Source: Cupriavidus metallidurans CH34
GTDB taxonomy: Bacteria; Pseudomonadota; Gammaproteobacteria; Burkholderiales; Burkholderiaceae
DNA length: 64,000 bases
Reading direction: 5' to 3'
Assembly: GCF_000196015.1 (NCBI RefSeq)
Contig: NC_007974.2
Location: 310,001-374,000 of the forward strand
Shown: piece by piece, positions 1 to 64,000 of the stretch
How positions within the stretch are numbered: the stretch's first letter is position 1
Layout: every line of letters begins with the position of its first letter
Notes under the pieces: generated by a model
The model's input: the letters and a program-made list of their open reading frames with translations, nothing else
The model's database searches: none
Told to the model about the DNA's origin: nothing
Made by a program: the position numbers and the translations under genes

Positions 1-2
1 TT

Positions 3-1229
3 CCGCGGGCTTCGTCGTCGGAACCGTTTCGTGCGGCTGATGTTGTCATTCCGGAGGATGCCCATCGTTTTCGAGCGAAGCGCAACTGCAGCTCGATGGA
101 AGCAATGCTGAGAACGCGTTTGGTAGGGCTACTGAACAGCGGCGACTTTGCGTATCGACCAGAGCATCCCAATTTCAGGGAAGCCGCCGCACGAAGCGGC
201 TTCGAGACGGCTGGGAAGATTGACTATCCGAAGCTGTATGAGGCGTTTTCTGGGTATTGGGGGGATGTGCTCGATCGCATCGATAGTCAACATCTTCGTA
301 CGAAAGTCGTCGGCACAGGCTGGCTTCGTCGCCAGTTCACCAAGAAGGAAGTTATCTACCAACCGGTTGGCCGGGAGATGCTTGACATCTTCTTTCAAGA
401 CCGATTCGGTATTGATCTCAATGAGCTGCCTATGGAGATACCCGGCCGGCGCCGTCCGCCCGTTTTCTATTGCCCCAATCCGTATGCTGAACATGGGGCA
501 GAGACTCCGGTCAGGAAGTCGATTCGGCGTCCGAGTATGCCTGGCGTGGCAAGCCTTTCGTGCGAGTGCGGATTCACGGCATTGGTGCCGGAGACCAGTG
601 CGGAGCAAGCGATCGGCTTGGCCGACGTTATCAAGGTGACAAGATATGGACCGTCTTGGGTTAAGGAGTGCTTAAAGTTGCGTGCAGAGGGCAAGACGCT
701 GGATGAGGTTGCGGCAGCGCTCGGGGTTAAGTATCAGGCGGCGTTCGACTGGTCGCGCGAAGGGGGGCCGAAATATAGCCCGATGTCTTCAGAGCAGAGC
801 GAAGCTCGCAGGGCAGAATGGGTGGCAATTCTCGAGAAAATCGCGCCCGGCCCGCCGAAGTTGGCGACCAAGAGGTACCCCAGCTTGCACATTCGACTTC
901 TGAGTGAGGACAGGGAGTGGTTTCAAGAGACGATGAAAGCGTATCGACAAAAATACGGTCATTCGCAAAAGAGAGCCAATTGGCCTGCACGCGATGAGGA
1001 GTACACAGAGGCCGTTGTAGCGGCGGCAGCAAGATTGCAAAGAATGGACGGAGCGGAATGTCCGACAGTCAGTGCACTATTAAAGGAGGCGGCGCTCGAA
1101 TTCAGCTACTTCTCAAAGGGTTCCATACGTCACTTTCCCAAAACCATAGCGACTTTGACTCGTCTTAGTGGGAAGCCGTGGAGCACCTTCTCGCCATACC
1201 TTGATGGGGGCAAGGAAGCTGAAGGCTAA
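3..1229 (+). CDS. TnsD/TniQ-family transposition protein, 5'-truncated by window edge
   Basis: The frame is open from the window edge through an internal Met at 96, so the protein starts outside the window. In Tn7-like elements TnsD/TniQ proteins choose the target site and recruit the transposase. What is visible matches the middle and C-terminal part of TnsD. Numbering from the internal Met, there is a remnant zinc-ligand pattern (Cys126, then Cys156 and Cys158 ahead of GF), a helix-turn-helix-like stretch near residues 196-220 and the typical 'NWxxRDxEY' block near 297. The usual N-terminal CxxC zinc finger must lie further upstream. The second Cys of the CPNPxC motif is absent. No other transposition gene is in the window, so whether the element is intact is unknown. 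The family call is fairly secure; activity is not. Confidence 0.72.
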   Translation, partial: PRASSSEPFRAADVVIPEDAHRFRAKRNCSSMEAMLRTRLVGLLNSGDFAYRPEHPNFREAAARSGFETAGKIDYPKLYEAFSGYWGDVLDRIDSQHLRTKVVGTGWLRRQFTKKEVIYQPVGREMLDIFFQDRFGIDLNELPMEIPGRRRPPVFYCPNPYAEHGAETPVRKSIRRPSMPGVASLSCECGFTALVPETSAEQAIGLADVIKVTRYGPSWVKECLKLRAEGKTLDEVAAALGVKYQAAFDWSREGGPKYSPMSSEQSEARRAEWVAILEKIAPGPPKLATKRYPSLHIRLLSEDREWFQETMKAYRQKYGHSQKRANWPARDEEYTEAVVAAAARLQRMDGAECPTVSALLKEAALEFSYFSKGSIRHFPKTIATLTRLSGKPWSTFSPYLDGGKEAEG

Positions 1230-1381
1230 GTGTTCGATGTAGCGTCGGAGGTCAGGCCGGCGCAGCTGGAAAGGGCCGTTCATGGGAGCGGCCCTTCTGT
1301 GGCGTAAGCGTTGAGCATCCCGGAAGCAGTTGGATCGCGGCTGAATTGCGATCCTCCTGGAGGTAGGGCGATGTATGCGTG

Positions 1382-1587
1382 AAGTCTGCAGGGACAGAGC
1401 AAGGGTCGGCCGGTGCCCCGAGCATACATTTGGACAGAACTTTAATGTCTAGGCCCAAACCGGCTTGCAAGGACTTTCGCCTTTTGAGGCGAAAGCGGTG
1501 CCTAACAAAATCAATGACTTAGCGGCGCCGATGCAAGGGCTTTGATGTGCAAGTTCAGCCTGATGGGCGGTGACATTAAAGTCTGCA
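1382..1587. repeat. Three related GACATTAAAGTCTGCA-type motifs, candidate TnsB-like binding sites
   Basis: AAGTCTGCA occurs directly at 1382-1390. GACATTAAAGTCTGCA occurs at 1572-1587. An inverted, slightly altered copy, GACAGAACTTTAATGTC, lies at 1433-1449. Ends of TnsB/TniA-type elements carry several short transposase-binding repeats with TTAATGTC/GACATTAA cores, and the position just after a tnsD-like gene fits. Only three copies are seen and the outermost terminus is not identified. Confidence 0.4.
1474..1495. repeat. Perfect 9-bp hairpin
   Basis: CTTTCGCCT and AGGCGAAAG pair perfectly around a 4-base loop. No T-run follows, so it is not a standard terminator. It lies 245 bases after the tnsD-like stop codon, between the putative transposase-binding motifs. 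Confidence 0.4.
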
Positions 1588-1772
1588 CAAGAACTTGACG
1601 TCCTCGTACACCTTGAACAAGGGTTGCCCTGCGCAGGGCGCCGTCGTTGGTCGGCGGCACGACTTCTGATCGTTGTCGACTGGACGTGTCGGCTAGGGCG
1701 CGTCGTGCGGGTGTGTCGCCTTCGCGCCAGACCTTCCTTTCCGGCGCGGCGCAGTTCGCGAGGTCTCCGGAA

Positions 1773-1795
1773 TTATTTGACAGCATATCAAATAA
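1773..1795. promoter_or_regulatory. Palindromic operator TTATTTGA-N7-TCAAATAA
   Basis: Perfect 8-bp arms (1773-1780 and 1788-1795) flank seven bases. The same palindrome recurs at 10405-10427, next to the TetR gene at 9511, and an imperfect copy lies at 10372-10394. It overlaps the -35 and spacer of the promoter for the hydrolase gene at 1838. This is the expected geometry for TetR repression; binding by that TetR is inferred. Confidence 0.75.
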
Positions 1796-1805
1796 ACACT
1801 AGATT
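1777..1805 (+). promoter_or_regulatory. Sigma70-type promoter of the aryl-acid operon
   Basis: TTGACA (1777-1782), a 17-base spacer and TAGATT (1800-1805) form a good -35/-10 pair. They lie 33 bases before the GTG start at 1838. The operator palindrome covers the -35 box. Confidence 0.65.
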
Positions 1806-1837
1806 ATTGAGACGGTCGCATTTACGAAGGAGACAGC

Positions 1838-3091
1838 GTGAGCGAACAAGACAAGCCGCAAGTGACGGCAGGAATGCGAGGTGCCTCATGGGACGCCCGG
1901 CTGATGGATCGCCCCTATCAGATGGTGCCCTATGCATTGGGCACGGCCGATGGGCAGCGCACGCTCGGCTTTCTGTTCAGCCTCACTGGCAAGGAAAAGA
2001 CGGTTGTATCCCTGATGCACCCGCGCGAAATGGCCATCACCCACTATCTGGTGCCGTTCGTGCTCGATGCCGGATGTGCTTGCTGGGTGCAGGGCCCACG
2101 CTCGATCGGCAACGACCTGCGTCTGGAGCATGAGATCGCGCTGTTCGATGTCGCAGCCGGTATGACGCACCTGCGCGATCTTGGTTATGAAAAGATCGTG
2201 CTGCTCGGCAATTCGGGCGGCGCGGGGTTGTACACGTTCTACAACCAGCAGTCGTTGACGCCCCGTGAAATGCGTATTGCCCGGACGCCGGGTGGCCGCC
2301 CGACGAACCTGGGTGAACTGCATATGCCGGAAGTCGATGCGTTCATCCTTGTGTCGCCCCACCCGGGGCAGGGCAAACTCCTGATGAGCGGCATTGACCC
2401 GTCGGTCGCTGATGAAGACGATCCCATGCAGACGGACCCGAGGCTCGATCCGTTTTCAAAGGCCAACGGATTCGATGTGGAATCCGGCAAGGGCAGATAC
2501 GCGCCCGACTTCATCGAACGATATCGCGCTGCACAGACCGAACGCGTTGCACGCATCGACGCACGCGCCAGGGCAATGCTTCGGGCCAAGCAGGAGGCGC
2601 GGCAGAAAGTGAAGGCCGGCGCGGGCACCGATTCCGACCGTCGGCTCGCAGCCCATGCACCGATCTTCGAGGTCTGGCGTACCGACGCCGACCTGCGCTC
2701 ATGGGACATCTCGCTGGACCCGTCCGACCGCAAGACCGGTTCGCTCTGGGGCAAGGATCCCTTCGTGTCCAACTGGGGAAGTGTGGGTTTCGGACGTGTC
2801 GTCACGCCGGAATCCTGGCTCTCCACGTGGTCGGGGCTGTCATCCAACGCGGCGCTGGACAAGACGATCGGCACGTTGCATCAGCCCACGCTGCTGCTCG
2901 AATACACCGGCGATCAATGCACGTTTCCGGCGGATATCCAGGCCATCTACGATCAGATCCCGGCGGCGCATAAGCAGCACATTCGTGTGCGCGGCAACCA
3001 CCACGGCATGGCGTTGAGCCGCGAGGAGGAGCCCGGGCAGCGCATTGCAGGACGTCATATCGTCGAATGGCTGCGGGAATCGATGGCCTGA
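1838..3091 (+). CDS. Alpha/beta-hydrolase family protein
   Basis: A 417-residue soluble hydrolase with the nucleophile elbow GNSGG (Ser126) and a C-terminal His pair at 388-389 that could supply the catalytic His. There is no signal peptide, so it should act in the cytoplasm. The GTG start at 1838 is chosen because AAGGAGACA stands just in front of it. As first gene of the operon behind the TetR-type operator, it probably cleaves a C-C, ester or amide bond in a ring-cleavage or side-chain product of the pathway. A charged insert around residues 190-270 makes it longer than a minimal hydrolase. The substrate cannot be told from the sequence. Confidence 0.75.
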   Translation: MSEQDKPQVTAGMRGASWDARLMDRPYQMVPYALGTADGQRTLGFLFSLTGKEKTVVSLMHPREMAITHYLVPFVLDAGCACWVQGPRSIGNDLRLEHEIALFDVAAGMTHLRDLGYEKIVLLGNSGGAGLYTFYNQQSLTPREMRIARTPGGRPTNLGELHMPEVDAFILVSPHPGQGKLLMSGIDPSVADEDDPMQTDPRLDPFSKANGFDVESGKGRYAPDFIERYRAAQTERVARIDARARAMLRAKQEARQKVKAGAGTDSDRRLAAHAPIFEVWRTDADLRSWDISLDPSDRKTGSLWGKDPFVSNWGSVGFGRVVTPESWLSTWSGLSSNAALDKTIGTLHQPTLLLEYTGDQCTFPADIQAIYDQIPAAHKQHIRVRGNHHGMALSREEEPGQRIAGRHIVEWLRESMA

Positions 3092-3134
3092 GCGGCACCG
3101 CGGCCGAACTATATAACTACAGAGGTAGACAACG

Positions 3135-4838
3135 ATGCTGCAACCCACCCACGTACGCCCATCCGTGTTGCTCGATGGCGTGCGCTATCCCGATGAAGAC
3201 CGCCTTCGCCGTTATGTCGGCGACGGTTACCTGACCGGCGAAACGCTGGTTGGCGCCTTCCGTCAATCGTTCCGCGATCACCATGATCGGCTGGCCCTGG
3301 TGGGGCCGGAGGGCGAGTTTACCTATCAGGAGTTGGACGAACGGACTGACCGTCTTGGGGCGGCGCTGCTGGCGCTGGGTCTCAGGCCGCTCGACCGTGC
3401 GGTCTTTCAATGCGGCAACAGCAATGAACTGCTGTTCGCATTTCTCGGATGCCTGAAGGCCGGCATCATCCCGCTGTGTTCGCTACAGGCATTTCGCAAG
3501 CTGGAAGTGAGTTACCTGGGCAACTTGTGCGAGGCACGTCTGCATTTCGTTCAGGGAGATGACCCCAAGTTCGACGACGTGGCGTTTGCCGAGGAGATGC
3601 AGGCGGAAGTGCCGAGTCTCCAGTTCATCCTTCAGGCGCGCGGTGAGCGCCGCGGACGAGCCGTATTGCTGGCGGACTTGATCCGCGATATGCCGCTGGC
3701 GCGCGCCCAGGCGTTGTTGGCTGAAGTCGACCACGAGCCGTTCCAGGCGGCTGTGTTCCAGTTGTCGGGTGGCACCACCGGTGTGCCGAAAATCATCCCG
3801 CGTTTTCAGAACGAGTATCTGTACAACATGCGCGCAGTGGCTGCATGCAACGGATATACCGCTGAAGACGTGCTGTTCTTCCCGACGCCGTACATGCACA
3901 ACCTCAACATGGGCTGCTTCTTCGGCCCGTTTCTGTTGTGCGGCGCGAAGGTGACGGTAGCCCCGGATATCGGCGAGGAAACGCTGCAGTCTCTCGTTCG
4001 CAACTACGAACCGACCTGGTTCGGCGTTGCCGGGCCGATCCTTAGTCGCATCGCGCCGGAACTGCTGCGCGGCACCGCGTCGGACAAGGCGCGACGCAAC
4101 TTCATTGCCCCGAAGAACGCTGCCAACCTGACGCGCCTGACCGGATCGCCGACACATCATATTTTCGGCATGACCGAAGGCGTGATCATGTTCACGCGCC
4201 CGGAAGACCCTTCGGAGATTCGCGAGCAATCGATCGGTTATCCGGTATCCGATGCCGACGAAGTGCGCATCGTCCATCCCGGCACCGAAGACACCGTGGG
4301 CGATGGCGAGGTCGGCGAAGCACTGTTTCGGGGGCCGTACACCATCCGCGGCTATTACAAGTCCGAGAAGGAAGACGTTACGCGCTTCACTGCCGACGGC
4401 TTCTACCGCTCCGGTGACCTGATGTCCGCTCAAGTGGTCGACGGCAAGCGCTATTACTTCTTCCTCGGGCGGATCAAGGATGTCGTCGATCGCGGTGGCG
4501 AAAAGATCAACGCTGAAGAGCTCGAAAACGTCATCAACCAGCACCCGTCGATCCTGGCGTCAGCGGTCGTTGGCATGCCAGACAAGGTCTACGGCGAGCG
4601 TGTCTGCGCCTTTGTGCTACTCAAGCCGGCAGCGGCGTCGGGCCTGACACTTCCCGAACTTGCCCAATACCTGCAGGAGGTCGGCCTCGCCAAGTTCAAG
4701 TGGCCGGAGAGGCTCGAAGTCATCCCGGAATTTCCGCTGACGGCATCGGGCAAGCTCAGCAAGGTCCTGCTGCGTGACCGCATCGTCCAGATGCTGCGCA
4801 CCGAAGCGGAAAACGACACTGTCCACCAAGCAAAGTGA
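3135..4838 (+). CDS. Aryl-acid AMP/CoA ligase (DhbE/EntE-like)
   Basis: A 567-residue ANL-superfamily adenylating enzyme. The phosphate-binding loop SGGTTGVPK is at 211-219, the A8 block YRSGDL and hinge lie near 423-450, and the C-terminal Lys is in TASGKLSK near 538-545. The N-terminal third and the SGGTTG form (rather than TSGTTG) resemble the 2,3-dihydroxybenzoate/salicylate AMP ligase branch, so an aromatic carboxylic acid is the likely substrate. It would activate the acid with ATP and pass it to CoA. The neighbouring aryl-CoA hydroxylase-like flavoprotein and thioesterase support CoA-bound chemistry. No carrier-protein or siderophore gene is nearby, which argues against siderophore synthesis. 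Confidence 0.8.
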   Translation: MLQPTHVRPSVLLDGVRYPDEDRLRRYVGDGYLTGETLVGAFRQSFRDHHDRLALVGPEGEFTYQELDERTDRLGAALLALGLRPLDRAVFQCGNSNELLFAFLGCLKAGIIPLCSLQAFRKLEVSYLGNLCEARLHFVQGDDPKFDDVAFAEEMQAEVPSLQFILQARGERRGRAVLLADLIRDMPLARAQALLAEVDHEPFQAAVFQLSGGTTGVPKIIPRFQNEYLYNMRAVAACNGYTAEDVLFFPTPYMHNLNMGCFFGPFLLCGAKVTVAPDIGEETLQSLVRNYEPTWFGVAGPILSRIAPELLRGTASDKARRNFIAPKNAANLTRLTGSPTHHIFGMTEGVIMFTRPEDPSEIREQSIGYPVSDADEVRIVHPGTEDTVGDGEVGEALFRGPYTIRGYYKSEKEDVTRFTADGFYRSGDLMSAQVVDGKRYYFFLGRIKDVVDRGGEKINAEELENVINQHPSILASAVVGMPDKVYGERVCAFVLLKPAAASGLTLPELAQYLQEVGLAKFKWPERLEVIPEFPLTASGKLSKVLLRDRIVQMLRTEAENDTVHQAK

Positions 4839-4851
4839 AGAAGGAAGAGAC

Positions 4852-5730
4852 ATGAACCAATCCACGCAAGGCGCCCACGTCAACGTTCCCGTCGTTGCAC
4901 TGCACGGCGTACATCACACTGCGCGGCCCACCTGGAAACTTGCGGAAACGGTGCACTTCTACCGCGATCTGCTGGGCTTGCCGCTCGTGCATGCGATTTC
5001 GGCGAAAGGGTGGGGACCCGACAATCACGCGGACTTCCTGCATTTCTTCTTCGATAGCGGCAATGGCAGCACGATCGCCTTCTTCTACTACATCGGTACC
5101 GAGCGGCCCGACTGGCTGACCGTGCGCGAGCACTACCAGGACCGCGCCACGCACACCGCTTGGCGAGTGCGCGACGAAGCGGAGTTGTTGCAGTGGCGCC
5201 AGCGCGTGGAGGCGGTGGGCATTCCATTGCGCTACCAGATTCGCCACGAGGTCATTGAGTCGATCTATTTCAACGATCCGAACGGATACCCGATCGAGAT
5301 CACCTGGCAGGTGCGCCCGTTCAGCGACGCCGACAAGCAGGATGCCGCGTTTACGATCGATTCCGCCATCGAACTCGAACGCGCACGGGAGAAGGGTGCC
5401 GCCTTTGCATCGATCGAGCCGGTCTGGCAGCGCAAGGCGGAGCGTATCGAGCGCGCCGTGCCGAATGGCGAAAAGGCTTCGGTCTATGTACTCGATGTGC
5501 CCGAGTTTGCGCCGCTAATCGACGTGGCCCGTAAGACCGCTGGCTATCAGACCACTGCCATTGGCAATGGCTACGTGCGCATCGACGGCAATCCGACATT
5601 GCAGTTCCGGCGCAAGGAACTCGGCTTCAAGCCGGCGGTCTGGTACGGGGCGCTGACCGGCGGCCTGGCAGGCAGCATTCGACAATTTGACATGGATGCG
5701 CTCGTGGTGGCTCCGGGAGATACGCAATGA
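4852..5730 (+). CDS. VOC-fold (glyoxalase/extradiol dioxygenase-like) protein
   Basis: The start at 4852 is preceded by AAGGAAGAGA; an in-frame upstream extension lies inside the ligase gene and is not used. The 292-residue product begins with two VOC modules. His21 or His22, His101 and Glu149 (in PIEITW) form a plausible two-His-one-Glu metal site, as in type I extradiol dioxygenases and glyoxalases. The last ~110 residues are an extra domain I do not recognise. In this operon a ring-cleaving dioxygenase acting after hydroxylation is the most attractive role, but a lyase or isomerase role is possible. The next gene overlaps its stop codon (ATGA). Confidence 0.7.
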   Translation: MNQSTQGAHVNVPVVALHGVHHTARPTWKLAETVHFYRDLLGLPLVHAISAKGWGPDNHADFLHFFFDSGNGSTIAFFYYIGTERPDWLTVREHYQDRATHTAWRVRDEAELLQWRQRVEAVGIPLRYQIRHEVIESIYFNDPNGYPIEITWQVRPFSDADKQDAAFTIDSAIELERAREKGAAFASIEPVWQRKAERIERAVPNGEKASVYVLDVPEFAPLIDVARKTAGYQTTAIGNGYVRIDGNPTLQFRRKELGFKPAVWYGALTGGLAGSIRQFDMDALVVAPGDTQ

Positions 5731-6887
5731 AGGTGGCGATCATTGGCGGCGGACCGTCGGGGCTGTTCCTGTCGATCCTGCTCAAGGAGCGGATGGCGCA
5801 GGTCGACATCGATGTGTTCGAGCAGAACCCGGAGGATGCGACGTTTGGCTTCGGCGTTGTCCTGGCCGACACAGGCCTGTCGAATCTTCGGGCAGCTTCG
5901 CCGATCGTGGTGGACCGCCTGGCCAAGGCCATGCGGTTCAACGACCAGCATTCGATCGTCAGTCACGAGCATCCCATAGTCATGAGGAAGCCCGGTGCAG
6001 GTGGTGGTGCCATTCCCCGCATCAGTCTGCTGTCTGTACTGCAACAGCGCGCAAAAGAGCTTGGCGTACGGGTGACGTACAACAAGCGCATTGCCGATTT
6101 CGATGCGCTCGATGCCGACCTCGTCGTCGGGGCGGACGGCATCGGCTCGCAATTGCGTACCGCCAATGAAGCGGCCTTTGGCACGACGCGCCGCACACTG
6201 ACGAATCACTTCGCCTGGTTCGGCGTGGCAAAGCCCTTTGCGAGTCCGGCTCTGGTGTTTCGCAAGTACGAGGGCGGCTACTTTGTGGCCCATTACTACC
6301 CGTACTCCGATTCGATGAGCACATTCGTGGCCGAGTGCGACCACCAGACCTGGGTCGACTTCGGCATGGAAGACATGAGCGCCGAAGCGCGGCAAGCGCT
6401 CTTCGAGACGGTGTTTGCCCCGGAGCTGACTGGCCACGGATTGGTTTCGAACAATTCGATCTGGCGACAGTTCCCGGTGATCCTCAATGCCAACTGGCAT
6501 GTCGGCAAGCAGGTCCTGATTGGCGATGCACTGACCAGTGCGCATTTCTCGATCGGATCTGGCACCCGGATTGCGATGGAGGATGCCATGGCGTTGGCGG
6601 ACGCCATCGTGACGCACCCGGACGATGTACCGGCTGCGCTGGAGCAGTACGAAGCCGTGCGCAAACCGGAGAAGGCCAAGCTGATCAGCGCTTCAGAGGC
6701 GTCGTATAACTGGTACGAGCGCATTCGGGAATGGATGGATCTTCCCACGCCGCACGAGTTCGTGTTTCGCTTTATGACGCGTACCGGCCGTATTGACGCG
6801 GAACGTCTGCGGGCTCAGTTTCCGGCGTTGATGGCCGAGCTGGCTGCCGGCGGGGTGGCAGCCGTGGCGGCAGAAGGGCAATCATGA
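5727..6887 (+). CDS. FAD-dependent monooxygenase, salicylyl-CoA 5-hydroxylase-like
   Basis: A 386-residue class A flavoprotein. The dinucleotide motif GGGPSG starts at residue 8, a DG motif (VGADGIGS) lies near 136, and the second FAD motif GDALTSAHFSIGSG lies near 270. The form of the N-terminus, the 'FGFGVVLAD' stretch and the length match the branch that hydroxylates CoA-bound aromatics (salicylyl-CoA 5-hydroxylase SdgC, anthraniloyl-CoA monooxygenase N-domain) rather than free-acid hydroxylases. It would use NAD(P)H and O2 to hydroxylate the ring of the CoA ester made by the upstream ligase. It is translationally coupled on both sides (ATGA overlaps). The exact substrate is inferred. Confidence 0.75.
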   Translation: MKVAIIGGGPSGLFLSILLKERMAQVDIDVFEQNPEDATFGFGVVLADTGLSNLRAASPIVVDRLAKAMRFNDQHSIVSHEHPIVMRKPGAGGGAIPRISLLSVLQQRAKELGVRVTYNKRIADFDALDADLVVGADGIGSQLRTANEAAFGTTRRTLTNHFAWFGVAKPFASPALVFRKYEGGYFVAHYYPYSDSMSTFVAECDHQTWVDFGMEDMSAEARQALFETVFAPELTGHGLVSNNSIWRQFPVILNANWHVGKQVLIGDALTSAHFSIGSGTRIAMEDAMALADAIVTHPDDVPAALEQYEAVRKPEKAKLISASEASYNWYERIREWMDLPTPHEFVFRFMTRTGRIDAERLRAQFPALMAELAAGGVAAVAAEGQS

Positions 6888-7333
6888 TGCGCGCCACGGA
6901 GTACGTGCTGAGCGAAAGTCCGTTCGTGGTCAGGCGTACCGTGCGTTGGGGAGATTGCGACCCGGCAGGCGTCGTCTACACAGGCCGGTTCACCGACTAT
7001 CTGCTTGGAGCGGTCGGTCTCTACACCGCGCACATGGCGGGCGGCGACGGCCGGCTGGGAGAGGTCCACGGCGTCGGTACCCCATGCAAGGCCATGCGTT
7101 TCGAATTCATCGGCACGCTTTGGCCGGATGACGTGATCGATATCACGTGCGCGGTCGAAGCCATTCGGACCAGATCGTTCGATATTCGCTGCGTGGCCCG
7201 CCGACCTGACGGCGCCCCGGTCTTCGACGCCATGTTCTCGCCGATCTGCGTGCGGCTGGACCGGCGCGAGGGGACGCCAATTCCCGACTCGCTGCGCGCG
7301 GTGCTGAACCGCTTCCTGTCGCCAGCGCTCTGA
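6884..7333 (+). CDS. 4-Hydroxybenzoyl-CoA thioesterase-family protein
   Basis: A 149-residue hotdog protein with the 4HBT class I signature RWGDCDPAGVVYTGRF (residues 21-36). Asp26 corresponds to the catalytic Asp17 of the Pseudomonas CBS3 enzyme. It overlaps the flavoprotein stop by four bases, so the two are translated together. It should release the hydroxylated aromatic acid from CoA, as gentisyl-CoA thioesterases do in salicylyl-CoA pathways. A start at the second Met (6887) is equally possible. Confidence 0.8.
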   Translation: MMRATEYVLSESPFVVRRTVRWGDCDPAGVVYTGRFTDYLLGAVGLYTAHMAGGDGRLGEVHGVGTPCKAMRFEFIGTLWPDDVIDITCAVEAIRTRSFDIRCVARRPDGAPVFDAMFSPICVRLDRREGTPIPDSLRAVLNRFLSPAL

Positions 7334-7353
7334 ATCGTTTCTTGGAAATATCA

Positions 7354-8112
7354 ATGTCGACGTACCGAATCGGGCAAATCGTGCCCAGCTCCAACATCAC
7401 GATGGAGCGCGAAGTCCCCGCCATCTTCAATGCCCGCATGCAGGTGCTCCCCGAGCAATTCAGTTTCCACGCGAGCCGCGTGCGCATGCATCGCGTGGTG
7501 GCCGAGGAACTGGAGAGGATGAACCGGGACATGGGCCGCTGCGCGCTGGAACTGGCCGACGCCCGTGTGGATGTCATGAGCACGGCGTGCCTGGTGGCCA
7601 CCATGTGCATGGGTAACGGTTATCACCGTCAGGTCATCGAGGAGCTCGGTGCCGCTATCGGGGACGCGCCGTATCGCCCGCAGATCATGACATCGGCCGG
7701 CGCGCTGGTGGAGGAACTGAAGGACTTCGGCGCCCGACGCATTTCATTGATGGCCCCGTACAGCGATGCCCTGACGAAAACCGTCGTCGAGTACATCGAG
7801 CACGAAGGCATCGAAGTGAAGGATGTCATCAACTTCTCGATCCTCGACAACCTTGAGGTTGGAGAGCGGGACCCGCTGCGACTGCTCGAAGACGTGAAGC
7901 GGTTGGACACCAAGGGTGTGGACACCGTGGTCCTGTCCGCCTGCGTGCAGATGCCGTCGTTGGCGGCGCTCGAGCCCGCCCAGCAAGCGCTTGGCATTCC
8001 GGTGACGTCGACGGCGGCCTGCACCGTGCGGCAGATGCTGCGCAGGCTCGGCCTGGAAGCCAAGGCGCCGGGCGCAGGCGCTTATCTGGGCAGCCAGACC
8101 GGACTGCGCTGA
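7354..8112 (+). CDS. Maleate isomerase (Asp/Glu racemase superfamily)
   Basis: A 252-residue protein opening with RIGQIVPSSN and TMEREVP, the signature of maleate cis-trans isomerases. The two catalytic Cys are Cys79 (STACLVA) and Cys197 (LSACVQMPS). It converts maleate to fumarate, linking aromatic or N-heterocyclic ring cleavage to the TCA cycle. The ATG at 7354 is used rather than the in-frame TTG at 7342, because GGAAA lies at a suitable distance. Its presence next to the aryl-CoA module says that the pathway probably ends in maleate, as in gentisate (hydrolytic branch) or 2,5-dihydroxypyridine breakdown. An arylmalonate-decarboxylase-like role is a less likely alternative. Confidence 0.82.
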   Translation: MSTYRIGQIVPSSNITMEREVPAIFNARMQVLPEQFSFHASRVRMHRVVAEELERMNRDMGRCALELADARVDVMSTACLVATMCMGNGYHRQVIEELGAAIGDAPYRPQIMTSAGALVEELKDFGARRISLMAPYSDALTKTVVEYIEHEGIEVKDVINFSILDNLEVGERDPLRLLEDVKRLDTKGVDTVVLSACVQMPSLAALEPAQQALGIPVTSTAACTVRQMLRRLGLEAKAPGAGAYLGSQTGLR

Positions 8113-8177
8113 GCCTCTGCGCAAACCATAAGGCGGCCGCCCACGGAAGGCGCCGCCACGACCACGGAGACCGTGAT

Positions 8178-9425
8178 ATGCATGACGCCCCCCAAGTATT
8201 GCCCCGTGCCGCCGGCTGGATTTACGTCAGCGTGATCCTCGGCGCGGCCCTCGGGATGCTGGCCGGATACGCCCCTTTGTTCAACGCCACGGCTGGCGTC
8301 TTCGTCAGGCCGCTGGCCGCTGAGTTCGGTTGGGGACGCTCGCAGGCGTCCCTGTCGTATGCGGCGTCGATGTTCGGGCTGGCCGTTGTCAGTCCCATCG
8401 TTGGCGCAATGATGGACCGTTTCGGTATTCGTCGGGTGATCGTGTGTTCGGCGATCGTCTTTGGCCTGGCCACTGCCGCGATGTCACTGCAAAACGGCAG
8501 CATGTTGATGTGGGTGGCGCTTTCGGTTGTTGTCGGCGTGTCCGGCGCGGCGACCTCGGTGCTGGGCTACCTTGCAGTGCTGCCCCAGTGGTTCGATCGT
8601 CGTCTGGGCCTCGCGCTGGGCATTGCGATGTGCGGCCTCGGGGCTGGCACCGTCATCCTGCCGATCACGGCGCAGTTTCTGGTCACGACATTTGGCTGGC
8701 GTATGGCCTACGTAGGTCTGGGCGTTGGCTCGGTCGTGCTTTCGTTGGTGGCCTGCGGGCTGTTGCGGGAGCGGTTCTCCGGCAGCCGTGGGGCAAAGCA
8801 TGTGCCGCAAGGTGTAGCGCTGGCAGCGGCGATGCGTAGCTACCGGCTCTGGGCGATCTGGCTGGTGTTCGTATTGAGTTCTGCGGCCACCTTGTCGCTA
8901 GGGCCGCATCTCCCATCGCTGTTCGCGGATCGCGGTTTCGATGCGGCCATGGCAGCGCGGAGTGCCTCGATGGTCGGCGTTGGGCTTCTCGTCGGGCGTC
9001 TGCTCACCGGGCTACTGATCGACAAAATCCATGCGCCACTGGTGGCAAGCGTCTTCTTCATCGGGGGCGCGGTCGGGGTATTCCTGCTGCGTGGGACTCA
9101 CGACTACGCCGCGTTGCTGGTGGCGACCACGCTCATTGGCCTGACTATCGGGGCGGAGGGCGACCTGATTTCCTACCTGGTCCGGTCATACTTCGGTCTG
9201 ACCTCGTTTGGCTCGCTGTTTGGCATTGCCTTTTCTGGCTACGGCTTGGGTGCAGTCATCGGTCCGATCGGGCTGGGCGCCTGGTTCGATCGGCATGGCA
9301 GCTACGATGTGCCGTTGCTGGTCCTGCCCTGGATGCTGCTGGCAGCCGCCGCGCTGGTTCTGTCTCTCGGACGCTACAGAGCCGGCGCGGAAGGGAAGGA
9401 CGCAACGGCGGTGGCGTCTGCCTAG
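8178..9425 (+). CDS. MFS transporter (monocarboxylate/oxalate-formate type)
   Basis: A 415-residue membrane protein with about twelve hydrophobic helices. The loop motif DRFGIRRV follows helix 2, and there is a cytoplasmic centre around residue 200. The family moves mono- or dicarboxylates by proton symport or exchange. It lies 65 bases after the maleate isomerase and just before the TetR gene, so import of the aromatic acid is the obvious guess. A GGAGACC site lies just before the ATG at 8178. Confidence 0.8.
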   Translation: MHDAPQVLPRAAGWIYVSVILGAALGMLAGYAPLFNATAGVFVRPLAAEFGWGRSQASLSYAASMFGLAVVSPIVGAMMDRFGIRRVIVCSAIVFGLATAAMSLQNGSMLMWVALSVVVGVSGAATSVLGYLAVLPQWFDRRLGLALGIAMCGLGAGTVILPITAQFLVTTFGWRMAYVGLGVGSVVLSLVACGLLRERFSGSRGAKHVPQGVALAAAMRSYRLWAIWLVFVLSSAATLSLGPHLPSLFADRGFDAAMAARSASMVGVGLLVGRLLTGLLIDKIHAPLVASVFFIGGAVGVFLLRGTHDYAALLVATTLIGLTIGAEGDLISYLVRSYFGLTSFGSLFGIAFSGYGLGAVIGPIGLGAWFDRHGSYDVPLLVLPWMLLAAAALVLSLGRYRAGAEGKDATAVASA

Positions 9426-9510
9426 GTGGACGCGAAGGATGGCGTGTGGGGCGATCGGGGATAGAATTGGCATACCACCAATTTCCAGTCGGTCTGATCG
9501 TCCAACGCCC

Positions 9511-10317
9511 ATGCCTGCCGCCCGTAAGTCGCCCGCTGCCAAGGTTGCCGCACAGCCCTCGCCCAATCCGGTGCCGCGCCGACGCGGCCGACCACCGAAA
9601 ACGGAGTCCCCGATCGGCGCCGAGCCCATGCTCAGCCGCACGACGATCCTGCAGCATGCGATCAAGCTGACAAAGACCTTGCCGCTGGACCAGATCTCGA
9701 TGGTCCAGCTTGCCAAGGACTTTGGCGTGGCGCCGGGGCTGATCCACTATTACCTTGGTGGTCGCGATCAACTGGTGTCAGGTGTACTGAACGATTACTA
9801 TCGCCAGCGCACCCTGCGGATCCCGCCACTGACGGGCGACTGGCGCGCGGACGTGGAGCGCATCGCTCGGCTCAGCTTCCAGGTGGCGGTGGAAAATCCC
9901 GGCGTCAGCAACTATGTGGCGTCGCATAACCGGTACCGGCTGTTTCAGGATGTGCAGCCGGGCGAAACCGACTATGGCCTGGAGTTCTTCAACCGGATGA
10001 CTTCGGCGATCATGCAGGGCGGTTTTTCCGCTGAGCAAGTCGCCTTGGGTTATCACTTGCTGGCGCAGTACCTCGTCGCGGCAAGCATGGCGGAAGCCTC
10101 GCGCCAACTGCCCGCCTATCACCAGGCATTTATTCAGAACAAGCTGGATTCGGTATCGGCCGAGCAGTATCCCGGTGCACGCTTTGTCAGCCGATCGTTC
10201 TCACAACTGTCCTCCGATACCGCCTTTGAAGAAGGACTTCGCATTACGCTCGATGGCATCGCTGCCTGGCAGCGCGACGTAAAACCTGCGAAGAAAAGAA
10301 GCGCGCGTTCCGCGTAA
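9511..10317 (+). CDS. TetR-family regulator of the aryl-acid locus
   Basis: The ATG at 9511 gives 268 residues; longer in-frame starts lie within the transporter gene. A basic, Pro-rich tail of about 35 residues (with PRRRGRPPK) precedes the helix-turn-helix at roughly 40-95, whose recognition helix lies around VAPGLIHYYLGGRDQL. The ligand domain follows. It sits between the two groups of genes whose upstream regions share the TTATTTGA-N7-TCAAATAA palindrome, so it is the natural candidate for binding that operator. Release by a pathway acid or CoA ester is a guess. Confidence 0.85.
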   Translation: MPAARKSPAAKVAAQPSPNPVPRRRGRPPKTESPIGAEPMLSRTTILQHAIKLTKTLPLDQISMVQLAKDFGVAPGLIHYYLGGRDQLVSGVLNDYYRQRTLRIPPLTGDWRADVERIARLSFQVAVENPGVSNYVASHNRYRLFQDVQPGETDYGLEFFNRMTSAIMQGGFSAEQVALGYHLLAQYLVAASMAEASRQLPAYHQAFIQNKLDSVSAEQYPGARFVSRSFSQLSSDTAFEEGLRITLDGIAAWQRDVKPAKKRSARSA

Positions 10318-10371
10318 CCGGTAGCGCGGGGACCATCATTGTCTCGATGTTTCCTCGCTAGTGGTATCTAC

Positions 10372-10427
10372 TTATTTGAGATGCAGTCAATAAAACTACA
10401 ATCCTTATTTGACGGTATATCAAATAA
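10372..10427. promoter_or_regulatory. Two operator copies upstream of the Bug gene
   Basis: 10405-10427 is a perfect TTATTTGA-N7-TCAAATAA palindrome. 10372-10394 is an imperfect copy (TTATTTGA-N7-TCAATAAA) exactly 33 bases upstream, about three helical turns, which suits cooperative binding. A possible -10 box, TACAAT, lies between them at 10397-10402. The same palindrome is at 1773-1795. The TetR gene ends at 10317. Confidence 0.72.
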
Positions 10428-10472
10428 GTGCCGCGACGATGATGTCGCCGGTACGCCAGACGTGGAGACAAC

Positions 10473-11429
10473 ATGAAACGCCCCTTCCTCGCGCTGACGC
10501 TGCTCGCCTTGGCCCTGCCGGCCGTTGCCAGCACGTATCCAGACAAGATGGTCCGGATCCTCGTGCCATCGATTGCGGGCAGCGCGCCGGATATCATCGC
10601 CCGGCAGGTTGCCGAACGCCTGACCAGCGCCTGGAAGCAGCAGGTGATCGTGGAGAACAAGCCTGGCGGTAACGGCATCGTCGCGATGAGCGCGCTCAAG
10701 CAGGCGCCGGCCGACGGGTACACGCTTGTGCTGTTTCACGCAGCGGCGGCTGTCACGACGCCCGTCATGTACAAGGAAGCAAAATTCGATATCCAGCGCG
10801 ACACTGAAGTGGCTGCGACGCTGGCGTACACGCCGATGATGTTCGTGGCCGGTCCCGCGACACCCTACAAGAGTCTTGGCGATGTCATCAAGGATGCCAA
10901 GGCACGTCCTGACGACGTAGTAATCGGGAGTCCGACCCGTGGCTCCGTTCCCCATCTCACGGCGGAGATGATGGGGCAGTTGCAAAAGACAAAGTTTCGG
11001 CAGGTGAGTTTCAGCGGCACGACTCAAGCCATCCAGGCCGTGGTGAAGGGCGACATCCCGGTCTATGTCGATGGCATCGCGCCGCTCGTGCCCCTGGTGC
11101 GTGGCGGTCGCCTGAAGGCGCTTGCCGTGACTTCGGATGTGAACCTGCCGGGCATGGAGGGTATTCCGCTGGCCAAGGACATCGCGCCTGGTCTTGTCGC
11201 CAAGGGCTGGTTCACGATCTTCGCGCCCAAGGGGACGCCAGTGCCAGTGCTGGATCGCGTCAACGCCGCCGTCAACCAGTCGTTGACGCAGCAGCCGTTT
11301 GTCGATCGGCTCAAGGATCTGGGCACGTATCCAATGCCGATGTCGCGGCCAGAAGGCGCAAGATTTATCGAGGCCGAGAAGCTCCGTTGGGAGAAGGTGA
11401 TTTCGGACGCCGGCGTGAAGCCGGAATGA
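10473..11429 (+). CDS. Bug/TctC-type periplasmic substrate-binding protein
   Basis: A 318-residue protein with a cleavable signal peptide (about 20 residues, ending AVAS) followed by TYPDKMVRILVP, the standard Bug N-terminus. PADGYTLVL lies near residue 83. Bug proteins bind carboxylates, amino acids or aromatic acids in the periplasm, sometimes serving tripartite tricarboxylate transporters and sometimes only sensing. A GTGGAGACAAC site precedes the ATG. The operator pair in front puts it under the same control as the catabolic operon at 1838, so it probably binds the pathway substrate. No TctA/TctB gene is nearby. Confidence 0.88.
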   Translation: MKRPFLALTLLALALPAVASTYPDKMVRILVPSIAGSAPDIIARQVAERLTSAWKQQVIVENKPGGNGIVAMSALKQAPADGYTLVLFHAAAAVTTPVMYKEAKFDIQRDTEVAATLAYTPMMFVAGPATPYKSLGDVIKDAKARPDDVVIGSPTRGSVPHLTAEMMGQLQKTKFRQVSFSGTTQAIQAVVKGDIPVYVDGIAPLVPLVRGGRLKALAVTSDVNLPGMEGIPLAKDIAPGLVAKGWFTIFAPKGTPVPVLDRVNAAVNQSLTQQPFVDRLKDLGTYPMPMSRPEGARFIEAEKLRWEKVISDAGVKPE

Positions 11430-11464
11430 TGCCGATCCAGTGCTGACCTTCCCTTGGAGAACAC

Positions 11465-12646
11465 ATGCGTGATCTTTTTTCCCGGGCAGGGGCCGGCCCG
11501 GTCAATGGCTTCCGCCTGCTTTGTGCGGGGGCATGCGCGGCGCTCGCCGTCCTGGCTTCAACTTCTCATGCCGATTCGATCGGACAGCCGCACAGTACCT
11601 CGGCGGAGCAGTCCGGCGCCAACCTCGTACTGCTGGGAACGGCCGGCGGCCGGACTTCCTGGCGAGGTTCGCAGTCTGCGGGAATCGCCTCCGCGGTAGT
11701 GGTCAATGGTCAGGTCTACCTTGTCGATTTCGGCGCGGGCTGGCTGCGACGCTACTTCCAGGCGGGCTTGGGCGCGCCGCCACCAGGACAGGGCCTCGAA
11801 ACACTACGAGCGGCATTTATCACGCACTTGCACGCAGACCACATCGTGGACTATCCGTCGCTCGTCCTGTTTGGCGCGTCGGACGGCTTGGCCGAGCGGC
11901 GTCAGAAACTCAAGGTGATCGGGCCCGGCTCACGCGGAAAACTCCCGCCCGCGAGCGGCGGCAACGACGGGGTGGCGGACGTCGTGGCGCCCGAGCAGCC
12001 GATGCCTGGCACCGTTGCCATGACCGAAGCGCTGTACCGTGCGTTCGCCGCGGACATCAACGACAACATTCTGGATAGCCGCAAGCCGAATCCCCATAGC
12101 CGCGTCGACGTGATGGATATCACGCTGCCTGCAGGCCTTGACGTTGATCCCGATCGCGATCCCGCGCCGCCGATGGCTCCGTTCGAGATCTACCGTGACG
12201 AGAACGTCAGGGTGACGGCAACACTGGTGAACCATGCCCCGGTCTATCCGGCATTCGCGTTTCGGTTCGACACCTCGACTGGGTCTGTTGTCTTCTCAGG
12301 CGATACCAGCCCGGACCGGAATCTGATTCGGTTGGCGCAAGGTGCCGATGTGCTGGTGCATGAGGTGATCGACACCGCCTGGGTGGATTCCCTGTTCCCG
12401 AAGCCCCGGAGCGCGGCACAGGAAGCCAAGGCGCACCATCTTGTTCATGCGCATACCGCCGCATCGGATGTCGGAGCCGTCGCCGAAGCGGCTCACGTCA
12501 AGACCCTCGTCCTGTCGCATCTGGCCCCCGCCGACAGTGATCCCCACCGATGGGCAGCAGCCAGCCAAGGCTTTTCGGGGAAGGTGATCGTTGGTCGCGA
12601 TCTCCTGTGGATTCCTCTTGTTCCCGCTGCGCCGGAATCGAAATAG
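11465..12646 (+). CDS. Exported metallo-beta-lactamase-fold hydrolase
   Basis: A 393-residue protein with an N-terminal export signal (hydrophobic stretch about residues 18-33, cleavage near SHA-DS). The MBL zinc motif HLHADH is near residue 120, with further ligand candidates at VNHAP, the GDTSPD aspartate and LSHLAP. This layout is that of the RNase Z/arylsulfatase-like branch. It lies 35 bases downstream of the Bug gene, so the two are probably co-transcribed. A periplasmic lactonase, esterase or sulfatase that frees the substrate before uptake is plausible; the substrate is unknown. Confidence 0.78.
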   Translation: MRDLFSRAGAGPVNGFRLLCAGACAALAVLASTSHADSIGQPHSTSAEQSGANLVLLGTAGGRTSWRGSQSAGIASAVVVNGQVYLVDFGAGWLRRYFQAGLGAPPPGQGLETLRAAFITHLHADHIVDYPSLVLFGASDGLAERRQKLKVIGPGSRGKLPPASGGNDGVADVVAPEQPMPGTVAMTEALYRAFAADINDNILDSRKPNPHSRVDVMDITLPAGLDVDPDRDPAPPMAPFEIYRDENVRVTATLVNHAPVYPAFAFRFDTSTGSVVFSGDTSPDRNLIRLAQGADVLVHEVIDTAWVDSLFPKPRSAAQEAKAHHLVHAHTAASDVGAVAEAAHVKTLVLSHLAPADSDPHRWAAASQGFSGKVIVGRDLLWIPLVPAAPESK

Positions 12647-12786
12647 CGCACGGGTAGCACCCCCTAGCTTTCCAGATTTTTTCCTATGGCATATGCGCGC
12701 CCTCGGCGTGCGGCCTGCGCTCGTCCCGACGACGAGGCTGAAGATGCCTGCAAGCCAGATGTATCACGACAACAAAGGAGATAGTG

Positions 12787-13962
12787 GTGAAATTGAATCG
12801 TTTTGCAGCAGTTGCCCTGGCCGCGTGCTCGGGTTCCGCATTGGCCCAGTCGAGCGTTACGCTCTACGGGGTGGTCGATGCAAACATCGAGTATGTGAAC
12901 CACGTGGGCGCGGTGCCTACAGCGGCGAATGGCTTTAATCCAGGGCCGGGGCATGACGTCGTTCGCATGAATTCGGGCGGCTTGTCCGGTTCCCGTTGGG
13001 GTATCCGCGGCGTTGAGGACCTCGGCGCAGGGACGCAAGCTGTCTTCGTGCTCGAAAATGGATTCAGCGGCGACACCGGCACGATGCAACAGTCGAGCCG
13101 ACTGTTCGGTCGGCAGGCGTTTGTGGGGATAAAGAACGCGACCTATGGCCAGATCAGTCTGGGGCGCCAATACACCTCGTTGTTCGACAGCATCGTCAAC
13201 TTTGTACCGGCATACTTTGCTACGCAGTACGAGCCGATCACGCTCTTTGCCGGTGCGAACTTCCGTGAAGACAACACGATCAAGTACACCTTGAATGCGG
13301 GCCAGTTCACCGGCGTTGCGCATTATTCATTTGGCACTGGTCTGGCTTTGCCGCAGACCGTGCAGTCAGGCCTGGCGATCGGTGGCAATGGCGAAGTGCC
13401 GGGTCAGGCGCGAAGGGACAGTGCTTATGGCGCGTCTCTGTCCTACGCCGGCGGTTCGCTGTGGGCAGCCATCGCGTACGACCAGTTCAATCCCACCATT
13501 GGCACGACAACCAGCGCGAGCAGCGGCAGTTTCAAGAAGGCAACGGCGGCGCTGAGCTACAGCCTGCCTTGGGGGCGCATCATGGGTGGCTATCGTTGGG
13601 GGCAAAACAAGACACCGGCGGGCGCGACAATCGGGCGAGATGACTTCTTCTGGGTTGGTGGCATATATCAGGTAGGGCCGGCGCTCAGTCTCACGCTCGA
13701 GTACGACTATGACAAGGTCCGGAATGTATTCGGTAACACGAGCGTCGCCAATCCTTGGCAGGTGAACCTGATTGCCGATTACAGCCTCTCGAAGCGCACG
13801 GATGTGTACCTGTCGGCAGCCTACGCAAAAAATGCAGGGTTGATGCTTGACTCTGCGCTGATTGCCTATGCGAATAGCCTCTCGCTCGGTAACAGCTATG
13901 TGCTTGGCAACGGCAACTCGTCGATGCTGGGTGTGTCGGTTGGCGTTCGTCACAAATTCTGA
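12787..13962 (+). CDS. Outer-membrane porin (Burkholderiales OmpC-like)
   Basis: A 391-residue trimeric-porin-type beta-barrel. It has a signal peptide ending SALA, the mature start QSSVTLYGVVD, the internal GSRWGIRGVEDLG block and a C-terminal aromatic residue (RHKF) as needed for barrel assembly. The second of two adjacent GTG codons (12787) is chosen because AAAGGAG ends six bases before it. It lies 140 bases after the metallohydrolase, so co-transcription is possible but not shown. It probably admits small anionic substrates. Confidence 0.9.
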   Translation: MKLNRFAAVALAACSGSALAQSSVTLYGVVDANIEYVNHVGAVPTAANGFNPGPGHDVVRMNSGGLSGSRWGIRGVEDLGAGTQAVFVLENGFSGDTGTMQQSSRLFGRQAFVGIKNATYGQISLGRQYTSLFDSIVNFVPAYFATQYEPITLFAGANFREDNTIKYTLNAGQFTGVAHYSFGTGLALPQTVQSGLAIGGNGEVPGQARRDSAYGASLSYAGGSLWAAIAYDQFNPTIGTTTSASSGSFKKATAALSYSLPWGRIMGGYRWGQNKTPAGATIGRDDFFWVGGIYQVGPALSLTLEYDYDKVRNVFGNTSVANPWQVNLIADYSLSKRTDVYLSAAYAKNAGLMLDSALIAYANSLSLGNSYVLGNGNSSMLGVSVGVRHKF

Positions 13963-14334
13963 CGCACTGGAACACATACCGTCCGGTCCCGTGCTGCCGA
14001 TTGTTGGCAGGCGCAATCGGACGGAATTGCAGCGGCATCCCAGCGTCGTCAGTCGGCCAGAGTGCTCGACGCTGCGTCCTTCCGACGGCCGCTGGATTGC
14101 GTATGGCTACACTCCGCGGCAAACACTTGACTGCTTCTCACTATTTGGCTGTTCGCGCTTGCGCTCCTCAGCGCTGGCTGTTGCCGGGAGCTGTCGGCCG
14201 TGCGGCGCGTCTGGAGCTCGGTCATCGAGGTTCGAAATGGAGTGCTATGGTAAGGTCGCTACGATGAGTTCCTGGACGTAAAAATGTGGTGCATAGGCGA
14301 GCACTTTTGTGCTGGTCGAAGAGAGTGAGGCAGT
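13963..14334. other. 372-base gene-free stretch after the porin
   Basis: Apart from the nested hairpin near its start, nothing recognisable is present: no tRNA, no convincing ORF, no clear promoter. A short AGCAC-TTTT-GTGCT hairpin lies near 14300, just upstream of the next gene. Confidence 0.4.
13979..14024 (+). terminator. Nested hairpin, possible porin terminator
   Basis: CCGTCCG (13979-13985) pairs with CGGACGG (14018-14024). Inside it CTGCC (13994-13998) pairs with GGCAG (14006-14010). It begins 17 bases after the porin stop codon. No T-run follows, so intrinsic termination is uncertain. Confidence 0.35.
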
Positions 14335-14766
14335 GTGAGTGATGCCAAACAGGACGCGCAGCGCGCGCTGCGGGCCGACAGAGTTTCAATCAGCAGGGCT
14401 TTGCGCCTGAGCGTGCCGCCAGAGGCCAGGCCGGCCCCGGTCAACATGAAGGACTGGATTCGGCAACGGAAAGAGCAATTGCAAGCTGCCCGTGCCGCAG
14501 CTAAGCAAAGGCGTGATCTGCTAAAAGCCGAAATCCTGTCGGCGGCGCAAGACGTTGCCCGAGAGGAACGTATTGCTGCGCGGCAGGAGACAGTGCGCCG
14601 GCAAGCGGAAGCCAGGACCGCGCGAGCCTACGCGCGGGAGGACGCACGCGCGATTGTCGAATTCGAGCGTGGCCAACCAACCCGCCCGGAGTCAAAGCCA
14701 AAGACGCTTGCACAGGAGAAGCACAAGCTGGTCTCTTACGCGGATCTGCTGCGAATGCGTGAGTGA
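14335..14766 (+). CDS. Hypothetical coiled-coil protein
   Basis: A 143-residue protein from a GTG start, rich in Ala, Arg, Glu and Gln. Residues ~45-115 are a continuous charged helix (RQRKEQLQAARAAAKQRR onward) predicted to form a coiled coil. It has no Cys, no signal and no membrane segment. I do not recognise the family. No strong ribosome-binding site is visible, so the start is uncertain. Codon use fits a real gene and no better frame overlaps it. It may be coupled to the small ORF at 14759. Confidence 0.55.
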   Translation: MSDAKQDAQRALRADRVSISRALRLSVPPEARPAPVNMKDWIRQRKEQLQAARAAAKQRRDLLKAEILSAAQDVAREERIAARQETVRRQAEARTARAYAREDARAIVEFERGQPTRPESKPKTLAQEKHKLVSYADLLRMRE

Positions 14767-15046
14767 TGTGGCAGGGGTTCGACAGGGCGGCCCGGCGACC
14801 GATTTATGGAAGGCGACGTCGGTCTGGTGGGCGGGCAGGTTTTGGTACCTGGTCGACACGAAAGCGTTCCAGAGACTGTCCAACATTGAAGGCTGCGTTG
14901 CAGCGATTCTGGCACTGGCCGGAGTCTGGCGATGGAGTCGAGCCATGGAGCCGCCCAATTGGGCGGCTTTTTTGTTCGCCGGCGCCGCATCAGGCGAGCC
15001 AGGCAGGGGGCGATACCACCGGAATTTTCGGTACCAATATGATTGA
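14759..15046 (+). CDS. Possible small membrane protein, weakly supported
   Basis: A GTG at 14759 overlaps the stop of the preceding gene and opens a 95-codon frame. The peptide has an aromatic stretch (SVWWAGRFWYLVD) and one hydrophobic segment (CVAAILALAGVW). Against it, an intrinsic terminator (14950-14973) lies inside the frame, and the last 25 codons run into the next operon's palindrome. It could be a real gene with the terminator in its 3' end, or an accidental frame. Confidence 0.25.
   Translation: MSDVAGVRQGGPATDLWKATSVWWAGRFWYLVDTKAFQRLSNIEGCVAAILALAGVWRWSRAMEPPNWAAFLFAGAASGEPGRGRYHRNFRYQYD
14950..14973 (+). terminator. Intrinsic terminator
   Basis: GCCGCCCAA and TTGGGCGGC form a perfect 9-bp inverted repeat followed directly by six T. 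It separates the small genes at 14335-14766 from the acyl ligase operon at 15107. Confidence 0.8.
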
Positions 15047-15059
15047 CATGGTACCGAAA
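15026..15059. promoter_or_regulatory. TTTCGGTACC-N14-GGTACCGAAA palindrome with promoter
   Basis: Perfect 10-bp arms lie at 15026-15035 and 15050-15059. TTGACA (15043-15048) lies between the arms. A weak -10 (TTACAT at 15066 or TACATT at 15067) follows with a 17-18-base spacer. The right arm would lie inside the promoter spacer, a repressor-like geometry. The regulator is unknown; the sequence differs from the TTATTTGA palindrome. Confidence 0.65.
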
Positions 15060-15106
15060 TGGGACTTACATTGCCTTCAGACCTAAAACAAGGCAATGGA
15101 GACAGA

Positions 15107-16678
15107 ATGGCCCCCCAGGCATCCGCCCGATACGGCTGCGCCACAATCGCGCAGCTCTACACCTCTGCTTTTCGTGCTTGTCCCCAGGCTCTGGCGCTGG
15201 TCGAGGACGGTGTGACACTCACCTATGAGGCGTTGGCCCGGCGCTCGTACCGCATGGCCAGGTTGTTCCATGCACGCGGCCTTCAACGTCAGGATGTCGT
15301 GGCCTTTCTGGTGGGCAATCGAGTCGAGGCAGTCGTGGCGATCATCGCGGCGCAGCTTGCAGGACTCAAGGCGGTTTCATTGCATCCGATGGCGTCGGAA
15401 GAGGACCACGCATTCGTGCTCGCCGACGCCGGTGTGAAAGCGCTGGTAGTCGACGATGCGCGTTTCGCAGCGCGCGCGCAGGTCCTGCTGGCGCGTGTCG
15501 CAAACGTGCTGATGATGCCGCTGGACGACGGCGTGCTAGGTGCGGGTCTCGCCAGTCAGGCGGCGGCCATGGACGACGCGGAACTGGAACCGGGCGACGA
15601 CGCCGCTGAAATCAGCAAGATCTCATACACCGGCGGTACCACGGGTCGCTCCAAGGGCATCCTCCACACGCACCGCACGGTGGTGACGATGCTGCAGGCC
15701 ATGCTGGCGACGTATGAATGGCCGCAGCAGATCCGCTATCTGGTGACCACGCCGATTTCACATGCTTCGGGCAGCCTGATCCTGCCGACGCTTTTGCGCG
15801 GCGGTACCGTGTACTTGTGCGACAAGTTCAGCCCTTCTGACTTTGTGTCGCGGGTAGCCGAGCAGCGCATCAATCTGACCTTCCTGGTGCCAACGCAGAT
15901 CTACGCATTGCTGGATCACGCTGGCCTTGCGGAGGCGGACTTGTCCAGTCTGGAGCTGGTGCTGTATGGCGCCTCGCCGATTGCGCCGTCTCGCCTGCAG
16001 GAAGCACTGAACAGGATTGGCCCGGTATTCGGCCAGGTCTACGGTCAGGCCGAGGCGCCGATGACCATCAGCTATCTGTCCAGACGCGACCATGACTTGT
16101 CTCGCTCGCACCTGCTGAGCTCGTGCGGCAAGGTCATGGTCGGCAATCAGGTCAAGTTGTTAGACAGTGCGAGGCGCGAAGTGCCAGTCGGCGAAGTCGG
16201 CGAGTTGTGCGTGCGCGGTCCGCTGGTGATGGACGGGTATCTCAACCGGCCCGAAGAGAACGAGAAAGTATTCGCTGGCGACTGGCTGCATACCGGCGAC
16301 ATGGCGCGCCGCGATGCGGCGGGCTATCTCTACATCGTCGATCGCGCCAAGGACATGATCATCACGGGCGGGTTCAACGTTTATCCGAGCGAAGTTGAAC
16401 ATTGCCTGGCACAACACCCGGCCATCGCCATGTCCGCGGTGTTCGGTGTGCCCGACGAGAAGTGGGGCGAATCCGTCACGGCCATTGTGGTGCCGAAGCC
16501 AGGACAGACACCAGATGCGAACGAGCTTATCGAGTTCGTCAAGAGCAGGAAAGGCGTGGTCAATGCGCCCAAGACGGTGATCTTCGCGGAGCAGTTGCCG
16601 ATGACGGCGCTTGGCAAGATCGACCGAAAGGCCATCCGAGGCAGCTACTGGAACGGCAAAGACCGACAAGTAGCCTGA
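15107..16678 (+). CDS. Acyl-CoA synthetase (AMP-forming)
   Basis: A 523-residue ANL enzyme. The start at 15107 follows ATGGAGACAGA; the upstream in-frame ATG at 15059 falls inside the promoter palindrome and is rejected. The P-loop YTGGTTGRSKG is at 174-184. The A8 block HTGDMARRDAAGYLYIVDRAKD and the Lys motif TALGKIDRK near the end are intact. It should form a CoA thioester from a carboxylic acid. The following Bug gene, 65 bases away, points to uptake and activation of an exogenous acid. Substrate class (aryl, cyclic or medium-chain) cannot be decided. Confidence 0.85.
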   Translation: MAPQASARYGCATIAQLYTSAFRACPQALALVEDGVTLTYEALARRSYRMARLFHARGLQRQDVVAFLVGNRVEAVVAIIAAQLAGLKAVSLHPMASEEDHAFVLADAGVKALVVDDARFAARAQVLLARVANVLMMPLDDGVLGAGLASQAAAMDDAELEPGDDAAEISKISYTGGTTGRSKGILHTHRTVVTMLQAMLATYEWPQQIRYLVTTPISHASGSLILPTLLRGGTVYLCDKFSPSDFVSRVAEQRINLTFLVPTQIYALLDHAGLAEADLSSLELVLYGASPIAPSRLQEALNRIGPVFGQVYGQAEAPMTISYLSRRDHDLSRSHLLSSCGKVMVGNQVKLLDSARREVPVGEVGELCVRGPLVMDGYLNRPEENEKVFAGDWLHTGDMARRDAAGYLYIVDRAKDMIITGGFNVYPSEVEHCLAQHPAIAMSAVFGVPDEKWGESVTAIVVPKPGQTPDANELIEFVKSRKGVVNAPKTVIFAEQLPMTALGKIDRKAIRGSYWNGKDRQVA

Positions 16679-16743
16679 AGTCGCAGCGACACCGGCCATG
16701 AAGGTGTCGCGCAAAGCCATCCAAAAAATAGAAGGAGACAATC

Positions 16744-17724
16744 ATGGGTTTGACCCGCAAACTGCTGGGCGCGTGCGCCCTGACGCTTGCCTTTGCCGGC
16801 ACTACCGTGCACGCGCAGGACAGCTATCCCTCCAAGCCGATCCGCTTCATCGTGCCGTTCGCGCCCGGTGGTGTGACAGACCTGACCGCGCGTACTTTCG
16901 CCAAGTACATGGGCGATGCCCTCAAGCAGCCGCTCGTTACCGAGAACAAGGCGGGCGCTGGCGCTACCATCGGCGCCAATTTCGTTGCCCATGCCGCACC
17001 TGACGGCTACACGATGCTGCTGGGTACCAACGTCACCCATGCCATCAACCCGCGCCTGATCGCCGCCACGCCGTATGACCCGCTCAAGGATTTCCAGACT
17101 GTCGCGATCTTCGGCCTGAATGGCAATGTGCTGCTAGTGAGCAATTCGTTCCCGGCGAAGACTTTCGCCGAGTTCCTGGCGTACGTGAAAGCTCGCCCTG
17201 GCCGCGTCAACTACGCTTCTGGCAGCGTCGGCAGTTCCGCTCACCTGGCGGCTGAATTGCTCAAGCAGGACGTGAAGGGCCTCGACTATACGCATGTGCC
17301 ATATGGCGGTCCGTCCGAAGCCATGAGCGCGCTCATGGGTGGGCACGTCGATTTCCTGTTCGCCAATATTGGCGCAGCGGTCACTCAGATCCAGTCCGGC
17401 AAGGTGAGGGCGCTCGCCGTTACTACCGCCAAGCGCGCGCCGCAGCTTCCCGATGTGCCGACCGTGGCGGAGTCTGGCGTGCCAGGGTTTGAAGTCGTGG
17501 GCTGGATGGCGGCATTCGTACCAAAGGGCACGCCGGCGCCTACCATCGCGCGCCTGAACCAGGTCATCAATCAGGCACAGAAGAACCCCGATTTGCGCAA
17601 GACCCTGGATGCTGCAGCGCTGATCCCCATTGTGGAGAGCCCCGAACAGAGCAGCCGCTTCGTGCGGGAGGAATACGAGAAATGGGGGCGCGTCATCCAA
17701 GCCGCCAACATACCGCCGCAGTAG
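16744..17724 (+). CDS. Bug/TctC-type periplasmic substrate-binding protein
   Basis: 326 residues, preceded by GAAGGAGACAATC. The signal peptide ends VHA-QD, followed by SYPSKPIRFIVPFAPGG, the conserved Bug start with the ligand-contacting PGG loop. APDGYTMLLG and the late VPTVAESGVPGFEVVGW block are typical. It forms a two-gene unit with the acyl-CoA synthetase upstream, so it probably binds that enzyme's acid substrate. Confidence 0.9.
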   Translation: MGLTRKLLGACALTLAFAGTTVHAQDSYPSKPIRFIVPFAPGGVTDLTARTFAKYMGDALKQPLVTENKAGAGATIGANFVAHAAPDGYTMLLGTNVTHAINPRLIAATPYDPLKDFQTVAIFGLNGNVLLVSNSFPAKTFAEFLAYVKARPGRVNYASGSVGSSAHLAAELLKQDVKGLDYTHVPYGGPSEAMSALMGGHVDFLFANIGAAVTQIQSGKVRALAVTTAKRAPQLPDVPTVAESGVPGFEVVGWMAAFVPKGTPAPTIARLNQVINQAQKNPDLRKTLDAAALIPIVESPEQSSRFVREEYEKWGRVIQAANIPPQ

Positions 17725-17742
17725 GCGGCGAGCGTCGACTCG

Positions 17743-17799
17743 GCGCCTTCCCTGCGTGGGGCGAACGGGGGTATCCGTTCAGCCCCCGCAGGAAGGCGC
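17743..17799. terminator. Large hairpin between convergent genes
   Basis: GCGCCTTCC (17743-17751) pairs with GGAAGGCGC (17791-17799), and the stem extends inward through TGCG/CGCA with one bulge. It lies between the Bug gene (+) and the dehydrogenase gene (-) that converge here. No long T-run is present on either strand. Confidence 0.4.
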
Positions 17800-17887
17800 G
17801 TTTGGCCGTGGCCTTGTCGCGGCGTTCCAGCAGTCATGTCACCGCGAGGGCAATGCAGATCTGCCACGCACGACGACGATCTTCAGG

Positions 17888-19678
17888 CTATCGCCCGGTC
17901 AACGCGACGCCAGCGGCCTCCAGGCTCACCGGTTCACCCTGCAGGAGCAACCGGTCTGCCTCCGATTCCCCCTTGGACTCCGGCGAACCGAGCGGATCGC
18001 GGGGCAGCAGATAGTGCTCGAGGACAGCATGCGCGAGCAGCAGGCGACGCCCGTCCACACCGGGCTGCGTGGCTTCCCAGGCAAGGATGGTTGCTGCCGT
18101 CGCGTAGTAGAGCGCGCTTGCTGCGCGGCGGACTTCTGCCTCCAGCGCTGCATCGCCGGCAACGGTTTCGGCCAGCGCGATCGCTCGGCTCAAGCTGCGC
18201 TGCAAGACTGCTCTCAGGTCCGCCGGCAAATGCGTTGCTTGCTCGAGCCGCGCCGACATCAACGCCAATAGCGCGTGTTGCGCACCATCCTTGCGCACCG
18301 CACGCTGGATGGCATCGAGCGCATTGATGTTGCTGGTCCCCTCCCACAACACCCCAATGTGGGCGTCACGCACCAGACGCGCATTGACGAAGTCCTCGAT
18401 ATAGCCGTTGCCGCCTCGTACCTCCATCGCACCCGTAGCAACTTCGATGTTATCGCGGCAGGTCCGCAGCTTGAGCAGCGGCGTAAGGAGGCGAAGCGCC
18501 AGCGCCGCGGTCTTGTCGCCCTTGCCAGCCCGGGCCATGATGTCCGCAGTAGCCATGACCATCGATAGTGCGGCTTCGGTCGGCACCATGACTTTGAGTA
18601 ATTGCCGGCGCAGCAACGCATGGCCGACGACTTCGCGGCCGAAGGCGCGGCGGTGTCTTGCCGCGACAAGGGCTTCATTCAGGCAGCGACGCATCATGGC
18701 GGCCGCGCGCACCGCGTGCGACAGCCTGGACAGGTTGACCTGCTCCATCATCTGCTTCAGCCCTTGCGTCGGATCACCCACCAGGTAGGCCACGGCCCCA
18801 TCAAGGCGTATCTCGCCGCTAGCCATCGAGCGTGTGCCCAGCTTGTCCTTGAGCCGCACGATGCGATAGGCGTTACGGCTGCCATCATCGAGGGTACGGG
18901 GCAGCGCGAACAGCGCCAGACCGCGCGTGCCATCCACCGCCCCCTCGGGACGAGCCAGCAGAAGCGCGATATCGGCATCGGTATGCGAGCAGAACCATTT
19001 TTCTCCGTACAGGCGCCACTCGCCATCCTCCTCGCGCGCTACGGTCTCGATGGCGCCAACATCCGATCCGCCGGCCTTCTCGGTCATGAATTGCGTGCCC
19101 TTCCACATGGTGCCCGGGTCCGACGAGAGCAGGCGCGGCAGCAGCTTTTCCTGCAGCGCGGCGCTGCCGTACTTGCGAATCAGGTGGATCGATGTATCGG
19201 ACACGCTGATCGGGCACATTTGTCCGAACTCTGCCTGTACGAACAAGTACTGGAATGCATACTTGGCCGCCGCCGGCAGTGGCTCTTTCCATCCCAGCAC
19301 ACCGCCACGATGGCTCATCGCATGGAACTGGAAGTCACCGAAGGCAATATGCTCCATCTCCTGATAGGCGGGGTGATACTCGATCCAGTCAGCATCTTCG
19401 CCCCAGCGAGTGCGTACGTGCAGCACCGGTGCGTGCTTGTCCGCAACGATGGCAAGCGTGTTCAGTCGACCGCCTGCCAGTTTGCCCATGCGTTCCAGGT
19501 GTGGCAGCAGGTGAGCGTGCGCGTCGGCCGGGAGATAGAGCCGCAGCATGTCCTGAAGACCCCGGTCAAGGGCAAGGAAGTCGAGCCCCGCGCAGTCTGG
19601 CGCGAGATGCTGCGAACTCTGGTGGGAGCGCGCTGGACGGGGGCTAACGTAATCGGCGTAGTCGGGTTCAAAGGACAT
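17888..19678 (-). CDS. Acyl-CoA dehydrogenase, AidB-like
   Basis: A 596-residue flavoprotein of the long AidB-type acyl-CoA dehydrogenase branch. Features include FMTEKAGGSDVG (flavin-binding), the arginine-rich RRAFGREVVGHALLRRQ segment, RGGNGYIEDF and the catalytic-base region LWEGTSNINALD. It oxidises an acyl-CoA at the alpha-beta bond with FAD, or has the less understood AidB role. It is the last gene of a minus-strand operon: Bug (20978), CoA-transferase (19739), then this gene, 60 bases further on. A second AidB-like gene is at 48331. Confidence 0.85.
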   Translation of the reverse strand: MSFEPDYADYVSPRPARSHQSSQHLAPDCAGLDFLALDRGLQDMLRLYLPADAHAHLLPHLERMGKLAGGRLNTLAIVADKHAPVLHVRTRWGEDADWIEYHPAYQEMEHIAFGDFQFHAMSHRGGVLGWKEPLPAAAKYAFQYLFVQAEFGQMCPISVSDTSIHLIRKYGSAALQEKLLPRLLSSDPGTMWKGTQFMTEKAGGSDVGAIETVAREEDGEWRLYGEKWFCSHTDADIALLLARPEGAVDGTRGLALFALPRTLDDGSRNAYRIVRLKDKLGTRSMASGEIRLDGAVAYLVGDPTQGLKQMMEQVNLSRLSHAVRAAAMMRRCLNEALVAARHRRAFGREVVGHALLRRQLLKVMVPTEAALSMVMATADIMARAGKGDKTAALALRLLTPLLKLRTCRDNIEVATGAMEVRGGNGYIEDFVNARLVRDAHIGVLWEGTSNINALDAIQRAVRKDGAQHALLALMSARLEQATHLPADLRAVLQRSLSRAIALAETVAGDAALEAEVRRAASALYYATAATILAWEATQPGVDGRRLLLAHAVLEHYLLPRDPLGSPESKGESEADRLLLQGEPVSLEAAGVALTGR

Positions 19679-19738
19679 ATGGAAATCTCACTGGCACAGG
19701 TTGGATGCAATCCGCGCCCGGTCCCGGGCATACGGAAA

Positions 19739-20962
19739 TCAGATGGCCCCGGCCTCGCGCAGGCGGGAAAGTTCGGCAGGTAGCAAGCCCAGACACTCCG
19801 TCAGAACGGTGTCAGTGTGCTCACCCAGGGCTGGCGGCGCCGCACTGTGTTCAAGCGGCGTGGCAGAGAAGCGCATCGGGCTCGCAATCGACGGGCAAAT
19901 GCCGCCATCCGGTAGAGGCAGGTCCACGCGGATGCCGCGGTGCCGTACCTGCGGGTCCTCGAATGTCTGGCTGAAGTCGTTGACAGGGCCGCATGGCACG
20001 CCGGCAGCCTTGAGTCGGGCAAGCCATGATGCGGTGGAATCGGTACGCATCACATCCACCAGCATGGGCAGGAGCACCTCGCGGTTGACAATGCGTCCGG
20101 TCACCTTGGCAAAACGTGTGTCGATGGCCAACTCCGGCTTGCCGACTGCGCGGCAATAGGCGGCAAACTGACTATCGTTGCCCACGGCGACAATGAGCTT
20201 GCCATCCAGACTATCGAAGACCTGATAGGGGACGGCGTTGGCATGTGCGTTGCCCTGCCGTTTCGGAAGCTTGCCTGAGACGAGGTAGCTGACGGCCTGA
20301 TTGCTGTTGAAGGCGAGCATGCAATCGAGCAGTGCCATATCGATATGCTGGCCCTGGCCGCTACGCTCACGCCATGTGAGGGCGGCGGCTATGGCCAGGC
20401 TGGCATACATCCCAGTTGTAATGTCGGCCACCGCGATACCGACCTTCTGCGGACCGCCGCCAGGCAGGTCGTCGCGCTCCCCGGTAATGCTCATCAGGCC
20501 ACCCATGCCCTGGAAGACGAAGTCGTAGCCTGGAAGATGCCGGTATGGCCCAGTCTGTCCGAAGCCAGTAACGGAGCAGTACACCAGACCTGGATTGGCC
20601 TCTCGTAGGTCGTCATAGCCCAGCCCGTAGCGCGCGAGCGTACCGACCTTGTAGTTCTCGACCAGCACGTCGGCGCTCGCCGCAAGGCGACGGATGATCG
20701 CTTGGCCGTCAGCACTTGCAAGGTTCACGGTAATCGACTTCTTGCCGCGGTTGGCTGAGGCGTAGTAGCTGGAGTCGCGGCGTTCGGACTCTTCCGCGGC
20801 CGGCAGCCATGGTGGTCCCCATCCGCGCGTCTCGTCGCCGACTTCTGGTCGTTCCACCTTGATAACTTCCGCACCCAGGTCGGCGAGATTCTGCGTACAC
20901 CAGGGCCCGGCCAGCACACGCGTCAAGTCCAGTACTCGAATATGGGAAAGTGGCTTGATCAT
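19739..20962 (-). CDS. Family III CoA-transferase (CaiB/BaiF)
   Basis: A 407-residue protein with the family opening LSHIRVLDLTRVLAGPWCTQNLADLGAEVIKVE. The RGWGPPW loop follows, and the catalytic aspartate lies in GQGQHIDMALLD. It moves CoA between carboxylates without ATP. It lies between a Bug gene and an AidB-like dehydrogenase, and is very similar in its first 60 residues to the CoA-transferase at 38568. It probably activates the acid bound by the adjacent Bug protein. Confidence 0.88.
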   Translation of the reverse strand: MIKPLSHIRVLDLTRVLAGPWCTQNLADLGAEVIKVERPEVGDETRGWGPPWLPAAEESERRDSSYYASANRGKKSITVNLASADGQAIIRRLAASADVLVENYKVGTLARYGLGYDDLREANPGLVYCSVTGFGQTGPYRHLPGYDFVFQGMGGLMSITGERDDLPGGGPQKVGIAVADITTGMYASLAIAAALTWRERSGQGQHIDMALLDCMLAFNSNQAVSYLVSGKLPKRQGNAHANAVPYQVFDSLDGKLIVAVGNDSQFAAYCRAVGKPELAIDTRFAKVTGRIVNREVLLPMLVDVMRTDSTASWLARLKAAGVPCGPVNDFSQTFEDPQVRHRGIRVDLPLPDGGICPSIASPMRFSATPLEHSAAPPALGEHTDTVLTECLGLLPAELSRLREAGAI

Positions 20963-20977
20963 GGTTGTACGTTGCGT

Positions 20978-21958
20978 TCAGTCGGCATGTATGCGGGCGT
21001 CAGCGATGACCTTTCCGTAGCGGGCGGTCTCGTCACGCAGGTACGCGGCGAAGGAGCCTCCGTAGTAACCGGCGGGCTCCGCGCCATTCTTCAGCAGCGT
21101 TTCCAGAACCGCCGGATCGGTCAGGGCATGCTCGACCTCACTTGCAAGCTTTTTCACGATCGGCGTGGGCGTGCCCGCGGGGGCCATCAAGCCGACCCAG
21201 GCCGCCATTTCCATCCCGGGATACCCTAGCTCAGCCGTCGTGGGCACATCGGGAAGCACGGCCGAGCGCTTGCTACTCATGACCGCCAATGCGCGCAGCT
21301 TGCCGCTAGAAATCTGTGGCAGACCAGTGAACGCTGGCTCGAACGTCATGTTGACCTCGCCGGCTATCACTGCCGCCTTGGCGGGCGCGCTGCCCTTGTA
21401 TGGCACATGCAGGAGTTCGGCTCCTGCGCGTGCGGCCAGCATTTCACCAGCCAAGTGCGCCGTGGAACCATTGCCGTATGAGGCATAGCTCAGTCCGCCA
21501 TGCCGGGCCTTTGCGAGCTGCATCAGCTCGCTCAATGTCTTCGCCGGCACGAGGGGGTTGACCACAATCACGCTCGGCGCGGAGGCCACCAGCGCGATTG
21601 GCGTGAAGCTCTTGCCCGCGTCGTAGCGGAGCTTTGGATACAGCCATGGGTTGATGGTGAGCGTGGTATTGGTGGCTGCCAGCAGCGTATAGCCGTCCGG
21701 TTTCGCTCCGGCCACGACTTCCGCGCCGACGATGGTTGCGGCACCGGGACGGTTATCGATGACAACGGGCTGCCCGAGATGCTCGCCGAGCTTCTGGCCA
21801 ATAACGCGAGCGACGATGTCCGTCATGCCGCCCGCGGCATATGGAACCACGATCCTGATTGGCTGGCTGGGGAATTCTTGCGCGCCAGCATTTGCAACGC
21901 AGAACAGAAGGCTCGCGGCAATGCTATGGGCGAGCGCGGCCCGACGGGGCAGGTTCAT
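20978..21958 (-). CDS. Bug/TctC-type periplasmic substrate-binding protein
   Basis: 326 residues from the ATG at 21958, which is preceded by GAGGAGACCC; the adjacent TTG at 21961 is not preferred. The signal peptide ends NAGA-QE, then FPSQPIRIVVPYAAGGMTD. KPDGYTLLAA and LPDVPTTAELGYPGMEMAAW are conserved Bug blocks. It is the first gene of the minus-strand operon opposite the LysR gene at 22106, so it is likely controlled by that regulator. Confidence 0.9.
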   Translation of the reverse strand: MNLPRRAALAHSIAASLLFCVANAGAQEFPSQPIRIVVPYAAGGMTDIVARVIGQKLGEHLGQPVVIDNRPGAATIVGAEVVAGAKPDGYTLLAATNTTLTINPWLYPKLRYDAGKSFTPIALVASAPSVIVVNPLVPAKTLSELMQLAKARHGGLSYASYGNGSTAHLAGEMLAARAGAELLHVPYKGSAPAKAAVIAGEVNMTFEPAFTGLPQISSGKLRALAVMSSKRSAVLPDVPTTAELGYPGMEMAAWVGLMAPAGTPTPIVKKLASEVEHALTDPAVLETLLKNGAEPAGYYGGSFAAYLRDETARYGKVIADARIHAD

Positions 21959-22049
21959 CAATGGGTCTCCTCGTTCTCGTTATGGCGCTGTGGCCTGACA
22001 GACTCGCCGACGCGCTTGTGGCCATTCTTGGCTCCGAGGTCACCAGTGT

Positions 22050-22065
22050 CCAATACAATTATTGG
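22050..22065. promoter_or_regulatory. CCAAT-N6-ATTGG palindrome in LysR/Bug intergenic region
   Basis: A 16-bp inverted repeat lies in the 147 bases between the divergent LysR (22106) and Bug (21958) genes. Position and symmetry suit a LysR binding site, although the arms are short and AT-rich pairs of this kind occur by chance. Confidence 0.4.
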
Positions 22066-22105
22066 GCTCATTCATACACGGCTTGAATCAATCCCCGAGG
22101 CTTCC

Positions 22106-23020
22106 ATGGATCTCAGGCAACTACGCTATTTCGTCGCGCTGGCAGAGGAGTTGCATTTCGGGCGTGCGGCAGCCCGACTGGCCATTACCCAGCCCCCGCT
22201 GAGTTTCAATATTGCGAAACTGGAGGCATCACTAGGGGTGCAATTGCTGCAACGCACTACCCGAGAGGTAGCGCTGACTGCGGCGGGCAAAGAGATCTAC
22301 AAGGAGGCGCTGAAGATCCTGGCGCTAACGGCGAATGCACGTGAACTGGCCGGGCGCGCAGCGCGTGGCGAGATTGGTGCAGTACATGTGGGTTTCGTTG
22401 GGTCCGCGGTCCTCACCCCATTGGGGGAGCGCATCCGAGCCTTCGGAGCCATTCACCCGGACGTAGATGTCGTGCTGCACGAGCTGAATAGCTTCGAGCA
22501 GATCGACGCGCTGCAGGCCAGGCATATTGACATCGGCATTATTCATCCGCGCGTGATCCCTAACGGGATTGCCTCCCACTCCCTGCACGGCGAGCACTTC
22601 ATTTGCCTGCTGCCCGCGGATCATCCGCTGGCGCGCGACAGGACCATTGATGTCCGCGAGCTGCGACACGACGACTTCGTCCTGTTTCCGCGACATTTCT
22701 CGCCAGAGTTCCATGACCAGATTGTTGCGCTGTGCGCGAGTGTCGGATTTACACCAAATATCCGCCACCAAGTCCGTCATATGCTGACCATTGCCACGCT
22801 GGTCGCGAAGCGCTTTGGTGTGTCGATTGTGCCGCGGTCGGTAGATGTGGTTACTTTGCCTAATCTGGCGTGCCGCCCCTTGGGAAAGCAAGCGACTCCG
22901 TCGGAACTGGTCGGGATCTGGCGCGACGACGAGCAAGGATCAGCCGTGCTTTCGATGTTGCATGCACTTGGCGCGCCAGTACAACAACGCGAGCTTGCAA
23001 ACTCGCCGCGTCTCGCCTGA
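22106..23020 (+). CDS. LysR-family regulator
   Basis: 304 residues from the ATG at 22106. The N-terminus (MDLRQLRYFVALAEELHFGRAAARL, ITQPPLSFNI) is a classic LysR winged helix; the periplasmic-binding-like ligand domain follows from ~residue 90. It diverges from the Bug/CoA-transferase/dehydrogenase operon and should activate it in response to the substrate or its CoA ester. The LHFGRAA form is shared with CatR/BenM-like regulators of aromatic pathways, but that is weak evidence of ligand. Confidence 0.9.
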   Translation: MDLRQLRYFVALAEELHFGRAAARLAITQPPLSFNIAKLEASLGVQLLQRTTREVALTAAGKEIYKEALKILALTANARELAGRAARGEIGAVHVGFVGSAVLTPLGERIRAFGAIHPDVDVVLHELNSFEQIDALQARHIDIGIIHPRVIPNGIASHSLHGEHFICLLPADHPLARDRTIDVRELRHDDFVLFPRHFSPEFHDQIVALCASVGFTPNIRHQVRHMLTIATLVAKRFGVSIVPRSVDVVTLPNLACRPLGKQATPSELVGIWRDDEQGSAVLSMLHALGAPVQQRELANSPRLA

Positions 23021-23031
23021 CGGATACCTGC

Positions 23032-23634
23032 TCAGCCGCGGGGCGGCTTTGCCCGTCGGGTGGGCGCAGACGGCCTGACCAAAAGGCCGTTCAGAATGAG
23101 TTCGTAGAATTCGCTGAAGGCATCGCCGATCTTCATGCCCGTCTGCTGCAAGAACTGCTGGTTGCGCAGACGGTGTGCCGCGCCCAGGATGGCTTCGGAA
23201 ACCAGGCGCGGATTGTGCGGGGCCATCAGCCCCTGCCTCACACCTTCCTCGATCATGCTTTCCAGTCCGCGCACGCGCGCGAGCTGGTAGTCATCGAACA
23301 CCTTGCGGCCGGTCTCGATGGCGTCCAGGTCGGTAAGGGCTGCCTTGCTCAGTCCCGTGGCATTCAGCGTGGCATGCATGTAGGCCGAGATGGCGCGCGC
23401 TGCGTCGGGAGCGCGCCTGGCTGCCGCGTAGCCTTTTTCCAGATTGGCTTCCAGCACGTTGCGGCAGACGTGAACAAACAGCTCTTCCTTGGTTTCAGCG
23501 ATTTCGTACAAGCGCCGGCGCGAGCATCGCATGCGCTGAGCCATCTCGCCGATGGTCAGCGACGAGACACCCGTGGTGATCAGCAGGTGCGTCAATTCCT
23601 CGAGGAAGGCTTCGTCGGTACGTCGTGTTGCCAT
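23032..23634 (-). CDS. TetR-family regulator
   Basis: 200 residues. The helix-turn-helix is near the N-terminus (SSLTIGEMAQRMRCSRRRLYEIAETKEELF, ~25-53) and the C-terminus is a variable helical ligand domain. It converges with the LysR gene. The AEIxETKEEL form suggests regulators of fatty-acid or CoA metabolism, but no target is apparent. A near-palindrome, ATTCCACGTGAAT, lies at about 23702, upstream of its start. Confidence 0.85.
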   Translation of the reverse strand: MATRRTDEAFLEELTHLLITTGVSSLTIGEMAQRMRCSRRRLYEIAETKEELFVHVCRNVLEANLEKGYAAARRAPDAARAISAYMHATLNATGLSKAALTDLDAIETGRKVFDDYQLARVRGLESMIEEGVRQGLMAPHNPRLVSEAILGAAHRLRNQQFLQQTGMKIGDAFSEFYELILNGLLVRPSAPTRRAKPPRG

Positions 23635-23824
23635 GGGATGTGAGGCGTGCCGGGCGCAGAAGGCGAGCAGGGCGTGAGTCAGGAAGCCAGTATCTTAGTG
23701 GATTCCACGTGAATGTCGGGAGGGTACGCCTGCGTGGGGCGGGCGCACGACTCCGAGAGATCGCGATTCGCCGTGCCGAAGCAGGCTGACATGAGAAGGC
23801 ACCTTGCAGGAGATAGCACCGCTC

Positions 23825-24880
23825 TCACTGCGCCGCCCGTCGCCCCCCCACGGCCTTGTCCATCACCTCGGCCTGCAACGCTTCACTTGGATTGGTGAAT
23901 GTTTGCCGCCGCAGCGTCTCAAGCTGCTGCGCGCGGTCCTGTTCCGACAAACCGGCGAACGACACGATCTGCGAGCGCTGGGCTGCGTAATCGTCGTAGC
24001 GCTGCTTCCAGGCCTGCTCGGCCTGCGCCTGCTGCTGATAGCGCTGGGCGACCTCGGGACCGTATGCCTGAGCCAGGGATGCACCGATATCCTGAGGGCT
24101 ACGTCCTGCCGTCTGCATACTGGCGATCGTCTTGCTAATCGCCTGCGGCCTTGCTTCGGCTTCGCGCGCGGCACGCACGGATTCGGGCAGCGTGGCGTCC
24201 AGTGTGGACAGGCGGCGCTGTCGTTCGGCGTCGTCGAGTCCAGGCTGGGTGGCTATCTCCAGGCGCGCGAGCATGGCGTCGTCGTAGGTTTGCTCGTCGT
24301 CGAACCAGATGGCCGCGACGTCTGGCAAGTGGCGCGCTCGCGCGGCGTTGCGGTCGGCTATCAATGCGCGCAGGCGTTGCACCTGACTGGTGTCCGGCGC
24401 GCCAATCACACTGGTCATCGGTCCATCGGTGGCTTTGGGCTGCATCTCGGACAGGTATGCCCGGTAGCGTTGCCACAGTCGCCACGCCTGGTCCTCGGCC
24501 GGTTGCGGCACATGTTTGCGGATGTCGTCGCGCACCAACTGGTCCAATGCCGCGGCGTCACCCGCATCATGGCTGGCGCTCAGGAAGTAGTCGAAGTAGG
24601 TGCGCAGCGCGCGCGTCAGGCGCAGATTGCCTTGCGCGTCGGCTTCCGGGCCGGGTGGAATATCGACGCCCGCCAACGACGGCATCTCGGTGATGTTTCG
24701 CGCGCGCATGCTGTCAGTGGGTGATGCCGATAGCTCCGGCCTTGCGTCCGTGCGGGACCGCGCCGGCAGTGGACCTTGCGCCGGTTCCGTGGGTGCCGTT
24801 GCCCAATAGACGGCGGCACCCACGAGCCCGGCTACTACCAGGACCAGGGTGACCCCTGGCCTTCGCTCAGAGCTGATCAT
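23825..24880 (-). CDS. lifO: Lipase-specific foldase (lipase chaperone)
   Basis: 351 residues. An N-terminal membrane anchor (residues ~9-27) leads to a variable Pro/Ala linker. The foldase motif RTYFDYFLSA starts at residue 93, the position of the RxxFDYFLSA motif essential in Lif proteins. The rest is all-helical, as expected of the 'headphone' fold. It folds the lipase encoded just upstream in the periplasm before type II secretion. Its start overlaps the end of the lipase gene by 14 bases, so the pair is translationally coupled. Confidence 0.9.
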   Translation of the reverse strand: MISSERRPGVTLVLVVAGLVGAAVYWATAPTEPAQGPLPARSRTDARPELSASPTDSMRARNITEMPSLAGVDIPPGPEADAQGNLRLTRALRTYFDYFLSASHDAGDAAALDQLVRDDIRKHVPQPAEDQAWRLWQRYRAYLSEMQPKATDGPMTSVIGAPDTSQVQRLRALIADRNAARARHLPDVAAIWFDDEQTYDDAMLARLEIATQPGLDDAERQRRLSTLDATLPESVRAAREAEARPQAISKTIASMQTAGRSPQDIGASLAQAYGPEVAQRYQQQAQAEQAWKQRYDDYAAQRSQIVSFAGLSEQDRAQQLETLRRQTFTNPSEALQAEVMDKAVGGRRAAQ

Positions 24881-26000
24881 TGCGCAAGCGGTTGGCGTGA
24901 TTCAGGATCACCGTGCGTGGGTCGACGTCCTGATACATACCGAGCATCTGATTGATCTCGTCGAGATGGTTCCAGTAGTAGTCGGTGGAAAGCACGCGTC
25001 CCCACTTGGCGCTGCACACCGACACCATCCCGTCGTTGGGGCCGGCGCCCTTCATGCCCATGACACCGGCAGCGGCGGCCATGGCCGCCGTGGATGGGTC
25101 AAGCAGGTTCGAGCGCAGCAGGTTGATCGGGCCGCCCCGGCCGGTCCAGGAGTAAGCGGCCTGGGTGTAGGTGACGAGCTTTCCGCTGGCATCGCGCCCC
25201 TGCCGTTGCTCGGCGACTGCTCCCGGGGTGTCGCAATCCGGGCCTAGCGCGGATTGCGAGCCAGGCGCCAGGGTGGCGTTGAGCCGCGCGTTCTGCTCGG
25301 TGGCGCCCTGGCTGGTCAGGGTGCGCGCAGAGGCAATCGCATCCTGGTTCAGCGCCTGTCCATTGAACAGGCCATTGAACCAGCCCAGGAGATTCGTTAC
25401 GCCCTGAATCACGTTGACCAGCGCCGGCCCCGCAAGTGGAATGCTGCTGATGCCGTTGATGACGTCCAGCACGACGTCGGCGAGCTGGCTGCCGCGGTGC
25501 GGGCTACCGATAGTCGTCACCGATGCCACATCCTGCGGCGACATTGCAGCCAGCATCCGCGAGGTGGGCCCGCCCTGGCTGTGTCCGATCAGATTGACCT
25601 TGTCGGCGCCGGTTTCCAGCTTGACCGCGCGTACATAGGCCTGCAGTGCCAGCGCGCGTTCTTCATCGCTGTTGAACGACGGCACCGTGGACACGTAGAC
25701 CGTGGCGCCATTGGCCCGCAGCACTTCGGGAATGCCGTACCAGTAGTCGATCACGCCGCCCATCTTTGCCGCGCCGGTCAGACCATGCACCAGCACGATC
25801 GGATAGCGTGTCTTTGCATAGTCGCTGCTGGCCGTGGCACTGGCTGGCCAGGCCATGGCGATGGCTGCGGCGATGGCCGCCGCAGTTCCCGCCGCAGTCC
25901 TCGCGATGGCGCTTGTGGACCTGCGTGTCCCTGCCTTCAGCGTGACGGTGTCCTGATGCGCGCAAGCCCGGCCGGGCCCACGACGATTGCCGTGTTCCAT
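24867..26000 (-). CDS. lipA: Secreted triacylglycerol lipase, family I.2
   Basis: 377 residues; ATG at 26000 preceded by GAGGAGACTAG. A long signal peptide (Arg-rich start, hydrophobic 38-50, cleavage near SATA-SS) precedes YPIVLVHGLTG, the oxyanion loop. The catalytic triad can be read as Ser141 in GHSQGG, Asp323 in PNDGMV and His345 in WNHLDEIN. The Cys in DCDTP and the Cys in VSVCSA correspond to the single disulfide of Burkholderia-type lipases. It hydrolyses triglycerides outside the cell. The foldase gene follows directly, the usual lipA-lif order. Confidence 0.93.
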   Translation of the reverse strand: MEHGNRRGPGRACAHQDTVTLKAGTRRSTSAIARTAAGTAAAIAAAIAMAWPASATASSDYAKTRYPIVLVHGLTGAAKMGGVIDYWYGIPEVLRANGATVYVSTVPSFNSDEERALALQAYVRAVKLETGADKVNLIGHSQGGPTSRMLAAMSPQDVASVTTIGSPHRGSQLADVVLDVINGISSIPLAGPALVNVIQGVTNLLGWFNGLFNGQALNQDAIASARTLTSQGATEQNARLNATLAPGSQSALGPDCDTPGAVAEQRQGRDASGKLVTYTQAAYSWTGRGGPINLLRSNLLDPSTAAMAAAAGVMGMKGAGPNDGMVSVCSAKWGRVLSTDYYWNHLDEINQMLGMYQDVDPRTVILNHANRLRNDQL

Positions 26001-26314
26001 CTAGTCTCCTCGGTGGTGGAATCATTTTTTGTTTGAAACAGTAAAGACACCTGACTTTGCGAGCACAATCAAAACCTTAGGCGGTTTCCTCCAAACACAC
26101 GCGCATGTCGGGGTTATCCCTTGGAAGGGCTCCGCACTATCGGTAGCGGCCACGGGCGCCGGCCCGCTATCGCATCCTCAAAGCCCACCTTCAACAAATG
26201 CAAATTGCCGGCCCAGCGGGTCTGCCGCAAAGTCTCCCCCAACTCACCGCACGACAAACTCGCGATAAAGCCGGTGAGCAATGGAAGTCCTGATGCAGAA
26301 AACAGGTGGAGACA
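26001..26314. other. 314-base divergent intergenic region
   Basis: It separates the lipase gene (-) from the Bug gene (+) and must hold promoters for both. Both ribosome-binding sites are clear (GAGGAGAC for lipA, GTGGAGACA for the Bug gene). No strong -35/-10 pair, operator palindrome or RNA gene could be recognised. Confidence 0.4.
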
Positions 26315-27277
26315 ATGCTACGAATTTTTCTTGCCGCGGTAATGCTTGTGCTTGCGAACGGCTCGGCACTTGCCGATGCCTACCCATCCCGTCCCGTCAG
26401 ATTGCTGGTTGGGTATGCGCCGGGTGGGCCGGTCGATACCGCCGCGCGCATCTATGCGGACTACCTCGGGCGTGTGCTCAAGCAGCCGGTAATCGTCGAT
26501 AACCGGGCGGGTGCCAGCGGCGCCATCGCGGCCGGCATGACGGTCAGCGCCAAGCCTGACGGCTACACGCTCTATTTCGTGGCCAGCCCGACGATGACGA
26601 TGACGCCGCTGATCCAGAGGTCCGTCAGCTTCAAGCCGGCACAGGATTTCAGCTATGTCGGCCTGATCACCGACTACACCAACGTGCTGCTGATCAACAA
26701 GGATTTCCCGGCCAGGAACGTGGACGAACTGGTCTCGTACGCGCGCAAGCATCCCGGTGAAGTGAGCTTCGGTTCGGCGGGCGTGGGTGCGTCGAACCAT
26801 CTGTCGGCGGAACTGCTTGCGCAGATGACAGGAGTGAAGATGCTGCACGTGCCATACAAGGGCAATGCGCCGGCTATGGCCGACGTCATCAGCGGCAAGG
26901 TGACCTTCATGTTCGATATCACCGGAACGGCTATCGGCCATATCCGGGGCGGCAAGGTACGTGCGCTGGCCGTGACGTCGAAGACGCGCAACCCCGCGCT
27001 GCCCAATGTGCCGACACTGGTCGAATCCGGCCTCAAGCAGTACGACCTGACGGGCTGGTACGCGCTGGTTGGTCCTCCGGGGCTACCTGCCGATGTGACG
27101 GATCGACTCGTGAAGGCGCAGCAGGCCGTGGTGCAGGATGCGGCCTACCGGGAGCGGATGGTCGATGGCGGCTATGACCTGAACGTCTCCGGCCCGGCCG
27201 CGCTGCAAGAGCGTATCAAGAAGGAACTCGCGCTCTGGGGCAACGTGGTCAAGACTGCGAATATCGAGGTCGAGTAA
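26315..27277 (+). CDS. Bug/TctC-type periplasmic substrate-binding protein
   Basis: 320 residues from the ATG at 26315, which follows GTGGAGACA; the in-frame GTG at 26306 is part of the ribosome-binding site and is rejected. The signal peptide ends ALA-DA, then YPSRPVRLLVGYAPGGPVDTAARI. It is followed 204 bases later by an acyl-CoA synthetase on the same strand, repeating the Bug-plus-ligase pairing at 15107-17724 in reversed order. Confidence 0.9.
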   Translation: MLRIFLAAVMLVLANGSALADAYPSRPVRLLVGYAPGGPVDTAARIYADYLGRVLKQPVIVDNRAGASGAIAAGMTVSAKPDGYTLYFVASPTMTMTPLIQRSVSFKPAQDFSYVGLITDYTNVLLINKDFPARNVDELVSYARKHPGEVSFGSAGVGASNHLSAELLAQMTGVKMLHVPYKGNAPAMADVISGKVTFMFDITGTAIGHIRGGKVRALAVTSKTRNPALPNVPTLVESGLKQYDLTGWYALVGPPGLPADVTDRLVKAQQAVVQDAAYRERMVDGGYDLNVSGPAALQERIKKELALWGNVVKTANIEVE

Positions 27278-27279
27278 AA

Positions 27280-27301
27280 GGTATAAGCGAGGTATAAGCG
27301 G
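27280..27301 (+). repeat. 11-bp tandem duplication after a stop codon
   Basis: GGTATAAGCGA followed by GGTATAAGCGG, beginning two bases after the Bug stop codon. Two other 11-bp-period repeats lie just downstream of stop codons at 49985 and 52726. Confidence 0.7.
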
Positions 27302-27481
27302 TCGAAGAATGGAGGTCGGGCAAGCCGGATCACCCGGCGGTTTCGCGCGGGCGAAGTACTGCTTTTCGAACGGCGAATTGCGCTGGCACATTGCTGACCC
27401 TAGACTTCGACATGTGACCCGACCGCGCCCTGATCGGGCCCGGTCGGGCCGTGTTCCACTCTCCATGAGGATTTGAGCCAG

Positions 27482-29014
27482 ATGCCGCAGGAGCGACCGA
27501 TCGCGCATCGGATCAGCGATATCCCCCGCCATTGGGCGACCCGTACCCCGCACAATGTGGCGGTGCGCGAGGGCGACCGTGTCGTCAGCTATGCGCAACT
27601 CTGGGAAGGCGTCGAACTGGCCCAGCGCTATCTCGAAGCGCAGGGTGTCGGCACGGGCGATCGTGTGCTGATCGTCGCGGAGAACAGCCTGGCCATGATC
27701 ACGCTGATCTTCGCCTTGTCGGAACTCGGTGCGTGGCCGGTTGTGACGAATGCCAGGCTGACTGCGCGTGAGATCGAGGAGATCCGCGCGCATTGCACAC
27801 CGCGGCTGATGCTCTTCACTCATGCCGCATCCCCCGATGCATTGCGGCATGGCTTGCGCTATCGCGCCCGCGAAATCTCGCCACCGGGTCTCGGCCCGCT
27901 GATGGCCGCCGACGCAGATGCCGGCAGCGAGCGCGAGCCTGCTGAACTGGCGCGCGACGTGGCCGCGCTGATCTACACGTCAGGCACTACCGGCCAACCC
28001 AAGGGCGTGATGGTCACGCATCGCGGGTTGCTGCACTACGCCCGCGTTACGGCGGAGATCCGACGGATGGGGCCGGAAGACTGCGCGTTCGCGATCATGC
28101 CGATGTCGCACATCTTCGGGCTGGCGACGTTGCTGCTCGCCACATTCCAGGCCGGTGGCAGCCTGTATCTGGTTGCGCGCTTCAACGTGGCCGATGCCTG
28201 CGCGGCGCTGCAACGCGACGAGATCTCGATCCTGCAGGGTGTGCCGGCGATGTTCAGTCGCATCCTGGCTTACCTGGGCAAGAGCGGCGTCACCACGCTG
28301 CATCCGAAGCGTCTGCGTTATCTCTATACCGGCGGTGGCCCGCTCGATCTCGCGCTCAAGCGCAACGTCGAGGCGATGTTCGGCCAGCCGCTGCATCACG
28401 GTTATGGCATGACCGAGTATGCGGGTTCGCTGTTCATCACGCGCACGGACCGGCCGCGCAGCGACAGCTCTGCCGGGGAAATCGTGGAAGGCGCGGAGTT
28501 GCGCGTGGTGGGGCCGGGTGGCGAACCAGTGCCCGAGGGCAGCCCCGGAGAGTTGTGGGTGAGAGGCCCGGGTGTCATGCGCGGCTACTATCGCGCACCC
28601 GAGCAGACGGCGGAGGCATTGCGTCCCGACGGCTGGCTCAATACGGGCGACATCGGACGCATCGATCAGGATGGCGCGTTGTTCATCGTGGGTAGAACGA
28701 GAGATCTGATCATCCGTTCGGGCTTCAGCGTTTATCCAATCGAAGTGGAGTCGGTCATCAACTCGCATCCGTCGGTCCGCTTGTCTGCCGTGGTCGGGAA
28801 TCCGGCGGAAGACGGCGACGAGGAGATCATCGCGTTCGTCGAGATTCGCGAAGGCGAGACGTTCGACGAGAGGGATCTTCACGCGTACCTTGCCGAAAGG
28901 CTCTCGCCGTACAAGCGCCCGGCGCGCATCGTGCGCGTGTCGGCGGTGCCGACGACGGCCAGCGGCAAGCTGCACAAGCACCGCCTGCGGGGAATGATCG
29001 CGGAACTGGTCTAG
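27482..29014 (+). CDS. Acyl-CoA synthetase (AMP-forming)
   Basis: 510 residues from the ATG at 27482 (GAGG at 27467; an in-frame TTG at 27473 is too close to it). The P-loop YTSGTTGQPKG begins at 165. The MPMSHIFGLATLLL block, A8 NTGDIGRIDQDGALFIVGRTRD and terminal TASGKLHKHRL are all present. It resembles the ligase at 31990 closely in layout (MTHIFGLGTVLL, HHGYGLSEYAGS), so the two are probably paralogues. It activates an unknown carboxylic acid; the Bug gene upstream is the likely partner. Confidence 0.87.
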   Translation: MPQERPIAHRISDIPRHWATRTPHNVAVREGDRVVSYAQLWEGVELAQRYLEAQGVGTGDRVLIVAENSLAMITLIFALSELGAWPVVTNARLTAREIEEIRAHCTPRLMLFTHAASPDALRHGLRYRAREISPPGLGPLMAADADAGSEREPAELARDVAALIYTSGTTGQPKGVMVTHRGLLHYARVTAEIRRMGPEDCAFAIMPMSHIFGLATLLLATFQAGGSLYLVARFNVADACAALQRDEISILQGVPAMFSRILAYLGKSGVTTLHPKRLRYLYTGGGPLDLALKRNVEAMFGQPLHHGYGMTEYAGSLFITRTDRPRSDSSAGEIVEGAELRVVGPGGEPVPEGSPGELWVRGPGVMRGYYRAPEQTAEALRPDGWLNTGDIGRIDQDGALFIVGRTRDLIIRSGFSVYPIEVESVINSHPSVRLSAVVGNPAEDGDEEIIAFVEIREGETFDERDLHAYLAERLSPYKRPARIVRVSAVPTTASGKLHKHRLRGMIAELV

Positions 29015-29048
29015 CCGCGGTATGAGCGGCTCGGGGCATCGGCAATCG

Positions 29049-29951
29049 TCAGACCGGATTGCCGATGCCGTCCTCGACCAGCAGTTCCACCAGCTTGCGC
29101 GCGAAGACGGGTAGCGCGTCCAGGTCCGCCACGCAGATCTGCAACTTGCGCTCGGCCCACTCATCCTCGATCGGCACGATCTTCAGCGCCATGGTCTGGG
29201 AAAGTCGGCGGGCGGTGCTCTCCGGCAGCACGCCGATCCCCACGTTTGCCTCGATCATGCGCGCGGCGGTTTCGAAGTTGCTGACCTGGATGCGCCAGCG
29301 CAGGTTGCGCTGCAGGTCCGATGCAGCACGCTTCAGGAAGTTGTGGATGGCGCTTTCCTCGGGCAGGCCGATGAAATCCTGGTCGAGCGTTTCGACGAAG
29401 CGCACCCGCTTCTTCTGGGCAAACGGATGGCTGAGTGCAGTCGCCAGCACGAGTCTGTCGAGCCGATAGGGCATCACTTCCAGGCCTTCCATGTTCACGC
29501 CGCTGGCGGCGATGCCGATATCGACCATGCCTTCCTGCACGGCCCTGACGATGTCCGGACTGAGGCGCTCCCGGATGTCGACCGTTACGTCGGGGTGATT
29601 GACGAGGTACGTACGCAGCACCCCGGGCAGGAACTCGCTCATCGCCGTGGTATTGGCGAATACGCGCACATGCCCCTTGATACCGGACGAATACTCCTGC
29701 AGATCACCGCTCAACTGCTCGATCTGGCGCAGCACGCGCCGGGCATGCGCAAGCAGCGTCGCGCCTGCCGGCGTCACCTTGACGCCGAGGCTGCTGCGGC
29801 TCAGCAGTTTGACGCCAACCTGCTCTTCCAGGTTCTTGATGCGGGTGCTGGCAGCCGGCAGGGATAGGTGGCAACGTTCTGCACCGCGGGTCAGGCTGCT
29901 GGCCTCAGCGATATGCGTGAAGAGATTCAGATCGACCAGGTCGAAGCGCAT
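29049..29951 (-). CDS. LysR-family regulator
   Basis: 300 residues from the ATG at 29951, preceded by CTGGAGACAACGTC; the longer frame to 30092 has no such site. The N-terminal winged helix (LVDLNLFTHIAEASSLTRGAERCHLSLPAAS) and ligand domain are intact. It diverges from the enoyl-CoA hydratase at 30126 and converges with the ligase at 27482, so either could be its target. Its sequence is close to the LysR at 41213 (same DLxxFxxIAEAxSLTxGA start and GHIRV/GHVRVYANS block). Confidence 0.9.
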   Translation of the reverse strand: MRFDLVDLNLFTHIAEASSLTRGAERCHLSLPAASTRIKNLEEQVGVKLLSRSSLGVKVTPAGATLLAHARRVLRQIEQLSGDLQEYSSGIKGHVRVFANTTAMSEFLPGVLRTYLVNHPDVTVDIRERLSPDIVRAVQEGMVDIGIAASGVNMEGLEVMPYRLDRLVLATALSHPFAQKKRVRFVETLDQDFIGLPEESAIHNFLKRAASDLQRNLRWRIQVSNFETAARMIEANVGIGVLPESTARRLSQTMALKIVPIEDEWAERKLQICVADLDALPVFARKLVELLVEDGIGNPV

Positions 29952-30125
29952 GACGTTGTCTCCAGAATAGTCAGCGATTATCCCCCCAACGGGCCCATTC
30001 GATCTATTCGCGCAACTACGGGGGGGTACTTCCGCGCAGGCGAACGCAGGATTCAAAACATGCAAATGGCGGGATGGCCAAGGATCGGCCAAGCTGACCG
30101 TGGTAGACGAAAAAAGGAGACAGGC

Positions 30126-30923
30126 ATGACAGAAGAAGACGGCTTGCTGGTGGCAATCTCGGATGGCGTGGCAACGCTGACGCTCAACCGTCCGAAGCAG
30201 AAGAACGCCCTGAACGGTTCCATGCGCGACGGGCTATGCGACGCAGTACAGCGGATTCGCGCCGACCGCTCGGTGCGCGCCGTAGTGTTGCGCGGCGCAG
30301 GCGAGGACTTCTGCTCCGGTGGCGACATCCGCGCGATGAACGTGACGGAGGCGGACGCGGGCCGCGCGCGCATGGACGACATGCATGGCTGGATCGCCAT
30401 GCTGCTGGATCTGGATCGTCCCGTGGTCGCGGCGGTCGATGGGGTGGCCTATGGGGCCGGCTTCAGTATTGCGCTGCTTGCCGATTTCATCGTGGCGTCG
30501 CCGCGCGCGCGCTTCTGCATGCCGTTCATGAAAGTTGGCCTGGTGCCCGATTGCGGCGCGCTATACACGCTGCCGAGAGTGGTAGGCATGGCGAAAGCGC
30601 GGGAACTGGTGTTTAGCGCGCGCGAAATTGGCGCGGAGGAAGCGCGCCAGATTGGCGCCGTGTTCGAGATCGTGCCGGAAGACAAGCTCCATGCCCGCGC
30701 CGACGAACTGGCTCGTGGTCTGGCCGGCGCTTCGCCGGCTGCATTCGCCATGGCCAAACGCGCGTTGAACCAGTCGCTTGGCAGCGACGTGCGTGCCATG
30801 CTGGAAATGGAGTCGCTGGGGCAGGGCATCGCCTTCACTACCAGCTACCACCGCGAAGCTGTGCGCCGCTTCAAGGAGAAGGAGCCGCCGCTGTTCCGCT
30901 GGCCTGCGGCGCCTCGGGACTGA
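30126..30923 (+). CDS. Enoyl-CoA hydratase/isomerase (crotonase) family protein
   Basis: 265 residues from the ATG at 30126, behind AAAAAGGAGACAGGC. The crotonase pattern is clear: LNRPKQKNALN, the oxyanion-hole segments GEDFCSGGDIRAM (~59-71) and YGAGFSIALLAD (~109-120), and GLVPDCGALYTLPR. It hydrates or isomerises an enoyl-CoA. It is a single gene with a divergent LysR, ending at a hairpin terminator against the opposing Bug gene. Confidence 0.87.
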   Translation: MTEEDGLLVAISDGVATLTLNRPKQKNALNGSMRDGLCDAVQRIRADRSVRAVVLRGAGEDFCSGGDIRAMNVTEADAGRARMDDMHGWIAMLLDLDRPVVAAVDGVAYGAGFSIALLADFIVASPRARFCMPFMKVGLVPDCGALYTLPRVVGMAKARELVFSAREIGAEEARQIGAVFEIVPEDKLHARADELARGLAGASPAAFAMAKRALNQSLGSDVRAMLEMESLGQGIAFTTSYHREAVRRFKEKEPPLFRWPAAPRD

Positions 30924-30941
30924 TCTCGGGGCTGATGGCTG

Positions 30942-30963
30942 CCGGGGGCATCGCCCCCGGTTT
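30942..30963. terminator. Bidirectional hairpin between convergent genes
   Basis: CCGGGGGC-ATC-GCCCCCGG followed by TTT. It lies between the enoyl-CoA hydratase (+) and Bug (-) stop codons. Confidence 0.55.
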
Positions 30964-30986
30964 CACGTCGCCCTCCAGGTCATCCG

Positions 30987-31979
30987 TCACCCAGCCGTAA
31001 TGCCGGCTGTCTGGATGACCTTCTTCCATTTCTCGATTTCGCTGTGCAGTCGCTGGCGCATCTGTTCCTGCGTGCCCGGGTCGGCATCCGCGCCGGCCTG
31101 CACCATGCGCTGACGCACGGCCGGGTCGTTCATGGCGACGTTGAAATCGGCGTTGAGCTTGTTGAGGATCGGCTGCGGCGTGTGGGCCGGTGCGAACAGC
31201 GCAGACCATGAGTAGGCCTCGTAGCCGGGCAGGCCGGATTCCGCAACGGTCGGCACGTCGGGCAAGATCGCCGAGCGCTGGCGGCTGGCCACGCCGAGCA
31301 CCTTGATGCGGCCCGTCTTGATGTGCGGCAGGGCAGTCGGGGCGTCGCTGAACATTACCTGCACCTGTCCGCCGAGCAGGTCGCTCATGGCCGGGGCGCT
31401 GCCCTTGTAAGGGATGTGCTGCAGCTTTGTGCCGGCTTCCATGTTGAACAGTTCGCCTGCCAGATGGGTACCGCCCCCATTGCCCGAAGAGCCGAACGCG
31501 AGCGGCTTGTCGCTCTTCTTTGCGTACGCGATGAATTCCTTGATGTTGTTGGCGGGCACGGACGGATGCACCACCACAAAGATCGGATACATCGTCGCGA
31601 AGCTGACCGGCGCGAAATCCTTCTCGATGTCATAGGGCAGCTTGCCCATCAGCGACGGATTGACCGAGTGATGGATGGCGCCCACGAACAGGCTGTAGCC
31701 GTCGGCAGGTTCCTTCGCCGCGACGGTCGCCCCGATCACGCCGCCAGCACCGGGACGGTTGTCGATGACGACCGGGACCTTCCACATCTCGCCGAGCTTC
31801 TGGCCGAAGATTCGCGCCGTGGTGTCCACCGGACCGCCAGGCGGAAACGGCACGATCATTCGCACAGGCTTGGACGGCCAGGTATCGGCCGCGAGCGCGG
31901 AAAGCGGATGCGCGACGGCGCCGAGCAGGCCGGCGGCCAGAAGCCGCCTGCGCATGGCGAAGGAACGGGGGGATTGCAT
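30987..31979 (-). CDS. Bug/TctC-type periplasmic substrate-binding protein
   Basis: 330 residues from the ATG at 31979, preceded by ATAGGAGACTCCAC. The signal peptide ends ALA-AD, then TWPSKPVRMIVPFPPGGPVDTTARI. PADGYSLFVG and LPDVPTVAESGLPGYEAYSW are standard. Its start lies ten bases after the stop of the acyl-CoA synthetase at 31990, so the two form an operon and probably share a substrate. Confidence 0.9.
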   Translation of the reverse strand: MQSPRSFAMRRRLLAAGLLGAVAHPLSALAADTWPSKPVRMIVPFPPGGPVDTTARIFGQKLGEMWKVPVVIDNRPGAGGVIGATVAAKEPADGYSLFVGAIHHSVNPSLMGKLPYDIEKDFAPVSFATMYPIFVVVHPSVPANNIKEFIAYAKKSDKPLAFGSSGNGGGTHLAGELFNMEAGTKLQHIPYKGSAPAMSDLLGGQVQVMFSDAPTALPHIKTGRIKVLGVASRQRSAILPDVPTVAESGLPGYEAYSWSALFAPAHTPQPILNKLNADFNVAMNDPAVRQRMVQAGADADPGTQEQMRQRLHSEIEKWKKVIQTAGITAG

Positions 31980-31989
31980 GTGGAGTCTC

Positions 31990-33504
31990 CTATGACAGCA
32001 GTGATGCGGCCTGTTCCTGCAGCTCGCGCTTGAGGATCTTGCCGTTGTTATTCGTTGGCAGCTCTGGCAGCGCCACGATGCGCGCGGGGCGCTTGTACGG
32101 GGCCAGACGTTCACGCAGGTGGTTCTGCAGCGCGGCAACGTCGAGCGTGGCGCCGGGGCGCAGTTCCACGAAGGCAATGATCTCCTCGTTGCCATCGCTT
32201 TCGCGGCAGCCGACCACCGCTGAGCGCTGGATGCTGGGGTGCGTGTTGAGCGCGGTCTCCACCTCAGCCGGATAGACGTTGAAGCCGGAGCGGATGATCA
32301 TTTCCTTCAGGCGGCCCACCACGAACAGCGCGCCGTCCGCGTGCATTTCGCCGAGGTCGCCGCTCGCGTACCAGCCGCCTTCGCGCATGGCTTTCGCGGT
32401 GGCATCCGGATCGCGGAAATAGCCGGGCATCAGGCCCCTGCCGCGCAGCCACAGCTCGCCGCGTTCACCCAGGGGTAACGGTGTGCCGGTGACGGGGTCG
32501 GTGACCTGCACTTCGGCCTCGGCCACCGCATAACCCGCGCTAGTATCGGCACGCCGGTCGCCGAGCCGCGTCACGTGCACCGAGCCTGCGTACTCGGACA
32601 GCCCGTAGCCGTGGTGCAACGTCAGGCCAAATGTGGCCTCCACACGCTGCTTGAGCGACAGATCCAGCGGACCGGCGCCGGTGTAGAGGTAGCGCAGCGC
32701 GGGCGCCGTGGGTGTCGTGATGCCCTCATGTTGCAGGTGCGCCAGCAGACGCGAATACAGCGTCGGCGGCCCCTGCAGTTGCGATACGCCGCAGTGCGCC
32801 AGCGCATCCAGCAGGTCGGCTGGATCGAACTGCGGGCGCATGACCAGTTGCGCGCCGGCCAGCAGCGAACTGAGCAGGACGGTGCCGAGCCCGAAAATGT
32901 GGGTCATCGGCACAAAGGCATAGCTGCGGTCCACCGGGCTCAGCGCGCGGGCCTCGCACGTCACGCGGGCAAAGTGAATCAGGGCATCGTGCGTGAGCAT
33001 CACGCCCTTGGGTTCGCCGGTTGTGCCGGAGGTGAAGATCAGAGCGGCCACCTGGTCCTGCAGCGGCTGCCCTTCCGGCATGGCGTTGGCGCGGACGTGG
33101 CTGTGCTCCATGCCGTTCAGCGCGGAAGGCACGGCGTCGAACCGGCGTGCATGGGCGGATGCGGCACGTGACGCCGCCGCGGTGAAGTAGATCACCCGGG
33201 CATCTGCCTTGGCGGCGAAGGCGTCGATTTCGGCCGGCGCCATCCGCGCGTTGACGCCGCAGGACCACGCCCCCACACGGCTGCAGGCGAGAATCAGCGC
33301 GGCGTGTTCGGGGCAGTTTTCCGCCACGACCAGGACGCGGTCTCCCGGCAGGACGCCGAGCGCCAGCAATTCCGCTTCGGCCGCGGTGGTCAGCGCGCCC
33401 AGATCGGCGAAGGTCAGGCTACGGCCGTCCGGCAGATGGATGAACGGTTGATCGGGCGACTCGGTCAGCCAGCGGTCTAGCAAGTGATGAATCCGGGTGG
33501 TCAC
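31990..33504 (-). CDS. Acyl-CoA synthetase (AMP-forming)
   Basis: 504 residues from a GTG at 33504, chosen because AAAGGA lies about ten bases upstream and the protein then begins like its paralogue at 27482; an ATG at 33549 is possible. The P-loop FTSGTTGEPKG, MTHIFGLGTVLL, ASGDLGEMHADGALFVVGRLKE and the terminal NNNGKILKREL motif are intact. It activates an unidentified acid. It is transcribed away from the operon at 33717 and is followed by a Bug gene. Confidence 0.85.
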   Translation of the reverse strand: MTTRIHHLLDRWLTESPDQPFIHLPDGRSLTFADLGALTTAAEAELLALGVLPGDRVLVVAENCPEHAALILACSRVGAWSCGVNARMAPAEIDAFAAKADARVIYFTAAASRAASAHARRFDAVPSALNGMEHSHVRANAMPEGQPLQDQVAALIFTSGTTGEPKGVMLTHDALIHFARVTCEARALSPVDRSYAFVPMTHIFGLGTVLLSSLLAGAQLVMRPQFDPADLLDALAHCGVSQLQGPPTLYSRLLAHLQHEGITTPTAPALRYLYTGAGPLDLSLKQRVEATFGLTLHHGYGLSEYAGSVHVTRLGDRRADTSAGYAVAEAEVQVTDPVTGTPLPLGERGELWLRGRGLMPGYFRDPDATAKAMREGGWYASGDLGEMHADGALFVVGRLKEMIIRSGFNVYPAEVETALNTHPSIQRSAVVGCRESDGNEEIIAFVELRPGATLDVAALQNHLRERLAPYKRPARIVALPELPTNNNGKILKRELQEQAASLLS

Positions 33505-33716
33505 GGGAATTGCCGTCCTTTGTGTTGCGGGGGAAAGTCCGGCCAGCATCGCCGCAAAGCCTGGCCGACGCCATTCGTAAATGGCAAGGGGCGGCTTCGA
33601 GGCGCTGAAACGGTCGGCTGTGTGCATTTCGCGTTGTCAAAGGCAGGATTCGGCAAACTTGAACCAGCCCGGCCCGGGCGCCCATAGAATCTGTTCATCA
33701 GACCGGAGACAGATTC

Positions 33717-34910
33717 ATGGACCTGCGTTTCACCAAGGAAGAAGAAGCCTTCCGAGAGGAAGTCCGCGCCTTTGTCCAGGCCAACTTGCCGACCGATATT
33801 CGCGACAAGGTACTGGGCCACAGGCGTGTGGAAAAGGACGACTACGTGCGGTGGCACCGCATCCTTCACGCGCATGGTTGGGGCGCCCCCACCTGGCCGA
33901 AGGAATGGGGCGGCACGGGCTGGAACGCGCTGCAGCGCCTGATTTTCGAGATCGAGACGCTGCGGGCTGGCGCCCCGCGCATGTTGCCGTTCGGTCTCAC
34001 GATGATTGGCCCGGTGCTGATGAAGTACGCCAGCGCCGCGCACAAGGAACGTTTCCTGCCGCGCATCCCGACCGTGGATGAGTTCTGGTGTCAGGGTTAC
34101 TCCGAACCCGGTTCCGGTTCGGATCTCGCCTCGCTCCGGACCAGCGCCGTGCGCCGTGGCGACAAGTACATCGTCAATGGCCAGAAGACCTGGACGACGA
34201 TGGCGCATTTCGCCGACTGGATCTTCTGCCTGGTGCGTACCGATCCGGAAGCCAAGGCCCAGGAAGGCATCTCGATGCTGCTGATCGACATGAAATCGCC
34301 CGGTGTGACCGTGCGACCGATCAAGACGCTCGACGGCGGTCACGACGTGAACGAGACCTGGTTCGAAGAAGTCGAGGTACCGGTCGAGAACCTGCTCGGC
34401 GAGGAGAACAAGGGCTGGACCTACGCCAAGTACCTGCTTGGCCACGAGCGCACCGGCATCGCCGGCATCGGGCACTGCTACCGCGAACTGCGCCTGCTCC
34501 GGAAGTACGCCGCCGAGACTACCGATGGCCGTGGCGGCCGCCTGATCGACGACGTGCGTATGCGCGACAAGATCGCTCGTCTCGAAATGGATCTGATGGC
34601 GCTGGAAATGCTGCTGCTGCGCGTGGCCACGCAGGCCGCGGGCACCCCCGGCCCGGAAGCGTCGATCGTCAAGATTCGTGGCTCGGAGCTGCAGCAGGAC
34701 ATCGCCATGCTCCAGATGGAAGTGGCGGGCCCGAACGGCTGGCCTTACTCGACGGACTGGATGGAGCTGGGCGCGCCTCAGCCCGTTAGTGGCGCGGAAT
34801 GGGCGGCACCGGCTGCCTCGACCTACTACGACATGCGCAAGACCACGATCTACGGTGGTTCGACCGAGGTTCAGAAGAACATCATCTCCAAGATGATCAT
34901 CGGTTTCTAG
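33717..34910 (+). CDS. Acyl-CoA dehydrogenase, subunit 1 of a likely pair
   Basis: 397 residues, ATG preceded by CCGGAGACAGATTC. The family fold is complete: an N-terminal helical domain, GYSEPGSGSDLASL (flavin and substrate contacts), WTTMAHFADW, and C-terminal YYDMRKTTIYGGSTEVQKNII. The next gene, 17 bases on, is a second smaller dehydrogenase. Paired genes like this encode heteromeric dehydrogenases for bulky substrates in steroid and terpenoid breakdown (FadE28/29, ChsE types). It is the first gene of a six-gene operon ending at 39860. Confidence 0.88.
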   Translation: MDLRFTKEEEAFREEVRAFVQANLPTDIRDKVLGHRRVEKDDYVRWHRILHAHGWGAPTWPKEWGGTGWNALQRLIFEIETLRAGAPRMLPFGLTMIGPVLMKYASAAHKERFLPRIPTVDEFWCQGYSEPGSGSDLASLRTSAVRRGDKYIVNGQKTWTTMAHFADWIFCLVRTDPEAKAQEGISMLLIDMKSPGVTVRPIKTLDGGHDVNETWFEEVEVPVENLLGEENKGWTYAKYLLGHERTGIAGIGHCYRELRLLRKYAAETTDGRGGRLIDDVRMRDKIARLEMDLMALEMLLLRVATQAAGTPGPEASIVKIRGSELQQDIAMLQMEVAGPNGWPYSTDWMELGAPQPVSGAEWAAPAASTYYDMRKTTIYGGSTEVQKNIISKMIIGF

Positions 34911-34927
34911 GCGAAAGGACGACAAGC

Positions 34928-36037
34928 ATGGATTTCACGTATAGCGAAGAACAGCGGATGCTCGCCGACAGCCTGCGCCGCTTTGTCGAATCCGAGTACT
35001 CCTTCGAGAAGCGCCGCCGCAACGCCCGCGAACACGGCAGCTTCGACCGGGGCATCTGGTCGTCGCTGGCGGAGATGGGCGTGCTCGGTCTGGCCGTGCC
35101 GGCTGACCACGGTGGCTTTGGCCACGGCCCGGCCAGCCAGGTTGTCGTGCAGCGCGAACTGGGCCGCGCGCTCGTGCAGGAGCCTGTGATCCCGAGCGGT
35201 GTCATCGCCACGGCGATCCTCGCGCATCACGCGCCTGCTGCCCTGCAGGCCGAGTGGCTGCCCGCCATCGCGAGTGGCGACAAGATCTTCACGCTGGCCT
35301 ATCTGGAGCCGGACTCGCGTTATCGCCCCGAAGTCGCCAGGACGACGGCCCGCAAGGCCGGTGCCGACGGCTATGTGCTCAATGGCCGGAAGTCGGTGGT
35401 CTGGCATGGCGCGGCGGCTGATACGTACATTGTTTCGGCGATGCTCGACGGCGCGCTGGCGCTGTTCCTGGTGAGCCGCGACGCGAAGGGGCTGGCGGTA
35501 ACCGGCTATCCGACCATGGACCGACTGTCGGGCGCGGGCCTGCAACTCGCCGACGTGCCCGCCACGCTGGTCACGACGAACGGTCTCGAGGCCCTGGAGC
35601 TTGGACTCGATCACGGCGTTGCCGCGCAATGCGCGGCGGCGGCCGGCGCTATCGAACGGCTGATCGAGATCACCGCCGAGTACCTTGGCACCCGCAAGCA
35701 GTTCGGCAAGCCGCTGGCATCTTTCCAGGCCCTTCAGCACCGCGTGGCCGACATGCTGCTGCAGAAGGAACTGGCGCTGTCGATGGCCTACGTGGCCGCG
35801 CAGGGCCTCGATGCCACCGACGCGGCCGAGCGCCGCCGCAAGGTGTCCGCCGCGAAGGTCGTCACGGCCAAGGCCGCGCGCTTCGCCGGCCAGCAGGCGG
35901 TGCAGTTGCACGGCGGCATGGGTATGACTGATGAACTGGAGGTTGGCGACTATTTCAAGGCGCTGACCATGGTAGACGTCCTGCTGGGCGATACCGACCT
36001 CCACCTGGAACGCTACGGCGAAGCCATGGCGGCCTGA
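34928..36037 (+). CDS. Acyl-CoA dehydrogenase, subunit 2 of a likely pair
   Basis: 369 residues from the ATG at 34928 (AAGGACGACAAGC before it); the upstream in-frame start lies inside subunit 1. It has the N-terminal MDFTYSEEQRMLADSLRRFV block, the RKQFGKPLASFQALQHRVADM dimer/FAD helix and LHGGMGMTDELEVGDYFK. The middle substrate region lacks the usual SEPxAGSD motif (YLEPDSRYRPEV instead), as seen in the non-flavin-contacting partner of alpha2beta2 enzymes. That suggests it works only together with subunit 1. Confidence 0.86.
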   Translation: MDFTYSEEQRMLADSLRRFVESEYSFEKRRRNAREHGSFDRGIWSSLAEMGVLGLAVPADHGGFGHGPASQVVVQRELGRALVQEPVIPSGVIATAILAHHAPAALQAEWLPAIASGDKIFTLAYLEPDSRYRPEVARTTARKAGADGYVLNGRKSVVWHGAAADTYIVSAMLDGALALFLVSRDAKGLAVTGYPTMDRLSGAGLQLADVPATLVTTNGLEALELGLDHGVAAQCAAAAGAIERLIEITAEYLGTRKQFGKPLASFQALQHRVADMLLQKELALSMAYVAAQGLDATDAAERRRKVSAAKVVTAKAARFAGQQAVQLHGGMGMTDELEVGDYFKALTMVDVLLGDTDLHLERYGEAMAA

Positions 36038-36063
36038 CAAGACCCGATAACGGATGACTGTTC

Positions 36064-37230
36064 ATGACCATCAATAGCAAGGCATATATCGTCGGGGCGT
36101 ACGAGCACCCGACCCGCAAGGCACCGGACAAGACCGTTGCCCAGCTTCACGCGGAAAGCGCCAAGGGCGCGCTCGAGGATGCGGGCCTGTCGCTGGCCGA
36201 CGTCGACGGCTACTTCTGCGCCGGTGACGCCCCGGGCCTCGGCATGGTGAACATGGTCGACTATCTCGGCCTGAATGTGCGCCATGTGGATTCGACCGAA
36301 ATGGGCGGGTCCTCCTACATCGCCCACGTCTCGCACGCCGCGCAGGCCATCGCTGCCGGCAAGTGCAACGTGGCACTGATCACGCTGGCCGGCCGTCCGC
36401 GTTCGGAAGGTTCGAGCGGCACGCAGGCACGCAACTGGGGCGCGAACCTGCCGGACCAGCCGTTCGAGGCACCGTTCAACCCGGTGACGGTCAACCTGTA
36501 CGCGATGGTTGCCCAGCGGCACATGTACGAGTTCGGCACCACGCCCGAGCAGCTCGCGTGGGTCAAGGTGGCTGCGTCGCATCACGCCCAGTACAACCCG
36601 AACGCCATGTTGCGCGAAGTTGTCACCGTCGAGGACGTGGTGAATTCCCCGATGATCTCCGACCCGCTGCACCGGCTGGACTGCTGCGTGGTGTCCGATG
36701 GTGGCGGTGCCCTCATCGTGGCCCGCCCGGAAATCGCGGCCAAGCTTAATCGCCCGAAGATCAAGATCCTGGGCGCTGGCGAGCACGTGAAGGGTTTGCT
36801 GGGCGGCCAGGTGGACCTGTCGTGGTCCGCCGCGCGTTTCTCCGGCGCTGCAGCCTTCGAGGAAGCCCGTGTCACCCCGGCAGACATCAAGTACGCGTCG
36901 ATCTACGACAGCTTCACGATCACCGTGCTGATGCAGCTGGAAGACCTGGGCTTCTGCAAGAAGGGCGAAGGCGGCAAGTTCGTGATGGACGGCAACCTGA
37001 TCTCCGGCGTGGGCAAGCTGCCGTTCAATACCGATGGCGGCGGTCTCTGCAATAACCACCCGGCCAACCGTGGCGGCATCACCAAGGTGATCGAAGCCGT
37101 GCGCCAGTTGCGCGGCGAAGCCCACCCCGCGGTGCAGGTGAAGAACTGCGACCTGGCGCTGGCCCAGGGTACCGGCGGCTACATGGGCTCACGCCATGGT
37201 TCCGCCACGCTGATCCTCGAACGCGAATAA
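36064..37230 (+). CDS. Thiolase-like protein (SCP-x/Ltp2-type) lacking nucleophilic Cys
   Basis: A 388-residue thiolase-fold protein. The usual nucleophile position reads MGGSSYIAH instead of a Cys-containing block, and the usual C-terminal CGHPxG loop reads GTGGYMGSRHGS, so it should not be a normal beta-ketothiolase. The same is true of Ltp2-type proteins, which with a DUF35 partner carry out retro-aldol cleavage of beta-hydroxyacyl-CoAs in steroid side-chain degradation. A DUF35 gene follows 14 bases later. Role as a CoA-dependent aldolase is inferred from that pairing. Confidence 0.8.
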   Translation: MTINSKAYIVGAYEHPTRKAPDKTVAQLHAESAKGALEDAGLSLADVDGYFCAGDAPGLGMVNMVDYLGLNVRHVDSTEMGGSSYIAHVSHAAQAIAAGKCNVALITLAGRPRSEGSSGTQARNWGANLPDQPFEAPFNPVTVNLYAMVAQRHMYEFGTTPEQLAWVKVAASHHAQYNPNAMLREVVTVEDVVNSPMISDPLHRLDCCVVSDGGGALIVARPEIAAKLNRPKIKILGAGEHVKGLLGGQVDLSWSAARFSGAAAFEEARVTPADIKYASIYDSFTITVLMQLEDLGFCKKGEGGKFVMDGNLISGVGKLPFNTDGGGLCNNHPANRGGITKVIEAVRQLRGEAHPAVQVKNCDLALAQGTGGYMGSRHGSATLILERE

Positions 37231-37244
37231 CAGGGATGCCACAG

Positions 37245-37643
37245 ATGACGACTCCTTACGTCCCCACTCCGTACAAGGCTCCCGACGAGCAGCCCGACAA
37301 CACCGCCTTCTGGCAGGCCGCCCGCGAGGGACGACTGCTGGTGCGCCAATGCAAGTCCTGCGGCAAGCCGCACTGGTATCCGCGCACGCTGTGCCCGTTC
37401 TGCATGGGTGACACCGAGTGGAAGACCGCCAGCGGGCAGGGCGAGATCTACTCATTCAGCATCACGCGCCGCGCCGGCCCCAATCCGTTCTGCATCGCCT
37501 ATGTGAAGCTCGATGACGGCGTGACGATGATGACGAATATCGTCGACACCGATCTCGATACCGTACACATCGGCCAGCGCGTGAAGGTGCGGTTCGCCGA
37601 GACCGACGGCGGCGCGCCGGTCCCTGTCTTCGCACCGGTCTGA
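37245..37643 (+). CDS. DUF35 zinc-ribbon/OB-fold partner protein
   Basis: 132 residues from the ATG at 37245 (an ATG at 37236 is also in frame). Four Cys at 36, 39, 50 and 53 (CxxC-x10-CxxC) form the rubredoxin-like zinc ribbon, followed by the OB-fold that begins GQGEIYSFSITRR. Such proteins bind a thiolase-like partner and shape its acyl-CoA site; the standalone form here corresponds to the DUF35 domain of ChsH2. Direct adjacency to the thiolase-like gene supports complex formation. Confidence 0.88.
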   Translation: MTTPYVPTPYKAPDEQPDNTAFWQAAREGRLLVRQCKSCGKPHWYPRTLCPFCMGDTEWKTASGQGEIYSFSITRRAGPNPFCIAYVKLDDGVTMMTNIVDTDLDTVHIGQRVKVRFAETDGGAPVPVFAPV

Positions 37644-37656
37644 ACCAGAGGGAAGG

Positions 37657-38550
37657 ATGCCGATCAGCTACCAGCATCTGCGGAACCGGCCGTTCGCGCC
37701 GGTCCGTCAGCACTACACCGCGCGCGACACCATGCTGTACGCGCTGAGCCTGGGCCTGGGCAATGATCCGATGAATGCATCGGCATTGCCCTTTGTCTAC
37801 GAAGGCGCTGCCAGCGGGCTGCGCGCGCTGCCGTCGCAGGCGGTGGTGCTGGGCTATCCCGGCTTCTGGGCACGCGAGCCAGATACCGGTATCGACTGGG
37901 TCAAGCTGCTGCACGGCGAACAGCGGTTGCGGCTGCACCGTCCGCTGCCCGCAGAGGCAGAGGTTGTCGGTCATAACCGCATCACGCACCTGACCGACAA
38001 GGGTGCCGGCAAGGGAGCCATCATGGTGACCGAGCGGAAGCTGGAAACCGCACAGGGTGAACTGCTGGCGACCGTCCAGCAGGTGTCGTTCCTGCGTGGC
38101 GATGGCGGCTACAGTCAGGCGGACGGCGGGCAACCGAGCGATGATCCACTGCCCGCGCTGCGGCCGACACCTGAAGACAGGGCGCCCGACTTTGTCGATA
38201 CGCAGCCGACGCGCCCTGAAGCGGCGCTGTTGTATCGCCTGATGGGCGATTTCAATCCGCTGCACGCGGACCCTGCCGTGGCGGCGGCAGCGGGATTCGA
38301 GCGGCCGATCCTGCATGGCCTGGCCAGTTACGGCCTTGTTGCGCATGCGCTGCTTCGGCAATGCGCGGGTCACGACCCGGCACGACTGCGCGCGTTCGAT
38401 ATCCGCTTCGCATCACCGGTGTTTCCGGGCGAAACGCTTGTCACCGAGATCTGGCGCGATCCCGCTCAGCCGAACCAGTTCCAGTTGCGCGCCAAGGTGC
38501 TGGAGCGCGACAAGGTCGTGCTCAGCCATGGCTGGGCGGAGATCGCCTGA
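37657..38550 (+). CDS. MaoC-family double-hotdog enoyl-CoA hydratase
   Basis: 297 residues with two hotdog domains. The second has the hydratase-2 motif DFNPLHADPAVAAAAGF with Asp198, Asn200 and His203 as the catalytic set, then RPILHGLASYG. The N-terminal half lacks these residues and is the structural partner, as in eukaryote-type hydratase 2. It hydrates an enoyl-CoA to the (R)-3-hydroxyacyl-CoA, which in this operon would be the substrate for the thiolase/DUF35 aldolase. It starts 13 bases after the DUF35 gene. Confidence 0.88.
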   Translation: MPISYQHLRNRPFAPVRQHYTARDTMLYALSLGLGNDPMNASALPFVYEGAASGLRALPSQAVVLGYPGFWAREPDTGIDWVKLLHGEQRLRLHRPLPAEAEVVGHNRITHLTDKGAGKGAIMVTERKLETAQGELLATVQQVSFLRGDGGYSQADGGQPSDDPLPALRPTPEDRAPDFVDTQPTRPEAALLYRLMGDFNPLHADPAVAAAAGFERPILHGLASYGLVAHALLRQCAGHDPARLRAFDIRFASPVFPGETLVTEIWRDPAQPNQFQLRAKVLERDKVVLSHGWAEIA

Positions 38551-38567
38551 ATATCCAACGAATTACC

Positions 38568-39860
38568 ATGACGACACCCTCCGATTCGACCACCGGCCTG
38601 CCGCTGCCGTCCCGGCAGACCGGCGCCTTGAGCCATATCCGCGTGCTGGATCTATCGCGTGTGCTGGCTGGGCCGTGGTGCACGCAGAACCTCGCCGACA
38701 TGGGCGCGGACGTGATCAAGGTCGAGAAGCCCGGCGCGGGGGATGACACCCGGCACTGGGGGCCTCCGTATCTGCAAGACGAAGATGGGCCCACGAGCCA
38801 GGCGAGCTACTTTGCCGCGTGCAATCGCAACAAGCGCTCGGTGACGATCGACATCGCCAAGCCGGAAGGGCAGAAGCTGATCCGTGAACTGGCGATGCAG
38901 AGCGACGTGGTCATCGAGAACTACAAGACCGGTGGCCTCAAGCGCTACGGGCTCGACTACGACTCGCTCAGCGCGCTGAATCCGCGCCTGATCTACTGCT
39001 CGGTCACGGGTTTCGGTCAGACCGGTCCTTACGCGGCACGTCCCGGCTATGACCTGCTGATCCAGGCCATGAGCGGCCTGATGAGCATCACTGGCCAGGC
39101 CGACGGAGAGCCTGGCGCGGGCCCGGTACGCGTGGGCGTCGCCGTGATCGACGTGTTCACGGGCATGTACGCGACCACGGCCATTCTTGGCGCGCTGGAG
39201 GCACGGCACTTCACCGGCCGAGGCCAGCATATCGATGTCGCGCTGCTCGACGTTGCCATGGCGGTCCTGGCGAATCAGGGCGCGGGATACCTGAACGCGG
39301 GTGTCGTGCCGACCCGCCAGGGCAACACGCACCCGAGCGTCGTGCCGTATCAGGATTTCCCGACGCAGGACGGCGACATGTTGCTTGCCATCGGCAACGA
39401 CGGCCAGTTCGTGCGCTTCTGCGAAGCCGCCGATGTCGACTGGGCGCGCGACGAGCGGTTCGCTACCAACAGCGCCCGGGTCACACATCGCCGGACGCTG
39501 ATTCCGATGATGAGCGAGGTCACGCGGACCCGGCCGACCAGCGAATGGATTCGTCTGCTGGAGGCTGCGTCAGTGCCTTGCGGTCCGATCAACGATATCG
39601 CCCAGGCATTTGCCGACGAGCATGTCCAGCATCGCGGACTGCGCGTTGAGCAGGAGCGTTACGGGGAGGCAGGATGTCCCCCGTCGGATAGCGTGAACCG
39701 GATCTGCAGCACGGCCAGTCCGCTGAGGCTGTCGGAGACGCCCACGACGGTGCGTTACGCGCCACCGGGGCTCGGCCAACATACGGACGAGGTGCTGCGC
39801 GACAATCTCAAGCTTGGTTCCGACGAAGTCGCGGACTTGCGCGCCAAGGGCATTCTGTAA
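38568..39860 (+). CDS. Family III CoA-transferase (CaiB/BaiF)
   Basis: 430 residues from the ATG at 38568. It has the family start LSHIRVLDLSRVLAGPWCTQNLADMGADVIKVEKPG and the catalytic aspartate in GRGQHIDVALLD. It closes the operon and probably activates the starting acid (or recycles CoA from a product), replacing the ATP-dependent ligase common in comparable pathways. It is closely related to the CoA-transferase at 19739. A strong terminator follows its stop codon. Confidence 0.88.
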   Translation: MTTPSDSTTGLPLPSRQTGALSHIRVLDLSRVLAGPWCTQNLADMGADVIKVEKPGAGDDTRHWGPPYLQDEDGPTSQASYFAACNRNKRSVTIDIAKPEGQKLIRELAMQSDVVIENYKTGGLKRYGLDYDSLSALNPRLIYCSVTGFGQTGPYAARPGYDLLIQAMSGLMSITGQADGEPGAGPVRVGVAVIDVFTGMYATTAILGALEARHFTGRGQHIDVALLDVAMAVLANQGAGYLNAGVVPTRQGNTHPSVVPYQDFPTQDGDMLLAIGNDGQFVRFCEAADVDWARDERFATNSARVTHRRTLIPMMSEVTRTRPTSEWIRLLEAASVPCGPINDIAQAFADEHVQHRGLRVEQERYGEAGCPPSDSVNRICSTASPLRLSETPTTVRYAPPGLGQHTDEVLRDNLKLGSDEVADLRAKGIL

Positions 39861-39873
39861 AACAAGCCTTAAA

Positions 39874-39904
39874 AAAACCGGCAGTGCAAGGCACTGCCGG
39901 TTTT
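39874..39904. terminator. Bidirectional intrinsic terminator
   Basis: CCGGCAGTGC-AAG-GCACTGCCGG (39878-39900) is a perfect 10-bp stem. It is preceded by AAAA and followed by TTTT, so it can end transcription of both the operon ending at 39860 and the opposing gene ending at 39916. Confidence 0.92.
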
Positions 39905-39915
39905 CTTGCGTGGTG

Positions 39916-41118
39916 CTAGATCGCCCCTTGCTGGCGTAGCGCTTCCAGTTGCGCCGCGGTGTATCCGAGCTTGCCCAGAATGGCGGCAGTGTGTTCTCCA
40001 AGATCCGGCACGTCACCCATGCGCGCTGGCGCGTTCGTCAGTGTGGCGGGCGGCAACAGGGCCTGGATCGATCCGGCTGGCGTCGCAACGTCACGCCAGC
40101 GTTGCCGCGCTGCCAGTTGCGGATGGTTCCAGACGTCGTGCATGTCGTTCAGCGGTGCGTTCGCAATGCCGCCTTGATCGAGACGTTCGATCAGTTCGTC
40201 GCGTGTCATCCGGTTCAGGTGCTTGCCGATTTCCACGTCCAGCGCCTCGCGATGGTTCACGCGTTCCAGGTTCGTCGTGAAGCGTGGGTCGTTCGCCAGG
40301 GCCGCATCGTCGAGAACGTTCAGACAGAAGCGCTGCCACTCCCGATCGTTCTGCAGTCCGAAGATCACGCTGCCGCCGTCGCCGGTGCGATAGTGGCCGT
40401 AAGGTGCAATCGAGGGATGCGCCAGGCCATGCCGGGCGGGCGGTGTGCCGCCATAGTGCGCGAAGTTCAGCGGATACGACATCCACTCGCCGAGCGCTTC
40501 CAGCATGGTGACTTCCACGCGCTCGCCCACGCCGGTGCGGGCACGCAGCAGCAGCGCCGAGAGAATGCCCGAGTAGGCGTACATGCCGGCCGCGATGTCG
40601 GCGATCGAGATCCCGGCGCGCGACGGCGCGTCCTCCCCGCCGGTGACCGATATCAGACCGGCCGCCGCCTGGATCAGCAAGTCGTAGGCCTTCTTGTCGC
40701 GATATGGGCCGTGGTCGCCATAGCCCGATATGTCGCACACGATCAGCTTTGGAAAGCGGGTGTGCAGCGCGTCGAAGCCTAGCCCGAGCCGGTCGGCGGC
40801 GCCGGGCGCGAGGTTCTGGATCAACACGTCAGCCTCGTCAAGCAATTGCTGAAGGATGTCTGCCGCGTCGGGATGCTTCAGATCGAGCGACAGGCTTTCC
40901 TTGCCCCGGTTGGCCCAGACGAAGAACGACGACATGCCGTGCACGGTCTTATCGTAGCCGCGCGCGAAATCGCCGACACCAGGGCGTTCGATCTTGACGA
41001 CGCGCGCGCCAAGATCGGCAAGCTGACGGCTGGCGAACGGGGCGGCGACGGCATGTTCCAGCGCGACGACGGTGACGCCTTCCAGGGGAAGAACTGCAGG
41101 GGGCACGGCGGGCTCCAT
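39916..41118 (-). CDS. Family III CoA-transferase with Glu at the catalytic Asp position
   Basis: 400 residues: LEGVTVVALEHAVAAPFASRQLADLGARVVKIERPG, VWANRGKESLSLDLK, and GYGDHGPYRDKKAYDLLIQAAAGL are all family blocks. Where the relatives at 19739 and 38568 have LLD, this protein has TMLEALGEWM, so Glu replaces the expected acyl-carrying Asp. This may be a subfamily trait. It belongs to a different branch from the other two. It stands alone, 94 bases upstream of the LysR gene on the same strand. Confidence 0.85.
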   Translation of the reverse strand: MEPAVPPAVLPLEGVTVVALEHAVAAPFASRQLADLGARVVKIERPGVGDFARGYDKTVHGMSSFFVWANRGKESLSLDLKHPDAADILQQLLDEADVLIQNLAPGAADRLGLGFDALHTRFPKLIVCDISGYGDHGPYRDKKAYDLLIQAAAGLISVTGGEDAPSRAGISIADIAAGMYAYSGILSALLLRARTGVGERVEVTMLEALGEWMSYPLNFAHYGGTPPARHGLAHPSIAPYGHYRTGDGGSVIFGLQNDREWQRFCLNVLDDAALANDPRFTTNLERVNHREALDVEIGKHLNRMTRDELIERLDQGGIANAPLNDMHDVWNHPQLAARQRWRDVATPAGSIQALLPPATLTNAPARMGDVPDLGEHTAAILGKLGYTAAQLEALRQQGAI

Positions 41119-41212
41119 TAGGCGTGGGACGCACGGCGTCCGGGATGGCCGAGTATGGAGTGACGTGTGTGACGAAGCCAGTCGATATTTCCTTACACGG
41201 CTTCAAACACAT

Positions 41213-42124
41213 CTAACGCAGGACGGTGTCTGGGAATGACTCGCTGGATTCCGTCAGAAAGCGAATGAACGCACGCGTGTAGTCCGGCAAGCTCTGAAGG
41301 CTGCGCGCGACCACGCGCTGCTCGCGCATGGCCCAGGGTTCGTCCAGCACCACGCCCTCGACGAGCCCTTGCGCGATGGCCGGTGCCGCCACGGAACGCG
41401 GTACCAGTGCGATGCCGGCGCCCTCCTGCACGCAGCGGATCACGGCCGGAAAATTCGGCGCATGCACGCGCACATGCGGGACGATGCCTGCGCGCGTTGC
41501 CATATCCTGCAGATAGAGGAAATTGCTGCTCTTGCTGCCGATCGATACGAGTTCGTGGCGCAACGCCTGGACCAGCGAGACGCTATCGCGCATGCCCAGC
41601 GGATGACGTGGCGGCACCACGAACAGTAGCTCGTCTGCGCCATAGAGGATGGAGTCGAGGCCATGCAGGTCGATGGCGCCTGCCACCAGCCCGATATCGG
41701 CGCGTTGCTCCTGCACCGCGCGAACGCTGTCCGCGCTCAGGTGCTCCTCGAGGTCGACATTGACGTTGGGATAGGCCGCCAGGAAGCGGCTGAGGGCCAC
41801 GGGCAGGTTGCACATGGTGCTGCTGTTCGCGTAAACGCGAATGTGCCCTTCGATGCCATCGGTGTGGCGCCGCATGCCGATCTGCAACTGCTCCACATTG
41901 TCCAGAATCGTCCTGGCGTGCTGCAGCATGGTTTCGCCGGCCGCCGTCAGGACCATGCCCTTCTGCGTGCGATTGAACAGCGGCACGCCGACGGTCTGCT
42001 CCAGATTCTTCAGCCGATAGCTGGCGGAGGGCGCAGTCAGATGCATGTCGGAAGCACCCATCGTCAGGCTTCCCGCCTCGGCAATGGCCACGAAGACCCG
42101 AAGGTCGGTTAACTCAAATCGCAA
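41213..42124 (-). CDS. LysR-family regulator with probable TTG start
   Basis: 303 residues from TTG at 42124: CAGGAGACGACC stands directly before it, and the protein then aligns with the LysR at 29049 (LRFELTDLRVF versus MRFDLVDLNLF). An ATG at 42184 would add 20 residues without a ribosome-binding site. The winged helix (SLTMGASDMHLTAPSASYRLKNLEQ) and ligand domain are complete. It diverges from the Bug-MaoC-Bug operon at 42330, its likely target, and runs towards the CoA-transferase. Confidence 0.87.
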   Translation of the reverse strand: MRFELTDLRVFVAIAEAGSLTMGASDMHLTAPSASYRLKNLEQTVGVPLFNRTQKGMVLTAAGETMLQHARTILDNVEQLQIGMRRHTDGIEGHIRVYANSSTMCNLPVALSRFLAAYPNVNVDLEEHLSADSVRAVQEQRADIGLVAGAIDLHGLDSILYGADELLFVVPPRHPLGMRDSVSLVQALRHELVSIGSKSSNFLYLQDMATRAGIVPHVRVHAPNFPAVIRCVQEGAGIALVPRSVAAPAIAQGLVEGVVLDEPWAMREQRVVARSLQSLPDYTRAFIRFLTESSESFPDTVLR

Positions 42125-42329
42125 GGTCGTCTCCTGTTGCCACGGCGCCGGTCGGTGCCGAGGGGCCAGGGGCGCTTCAGGCATCGCGGTTCGAATTCTT
42201 CTAAGGGGACTCAGTACTTTTCGACTGGCCCGAGCCGCGCTGTCGATTCTATAGTGATCGCTCGCGCCGTGGCATGGCGACATTGCAAAGACGTTACCGG
42301 TCACCACAGAACCGGACGGAGACAACCTC

Positions 42330-43313
42330 ATGATTCCATCGCTTTACCGGCTCGGCGCAGCGCTGATCTGCGCCGGGGCGCTCCTGGCCACCGCAACGCC
42401 GGCAGCGGCTGACGCTGGCTATCCCGCGAAGCCAATCCGCCTGGTGGTGCCCTACGCCGCGGGTGGCCCCACCGATACGTTCGCGCGGGCGCTGGTAGCG
42501 GGCTGGAGCCGGCAATTGAAAGCCCAGATCGTGATCGAGAACCGGACCGGTGCGGGCACGCTGGTCGGTACCGAGTACGTGTCGAAGGCGACCCCGGACG
42601 GTTATACGCTGCTGCTGACCACGGTGGCGCACGCGGTCAACCCCAGCATCCATGACGCACTGCCGTATCGCACCATCGAGGACTTCGCCCCGGTGGGGCT
42701 GGCCGCGCGCGCGCCACTGGTGCTGGTGGTCAACAAGAAGCTGCCGGTGGGGAACCTGAAGGAGTTCATCGCTTATCTGAAGGCGCATCCTGGCCAGGTC
42801 AACTACAGCTCTGCCGGGGTGGGCAGCGCGCCGCATCTCGGTGCGGAATTGCTCAACTACATGAGCGACACGAAGACCGTTCACGTGCCGTATCGCGGCA
42901 GCGCGCCGGCCATGGCTGACCTGATCGGCGGCCACGTGGCTTTCATGTTCGATAGCGCGCCGACCGGGCTGGCCCAGGTCCGTGCCGGTACCGTGAAGCT
43001 TCTCGCCACCACGATGGCTGCGCGCTTGCCGCAGACGCCCGACGCGCCGGCGGTGGCCGAGGTTGTGCCCGGCTACGAGGCCTACACCTGGAATGCCGTG
43101 TTTGCGCCGGCCAACACGCCGCCGGAGGTTATCCGCAAGCTGACGGACACGCTGGGCGCAACGCTCAAGGAGCCCGCGCTGCAGGCCAAGGCCGTCGATC
43201 TCGGGCTGCAGCTGGAACCGAATCCAACACCGCAGGCGCTCGCGCAGTTCGTGCGCGCGGAGATCGCCAAGTGGAAGCCCGTGGCAGTCGCCGCCAACAT
43301 GAAGGCCGACTGA
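42330..43313 (+). CDS. Bug/TctC-type periplasmic substrate-binding protein
   Basis: 327 residues, ATG preceded by ACGGAGACAACCTC. The signal peptide ends AAA-DA, then YPAKPIRLVVPYAAGGPTDTFARA; TPDGYTLLLT follows near residue 87. It is the first gene of a Bug-MaoC-Bug operon opposite a LysR gene. Two different Bug proteins in one operon is unusual and suggests two ligands or a sensor/transport split. Confidence 0.9.
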   Translation: MIPSLYRLGAALICAGALLATATPAAADAGYPAKPIRLVVPYAAGGPTDTFARALVAGWSRQLKAQIVIENRTGAGTLVGTEYVSKATPDGYTLLLTTVAHAVNPSIHDALPYRTIEDFAPVGLAARAPLVLVVNKKLPVGNLKEFIAYLKAHPGQVNYSSAGVGSAPHLGAELLNYMSDTKTVHVPYRGSAPAMADLIGGHVAFMFDSAPTGLAQVRAGTVKLLATTMAARLPQTPDAPAVAEVVPGYEAYTWNAVFAPANTPPEVIRKLTDTLGATLKEPALQAKAVDLGLQLEPNPTPQALAQFVRAEIAKWKPVAVAANMKAD

Positions 43314-43344
43314 CGTCGCGCCGCAGGAAAAGGAAGACCGAACG

Positions 43345-43815
43345 ATGATCAGACACGAACTCTGCGCCCAGCGCTATTTCGAGGATTTCGAAGTCGGGGA
43401 GCGGATGAACCTGCCCTCACGGACGATGACCGATGCGCTGTTCGCCGCGTTTCAGCTGGCCAGCGGCGACAACCATCCCGTGCACTATGACGTGGAGTAC
43501 TGCCGCGCGCATGGCATGCCCCATATGCTGGCGCATGGTTTCCAGGTGCTGATCCAGACCGCAGCGGGCGCCGGCTTGTTTCCGCATATGGTCGAGGAAT
43601 CGCTGAAGGGGTTTATCGAGCAGAGCAGCCGCTTTCTGGCGCCGGTCTATGTCGGAGACACGCTGTATTGCAGCCTGACGGTCAGCGAGCTGATTCCGGG
43701 CCGCACCACCGGCGTGCTGGTGATGCAATCCGAGATCCGTAACCAGAACGACGTGCGCGTCATGGAAGGCACGCAGAAGTACCTGTTGCGCAAGCGGGTG
43801 CCGGATGCGCGTTAG
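43345..43815 (+). CDS. MaoC-like acyl dehydratase
   Basis: A 156-residue single-hotdog protein. YFEDFEVGERMNLPSRTMTDA is the usual MaoC N-terminus. SGDNHPVHYDVEYCRAHG gives the hydratase pair Asp42 and His47, and MLAHGFQVL completes the fold. It would hydrate or dehydrate a CoA ester, possibly a dicarboxylate such as mesaconyl-CoA; the family does not settle this. Its last eleven bases overlap the second Bug gene, so the two are translationally coupled. Confidence 0.85.
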   Translation: MIRHELCAQRYFEDFEVGERMNLPSRTMTDALFAAFQLASGDNHPVHYDVEYCRAHGMPHMLAHGFQVLIQTAAGAGLFPHMVEESLKGFIEQSSRFLAPVYVGDTLYCSLTVSELIPGRTTGVLVMQSEIRNQNDVRVMEGTQKYLLRKRVPDAR

Positions 43816-44782
43816 CACCCGATCCACCCGATTCATTCGGCCCTTCGCTCTGCTCGCGCTCGCCTTGTGCGCGAGCGCCGTGGCGGCGGAAGACAAGTTC
43901 CCGTCGGGCCCGGTCACGCTGATCGTCCCTTACGCGCCGGGTGGCACGACGGACGTCGTCGCGCGTCAGTACGCCGTGGCGCTGCAGACGGCGCTAGGGC
44001 AATCGGTGGTAGTGGAGAATCGGCCCGGCGTGTCGGGAACGCTGGGCGCCCAGGCATTGCTGCGGGCAAAGCCCGATGGATACACGCTCGCCATGATTCC
44101 GGCCACGGTATTCCGCCAGCCGTTCATCCAGAAGACGGCTTACGATCCGGCGAGCGACTTCACATACCTCGCGCGGATATCGGGCTATACGTTTGGCATC
44201 GTGGTGCGTGCGGACTCGCCCTGGCAATCCTGGGCTGACTTCCTTAAATCGGCGCGCGCGGATCCCGGCAAGTATTCGTATGGCTCGCCGGGGCAGTTCA
44301 GCACACCGCATGTCACGATGCTCGAGATCGGCGCGAAGACGGGCATCTCGCTGAATGCGGTTCCATACAAGAGCGATGCCGAGTGCATACCCGCGCTGCT
44401 TGGCGGTCACGTGTCGATGTGCGCGGCGGGCAGTTCTGCCGGGACGCTGGTCGACAGCGGCAAGCTGAGATGGCTGAACCTCTGGACCGAGCGTCGTTCC
44501 ACGCGCTGGCCCGATGTGCCAACGCTGCGCGAACTCGGGCTGGATCTCGTATCGGCGTCCCCCTACGGCATTGCGGGGCCGAAGGGCATGAAGGAGCCGG
44601 TTGTGCGGGTACTGGAAGACGCGCTGCACAAAGCGGCGGTCGATCCGGTTCACCTCGCGGCGCTGAAGCGGCAGGACCAGGCGCTCATGTACATGGATGG
44701 CGCCGCCTACAAGCGTTTCGTGGCGGAGCAGATCTCGGTTGAGCGGGCGATGGTTCAGCGTCTGGGGCTGAAGGCGGACTAG
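43805..44782 (+). CDS. Bug/TctC-type periplasmic substrate-binding protein
   Basis: 325 residues; the start overlaps the MaoC gene by eleven bases. The signal peptide ends VAA-ED, then KFPSGPVTLIVPYAPGGTTDVVARQ. RAKPDGYTLAMIP is the conserved loop. Unlike its neighbours it has three Cys in the mature protein (two near SDAECIPALLGGHVSMCAAG), which could form a disulfide in the periplasm. Confidence 0.88.
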   Translation: MRVSTRSTRFIRPFALLALALCASAVAAEDKFPSGPVTLIVPYAPGGTTDVVARQYAVALQTALGQSVVVENRPGVSGTLGAQALLRAKPDGYTLAMIPATVFRQPFIQKTAYDPASDFTYLARISGYTFGIVVRADSPWQSWADFLKSARADPGKYSYGSPGQFSTPHVTMLEIGAKTGISLNAVPYKSDAECIPALLGGHVSMCAAGSSAGTLVDSGKLRWLNLWTERRSTRWPDVPTLRELGLDLVSASPYGIAGPKGMKEPVVRVLEDALHKAAVDPVHLAALKRQDQALMYMDGAAYKRFVAEQISVERAMVQRLGLKAD

Positions 44783-44796
44783 CCCCCGGCGGCGGT

Positions 44797-44976
44797 TCAG
44801 CGGTCCTGCTGCGCGGGCTTGAACGCCTCGCCTACGACGCGGGCGTTGTCGAGGTACAGATCCCAGCCACCGGCCCAGTAACTGCCCCACCACGACGACT
44901 TGTCCTGGTTGCTGGAAGGGGTCTTGTTGAAGGCTGCGCCGTAGGGCAGGAAGACGGTTTCGACTTGCGTGGACAT
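44797..44976 (-). CDS. Small conserved-looking hypothetical protein, 59 residues
   Basis: A short frame on the minus strand encodes MSTQVETVFLPYGAAFNK, then a Trp-rich segment (SSWWGSYWAGGWDLYLDN) and a charged tail ending AQQDR. It has no signal peptide or membrane helix. The strong composition bias and the clean fit between two stop codons support a real gene, although the ribosome-binding site is weak. I do not recognise a function. It converges with the Bug gene and lies upstream of the cell-wall gene pair on the same strand. Confidence 0.6.
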   Translation of the reverse strand: MSTQVETVFLPYGAAFNKTPSSNQDKSSWWGSYWAGGWDLYLDNARVVGEAFKPAQQDR

Positions 44977-45146
44977 GGTCTGGGCGCCAGATGGCGTGGT
45001 CAGGTTGGTCGGTCCCTTGGTTATCCTTGGTGGATTCCCTTATAGGGTTTTCCCGAAGTGTAGCAAGACCACTACCATTCACGCCATGGGACCGATGGGC
45101 ATACCGCCCATCAAGGCCGTATGATGAGACGCTTAGGGCATATTGA

Positions 45147-45166
45147 GGGCTGGCTGCCGCCAGCCC
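45147..45166. terminator. Hairpin downstream of the DUF882 gene
   Basis: GGGCTGGC-TGCC-GCCAGCCC, a perfect 8-bp stem 27 bases past the stop of the minus-strand gene ending at 45193. No T-run is present on either side. Confidence 0.35.
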
Positions 45167-45192
45167 TGGCCCTGGCGTTTCATCCGGGCGCC

Positions 45193-45804
45193 TTATCCCC
45201 AGTGCCGCACACGGCCGGTATCGACGTGCACGAAATCCTCTTGCTGGTAGAACCCGACGCCGCCAATCTTCAGCGAGGTGGCTGCATCGCGCAGATCGGC
45301 CAGCGATACGCCGGGCAGCCGGATATCGATAGCCATGCCGTCCATATGCAGGCTGTGCTTGGCCACGCCGCCGCCACGCGTGTTGCGCAGGCGGGTGTTG
45401 GTGGCCGGGCTGCGATAGCCGGAAATGACCTGGAACGGGGTGTCTGTCTCAAGCTCCCGTCGCAACGAGAAAAGCAGGCCGAAAAGCTGGGGGTCGATTG
45501 CGCCGACCGAGCCCGAATAGTGATCCCGCAGGAAGCGGTTCAACGCCAGCTGTGCCTGTGGCAGCACTTCGCTACCCATCGCATAGACCAGCGAGATGTT
45601 CTCGCCCGTGTGCGTGTGATGGAACGATAGCGAGCGGGCATTCGGCGGGTTGCCGGGGCCGCTGTCAGGTGTGTTCTCAGGTGTGTTGTCCGGCGTATTG
45701 GCCCGTGCCACGCCGGTGGAGAGCGCTGCAATGCCGGTGCCGAGGATCAGGCCGCTGGCGCGGTGCAGAAAGCGGCGGCGCGGGGGAGTCTTCGATTGCG
45801 TCAT
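45193..45804 (-). CDS. mepK: DUF882/MepK-like murein endopeptidase
   Basis: 203 residues. A Tat-type signal (RRRFLHRASGLILGTG) is followed by a low-complexity linker made of NTPD/NTPE repeats (residues ~36-52). The peptidase-M15-like domain follows, with GYRSPATN, the HMDGMAIDIRL metal-ligand block and a final VHVDTGRVRHWG. E. coli MepK (YcbK) cleaves 3-3 cross-links in peptidoglycan. The upstream gene is an L,D-transpeptidase that makes such links, and the two overlap by four bases (ATGA), matching the E. coli ycbB-ycbK order. Confidence 0.85.
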   Translation of the reverse strand: MTQSKTPPRRRFLHRASGLILGTGIAALSTGVARANTPDNTPENTPDSGPGNPPNARSLSFHHTHTGENISLVYAMGSEVLPQAQLALNRFLRDHYSGSVGAIDPQLFGLLFSLRRELETDTPFQVISGYRSPATNTRLRNTRGGGVAKHSLHMDGMAIDIRLPGVSLADLRDAATSLKIGGVGFYQQEDFVHVDTGRVRHWG

Positions 45805-47423
45805 GGTGTGGTCTGCGCGAGCTTGCCGGCGCGTGCGGTGGCCGGCGGGTTGCGCTGCCGCAGCGCCTGCTCCAGCAGCTTGTCCTGTCCGTAGATATCA
45901 GGCAGAAAATATACCCGTCCATCGGCCCTGGCAATGGCGGTGCCGTACGCCAATACAACAGGCAAAGGCTGCTTCAACGCAATTGTGTTGGACTTTCCCT
46001 TGCTCATCGCCTGCCGGATCCGCTCCTCGGTCCACTCGGGCATGTCCTGCAGCACGAACTTCGCCAACTGCACCGGCTCCTCCACGCGGATGCAGCCGTG
46101 GCTGAAATCGCGGCGGCCGCGCTGGAACAATTGCGGGGTCGGTGTGTGGTGCAGATAGATGTTCTGATTGTTCGGGAAGACGAACTTGATGTCCCCCAGC
46201 GCGTTCAACGGGCCGGGCCGTTGCCGGATGCGCATCTGGCCGTTCAGCACCGCATCGAGATTGGCCGACGACAGCGTGGTAATCGCCTGGCCACCCGAGA
46301 CGAACTCGAAGCCCTGTCGCGTGAAATACCCGGGATCGCGTCGCGATTTCGGGACCACTTCGCTGCGCGCGATGGATGGCGGCACGTTCCAGTACGGGCT
46401 GAACTCGATATAGCGCATGTCCTCGCGGAACATCGGCGTGCGGGTGTTGAGCGCCTTGCCGACGATGACCTTCATCTCCAGCTTGATGTCCAGCTTTCCG
46501 TCGACGTAATCATAGGCGCGCAGCATGAACTCGGGAATGTTGACGACGATGACGCGGGGGCCTGCCGTCAACGGTGTCCAGCGCAGGCGCTCCATCGTCA
46601 GCGCGATCTGCTTCACGCGTTCGGACGGTGTTGTGTTGAGTTGCGCCAGCGTGCCTTGTCCGATGACGCCGTCGGCATCTAGACCATGCCGCTTCTGGAA
46701 TGACTCGACCGCGGTCACCAGCGCGCCTTCGTACTTTTTCGGAACCGGCGTGCCTTGGGGCAGATCGCCCAATGCCTCCAGGCGCTGCGCCATTTGCGCA
46801 AGCCCGTCATAGGGCTGCCCGATGGCCAGCTTGTTGCCCGGTGGCGTCGGCAGCGGGGTGTTCCAGAGCGGCTGGGTGGCCAGGGCCCGATAGCGGCTCA
46901 GCGCGTCGCGCAGCGTCGGATACAGCGGGAACGATGGCGCCGCCTCGTGAATCGCCGCGGGCAGCCGGTTCGCGGCGACGGCGGCGTGCAGATAGCTGTC
47001 GGGGTCGAACGGTGTTTCGTCCGCTACCGAGAAGTTCACGTGGATCTGGCGCGGGTCGATCCGCCCCTTGTGCAGGTCCGACAGGTACTGGCGCATCGCC
47101 ACAGTCAGCGCATTGTCCACCCGATCCAACGACTCCGGAGCCAGGGCCGTGCCGGAGTCGGCCTGCGCGATGGCCCGCTTGAGGCCGTCCGCGTCGTAAT
47201 CTCGGGGTTCCAGCCCATCCGCGCCCGCATCCGCCAGCGCGGCCACGGCCTGCTGCGCGGCTTGCGTCGGGCGTCCATTGGCAAACCACAGTGGCTGCGC
47301 CCAGGCGGACGTCGCGGCGCCGATGAACCAGGCGCATAACGCGGCTCGCATCCATGTCCGTTTCCGGCGTGGGTGGGGTGTCGAGGGACGGGTCGAGATA
47401 ACAGCGGTGGCGGTCATCGGCAT
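45801..47423 (-). CDS. ldtD: L,D-transpeptidase (LdtD/YcbB family)
   Basis: 540 residues: an N-terminal signal (AALCAWFIGAATSAWAQ), a scaffold domain, a peptidoglycan-binding region with KRHGLDADGVIGQGTLAQLN, then the YkuD catalytic domain with Cys444 in SHGCIRVE. It forms 3-3 (mDAP-mDAP) cross-links in the periplasm. The length equals that of the YcbB type rather than short Ldt enzymes. The next gene downstream is its usual partner endopeptidase. Confidence 0.92.
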   Translation of the reverse strand: MPMTATAVISTRPSTPHPRRKRTWMRAALCAWFIGAATSAWAQPLWFANGRPTQAAQQAVAALADAGADGLEPRDYDADGLKRAIAQADSGTALAPESLDRVDNALTVAMRQYLSDLHKGRIDPRQIHVNFSVADETPFDPDSYLHAAVAANRLPAAIHEAAPSFPLYPTLRDALSRYRALATQPLWNTPLPTPPGNKLAIGQPYDGLAQMAQRLEALGDLPQGTPVPKKYEGALVTAVESFQKRHGLDADGVIGQGTLAQLNTTPSERVKQIALTMERLRWTPLTAGPRVIVVNIPEFMLRAYDYVDGKLDIKLEMKVIVGKALNTRTPMFREDMRYIEFSPYWNVPPSIARSEVVPKSRRDPGYFTRQGFEFVSGGQAITTLSSANLDAVLNGQMRIRQRPGPLNALGDIKFVFPNNQNIYLHHTPTPQLFQRGRRDFSHGCIRVEEPVQLAKFVLQDMPEWTEERIRQAMSKGKSNTIALKQPLPVVLAYGTAIARADGRVYFLPDIYGQDKLLEQALRQRNPPATARAGKLAQTTP

Positions 47424-47537
47424 TCCGGAAGTTTGAGAGAGAGGCTCACGATGGCATCGTATCCGAAGACGAAGGTCGGCTCGCGGGCGCGCTTGATCTG
47501 GCGCGATCTAGCGCAATCTATTCGGCCTGCCAGATGT

Positions 47538-48233
47538 TCAGCCGGGCTCGAAGCGGTGCATCCGGTAAGCCAGCGGCGCTTGAATCGACAGGTAACCATG
47601 GACCGCATTGCCCACCGCGCGTCGCAGCGCCACGGCATCGACGGGACGCGTCGCGGTCATCAGGGTTTGCGATACCAGGCTGTACGTCATCGCATGAACG
47701 GCAAAGGCAGTGGGGCCTAGCGGCGCGTCGGTGGGCCATTCCGGTCCGCCGGACAGCGTTTCCATCCAGAGCTGCACGAACTCCGCGTACATGTTCCGGA
47801 ACGCCTCGATGCCGGACACCTTGCGCTCGACCACGAACAGCGCCGCCCAGTGTTCGGGTTCGGCCAGCGGCGCGGCCGACTGGGCGTCGATCAGGGCATC
47901 CACCCGGGCGGGCAGGGGCTCGGTGCGGTGGGCGTCGATGCTCGCGCGCATCGTGGCCGCGATGGCCTTGACGCGAAGATGGATGCAGACCGCCGCCAGC
48001 GCGTCCTTGCAGGAAAAATACTCGTAAAAGCTGCCAATGCCGACCCCGGCCAATCCGATCACCTGACGGATCGAGATGCGGTCATAAGGCTTTTCGGCCA
48101 GAAGCTGGAAGAACGCGTCGCGGATGGCGTCGGCCGTGGCGCGGGCTCGCGATTGCGCTGGCTTGCGGCGTCGGGCGCCGGACGGGCTCGGCGGATTTGG
48201 GGCGGTGGGAGCTTTGGGGCGCGCTGCTTTCAT
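47538..48233 (-). CDS. TetR-family regulator
   Basis: 231 residues from the ATG at 48233; longer frames run into the divergent gene. A basic Pro-rich leader (PSPSGARRRKPAQSRARA) precedes the helix-turn-helix (ISIRQVIGLAGVGIGSFYEYFSCKDAL). The ligand domain is typical. It diverges from the AidB-like dehydrogenase at 48331 with 97 bases between; a palindrome there is the likely operator. Confidence 0.88.
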   Translation of the reverse strand: MKAARPKAPTAPNPPSPSGARRRKPAQSRARATADAIRDAFFQLLAEKPYDRISIRQVIGLAGVGIGSFYEYFSCKDALAAVCIHLRVKAIAATMRASIDAHRTEPLPARVDALIDAQSAAPLAEPEHWAALFVVERKVSGIEAFRNMYAEFVQLWMETLSGGPEWPTDAPLGPTAFAVHAMTYSLVSQTLMTATRPVDAVALRRAVGNAVHGYLSIQAPLAYRMHRFEPG

Positions 48234-48271
48234 GTCTGAGAAACCCGAACACCTTGCGGTGGACGGATTCT

Positions 48272-48289
48272 TATACTGGTTGTCGACAA
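48272..48289. promoter_or_regulatory. Palindrome TTGTCGACAA next to TATACT in TetR/AidB intergenic region
   Basis: A 10-bp perfect palindrome at 48280-48289 is flanked by near-matching CTGGT and ACCGG. TATACT (48272-48277) could be a -10 box, though no good -35 is seen. The site lies midway between the divergent TetR and dehydrogenase genes. Confidence 0.42.
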
Positions 48290-48330
48290 GACCGGCTTGA
48301 CTGACGAGCCGGCGCAACGGAGACATGCCC

Positions 48331-49977
48331 ATGGAATGGAGCACGCACGAGGTCACCAACGTGGTGACGGAACTGCAGGATTATAACGTCTACACCACCG
48401 ATCTTCCCTTGCAGGAGGCGGTGCGCCGCGCGGGGGCGGGCGCCCACGAAGCCGAGCTGACCGCCTACGGCGCGCGGCTTGGCAGCGCCGAGACGATCCG
48501 CATGGCCGAGGAGGCCAACCACTTCAAGCCCGAGTTGCATACGTTCGACCGCCAGGGCCGCCGTATCGACCGTGTGGAGTTTCACCCGAGCTGGCACGGC
48601 GTCATGCGCATGGCGCGCGAGCAGAACCTCGTGGCACAGCCGTTCGCCGATCCGCGTCCCGGCGCATGGGCTGCCTATGCGGCCGGATTCTCGATGCACG
48701 GGCAGATCGAGGCGGGCTCGCAGTGCCCGAACTCGATGACTTTTGCGTGCATTCCAGTATTGCAACGCGAACCCGAATTGTTCGCAGCGCTCGCGCCGAA
48801 GCTCTATTCGCGTACGTACGATGCGCGGGATATCCCGCTGGAACAGAAGGATTCGATCCTGGTCGGCATGGGCATGACGGAGAAGCAGGGTGGCTCCGAC
48901 GTGCGGGCCAACACCACGCGCGCTGAACCGCTGCGTGGCGAGGGGCGCGGCGGCGAGTATCTGATCACAGGCCACAAGTGGTTCTTCTCGGCGCCGATGT
49001 GCGACGCGCACCTCGTGGTGGCCCGCACGGAAAGCGGCCCGGCCTGCTTCTACGTGCCGCGCTACCGGCCCGATGGCACTAAGAACGCAGTGCAGATCCA
49101 GCGGCTGAAGGACAAGGTGGGCAATCGTTCCAACTCCAGCAGCGAGGTGGAATTCCGTGGTGCCTGGGGGCGCATGATCGGCGAGGAAGGCCGTGGTATT
49201 CCGACCATCATCGAAATGGCCACTTTCACGCGCCTGAACTGCGTGATGGGCAGTACCGGCCTGATTCGCCAGTGCCTGGTCCAGGCGTTGCACCATACCC
49301 GCCACCGTAGCGCGTTCGGCAAGACGCTGATCGACCAGCCGCTGATGCGCAACGTGCTGGCCGACATGGCGCTCGAGTCTGAAGCGGCCACGCTGATGAT
49401 GATGCGGCTGACCGAGGCCTTCGCGCTGGCCGATGAGGATCCGCTGCAGCGTGCCTACAAGCGCATCGTCACGCCGGCGGCCAAGTTCTGGCTGGCCAAG
49501 CGCAGCGTGGAACTGTCTGGCGAGGCCATGGAGGTCTTTGGCGGCAACGGCTATATGGATGAAGGCCCGATGGGCCGCCTGTATCGCGAAACACCGGTGA
49601 TTTCGATCTGGGAAGGATCGGGCAATGTGATGGCGCTGGACATGATCCGTGCCATCAGCCGGGAACCGCAGGCCATGCAGGCGTTGCTGGAAGACCTGAC
49701 GCCATTCTGCCGCCAGGACGCGCGTCTGAGCGATGCGGCCACGATGCTGGTCGCGGGGCTGCGGACCCAGGGAGAGGCGACGGAATGGCTTGCGCGCCGC
49801 CATGCGCAGCTTCTGGTGCTGCTGGTGCAGGCCCGTCTGCTCGGCGAACATGCGCCGGCGGCGGTGACCGATGCGTTCATCGCCAGCCGGTTCGACGCGC
49901 AATGGGGCCGCGTGTTCGGCATGCTGCCGGATGGCGTAGCGCACGCCGCGATCCTGGATCGCGCCTGGACGCAGTAA
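48331..49977 (+). CDS. Acyl-CoA dehydrogenase, AidB-like
   Basis: 548 residues from the ATG at 48331, eight bases after GGAG; the ATG at 48325 is too close. It has the long AidB architecture: GMGMTEKQGGSDVRANTT, WFFSAPMCDAHLV, RSAFGKTLIDQPLMRNVLADM, GGNGYMDEGPMGRLYRE, and the catalytic-base segment SIWEGSGNVMALD. It shares this layout with the protein at 17888. It is followed by a 99-bp tandem repeat and an acyl ligase gene. The TetR gene upstream probably controls both. Confidence 0.88.
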   Translation: MEWSTHEVTNVVTELQDYNVYTTDLPLQEAVRRAGAGAHEAELTAYGARLGSAETIRMAEEANHFKPELHTFDRQGRRIDRVEFHPSWHGVMRMAREQNLVAQPFADPRPGAWAAYAAGFSMHGQIEAGSQCPNSMTFACIPVLQREPELFAALAPKLYSRTYDARDIPLEQKDSILVGMGMTEKQGGSDVRANTTRAEPLRGEGRGGEYLITGHKWFFSAPMCDAHLVVARTESGPACFYVPRYRPDGTKNAVQIQRLKDKVGNRSNSSSEVEFRGAWGRMIGEEGRGIPTIIEMATFTRLNCVMGSTGLIRQCLVQALHHTRHRSAFGKTLIDQPLMRNVLADMALESEAATLMMMRLTEAFALADEDPLQRAYKRIVTPAAKFWLAKRSVELSGEAMEVFGGNGYMDEGPMGRLYRETPVISIWEGSGNVMALDMIRAISREPQAMQALLEDLTPFCRQDARLSDAATMLVAGLRTQGEATEWLARRHAQLLVLLVQARLLGEHAPAAVTDAFIASRFDAQWGRVFGMLPDGVAHAAILDRAWTQ

Positions 49978-49984
49978 GACGCCG

Positions 49985-50083
49985 CAAGGCCAGCGCAAGG
50001 CCAGCGCAAGGCCAGCGCAAGGCCAGCGCAAGGCCAGCACAAGGCCAGCACAAGGCCAGCACAAGGCCAGCACAAGGCCGGCA
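49985..50083 (+). repeat. Nine tandem copies of an 11-bp unit
   Basis: Units 1-4 are CAAGGCCAGCG, units 5-8 are CAAGGCCAGCA and unit 9 is CAAGGCCGGCA: 99 bp in all. It lies between the dehydrogenase stop (49977) and the ligase ribosome-binding site (50106). The clean split of variants into two blocks implies recent expansion by slippage or unequal exchange. There are no spacers, so it is not CRISPR. Confidence 0.95.
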
Positions 50084-50115
50084 GAACATACAAAAGAGAA
50101 AGTGGAGACGCCCCA

Positions 50116-51621
50116 ATGAACATCGTTGCCTTGCTGGATAGCAACGTACGCAAGTATCCGGACAAGCCGTTCCTGCGGTATGCCGGACAGTCGATCACCT
50201 ATGCGGAATTCGATGCGTTGTCGCGCGGCGCGGCCATCGTGCTTGCCGACCACGGCGTTGGCGCGGGCGACCGCGTGGCCGTGCTGTGCTTCAACACGCC
50301 GGGTATGGTGGCGGCGATGTTCGGGGCGTGGCGGCTTGGCGCGGTGGCGGTGCCGGTCAACCACAAACTGCAGACACCGGAGGTCGACTACATCCTCGAA
50401 CATGCAGGCGTGAAGGTGTGTGTGTTCGACGGCAGCCTGGCTTCCGTGGTCTCTCGCCTGCAGACGCCAGTGAAGCTGTTGGCCACCAGCACCGATGCGG
50501 CCGGGTTCGATTCGTTCGACGCGCAATTGCCGGCGGCCGGCACCTACAATGCGCTGCCGCCGGCCGACGACGCCATCGCCCAGATTCTCTACACGTCCGG
50601 CACCACGGGCCGGCCCAAGGGCTGCGTGCTGACCCATCGGGCCGTGTGCATGGCAGGAATGACCGCCGCGCTGGCGTTGTCGATGCAGCGCGACGAGCGC
50701 ACGTTGATGGCGATGCCGCTCTGGCACTCGTCGCCGCTTAACAACTGGATGCTTGGCACGCTGTACGTCGGCGGCACCGTCATCCTGCTGCGCGAGTACC
50801 ACCCGCTGCATTTCCTGCAGACCGCGCAGGACGAGCGCGCCACGCTGTACTTCGGCGCGCCAGTGTCGTACCTGCTGCCGCTGCAGATGAAGATCGACGT
50901 CACCGCGTTCGATCTGGGGTCGGTCCGCGCATGGATCTATGGTGGCGGCCCGATCGGCGCGGACACCGCCCGCCAGCTTGCGCAGCTTTATCGCAGCGAT
51001 CGCTTCTATCAGGTCTTCGGCATGACCGAGACCGGACCGTCCGGCACCGTGCTGTACCCGGAGGAACAGGTCGCCAAGGCTGGCTCGATTGGCCGCGTGG
51101 CCACGCCGGGTCTGGACATGCGTGTGGTGCGCACGGGCGGTGCCGATGCTGGCCCCGGCGAGATTGGCGAAATCTGGATCAAGGCCGACTCCAATATGCT
51201 GGGCTACCTCGATAACGAAGCCGCCACGCGTGAAGTCATGCGCGACGGTTGGTATCGCAGCGGCGATCTGGCCCGCCTGGACGCCGACGGCTTCCTGTTC
51301 GTGGTGGATCGCACCAAGGACATGATCATTACCGGTGGCGAGAACGTCTACTCGAAGGAAGTCGAGGACGTACTGGGGGCGCACCCCGATGTCCAGGACG
51401 TTGCGGTGATCGGCCGGCCACACGACCAGTGGGGCGAGACCGTGGTAGCTGTGCTGGTGCCCAGGCCCGGCACGCAGCCGGACCCGGAGGGCATCAAGGC
51501 CTTCGCCGCCGAGCGGCTGGCGCGCTACAAGGTGCCGCGCGAGTTCCTGATTCGCGACACACTGCCACGTACCCCCACGGGCAAGCTGATGAAGCACGTG
51601 CTGCGCGCGGACTTCACGTAG
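50116..51621 (+). CDS. Acyl-CoA synthetase (AMP-forming)
   Basis: 501 residues, ATG preceded by GTGGAGACGCCCC. The P-loop YTSGTTGRPKG begins at 159. MPLWHSSPLNNWMLGTL, YRSGDLARLDADGFLFVVDRTKD and the terminal PRTPTGKLMKHVL motif are present. It is in line with the AidB-like dehydrogenase and presumably supplies its acyl-CoA. The tandem repeat in front of it could change spacing or RNA structure in the leader. Confidence 0.88.
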   Translation: MNIVALLDSNVRKYPDKPFLRYAGQSITYAEFDALSRGAAIVLADHGVGAGDRVAVLCFNTPGMVAAMFGAWRLGAVAVPVNHKLQTPEVDYILEHAGVKVCVFDGSLASVVSRLQTPVKLLATSTDAAGFDSFDAQLPAAGTYNALPPADDAIAQILYTSGTTGRPKGCVLTHRAVCMAGMTAALALSMQRDERTLMAMPLWHSSPLNNWMLGTLYVGGTVILLREYHPLHFLQTAQDERATLYFGAPVSYLLPLQMKIDVTAFDLGSVRAWIYGGGPIGADTARQLAQLYRSDRFYQVFGMTETGPSGTVLYPEEQVAKAGSIGRVATPGLDMRVVRTGGADAGPGEIGEIWIKADSNMLGYLDNEAATREVMRDGWYRSGDLARLDADGFLFVVDRTKDMIITGGENVYSKEVEDVLGAHPDVQDVAVIGRPHDQWGETVVAVLVPRPGTQPDPEGIKAFAAERLARYKVPREFLIRDTLPRTPTGKLMKHVLRADFT

Positions 51622-51744
51622 CGGCGCTGGCCGACGATTGTGCGCCGGACGATGCTTCCGGCCCGCAATCCGCGCCATCCGTATGCCCGGACTAAGCTGT
51701 AGCTGTAGGAATGAGCGGCACAGTTCGGGCATGCGGGAGGTGCG

Positions 51745-52719
51745 ATGGCAACGCGGAACGGTTTTATCGGCGCAGTCGGCAACACGCCGTTGATCAGGCT
51801 CGGCAAGCTCAGCGCGGAAACGGGCTGCGAGATCCTCGGCAAGGCCGAGTTCCTGAACCCGGGTGGCTCGGTCAAGGACCGCGCCGCCTTGTACATCATT
51901 GCTGACGCCGAGCGGCGCGGCACGCTGAAGCCTGGCGGCACCGTGGTGGAAGGCACGGCCGGCAACACCGGCATCGGCCTGGCGCATATCTGCGCCGCGC
52001 GTGGCTATCGCTGCGTGATCGTGATTCCGGAGACCCAGTCGAAAGAGAAGATGGACTTGCTGCGCGTGCTCGGTGCCGAAGTACGCACCGTGCCGGCGGT
52101 ACCCTACGCCGACCCCAATAACTATCAGAAGGTGGCAGGGCGCCTGGCGCAGGAACTCGACAACGCGATCTGGGCGAACCAGTTCGACAACACGGTCAAC
52201 CGGCAGGCCCACTACGAGACCACGGGGCCGGAGATCTGGCGAGATACCGACGGCAAGATCGATGCTTTCGTCTGCGCCACTGGCACAGGCGGGACGCTCG
52301 CGGGCGTTGCCCGCTTTCTCAAGGCGCAGAACCCGGCGGTGCGAACGGTGCTGGCCGATCCACATGGCAGTGGTCTGTACAGCTTCGTGAAGACCGGGCA
52401 GATCCGGGCCGAAGGTAATTCGATTACCGAGGGGATCGGGTCAAGCCGCATCACTGCGAATCTCGCGGACACACCAATCGACGATGCGGTGCGCATCGAT
52501 GACCAGCGTTGCGTGACGATGGTCTACCGGCTGCTGCGCGAGGAAGGGCTGTACGTGGGTGGGTCGACGGGCATCAATGTGGCGGCCGCGGTGCAGATCG
52601 CGCAGGATCTGGGGCCGGGTCACACCATCGTGACGCTACTGTGCGATCGTGGCAGCTTGTATTCGGCGCGGCTGTTCAACGCCGAATGGCTGGCGCAAAA
52701 GGGGCTGGTGGCTGGCTAG
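51745..52719 (+). CDS. PLP-dependent cysteine synthase/CBS-like enzyme
   Basis: 324 residues of the fold-type II PLP family. Lys44 in GGSVKDRA binds PLP. The EGTAGNTG loop replaces the EPTSGNTG of classical CysK/CysM, and CATGTGGTLAG holds the phosphate. The sequence PYADPNNYQKVAGRLAQEL, with an extra insert, places it in a cysteine-synthase-like side group of uncertain substrate. It makes an amino acid by beta-replacement, most likely cysteine from O-acetylserine. It stands alone; an 11-bp repeat follows its stop codon. Confidence 0.82.
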   Translation: MATRNGFIGAVGNTPLIRLGKLSAETGCEILGKAEFLNPGGSVKDRAALYIIADAERRGTLKPGGTVVEGTAGNTGIGLAHICAARGYRCVIVIPETQSKEKMDLLRVLGAEVRTVPAVPYADPNNYQKVAGRLAQELDNAIWANQFDNTVNRQAHYETTGPEIWRDTDGKIDAFVCATGTGGTLAGVARFLKAQNPAVRTVLADPHGSGLYSFVKTGQIRAEGNSITEGIGSSRITANLADTPIDDAVRIDDQRCVTMVYRLLREEGLYVGGSTGINVAAAVQIAQDLGPGHTIVTLLCDRGSLYSARLFNAEWLAQKGLVAG

Positions 52720-52725
52720 CCGCGC

Positions 52726-52758
52726 TTGGTGGTGCCTCGGTGGTGCCTTAGTGGTGCA
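52726..52758 (+). repeat. Three tandem 11-bp units after a stop codon
   Basis: TTGGTGGTGCC, TCGGTGGTGCC and TTAGTGGTGCA lie end to end, starting six bases after the stop of the cysteine-synthase-like gene. Period and position parallel the repeats at 27280 and 49985, although the unit sequences differ. Confidence 0.7.
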
Positions 52759-52838
52759 ATCGACATTTCGCGTTGTCGTGAAACATCCAGTGCGATGGCG
52801 AACCATACTGGGTGGCATCTACCAGATGCGAGCAGGTC

Positions 52839-53990
52839 ATGCCCCCCAACGCTTCCCTTGCCCCCGCCGATCCGATTGCAGCCGTCACGCACGCCGATCC
52901 TTATCCTTACTATCGTGACCTCGCGAGCACTCGCCCGTTCTACTTCGATCCAGCACTGAAGCTGTGGGTCGCCGCCAGCGCGGCGGCCGTCGCGGAAGTG
53001 CTGGACCATGCCGATGGCCGCGTGCGGCCAGCCGCACAGCCCGTTCCGCCGTCGCTCGCCGGATCTGCCGCAGGTGACCTGTTCGGGCGGCTGATCCGTA
53101 TGAATGACGGCGTGGCCCATGCCCCGCTGAAGGCAATCGTGGCGCGGCAGATGGCGGCGCTGGATCTGTCCGATGCACGCAGTCGGGCCCGCGCGCTGGC
53201 AGCGGCATTGCCCCGCGTGGACCACGACGACGCACACGAAGCCAATCGCTGGATGTTCACGTTGCCGGTGCTCGCCATCGCCGATCTGCTGGGCCTTCCG
53301 CTTGAGCGCGACACGGACGGTCACGTCTCGACGCGGGTGGCCGGCTTTGTTGCCACCTTTGCCGCGGCCATGTCACCGCTGGCATCCCCGGCGGATGTCG
53401 AGGCTGGCGTTGCTGCCGCGCAATGGCTGACGCGCCTGGCGCAAACCGCCGAAGATCGCGAAACGGCAGACATCGGCGTGCTGGCCGCGCTGGCGCAGGC
53501 GGGGGGTGACAGCAAGATGGATCCGGCCACGCTGACGGCAAACGCGATCGGCCTGATGATCCAGTCGTGCGAAGCGACTGCCGGGCTGATCGGCAACACG
53601 CTCGTTTATCTCGGCAGATCTGACTGGCAAGGGGCCGATATCGGAGCGAGCGTAGATCGGGTGGCAAGGATCGATCCACCCGTGCAGAACACGCGCCGTT
53701 TCATGGCAGCGGATGCGATGTTGTGCGGCCAGCAGGTCAAGGAGGGCGATGCGGTGCTGGTATTGCTGGCCGCGGCGGCGCATGATCCTTCCTCCGCCGC
53801 GGAGGAGCGCGCGTGGACCTTTGGTGCGGGGCGGCACGGTTGCCCAGGCGATGCGCTGGCTCGCGTGCTGGCCACGTGCACGGTCGATGCGCTGCTCGCG
53901 CGCGACGTACACCCGGACCGGCTTGCTGCCGGCGTGCGCTACCGGCCATCCGTCAATGCGCGCATTCCCAGCTTTTCATCCAACAACTAA
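52839..53990 (+). CDS. Cytochrome P450-like protein with atypical motifs
   Basis: 383 residues from the ATG at 52839. The heme loop WTFGAGRHGCPGDALA is perfect, with Cys335 as the iron ligand. Two other family marks are degenerate: the K-helix ExxR reads RVAR just before IDPPVQNTRRF, so the usual Glu is missing, and the I-helix reads SCEATAG instead of AGxDT. The protein is also short at the N-terminus, with no membrane anchor. It could be a heme enzyme with altered chemistry or a peroxygenase-like form. An ABM-domain gene follows 15 bases later. Confidence 0.8.
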   Translation: MPPNASLAPADPIAAVTHADPYPYYRDLASTRPFYFDPALKLWVAASAAAVAEVLDHADGRVRPAAQPVPPSLAGSAAGDLFGRLIRMNDGVAHAPLKAIVARQMAALDLSDARSRARALAAALPRVDHDDAHEANRWMFTLPVLAIADLLGLPLERDTDGHVSTRVAGFVATFAAAMSPLASPADVEAGVAAAQWLTRLAQTAEDRETADIGVLAALAQAGGDSKMDPATLTANAIGLMIQSCEATAGLIGNTLVYLGRSDWQGADIGASVDRVARIDPPVQNTRRFMAADAMLCGQQVKEGDAVLVLLAAAAHDPSSAAEERAWTFGAGRHGCPGDALARVLATCTVDALLARDVHPDRLAAGVRYRPSVNARIPSFSSNN

Positions 53991-54005
53991 ATGGAGCCCC
54001 CAGCC

Positions 54006-54362
54006 ATGATCGCCATCATCTTTGAAGTCGAGCCCGCGCCAGGGCGCCAGGACGCCTACCTCGACATCGCCGCGCATCTGAAATCGACGCTGGAAACCAT
54101 TGATGGATTCATCTCGGTGGAGCGGTTCCAGAGCCTGACCACACCGGGCAAGCTGCTCTCGCTGTCGTTCTTCCGGGACGAGGCAGCCGTGATCGCCTGG
54201 CGCAACACGCTCGACCACCGCAAGGCGCAGGCGGCCGGGCGCGGCGGCGTGTTTGCCAACTATCGGTTGCGCGTGGCGCAGGTGGTACGCGACTACGGCA
54301 TGAACGAACGCGACGAAGCGCCGGCCGACAGCCGCGCGGTGCACGACGCTGCGCAACCCTGA
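54006..54362 (+). CDS. ABM-domain (antibiotic biosynthesis monooxygenase) protein
   Basis: 118 residues from the ATG at 54006; the upstream ATG at 53991 contributes the GGAG of its ribosome-binding site. A ferredoxin-like fold with IFEVEPAPGRQDAYLDIA, TIDGFISVERFQSL, LSLSFFRDEAAVIAWR and RGGVFANYRLRVAQVVRDYG matches ABM/heme-degrading small proteins. Cofactor-free oxygenase or heme-related activity is known in the family. Tight linkage to the P450-like gene suggests a joint oxidative step. Confidence 0.8.
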   Translation: MIAIIFEVEPAPGRQDAYLDIAAHLKSTLETIDGFISVERFQSLTTPGKLLSLSFFRDEAAVIAWRNTLDHRKAQAAGRGGVFANYRLRVAQVVRDYGMNERDEAPADSRAVHDAAQP

Positions 54363-54380
54363 TCCCCGGAGCCAATGCGA

Positions 54381-55136
54381 ATGACGTTGTTCGATATCGG
54401 GCAGGAGATTGCATTCATCGGTCTGACATTCCTGTTGGCCGGCTTCGTGAAGGGGGTGGTCGGGCTGGGCCTGCCGACAGTGGCGGTGGGCCTGCTGGGG
54501 CTGGTCATGCCGCCTGCCCAGGCCGCCGCGCTACTGGTGGCGCCTTCGATGGTGACCAATGTGGTCCAGTTATTCAGCGGACCGCGTTTCGGCCTGTTAC
54601 TGCAGCGCCTCTGGCCGATGCTCGTGGCGATCTGCGCGGGCACGTGGATATGCGCGGCGCTGGTGCCGGCCCGGGTTCTCGGGCATGCCACCAACGCATT
54701 GGGCGTGGCGCTGGTGCTCTACGCGATCGTCGGGCTGGCCGCCGTGAGGCTGCACGTTCCGCCGCGCGCGGAAGGCTGGCTGGCGCCGCTGATCGGACTG
54801 GTGACCGGCGCCATCACGGCGGTGACGGGTGTATTCGTGATTCCGGCCGTGCCTTACCTGCAGGGGCTTGGGCTGGACAAGGAAAGCATGGTCCAGGCGC
54901 TGGGGCTGTCGTTCACCGTGTCTACCATTGCGCTGGCTGTCAGCCTGGCGCTGGACGGCGCGCTGCTGCACACGCCGGTACTGGGGGCCTCGGCGCTGGC
55001 GCTGGTTCCCGCGCTCGGCGGCATGTTCTTCGGGCAGTGGCTGCGCCACCGGATTAGCGCGGAGCGCTTCCGTCGCCTGTTTTTCTGCGGTCTGTTGTTG
55101 CTTGGCGTCGATCTGGCGCTACGCGGGGCATTCTGA
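54381..55136 (+). CDS. TauE/SafE (TSUP) family permease
   Basis: 251 residues from the ATG at 54381, nine bases after CGGAG. About eight hydrophobic helices are present, with the family's repeated GFVKGVVGLGLPTV and GAITAVTGVFVIPAVPYLQ loops. TSUP proteins export or import sulfite, sulfoacetate or organic anions. It follows the P450/ABM pair closely and may move a product of that step. A second TSUP gene is at 62463. Confidence 0.83.
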   Translation: MTLFDIGQEIAFIGLTFLLAGFVKGVVGLGLPTVAVGLLGLVMPPAQAAALLVAPSMVTNVVQLFSGPRFGLLLQRLWPMLVAICAGTWICAALVPARVLGHATNALGVALVLYAIVGLAAVRLHVPPRAEGWLAPLIGLVTGAITAVTGVFVIPAVPYLQGLGLDKESMVQALGLSFTVSTIALAVSLALDGALLHTPVLGASALALVPALGGMFFGQWLRHRISAERFRRLFFCGLLLLGVDLALRGAF

Positions 55137-55239
55137 CCCCATCCGCCGAGGATTCCTGACATATTCGCCTGCCATACTGGCCCCCAGATCGCGGCGCTAG
55201 CATGGCCTTGCCGCACCGGACACGAAAGGGCGATGCGGT

Positions 55240-56364
55240 ATGAAGCGGCGCACGGGCGGTACCAGGCTGTTGGCAACGTTGGGCAAGCAGGCGGCGCGCA
55301 GCGCGCGCCGGCTGCAGCGCACCGTGGCGCAGACAGTGACGGATCCGGTGCTGCGCGTGGCCAGGCAGCAGGGCCAGGCGGTCAGCAAGGCCATGGGGCG
55401 TGCCGTTGGCAAGGCCGCGCGTCAGGCCTTCACAGGGGTAGTGACTCCGGCCCCAACCCCGGTCAGCAAGGGCGGCGGTATCTGGGAGGAGGGGCTGTGG
55501 GGCTTCAGCCTCGGTATCGGCAGCATGGCGCAGCGCCGCTATCGCGTGTTTGTGCCGCCCGGTGTCAGCGCGGCGCGGCCAGCGCCGCTGCTGGTGTTGC
55601 TGCACGGCTGCGGCCAGGATGCCGCCAGCTTCGCGGCCTGCGCCCGCGTGGCCACCGTGGCGCGCGACGCGCGCTGGGTGGTGCTGATGCCGGAGCAATC
55701 GCTGCAAGGCAACGCCCAGCGCTGCTGGAACTGGTTCCGGCCCGCTGAGCGCGGCGCATCGGAGGCGGCGCTGCTGATGTCGATGGTCGATCATGCGTGC
55801 CGGCGCTACGCGGTTCTGGCCGACCGGGTTTGCGCGTTCGGTTTGTCTGCTGGCGGCGCCATGGCGCTGATGCTGGGTCTGCGCTATCCCGATCGCTTTG
55901 CCGCCGTGGGTTCGCATTCCGGTGCCGCGCCGCTCAGTGCCAGCAACGCGTCGCAGGCGTCACGCGCGATGCGCGGGGAGCGGGCGCCTGACATCGATGC
56001 GGCGCGGTTGCTGCTGGCCGGACGTCGGCCTCCGCCGCTGCTGCTGGTGCATGGCGACGAGGACGCGATGGTGTCCTACGACAACGCAACGGCTACGGCT
56101 GCCATGTGGCTCGACCTCGTCCCACATGGCGTGCATGCACCTGCCCCGTTGCCGCCAAAGCACGTGCGCCGCGGCACGCGCAGGGAGATGGACGTGCTCG
56201 ACTGGCAGAGCGGGGCGCGCCCGTACCTGCGGCTGGTAAAGGTGGAGGGTCTGCGTCACGCCTGGAGCGGTGGCGCGCCGGGGCAGGCGTTCGCCGACCC
56301 CGCCGGCCCCGATGCACTCAAGATCGCGCTACGGTTCTTTTCGGTGAACGGTCGTCACGATTGA
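55240..56364 (+). CDS. PHB-depolymerase-family esterase
   Basis: 374 residues. A long basic, Ala-rich N-terminal region (about 1-75), unlike a signal peptide, precedes the hydrolase domain. That domain has LLHGCGQDAASFA (oxyanion), the lipase box GLSAGGAM with Ser203, HGDEDAMV for the acid and LRHAWSGG for the His. The family includes polyhydroxybutyrate depolymerases and feruloyl esterases. The basic leader could bind polymer granules or DNA; an intracellular PHB-related role is a guess. Confidence 0.8.
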   Translation: MKRRTGGTRLLATLGKQAARSARRLQRTVAQTVTDPVLRVARQQGQAVSKAMGRAVGKAARQAFTGVVTPAPTPVSKGGGIWEEGLWGFSLGIGSMAQRRYRVFVPPGVSAARPAPLLVLLHGCGQDAASFAACARVATVARDARWVVLMPEQSLQGNAQRCWNWFRPAERGASEAALLMSMVDHACRRYAVLADRVCAFGLSAGGAMALMLGLRYPDRFAAVGSHSGAAPLSASNASQASRAMRGERAPDIDAARLLLAGRRPPPLLLVHGDEDAMVSYDNATATAAMWLDLVPHGVHAPAPLPPKHVRRGTRREMDVLDWQSGARPYLRLVKVEGLRHAWSGGAPGQAFADPAGPDALKIALRFFSVNGRHD

Positions 56365-56433
56365 GTGTGGGTAGCGCGCGGATCGAGTGCAGATAGAGCG
56401 TGGGCAGGGCTTGGCCCGTAGATGATGGCGCGA

Positions 56434-56742
56434 TCAGGCCGCGCCAACGGGTTCGAACACGACGTCGCTGGTCGGACACGCCACGCAGGGCAGGATGTAG
56501 CCATCCTCCTTTTCGTCGAGGCTCAGGCCTGGCCATTCCACGCGGTAACGCACGCTGCCTGCGTGGAGTTTGCTGATGCAGGCGCGGCAAGTGCCATTGC
56601 GACACGAACTGGGCAGCGACACGCCTTCGAGCAGCGCCGCCTCGAGCAGACTCAGCGAAGCCGGCGCGGCAAACCGTGTATTTGCGGGCAGGACGCACGC
56701 CGTGTATTCGGTGTCGTCGAATGTGTTCCCGTCGCCAGTCAT
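56434..56742 (-). CDS. [2Fe-2S] plant-type ferredoxin
   Basis: 102 residues with Cys47, Cys52, Cys55 and Cys86 in the C-x4-C-x2-C-x30-C arrangement (SSCRNGTCRAC, LPCVACP). It is a small electron carrier, resembling the ferredoxin domain of ring-hydroxylating oxygenase reductases. Its start overlaps the stop of the YigZ-family gene upstream (ATGA), so the two are co-translated, an odd pairing. The P450-like protein 2.4 kb away would need a partner of this kind. Confidence 0.9.
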   Translation of the reverse strand: MTGDGNTFDDTEYTACVLPANTRFAAPASLSLLEAALLEGVSLPSSCRNGTCRACISKLHAGSVRYRVEWPGLSLDEKEDGYILPCVACPTSDVVFEPVGAA

Positions 56743-57350
56743 GCCTGCTCTTCGGTATCCGGGAATCGGGCTCGGCCGTGCGTGGCGTCGCGCAGCGTGG
56801 CAATCGCGCCATCGCGCAGCGTGGCGGGCAGGCGGATCAGCAGCGTCGCCAACGCGTCATATCGGGTGTCGACCAGCGTGCAGCCTTCGGCGGCCGACAA
56901 CTCCAGCCAGCGTCGCACGCGCGATTCGTCGGCATAGTCGACCTCGATGGCAAACGTGGTGTACGCAATGCGTTCGATACGCTCGGCGTCCTTGAGCGCG
57001 CCGGCGATGGCGTCGGTATAGGCCCGCACGAGGCCGCCCGCGCCCAGCTTGACGCCGCCGTAGTACCGCACGACGGCCGCCAGCACGCCATCGAGGTCGT
57101 GATGGCGAAGAACTTCGAGGATCGGCCGGCCTGCCGTGCCAGAAGGCTCGCCATCGTCTGACATGCCAGATTGTCCGCCCGCCAGCAGCGCCCAGCACAC
57201 GTGGGTGGCGGTGGGATGCTGCGCCCGCAGATCCTGAATCACGGCCATCGCCGCATCACGGTCGGCCACCGGCACGGCCAGTGCGATAAAGCGGCTCTTG
57301 CGGATCTCGATGTCGGCGTGAACTGGGGCGGCAAGCGTGTAGGTAGGCAA
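56739..57350 (-). CDS. YigZ/IMPACT-family protein
   Basis: 203 residues from TTG at 57350, giving the standard start PTYTLAAPVHADIEIRKSRFIALA and normal length. The frame extends to an ATG at 57476, but that part crosses the PHO box and is unlikely to be translated. SDDGEPSGTAGRPILEVL and RYYGGVKLGAGGLVRAY are the family hallmarks, with a C-terminal DUF1949-like domain. The cellular role of YigZ is uncertain (ribosome or translation link). Confidence 0.85.
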   Translation of the reverse strand: MPTYTLAAPVHADIEIRKSRFIALAVPVADRDAAMAVIQDLRAQHPTATHVCWALLAGGQSGMSDDGEPSGTAGRPILEVLRHHDLDGVLAAVVRYYGGVKLGAGGLVRAYTDAIAGALKDAERIERIAYTTFAIEVDYADESRVRRWLELSAAEGCTLVDTRYDALATLLIRLPATLRDGAIATLRDATHGRARFPDTEEQA

Positions 57351-57442
57351 GACGGGGAAATGCAGTGGTCGCTGGGCAGGAGGCGAGTGTAGCGCAGGCC
57401 GACCGGCGGCCACGGAAACCGGGTCGCGTGACAGCTTGCTGA

Positions 57443-57476
57443 CCGTCAAAAAACTGTCATGCTGGGTGCTTATCAT
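57443..57476 (+). promoter_or_regulatory. PHO box and -10 for phoX
   Basis: CCGTCAA (57443-57449), AAAA and CTGTCAT (57454-57460) form the 7-4-7 direct repeat bound by PhoB. TATCAT (57471-57476) follows ten bases later as -10, the spacing seen in PhoB-activated promoters, where the box replaces the -35. The phoX ATG is at 57549. Confidence 0.85.
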
Positions 57477-57548
57477 CCGCCACGGGGCGTTCCGTCCACA
57501 TTGCCCCGGCGCCCGATTCGCATACCTATCCACCCACATAGAACCATC

Positions 57549-59537
57549 ATGTCCGACCAACCCCTCGTTGCCCGCCGCCGTGCCCTGAAAATCCTTGGTG
57601 GAGCCCCGATGCTCCCGATCGGCGCGGCCGCCGCGAGTCTTGCGGGTGGGATGACCGCGATGGAGGCCGCGTTCGCCGCCGCGCCCCGGCGCAAAGCTGG
57701 CGCGGCCTTTACCTCGGCAACGTTCACGGGCATGGCCGCGCCGTCGCTCGACAATCCGGCGACGATGGCCACGACGACGGTTGGCTCGTCGATCAAGGTG
57801 TCTTACAGCGATGACAGCGCGCAGGAATATGCGCTGGCATACCAGCCCTTCTTCGTCACCGGCGACATGCTGCCCGATGGCAAGGGCGGCAAGGTGCTGG
57901 CAGGCGGTTACTACGATATCCATAACCGCGCGATCATGGATACCTCGGTGCCCGGCAAGACGCGCCAGTTCTTCTCGGACTGCCCGGACGGCAGCTCGCT
58001 GCTGACCGTGCGCGGCGCGCGCGTGCCCGGCGTGAAGGGCAATACGGTGTTCGCCGTGGTGCAATTCGAATACACCACGCGCGACCAGGCCAACGGTGAC
58101 ATGTACGGCATGCTGCCGTCGCCGATCGCCGTCATCACGCTCGACCAGGACCCGAAGACCGGCAAACTCACTCCGGTGCGCTATCACAACGTGGATACGT
58201 CGTCCGTGAACGGCCTGTGGATCACCTGTGGCGCGAGCCTGTCGCCGTGGAACACGCACCTGTCGAGCGAGGAGTACGAGCCGGACGCGGTCAAGGCCGC
58301 CACCGACAAGCGTCTGCGTGGCTTCAGCCAGAACCTGTATGGCGACGCAGACCGCGCCAACCCCTACCACTACGGCCATCTCCCCGAAGTCACCGTGCAC
58401 GCCGACGGCACGGGTTCGATCCGCAAGCATTACTGCCTGGGCCGCATCTCGCACGAACTCGTGCAGGTGATGCCGGACGAACGCACCGTACTGATGGGCG
58501 ACGACGCCACCAATGGCGGCCTGTTCATGTTCATCGCCGATCGTCCGCGCGATCTGTCGTCGGGCAAGCTCTATGTGGCCAAGTGGCACCAGACTTCCGG
58601 CACGGGGCCGGGCGCGGCCACGCTGTCGTGGATCGCGCTGGGCAGCGCGACGAGCGACGAGATCCGCAAGCTGGTGGATAGTGGCATCAAGGTCTCCGAC
58701 ATCATGGACGTCAAGACCAAGGACCCGGCTGATAGCGCTTACACGCGCATCCTGATCGATGGCAAGCCGAACTGGGTGAAGGTCGCGCCGGGCCAGGAGA
58801 AGGCGGCGGCGTTCCTGGAGACTCATCGTTACGCGGCGCTTGTGGGTGGCAGCCTGGGCTTCACCAAGATGGAAGGGACCACGGTCAATATCGCGGACCG
58901 CAAGGCGTACTCGGCGATCTCGCGTATCGAATCGAGCATGTTGGCCGGCAACGCGGCGAACGCGGGCGATATCCGCGTGGAAGGTCCCTACTCCGGCGCC
59001 GTGTACGAACTGAACCTGCGTGGCGCCCAGACTGACCATGCTGGCGCGCGCATCGACAGCGAATGGGTGCCGGTCGACATGGCACCGGTGCCGGCACTGG
59101 TATCCGAAGACCTCGGCGGCGGACCCAGGAAGGCGCAGGATGCGCTCGGCAACTTCGCCAACCCCGACAAGGTGGCCACGCCGGACAACCTCAAGTTCTC
59201 GGAGTCGCTGCGCACGCTGTTCGTCGGCGAAGACAGCAACACGCACGTCAACAACTTCCTGTGGGCGTACAACGTCGACACGAAGCAGCTGTCGCGCGTG
59301 CTGTCGTGCCCGGCCGGCGCGGAATCGACCGGACTGCACGCGGTGGACGAGATCAATGGCTGGACGTACATCATGAGCAACTTCCAGCATCCTGGCGACT
59401 GGGAAGCGGGGCTGCACGACAAGGTCAAGGCACAGCTCGACCCGCTGGTCCGCGCCAACTATAAGGACCGGTTTGGCGCGGCGGTGGGCTACCTGACGGC
59501 CACGCCGGCAGCGATTCGCCTCGGCAAGCGGGCCTGA
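57549..59537 (+). CDS. phoX: PhoX-type alkaline phosphatase (DUF839)
   Basis: 662 residues from the ATG at 57549. A Tat signal (ARRRALKILGGAPMLPIG) directs export of the folded, metal-loaded enzyme. The DUF839/PhoX domain spans nearly the whole protein, with ANPYHYGHLPEVTV, GRISHELVQVMPDERTVLMGDD and TGLHAVDEINGWTY blocks that supply metal ligands. PhoX is a calcium/iron-dependent phosphomonoesterase made on phosphate starvation. The PHO box just upstream confirms the assignment. Confidence 0.92.
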   Translation: MSDQPLVARRRALKILGGAPMLPIGAAAASLAGGMTAMEAAFAAAPRRKAGAAFTSATFTGMAAPSLDNPATMATTTVGSSIKVSYSDDSAQEYALAYQPFFVTGDMLPDGKGGKVLAGGYYDIHNRAIMDTSVPGKTRQFFSDCPDGSSLLTVRGARVPGVKGNTVFAVVQFEYTTRDQANGDMYGMLPSPIAVITLDQDPKTGKLTPVRYHNVDTSSVNGLWITCGASLSPWNTHLSSEEYEPDAVKAATDKRLRGFSQNLYGDADRANPYHYGHLPEVTVHADGTGSIRKHYCLGRISHELVQVMPDERTVLMGDDATNGGLFMFIADRPRDLSSGKLYVAKWHQTSGTGPGAATLSWIALGSATSDEIRKLVDSGIKVSDIMDVKTKDPADSAYTRILIDGKPNWVKVAPGQEKAAAFLETHRYAALVGGSLGFTKMEGTTVNIADRKAYSAISRIESSMLAGNAANAGDIRVEGPYSGAVYELNLRGAQTDHAGARIDSEWVPVDMAPVPALVSEDLGGGPRKAQDALGNFANPDKVATPDNLKFSESLRTLFVGEDSNTHVNNFLWAYNVDTKQLSRVLSCPAGAESTGLHAVDEINGWTYIMSNFQHPGDWEAGLHDKVKAQLDPLVRANYKDRFGAAVGYLTATPAAIRLGKRA

Positions 59538-59617
59538 CGCCGCGTTCCGGCCGGTCCTGCTACCCTGTGGGCTGCGCGCCCGGCATCCGACCGGGTGGCA
59601 GCCCCACGAGGAACCCC

Positions 59618-60232
59618 ATGACCGCTGATCCGACCGCGCGCCGCATGGCGCCCGCCACCGACCGCAACCGCGAGCCGATCCTGGCCGTGCTGCGCAACGT
59701 ACTGCCGCGATCGGGCACGGTACTGGAAATCGCCAGCGGCACCGGGCAGCACGCCGTGCATTTTGCGGCGGCGCTTCCGGGCTTGACGTGGCAGCCGAGC
59801 GATCTGGATGCGACGCACCGCGAGTCGATTGCCGCCTGGACCGAACATACGCAGGTCCAGAACGTTCTCCCACCCCTTGCCATCGACGTCCGCCAGGAGC
59901 CGTGGGGCATCGATGCCGTGGACGCCATCGTCTGCATCAACATGATCCACATCGCGCCCTGGGCCGCGGCCGAGGCGCTGTTCGAGGGTGCGGGCAGACG
60001 ACTGGCGCCGGGAGGCGTGCTGTACCTCTATGGCCCCTACCGCCGCGAAGGCGCGCATACGGCGCCAAGCAACGAGGCGTTCGACCGTCAGTTGCACTCG
60101 GCCGATTCGGACTGGGGCGTGCGCGACATGGAAGCCGTGATCGCACTCGGCACGACGCACGGCCTGACGTGCGATGCCCCGATTCAGATGCCGGCCAACA
60201 ACTTCAGCCTGGTGTTTCGCAAGCAGGCGTGA
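59618..60232 (+). CDS. DUF938 SAM-dependent methyltransferase-like protein
   Basis: 204 residues from the ATG at 59618 (GAGGAACCCC before it). The SAM-binding motif LEIASGTGQHAVHFA (~residues 36-50), INMIHIAPWAAAEALF and GPYRREGAHTAPSNEAFD are typical of DUF938. A class I methyltransferase fold is certain enough; the substrate is unknown. It lies 80 bases after phoX on the same strand, but no PHO dependence is implied. Confidence 0.88.
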   Translation: MTADPTARRMAPATDRNREPILAVLRNVLPRSGTVLEIASGTGQHAVHFAAALPGLTWQPSDLDATHRESIAAWTEHTQVQNVLPPLAIDVRQEPWGIDAVDAIVCINMIHIAPWAAAEALFEGAGRRLAPGGVLYLYGPYRREGAHTAPSNEAFDRQLHSADSDWGVRDMEAVIALGTTHGLTCDAPIQMPANNFSLVFRKQA

Positions 60233-60312
60233 GCGACGGCCGGCGCACTGCCCCGCGCGGCCGGGGCGGGCTGCTAAACTTCACCGCGAAACACTGTCCA
60301 TCTGCATTCAAC

Positions 60313-60903
60313 GTGAACCTGTCCAACCTGGAACGCCAGCTTTCCTTCCTCCGGGAAATCGACCTGTTGAAGAGCGTCGTCCGGATGACACCGCTTATCA
60401 ATCAGTCACGCCGTGAGAACAGCGCGGAGCATTCGTGGCACCTGGCCATGTATGCCCTCGTCCTGTCGGAACATGCGGCGGCACCTGTCGACGCCCTGCG
60501 CGTGGTGAAGATGCTGCTTATCCACGACATCGTGGAAATCGACGCAGGCGATGTGCCGTTTCACGACCCGGCAGCAAGAGCCGGTCAGGCGGCGCTGGAG
60601 GAACAGGCGGCAGAGCGGATCTTCTCGCTGCTGCCGGCCGCCCAGGCAGCGGAGTTCCGGAGTCTGTGGTCCGAGTTCGAAGCGGGAGAAAGCGACGACG
60701 CACGGTTTGCGAAATCGCTGGACCGTCTGCAGCCGTTACTCCACAACGCAGCGACCGGAGGTGGTAGCTGGGTGGAGTGCGACGTCACGGAAGAACAGGC
60801 CATGGCACGTTACGGCCCGCCGATCGAGCGCGGCTCGCCAGCGCTTTGGGAAGAAGCGTCGAGGCTTGTCCGCGAGCATTTTCAGAAGCCTCGGGAAGGG
60901 TGA
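60313..60903 (+). CDS. HD-domain phosphohydrolase (YfbR-like)
   Basis: 196 residues from GTG at 60313, chosen because the protein then begins at the first family block. His40 (SAEHSWH), His71-Asp72 (IHDIVEIDAGD) and Asp137 (SLDRLQPLLHN) give the HD metal site. YfbR-like enzymes dephosphorylate deoxynucleoside monophosphates. No strong ribosome-binding site is visible, so the start is provisional. Confidence 0.85.
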   Translation: MNLSNLERQLSFLREIDLLKSVVRMTPLINQSRRENSAEHSWHLAMYALVLSEHAAAPVDALRVVKMLLIHDIVEIDAGDVPFHDPAARAGQAALEEQAAERIFSLLPAAQAAEFRSLWSEFEAGESDDARFAKSLDRLQPLLHNAATGGGSWVECDVTEEQAMARYGPPIERGSPALWEEASRLVREHFQKPREG

Positions 60904-61074
60904 CGTGGGTGGGTGTACACCGCGGGTGCCAGGTGTACCTACGCAGGGTGAGGGGCGGTAGCCACACAATGCTGTGAATTCGTGTCGGATTGCGCTTTCG
61001 CCGTTGCAGTGATTGAGCCGTGTCGAGCCATTCCATAAGCTGTCCTCGTCACGTCACTGCACCGGAGGTTCAGC

Positions 61075-61632
61075 ATGTATCTCGATCCCATGGCAGGCTT
61101 GCAGCCGCTGCCAACAGCCTATACACCCAGCGGGTTGCGCCAAGGCAGCCGTCCCGGCCATCTGCCATTTTCGGATTCCCCGTGTGCTGTGCTCGGGTCC
61201 AGCCGGCTGCCGATTGGTCATCTGACGGTTGCGGAGGTTTCGGCGCAGGGCCTCGTGAACCTGACGCCTTGCGAACTGCATCGCGCCATCGAGGCGGGCC
61301 ACTTCTACGCCGAGGGCTACGATCCCGCCGGAATGCCCACAATACTTCCGGCCTGGCAGTTCGTGCCGCCCGCGCCGAGCCTGATCATGCCGATCATCAT
61401 GGCGCTCCGCAACGAGCCGTCAGGTGAAGATCCCTTTTTCTGGATGATCGCCTACGAAGAGTTGAATGATCTCACTCCGGCTGAAGTGCTATGCGGAAGG
61501 CTGCTTTGTACCCAAGGGTCGGTGTCGATCGGGCAGGTGCATCATTTGCGACGGTCCGATGCCGAACGGCAGGCAACGGTCACGGCGGCACTAGAGCTGC
61601 TCCCTTCCCGGTTGCTGCGAGCCGGCCCGTGA
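61075..61632 (+). CDS. Antitoxin-like protein of a RES toxin pair
   Basis: 185 residues, ATG preceded by CGGAGGTTCAGC. Residues ~50-98 (LTVAEVSAQGLVNLTPCELHRAIEAG, ending LPAWQF) resemble the DNA-binding half of Xre/MbcA-like antitoxins that end in a WQF motif. Residues 103-140 (IMPIIMALRN, then WMIAYEELNDLTPAEVLCG) match the toxin-covering C-terminal half, normally W...PN..L.G.TP.ELL. It precedes and overlaps the RES-domain gene, the standard antitoxin-toxin order. The N-terminal 45 residues are unrecognised. Confidence 0.68.
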   Translation: MYLDPMAGLQPLPTAYTPSGLRQGSRPGHLPFSDSPCAVLGSSRLPIGHLTVAEVSAQGLVNLTPCELHRAIEAGHFYAEGYDPAGMPTILPAWQFVPPAPSLIMPIIMALRNEPSGEDPFFWMIAYEELNDLTPAEVLCGRLLCTQGSVSIGQVHHLRRSDAERQATVTAALELLPSRLLRAGP

Positions 61633-62339
61633 GGTGCGATCCGGAGTTGTCCTTGGGCGCTACCGATATGCCGGCAGACGTCGCGGCACAGATGCCGCCG
61701 CGTGGATTGGTCATCGATGCGATGGCCTCGAGCGTTTGCACGCTGAGCCGTGGGACGTTGCTGACCAGAGCCGCCTGGAACGCGGCGACGGCGCTGCCTG
61801 ACTTCGTGACGCATACCCACCGATGGGGGCCGCCGGTCAGTTGCAGGCAGGCAGCAGGCCGCTTTCCTTTCCATTGGCTGTATGTCGCGGAAGATACCTA
61901 CACCGCGATCTGGGAGGGCCGATTTTGCGAGAAGGTCGAGAGATATCCGGGCGCGTTCAGACTCAACGAGGCTGCCAGTGACGGCCTCCTGGTTACCATG
62001 CGGCTGAAGTCGGATCTGAATTTCCTCGAGATTGGTGGGACGACAGCCGCCAGACTCGGAATCTATGATCGGTTGTCAGACCCAGACTACCAATGGTGCA
62101 GGCATTTCGGTCTGGAGATGCACCATGTTCTCGAAGCGCTTTTCAATCGGACAGGTGCGATTGGCATTCGCTATCCATCAAGGCGCCTTCGCAACCATGC
62201 CGCACTCGCAGTTCATTCCCGTCATCTTGGCAGGTGGAGAGAATCGGTAACGATCGATGCGGCACGTTTCGGCGACTTGCCCATATACGGTGAGCTTCTC
62301 GACGATCCGTGTCGACTGACTGAGGCGCTATCAAAATGA
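61629..62339 (+). CDS. RES-domain toxin-like NAD-utilising enzyme
   Basis: 236 residues from GTG at 61629, which overlaps the antitoxin-like gene's stop (GTGA), so translation is coupled; an ATG at 61668 is an alternative. RES features are Arg78 in GRFPFHW, Tyr85 in LYVAEDTYTAIWE and Glu96, followed by the GIRYPSRRLRNHAALAV segment. RES toxins degrade NAD+ or ADP-ribosylate targets. The protein is longer than minimal RES toxins at both ends. Confidence 0.72.
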   Translation: MRCDPELSLGATDMPADVAAQMPPRGLVIDAMASSVCTLSRGTLLTRAAWNAATALPDFVTHTHRWGPPVSCRQAAGRFPFHWLYVAEDTYTAIWEGRFCEKVERYPGAFRLNEAASDGLLVTMRLKSDLNFLEIGGTTAARLGIYDRLSDPDYQWCRHFGLEMHHVLEALFNRTGAIGIRYPSRRLRNHAALAVHSRHLGRWRESVTIDAARFGDLPIYGELLDDPCRLTEALSK

Positions 62340-62462
62340 AGCGAAGCGGTGCTGGCTAGACGCGCGGCCGCAGACAGTACAAGTAGTATGGCAAGGCCGC
62401 GCAACGACGCCAGAGTCATTTTGATGGCGCCTCTAAGGCGCGCTAGGCTGCACCAGTGCGAC

Positions 62463-63227
62463 TCACCCCCGCACTAGCATCACCACCGCCGTCGCAATCA
62501 AGCACAGCGCGAACGCCGCGCGCAGTTTGCGTTCTGGCATACGGTGGGCAAGGGCCACGCCCCACGAGATCGTCAGCATGCCGCCCAGCGAGAGCGGGAT
62601 GCCGCTGTACCAGTCAACGTGGCCGGCGTTGGCATAGGTGAACAGCGCGACAACCGCGCCAGGGGTGACCAGTGCCAGTGCCAGGCCCTGCGCGGCGGCC
62701 TGGCGCATTCCGAACAGCCCCACAAGCGCGGGGGCGGCTACCACGCCACCGCCGACGCTGAAGAATCCGGAGAACGCGCCGCCGACCACGCCCACGGCGG
62801 GAATCCACGAGGGAGACAGGCGTGCCTGCGGTTGTGTGGTGGCGCGGCCCGGCAGGAGTCGCCACAGGAAGTACAGCGCCAGGCCAATCATGAAAACGGC
62901 AAAGATGCGGCGTAGCAGTGCCGCGTCGATCGACGTGGCGAACTTTGCGGAAGCGTAAGTGGCAAGCACCGCGGACAAGCCAAGCACGATGGCTGTCTTC
63001 AGCTCGATATCGGCACGCTTGCGGTATTGCCAGAACCCGATCAGCACGTTCGGCGCGATCATCACCAGCGAGGTGCCCTGTGCGAGCTGCTGGTCCATGC
63101 CATAGAGCAGGCCAAGGGCCGGGATCGCGATCAGGCCGCCGCCGATGCCAAACAGGCCGCCCACGCCGCCGAGGAGTCCCCCGAGTCCAAAGATGAGCAG
63201 GGCGGACAGCAGCGAATGGTCGGGCAT
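62463..63227 (-). CDS. TauE/SafE (TSUP) family permease
   Basis: 254 residues from the ATG at 63227. Two repeats of four helices begin with the duplicated signature GLGGLLGGVGGLFGIGGGLIAIP and GVVGGAFSGFFSVGGGVVAAP. It transports sulfite-type or organic anions. It lies 149 bases downstream of a Bug gene on the same strand; whether they are co-transcribed is unclear. Confidence 0.88.
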   Translation of the reverse strand: MPDHSLLSALLIFGLGGLLGGVGGLFGIGGGLIAIPALGLLYGMDQQLAQGTSLVMIAPNVLIGFWQYRKRADIELKTAIVLGLSAVLATYASAKFATSIDAALLRRIFAVFMIGLALYFLWRLLPGRATTQPQARLSPSWIPAVGVVGGAFSGFFSVGGGVVAAPALVGLFGMRQAAAQGLALALVTPGAVVALFTYANAGHVDWYSGIPLSLGGMLTISWGVALAHRMPERKLRAAFALCLIATAVVMLVRG

Positions 63228-63376
63228 GGTGAATCGGGGGCGGGGTTGCGAGAAACGGCCTTCAGAAAAGGCAAGTCCGCGATCATACGCGGACATGGGT
63301 AATACATTGCTGTGGTGCGTCGGGCGGATCGGGTGGAAGTCCGGCACCCGCAGGTGCCGACTCCCGACTGAAGCGG

Positions 63377-64000
63377 TCAGTCGACCTGCGCACCAGACTG
63401 CTTGACGATCTTCGCCCACTTGTCGATGTCGCCGCGCAGCATGGTGGAGAACTGTTGCGGCGTGCCCGTCAGCACTTCGGCGCCCTGGGCAGCAAGCTTG
63501 TCGCGGAGCGTCTTGTCGCCCAGCGCGGTCTGCATCGTGGCGGCAAGCTTCTGGGTGACATCCTTCGGCGTGCCGCGCACTGCGAACAGGCCGACCCAGA
63601 GGTCGCCGCTATAGCCGGGCACGGTCTCGCTGATGGCGGGGATGTCCGGGGCGAACGGCGAGCGCTTGGCCGAGCTCACGCCCAGGGCGCGGACCTTGCC
63701 GGCCTTGATATGCGCCAGCACGGAGGGCAGGCTGGCAAAGGCCATCGGCACCTGGTTGCCGAGCACATCATTGAGCGCCGGGGCGACGCCCTTGTACGGC
63801 ACGTGCTCGAGCTTGATGGCCGCCATGCTGTTCAGCATCTCACCCAGCAGATGGTTCAGCGTGCCGTTGCCGGCAGAGGCAAAGCGGTAGTAGTCGGGCT
63901 TGGCCTTGGCCATCGCGATCAGTTCGGACATCGACTTGGCCGGGAAGGCGGGGTTGACCACCAGCACGTTCGGCACGGTAGCTACCGGGGCGATCGGCTC
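63377..64000 (-). CDS. Bug/TctC-type binding protein, N-terminus beyond window
   Basis: The C-terminal 207 codons of a Bug protein; the frame is open to the right edge (reading EPIAPVATVPNVLVVNP), so start and signal peptide lie outside. AGNGTLNHLLGEML, LEHVPYKGVAPALNDVLGNQVPM and IPAISETVPGYSGDLWVGLF are conserved blocks. It is the eighth Bug gene of the window. Confidence 0.88.
   Translation of the reverse strand, partial: EPIAPVATVPNVLVVNPAFPAKSMSELIAMAKAKPDYYRFASAGNGTLNHLLGEMLNSMAAIKLEHVPYKGVAPALNDVLGNQVPMAFASLPSVLAHIKAGKVRALGVSSAKRSPFAPDIPAISETVPGYSGDLWVGLFAVRGTPKDVTQKLAATMQTALGDKTLRDKLAAQGAEVLTGTPQQFSTMLRGDIDKWAKIVKQSGAQVD

Follow-up and report, generated by a model that had tools for sequence, protein, structure and literature searches.

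A candidate CoA-gentisate operon in Cupriavidus metallidurans CH34 with a putative VOC ring-cleaving protein and a remote MmoB/DmpM-like domain

The window analysed here, a stretch of 64,000 nucleotides of Cupriavidus metallidurans CH34, carries at 1838-8112 six genes on one strand which inspection of open reading frames and start codons showed to be tightly coupled (Table 1). The VOC and FMO genes overlap by 4 bases, as do the FMO and HBT genes. An earlier note on this DNA had described six enzyme families in one coupled operon, and both its family calls and its coordinates were confirmed.

Table 1. Genes and domains of the operon and of the region downstream of it (positions within the window).
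Feature	Position	Strand	Remark
ABH, alpha/beta hydrolase, 417 aa	1838..3091	+	GTG start behind gaaggag
LIG, aryl-acid ligase, 567 aa	3135..4838	+	salicylate-AMP/DHB-AMP ligase branch
VOC protein, 292 aa: VOC module and C-terminal effector-like domain, proposed to act as ring-cleaving dioxygenase	4852..5730	+	PF00903 E 1.9e-12
MmoB/DmpM-like effector domain	5470..5727	+	VOC residues about 207-292
FMO, FAD monooxygenase, 386 aa, salicylyl-CoA 5-hydroxylase family	5727..6887	+	NF006101
HBT, 4HBT thioesterase, 149 aa, proposed gentisyl-CoA thioesterase	6884..7333	+	PF13279 E 8.2e-17
ISO, maleate cis-trans isomerase, 256 aa	7342..8112	+	PDB 4fq7; TTG start, or ATG at 7354
MFS transporter, proposed aromatic-acid uptake	8178..9425	+	PF07690
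Open frame with TetR-type regulator, true start downstream	9208..10317	+	PF02909
TctC-type substrate receptor, possible accessory uptake	10473..11429	+	PF03401 E 7.5e-50

The operon core recurs in Burkholderiales, Pseudomonas and alphaproteobacteria, and ABH, LIG, VOC and FMO are found together on a Rhodococcus plasmid; thus the grouping of these genes is not a matter of chance. With VOC as bait 188 loci were found, of which 80 were kept and all 80 used for the counts of gene content and of the effector domain, a gene being counted by tblastn (E 1e-8) when it matched anywhere in the locus and ligase matches below 33% identity being dropped. ABH and LIG are present in 80 of 80 loci and FMO in 79 of 80; HBT was found in 58 of 80 and is missing from 22, and ISO is missing from 31 of 80, a few clusters being cut by contig ends. 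That the module is widespread and no one-off had escaped the earlier note.

The best PDB match of LIG is the salicylate-AMP ligase 5wm2 (E 2.2e-91), and its pocket reads HNL-NMGC with cysteine at the selectivity place. When pockets were compared, salicylate-activating ligases had cysteine at this place and dihydroxybenzoate ligases serine, the exception being the cysteine-bearing entry 5kei, which is listed as a dihydroxybenzoate ligase. LIG is 23-24% identical to two CehG proteins and falls outside the CehG type (benzoate-CoA ligase family). FMO matches NF006101 at 317 bits (E 1.7e-94), with the N-terminal half matched and below the full-length cut-off; it is assigned on this similarity to the salicylyl-CoA hydroxylase family of flavoproteins, and its activity is predicted. 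For a tree, 14 loci of one group and 17 of another were hand-picked among the 80 (31 in all) and combined with the window, four VOC-type plasmid loci, six ceh-type plasmid loci and the homologue from the same genome. The window protein stands beside the CehH-type hydroxylases (support 89/78): the six ceh-type FMOs form one clade (100/99), which adjoins the window's clade of 21 (89/78), and 15 of the 36 FMOs of VOC-type clusters fall outside the window's clade.

HBT is a member of the 4HBT_2 family, 25% identical to CehI over just 84 residues, and its PDB matches are 2oaf and the 4-hydroxybenzoyl-CoA thioesterase 1bvq. ABH gave no significant match among PDB sequences. The closest solved relative of ISO is the maleate isomerase 4fq7 of Pseudomonas putida S16 (E 7e-70), to which two catalytic cysteine motifs align that are kept in 44 of 45 and 45 of 45 relatives, and on these motifs ISO is predicted to be a maleate isomerase. 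The S16 enzyme is linked to nicotine breakdown, whereas ISO is linked to aryl-CoA genes.

Residues H22, H101 and E149 of the VOC protein, metal ligands by their position, are the same in all 46 proteins aligned; locus L054, which has a stop (split gene), was left out of alignment A2. The nearest PDB sequence is 9u42 from Acinetobacter (about 25% identity), deposited as a homogentisate 1,2-dioxygenase, a function which we assume from the entry title alone. The three residues align with His, His and Glu of this 182-residue protein, whose match spans the VOC module only. The predicted 2-His-1-Glu metal site is that of the type I ring-cleaving dioxygenases. In Foldseek 9u42 was the first row, but the superposition was poor (TM 0.24/0.38, rmsd 18.7), and it is missing from the 50 VIA-align rows; thus the weight of this relative rests on sequence. 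A viral fold library returned two matches at E <=0.001, both VOC/glyoxalase proteins (TM <0.31).

The C-terminal part of the VOC protein is a second domain, overlooked in the earlier note, which resembles the MmoB/DmpM effectors in predicted fold and in profile, the homology being remote. To our knowledge effectors of this type have so far been known only from diiron monooxygenases. The members of PF02406 (T4moD, DmpM, MMOB) partner a diiron hydroxylase, whereas the window domain has a VOC partner and lies below the Pfam cut-off. PF02406 had no match in the window domain or in a stand-alone protein of Tistrella, and a weak one in a stand-alone relative of Rhodococcus (16.2 bits against a gathering cut-off of 25, E 0.012). 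A profile of true effectors, built from 30 rows, all kept (21 of which were used in further comparison), placed VOC proteins at the top when run over the loci (4,265 open frames) but with a best E of 0.074, and is thus support of rank only. The effector domain is fused to or adjoins VOC in 89 of 89 loci, in 16 as a separate frame. VOC relatives of partial coverage (about half to two thirds) do not enter this count, which combines the 80 VOC-bait loci (72 fused, 8 split), four loci from plasmids (1 fused, 3 split) and five loci, all split, fetched for a short VOC match, so that the ratio of fused to split forms is no sample. A weak PF02406 match in another genome (L116) was dropped because no operon gene matches its locus.

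A CoA-mediated salicylate pathway was reportedly described in Rhizobium sp. X9 (cehGHI) by Zhou and co-workers in 2021, and is said to occur also in Streptomyces sp. WA46. The operon has in common with this pathway a ligase, a salicylyl-CoA hydroxylase-family flavoprotein, a putative thioesterase of the 4HBT type and the expected intermediates. However, its ligase is of a different family, and in place of a cupin gentisate dioxygenase, maleylpyruvate isomerase and FAH it has the VOC-effector protein, ABH and maleate isomerase. Six ceh-type clusters with a flavoprotein relative were picked by hand among 40 listed of 178 plasmid records. All six hold an FAH gene, and in four there is a full-length cupin that matches gentisate 1,2-dioxygenase best among the NCBIfam models, with E between 3.6e-78 and 1.6e-138 and a single one of the four over the model cut-off; in the Salipiger cluster the portion of the cupin compared matches no gentisate dioxygenase model, the whole gene having 462 bases. 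Accordingly, VOC, ABH and ISO would together occupy the lower-pathway slot. A passage of the AromaDeg description presents gentisate dioxygenases as cupin enzymes (PMC4250580).

No gentisate dioxygenase or fumarylpyruvate enzyme was called in the operon, and no cupin gentisate dioxygenase match was found in this genome with TIGR02272 at E 0.001, a model to which the ceh-type cupins match with E no worse than 3.6e-78; as a control, the same kind of search found the cupin HmgA in this genome. Salicylate 1-monooxygenase was also absent from this genome over the cut-off. The ceh-type comparison and the lack of a cupin match support the earlier proposal of a CoA-tethered hydroxylation route that employs a VOC ring-cleaver together with maleate isomerase and is devoid of gentisate dioxygenase and fumarylpyruvate enzymes. 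A complementary distribution of VOC and cupin genes was expected but is not seen: a cupin gentisate dioxygenase over the cut-off is commoner in genomes with a VOC gene (36 of 46) than in those lacking one (66 of 253), and the genes thus co-occur. In these counts, made by hand from search listings, strong matches below the cut-off (E <1e-70) raise the number of VOC genomes with a cupin dioxygenase to 39 of 46; the other seven have at most a weak match, and five of them, this genome and four others, have none.

The operon probably supplies every step of a CoA-gentisate route that needs no glutathione and starts from salicylate or a closely related ortho-hydroxy aryl acid, and the order of reactions that we infer is as follows. 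LIG would convert salicylate to salicylyl-CoA, FMO would hydroxylate this para to the hydroxyl group to give gentisyl-CoA, and HBT would release free gentisate. VOC, as a mononuclear-metal dioxygenase, would open the gentisate ring to maleylpyruvate, the effector domain probably closing over or gating its active site; ABH, as a maleylpyruvate hydrolase acting on a C-C bond, would yield maleate and pyruvate, and ISO would turn maleate into fumarate. The proposed lower part is like the HbzF route of Pseudomonas alcaligenes, in which gentisate passes via maleylpyruvate to maleate and pyruvate by direct hydrolysis. HbzF, however, is of FAH type, whereas the window has a proposed alpha/beta hydrolase outside the HbzF protein family, followed by maleate isomerase. 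An earlier paper records the direct hydrolytic conversion of maleylpyruvate to maleate as a known reaction (PMC5658364).

It is about an even call whether the VOC protein is a two-component dioxygenase of a new kind, in which a mononuclear-metal VOC enzyme under the control of an MmoB/DmpM-type effector cleaves gentisate, or perhaps gentisyl-CoA itself. Joined by ABH and maleate isomerase, it would then constitute a widespread lower pathway in place of the cupin gentisate route. That the C-terminal domain is instead an effector remnant serving only structure or dimerisation, with no regulation of catalysis, is conceivable but doubtful: the domain has its own conserved residues (E218, F219, R254, P261, W264, G271) and no diiron monooxygenase hydroxylase is among the operon family calls, yet its retention in every locus, at times as a separate frame beside VOC, is hardly expected of a relic. 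Ring cleavage might also take place on the CoA thioester, with VOC opening gentisyl-CoA, ABH then cutting the thioester and/or the C-C bond, and HBT serving only as a safety valve. This seems rather unlikely given HBT in the window and in most of the loci and a nearest VOC relative named for a free acid, homogentisate; a thioesterase may moreover act in trans, and one is likewise missing from the part of the ceh-type cluster L123 that was retrieved. The many VOC genomes with a cupin dioxygenase would fit a scheme in which a gentisate dioxygenase encoded elsewhere cleaves the gentisate that HBT releases and VOC and ABH have another role, but the five genomes with no cupin match and the ABH relative in every VOC-bait locus make it improbable.

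As to the substrate, a substituted salicylate or pyridine carboxylate, as the earlier note had suggested, is not needed, since salicylate itself already gives each of the six enzymes a step and LIG has the salicylate-type cysteine. LIG nevertheless lies among the siderophore-type aryl-acid ligases, a branch that includes 3-hydroxypicolinate ligases, and ligases of the other family have a different pocket, mostly HNA-xxxY, so that substrates may vary. It is nonetheless unlikely, in view of the cysteine, that the substrate is a different ortho-hydroxy aryl acid (a substituted salicylate or 3-hydroxypicolinate, for example), and a pyridine compound would call for a step releasing the ring nitrogen, with no amidase among the operon family calls. 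FMO is also homologous to the N-terminal half of a 791-residue NF006101 protein of the same genome, which might point to an anthranilate (2-aminobenzoyl-CoA) pathway. This reading was set aside as highly improbable: that homologue belongs to a separate cluster with benzoate-CoA-ligase-type, acyl-CoA dehydrogenase and enoyl-CoA hydratase genes, and no gene called in the operon would remove the amino group.

Salicylate acts as a defence hormone in plants and is a hub in the breakdown of aromatics, and if the VOC-based route is true, some genomes have been misread as incapable of using it or as doing so by a different route. An effector subunit outside the diiron monooxygenases, if true, would permit a direct test of oxygen-chemistry gating in a far simpler enzyme, since the fused and the separate form both occur naturally. 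The pairing of an effector-related domain with a putative VOC ring-cleaver may be new; no description of it or of the operon was found in titles and abstracts of open papers in PubMed Central, subscription literature lying outside the scope of the search.

The genes downstream of the operon were likewise counted in the 80 VOC-bait loci. An MFS match occurs somewhere in 22 and TctC relatives in 31, some of the latter between ABH and LIG, and relatives of the TetR regulator are present in 42, several of them divergent beside ABH.

All six genes that the earlier note had placed in one operon were located on the plus strand of the window, and their spacing indicates coupling: LIG and VOC are separated by 13 bases, and VOC/FMO and FMO/HBT each overlap by 4 bases.

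Positions and contents of the operon and of further loci
Feature	Location	Strand	Library match or content
Six-gene operon	window 1838-8112	+	
ABH, alpha/beta hydrolase		+	no Pfam or NCBIfam match
LIG, aryl-acid ligase		+	PF00501/PF13193
VOC, proposed ring-cleaving dioxygenase		+	PF00903
FMO, FAD monooxygenase, salicylyl-CoA 5-hydroxylase family		+	PF01494 + NF006101
HBT, 4HBT thioesterase		+	PF13279
ISO, maleate cis-trans isomerase		+	libraries: Amdase/EutA-like; best solved relatives: maleate isomerase
Metallo-beta-lactamase-fold hydrolase behind operon	window 11465-12646		relative in just 7/80 VOC loci
10 open frames scanned	window 15059-54000		2 AMP-binding ligases, 2 family III CoA-transferases, 3 TctC-type receptors
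Second hydroxylase homologue, 791 aa	same genome, contig C3, L121:2285-9620		
Rhodococcus qingshengii plasmid locus	L088:3420-12113		FMO, LIG, separate VOC, separate effector, ABH

The earlier reading of a CoA-tethered aromatic hydroxylation route ending in maleate is partly supported and can be extended: the operon most likely encodes a novel form of the CoA-salicylate pathway, with six steps from salicylate to fumarate. LIG would convert salicylate, ATP and CoA to salicylyl-CoA, FMO would use NAD(P)H and O2 to form gentisyl-CoA, and HBT would hydrolyze this to gentisate. VOC with its effector (an MmoB/DmpM-like domain, residues about 207-292) would then cleave gentisate with O2 to maleylpyruvate, which ABH would hydrolyze to maleate and pyruvate, ISO finally isomerizing maleate to fumarate. 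Each reaction has precedent in other enzymes, the CoA route and gentisate cleavage in sections of PMC4600096, PMC13215587 and PMC11335346, and direct maleylpyruvate hydrolysis by HbzF, as well as maleate isomerization, in a section of PMC5658364.

When VOC was scanned against one genome per species (84,980 species), 80 of 188 loci were kept. ABH and LIG relatives occur in all 80 and FMO relatives in 79, the remaining locus ending in LIG; MFS and TetR genes accompany 22 and 42 loci. HBT relatives are found in 58, and since the other 22 lack HBT, ring opening may take place on the CoA ester. Similarly, ISO relatives occur in 49 loci, and in the 31 without them maleate may be handled elsewhere.

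The nearest solved relative of LIG is the salicylate-AMP ligase 5wm2. In alignments, the salicylate-activating 5wm2 and PchD, together with 5kei, have Cys at a position occupied by Ser in the two dihydroxybenzoate entries, 6e8o and 1md9; 5kei is labelled a dihydroxybenzoate ligase but is an MbtA-type salicylate ligase. LIG and its close kin also carry Cys, and the conserved pocket Asn that presumably binds the 2-hydroxyl is kept in all listed rows except cehG. The pairing of Cys and Asn in LIG favors salicylate as the predicted substrate of the window operon, in place of the substituted salicylate or pyridine carboxylate suggested earlier. In a second LIG family the Asn is retained, and Tyr mostly occupies the Cys/Ser position.

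Zhou et al. 2021 is reportedly a further reference for the CoA route and gentisate cleavage. Six plasmid clusters of the ceh type (cehG/cehH/cehI), with flavoproteins related to FMO, were compared with VOC-type clusters. Agrobacterium pAt1 carries cehI-cehH-cehG together with FAH, maiA and a cupin gene. Genes for a cupin, a maleylpyruvate-isomerase-type protein, FAH and maiA occur in both Rhizobium AB2/73 and Agrobacterium vitis, gtdA and FAH in Variovorax boronicumulans, and FAH and maiA in Sulfitobacter inside the fetched stretch. The Salipiger cluster contains FAH, a VOC gene that blastp does not match to the window VOC, and a short cupin gene whose examined part matches no gentisate dioxygenase. 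The best model for the four full-length ceh-type cupins is gentisate 1,2-dioxygenase, with one above cut-off. The six ceh-type FMOs group in one clade (support 100/99). Its sister group, more weakly supported (89/78), comprises 21 VOC-type FMOs, the window's among them; 15 more VOC-type FMOs fall outside. The window FMO is a relative of salicylyl-CoA hydroxylases, and cluster contents and tree together indicate similar predicted upper steps with two alternative lower ends, one using a cupin dioxygenase with isomerase and FAH, the other using VOC with ABH and maleate isomerase.

The second hydroxylase homologue exceeds the cut-off of a model named bifunctional salicylyl-CoA 5-hydroxylase/oxidoreductase. 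Alongside it lie a benzoate-CoA-ligase-type gene and genes for acyl-CoA dehydrogenase and enoyl-CoA hydratase. This cluster is more like an aminobenzoyl-CoA-type route, and therefore the salicylyl-CoA 5-hydroxylase family name may mislead annotators.

The window's genome (6.9 Mb, 4 contigs, estimated 100% complete) has no gentisate dioxygenase family match at E 0.001, in a kind of search that detects its cupin HmgA, and no salicylate 1-monooxygenase above cut-off. Mutual exclusion of the VOC gene and the cupin enzyme was not seen across 299 genomes of the family: of the 46 genomes carrying the VOC gene, 36 have a cupin gentisate dioxygenase above the cut-off (39 including strong below-cut-off matches), versus 66 of the 253 lacking it. 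The other seven VOC-gene genomes have a weak cupin match (two) or none (five).

The positional metal site of VOC (H22, H101, E149) is invariant in 46/46. In the PDB, 9u42 is both its best match by sequence (E 2.2e-14; with a profile, 1.6e-21) and the first row from Foldseek (E 9.8e-11). This VOC protein was deposited, by entry title, as homogentisate 1,2-dioxygenase, a name that refers to a para-dihydroxy acid with one methylene more than gentisate. The two structures superpose poorly (TM 0.24/0.38, rmsd 18.7), and the 50 rows of a second structural comparison, led by methylmalonyl-CoA epimerases and extradiol dioxygenases, do not include 9u42. No description of the VOC-effector architecture of the proposed ring-cleaver was found in the open PubMed Central papers searched. 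The effector of diiron monooxygenases binds to the hydroxylase and adjusts substrate and oxygen access; by the simplest guess, the effector here would likewise cover the VOC site as a lid. Unannotated effector subunits apparently make up a large family of short proteins (about 81-89 aa; 954 at E 0.01), with no precomputed Pfam domains in the 120 listed.

Two main arrangements were observed, the window's ABH-LIG-VOC-FMO-HBT-ISO and ABH-VOC-LIG-(HBT)-FMO-(ISO) or permuted, with LIG about 35-41% identical. The latter often includes an aromatic-acid transporter near PcaK/TIGR00895 that falls short of the cut-offs of these models (cluster c15, 9 loci), or alternatively branched-chain-type ABC transporter parts. 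Remoter forms are plasmid-borne, in Tistrella, Pseudosulfitobacter, Variovorax and Rhodococcus; in the R. qingshengii locus, cytochrome P450, 2Fe-2S and flavodoxin genes are close to FMO, LIG, the separate VOC and effector genes and ABH. Plasmids of Mycobacterium avium and of Tsukamurella also appear among the listed VOC matches. A record labelled Cupriavidus metallidurans FDAARGOS_675 is 100% identical to the window VOC and FMO proteins, and C. pauculus and Cupriavidus sp. are 92-96% identical. NZ_CP046333.1, labelled Cupriavidus metallidurans, has the same VOC and FMO as the window, the other near relatives being C. pauculus, and its species label may need checking. Cupriavidus sp. LEh25 carries two operon copies on two contigs (L009, L010), and in one surveyed genome (G243) a single split copy accompanies two full-length VOC matches.
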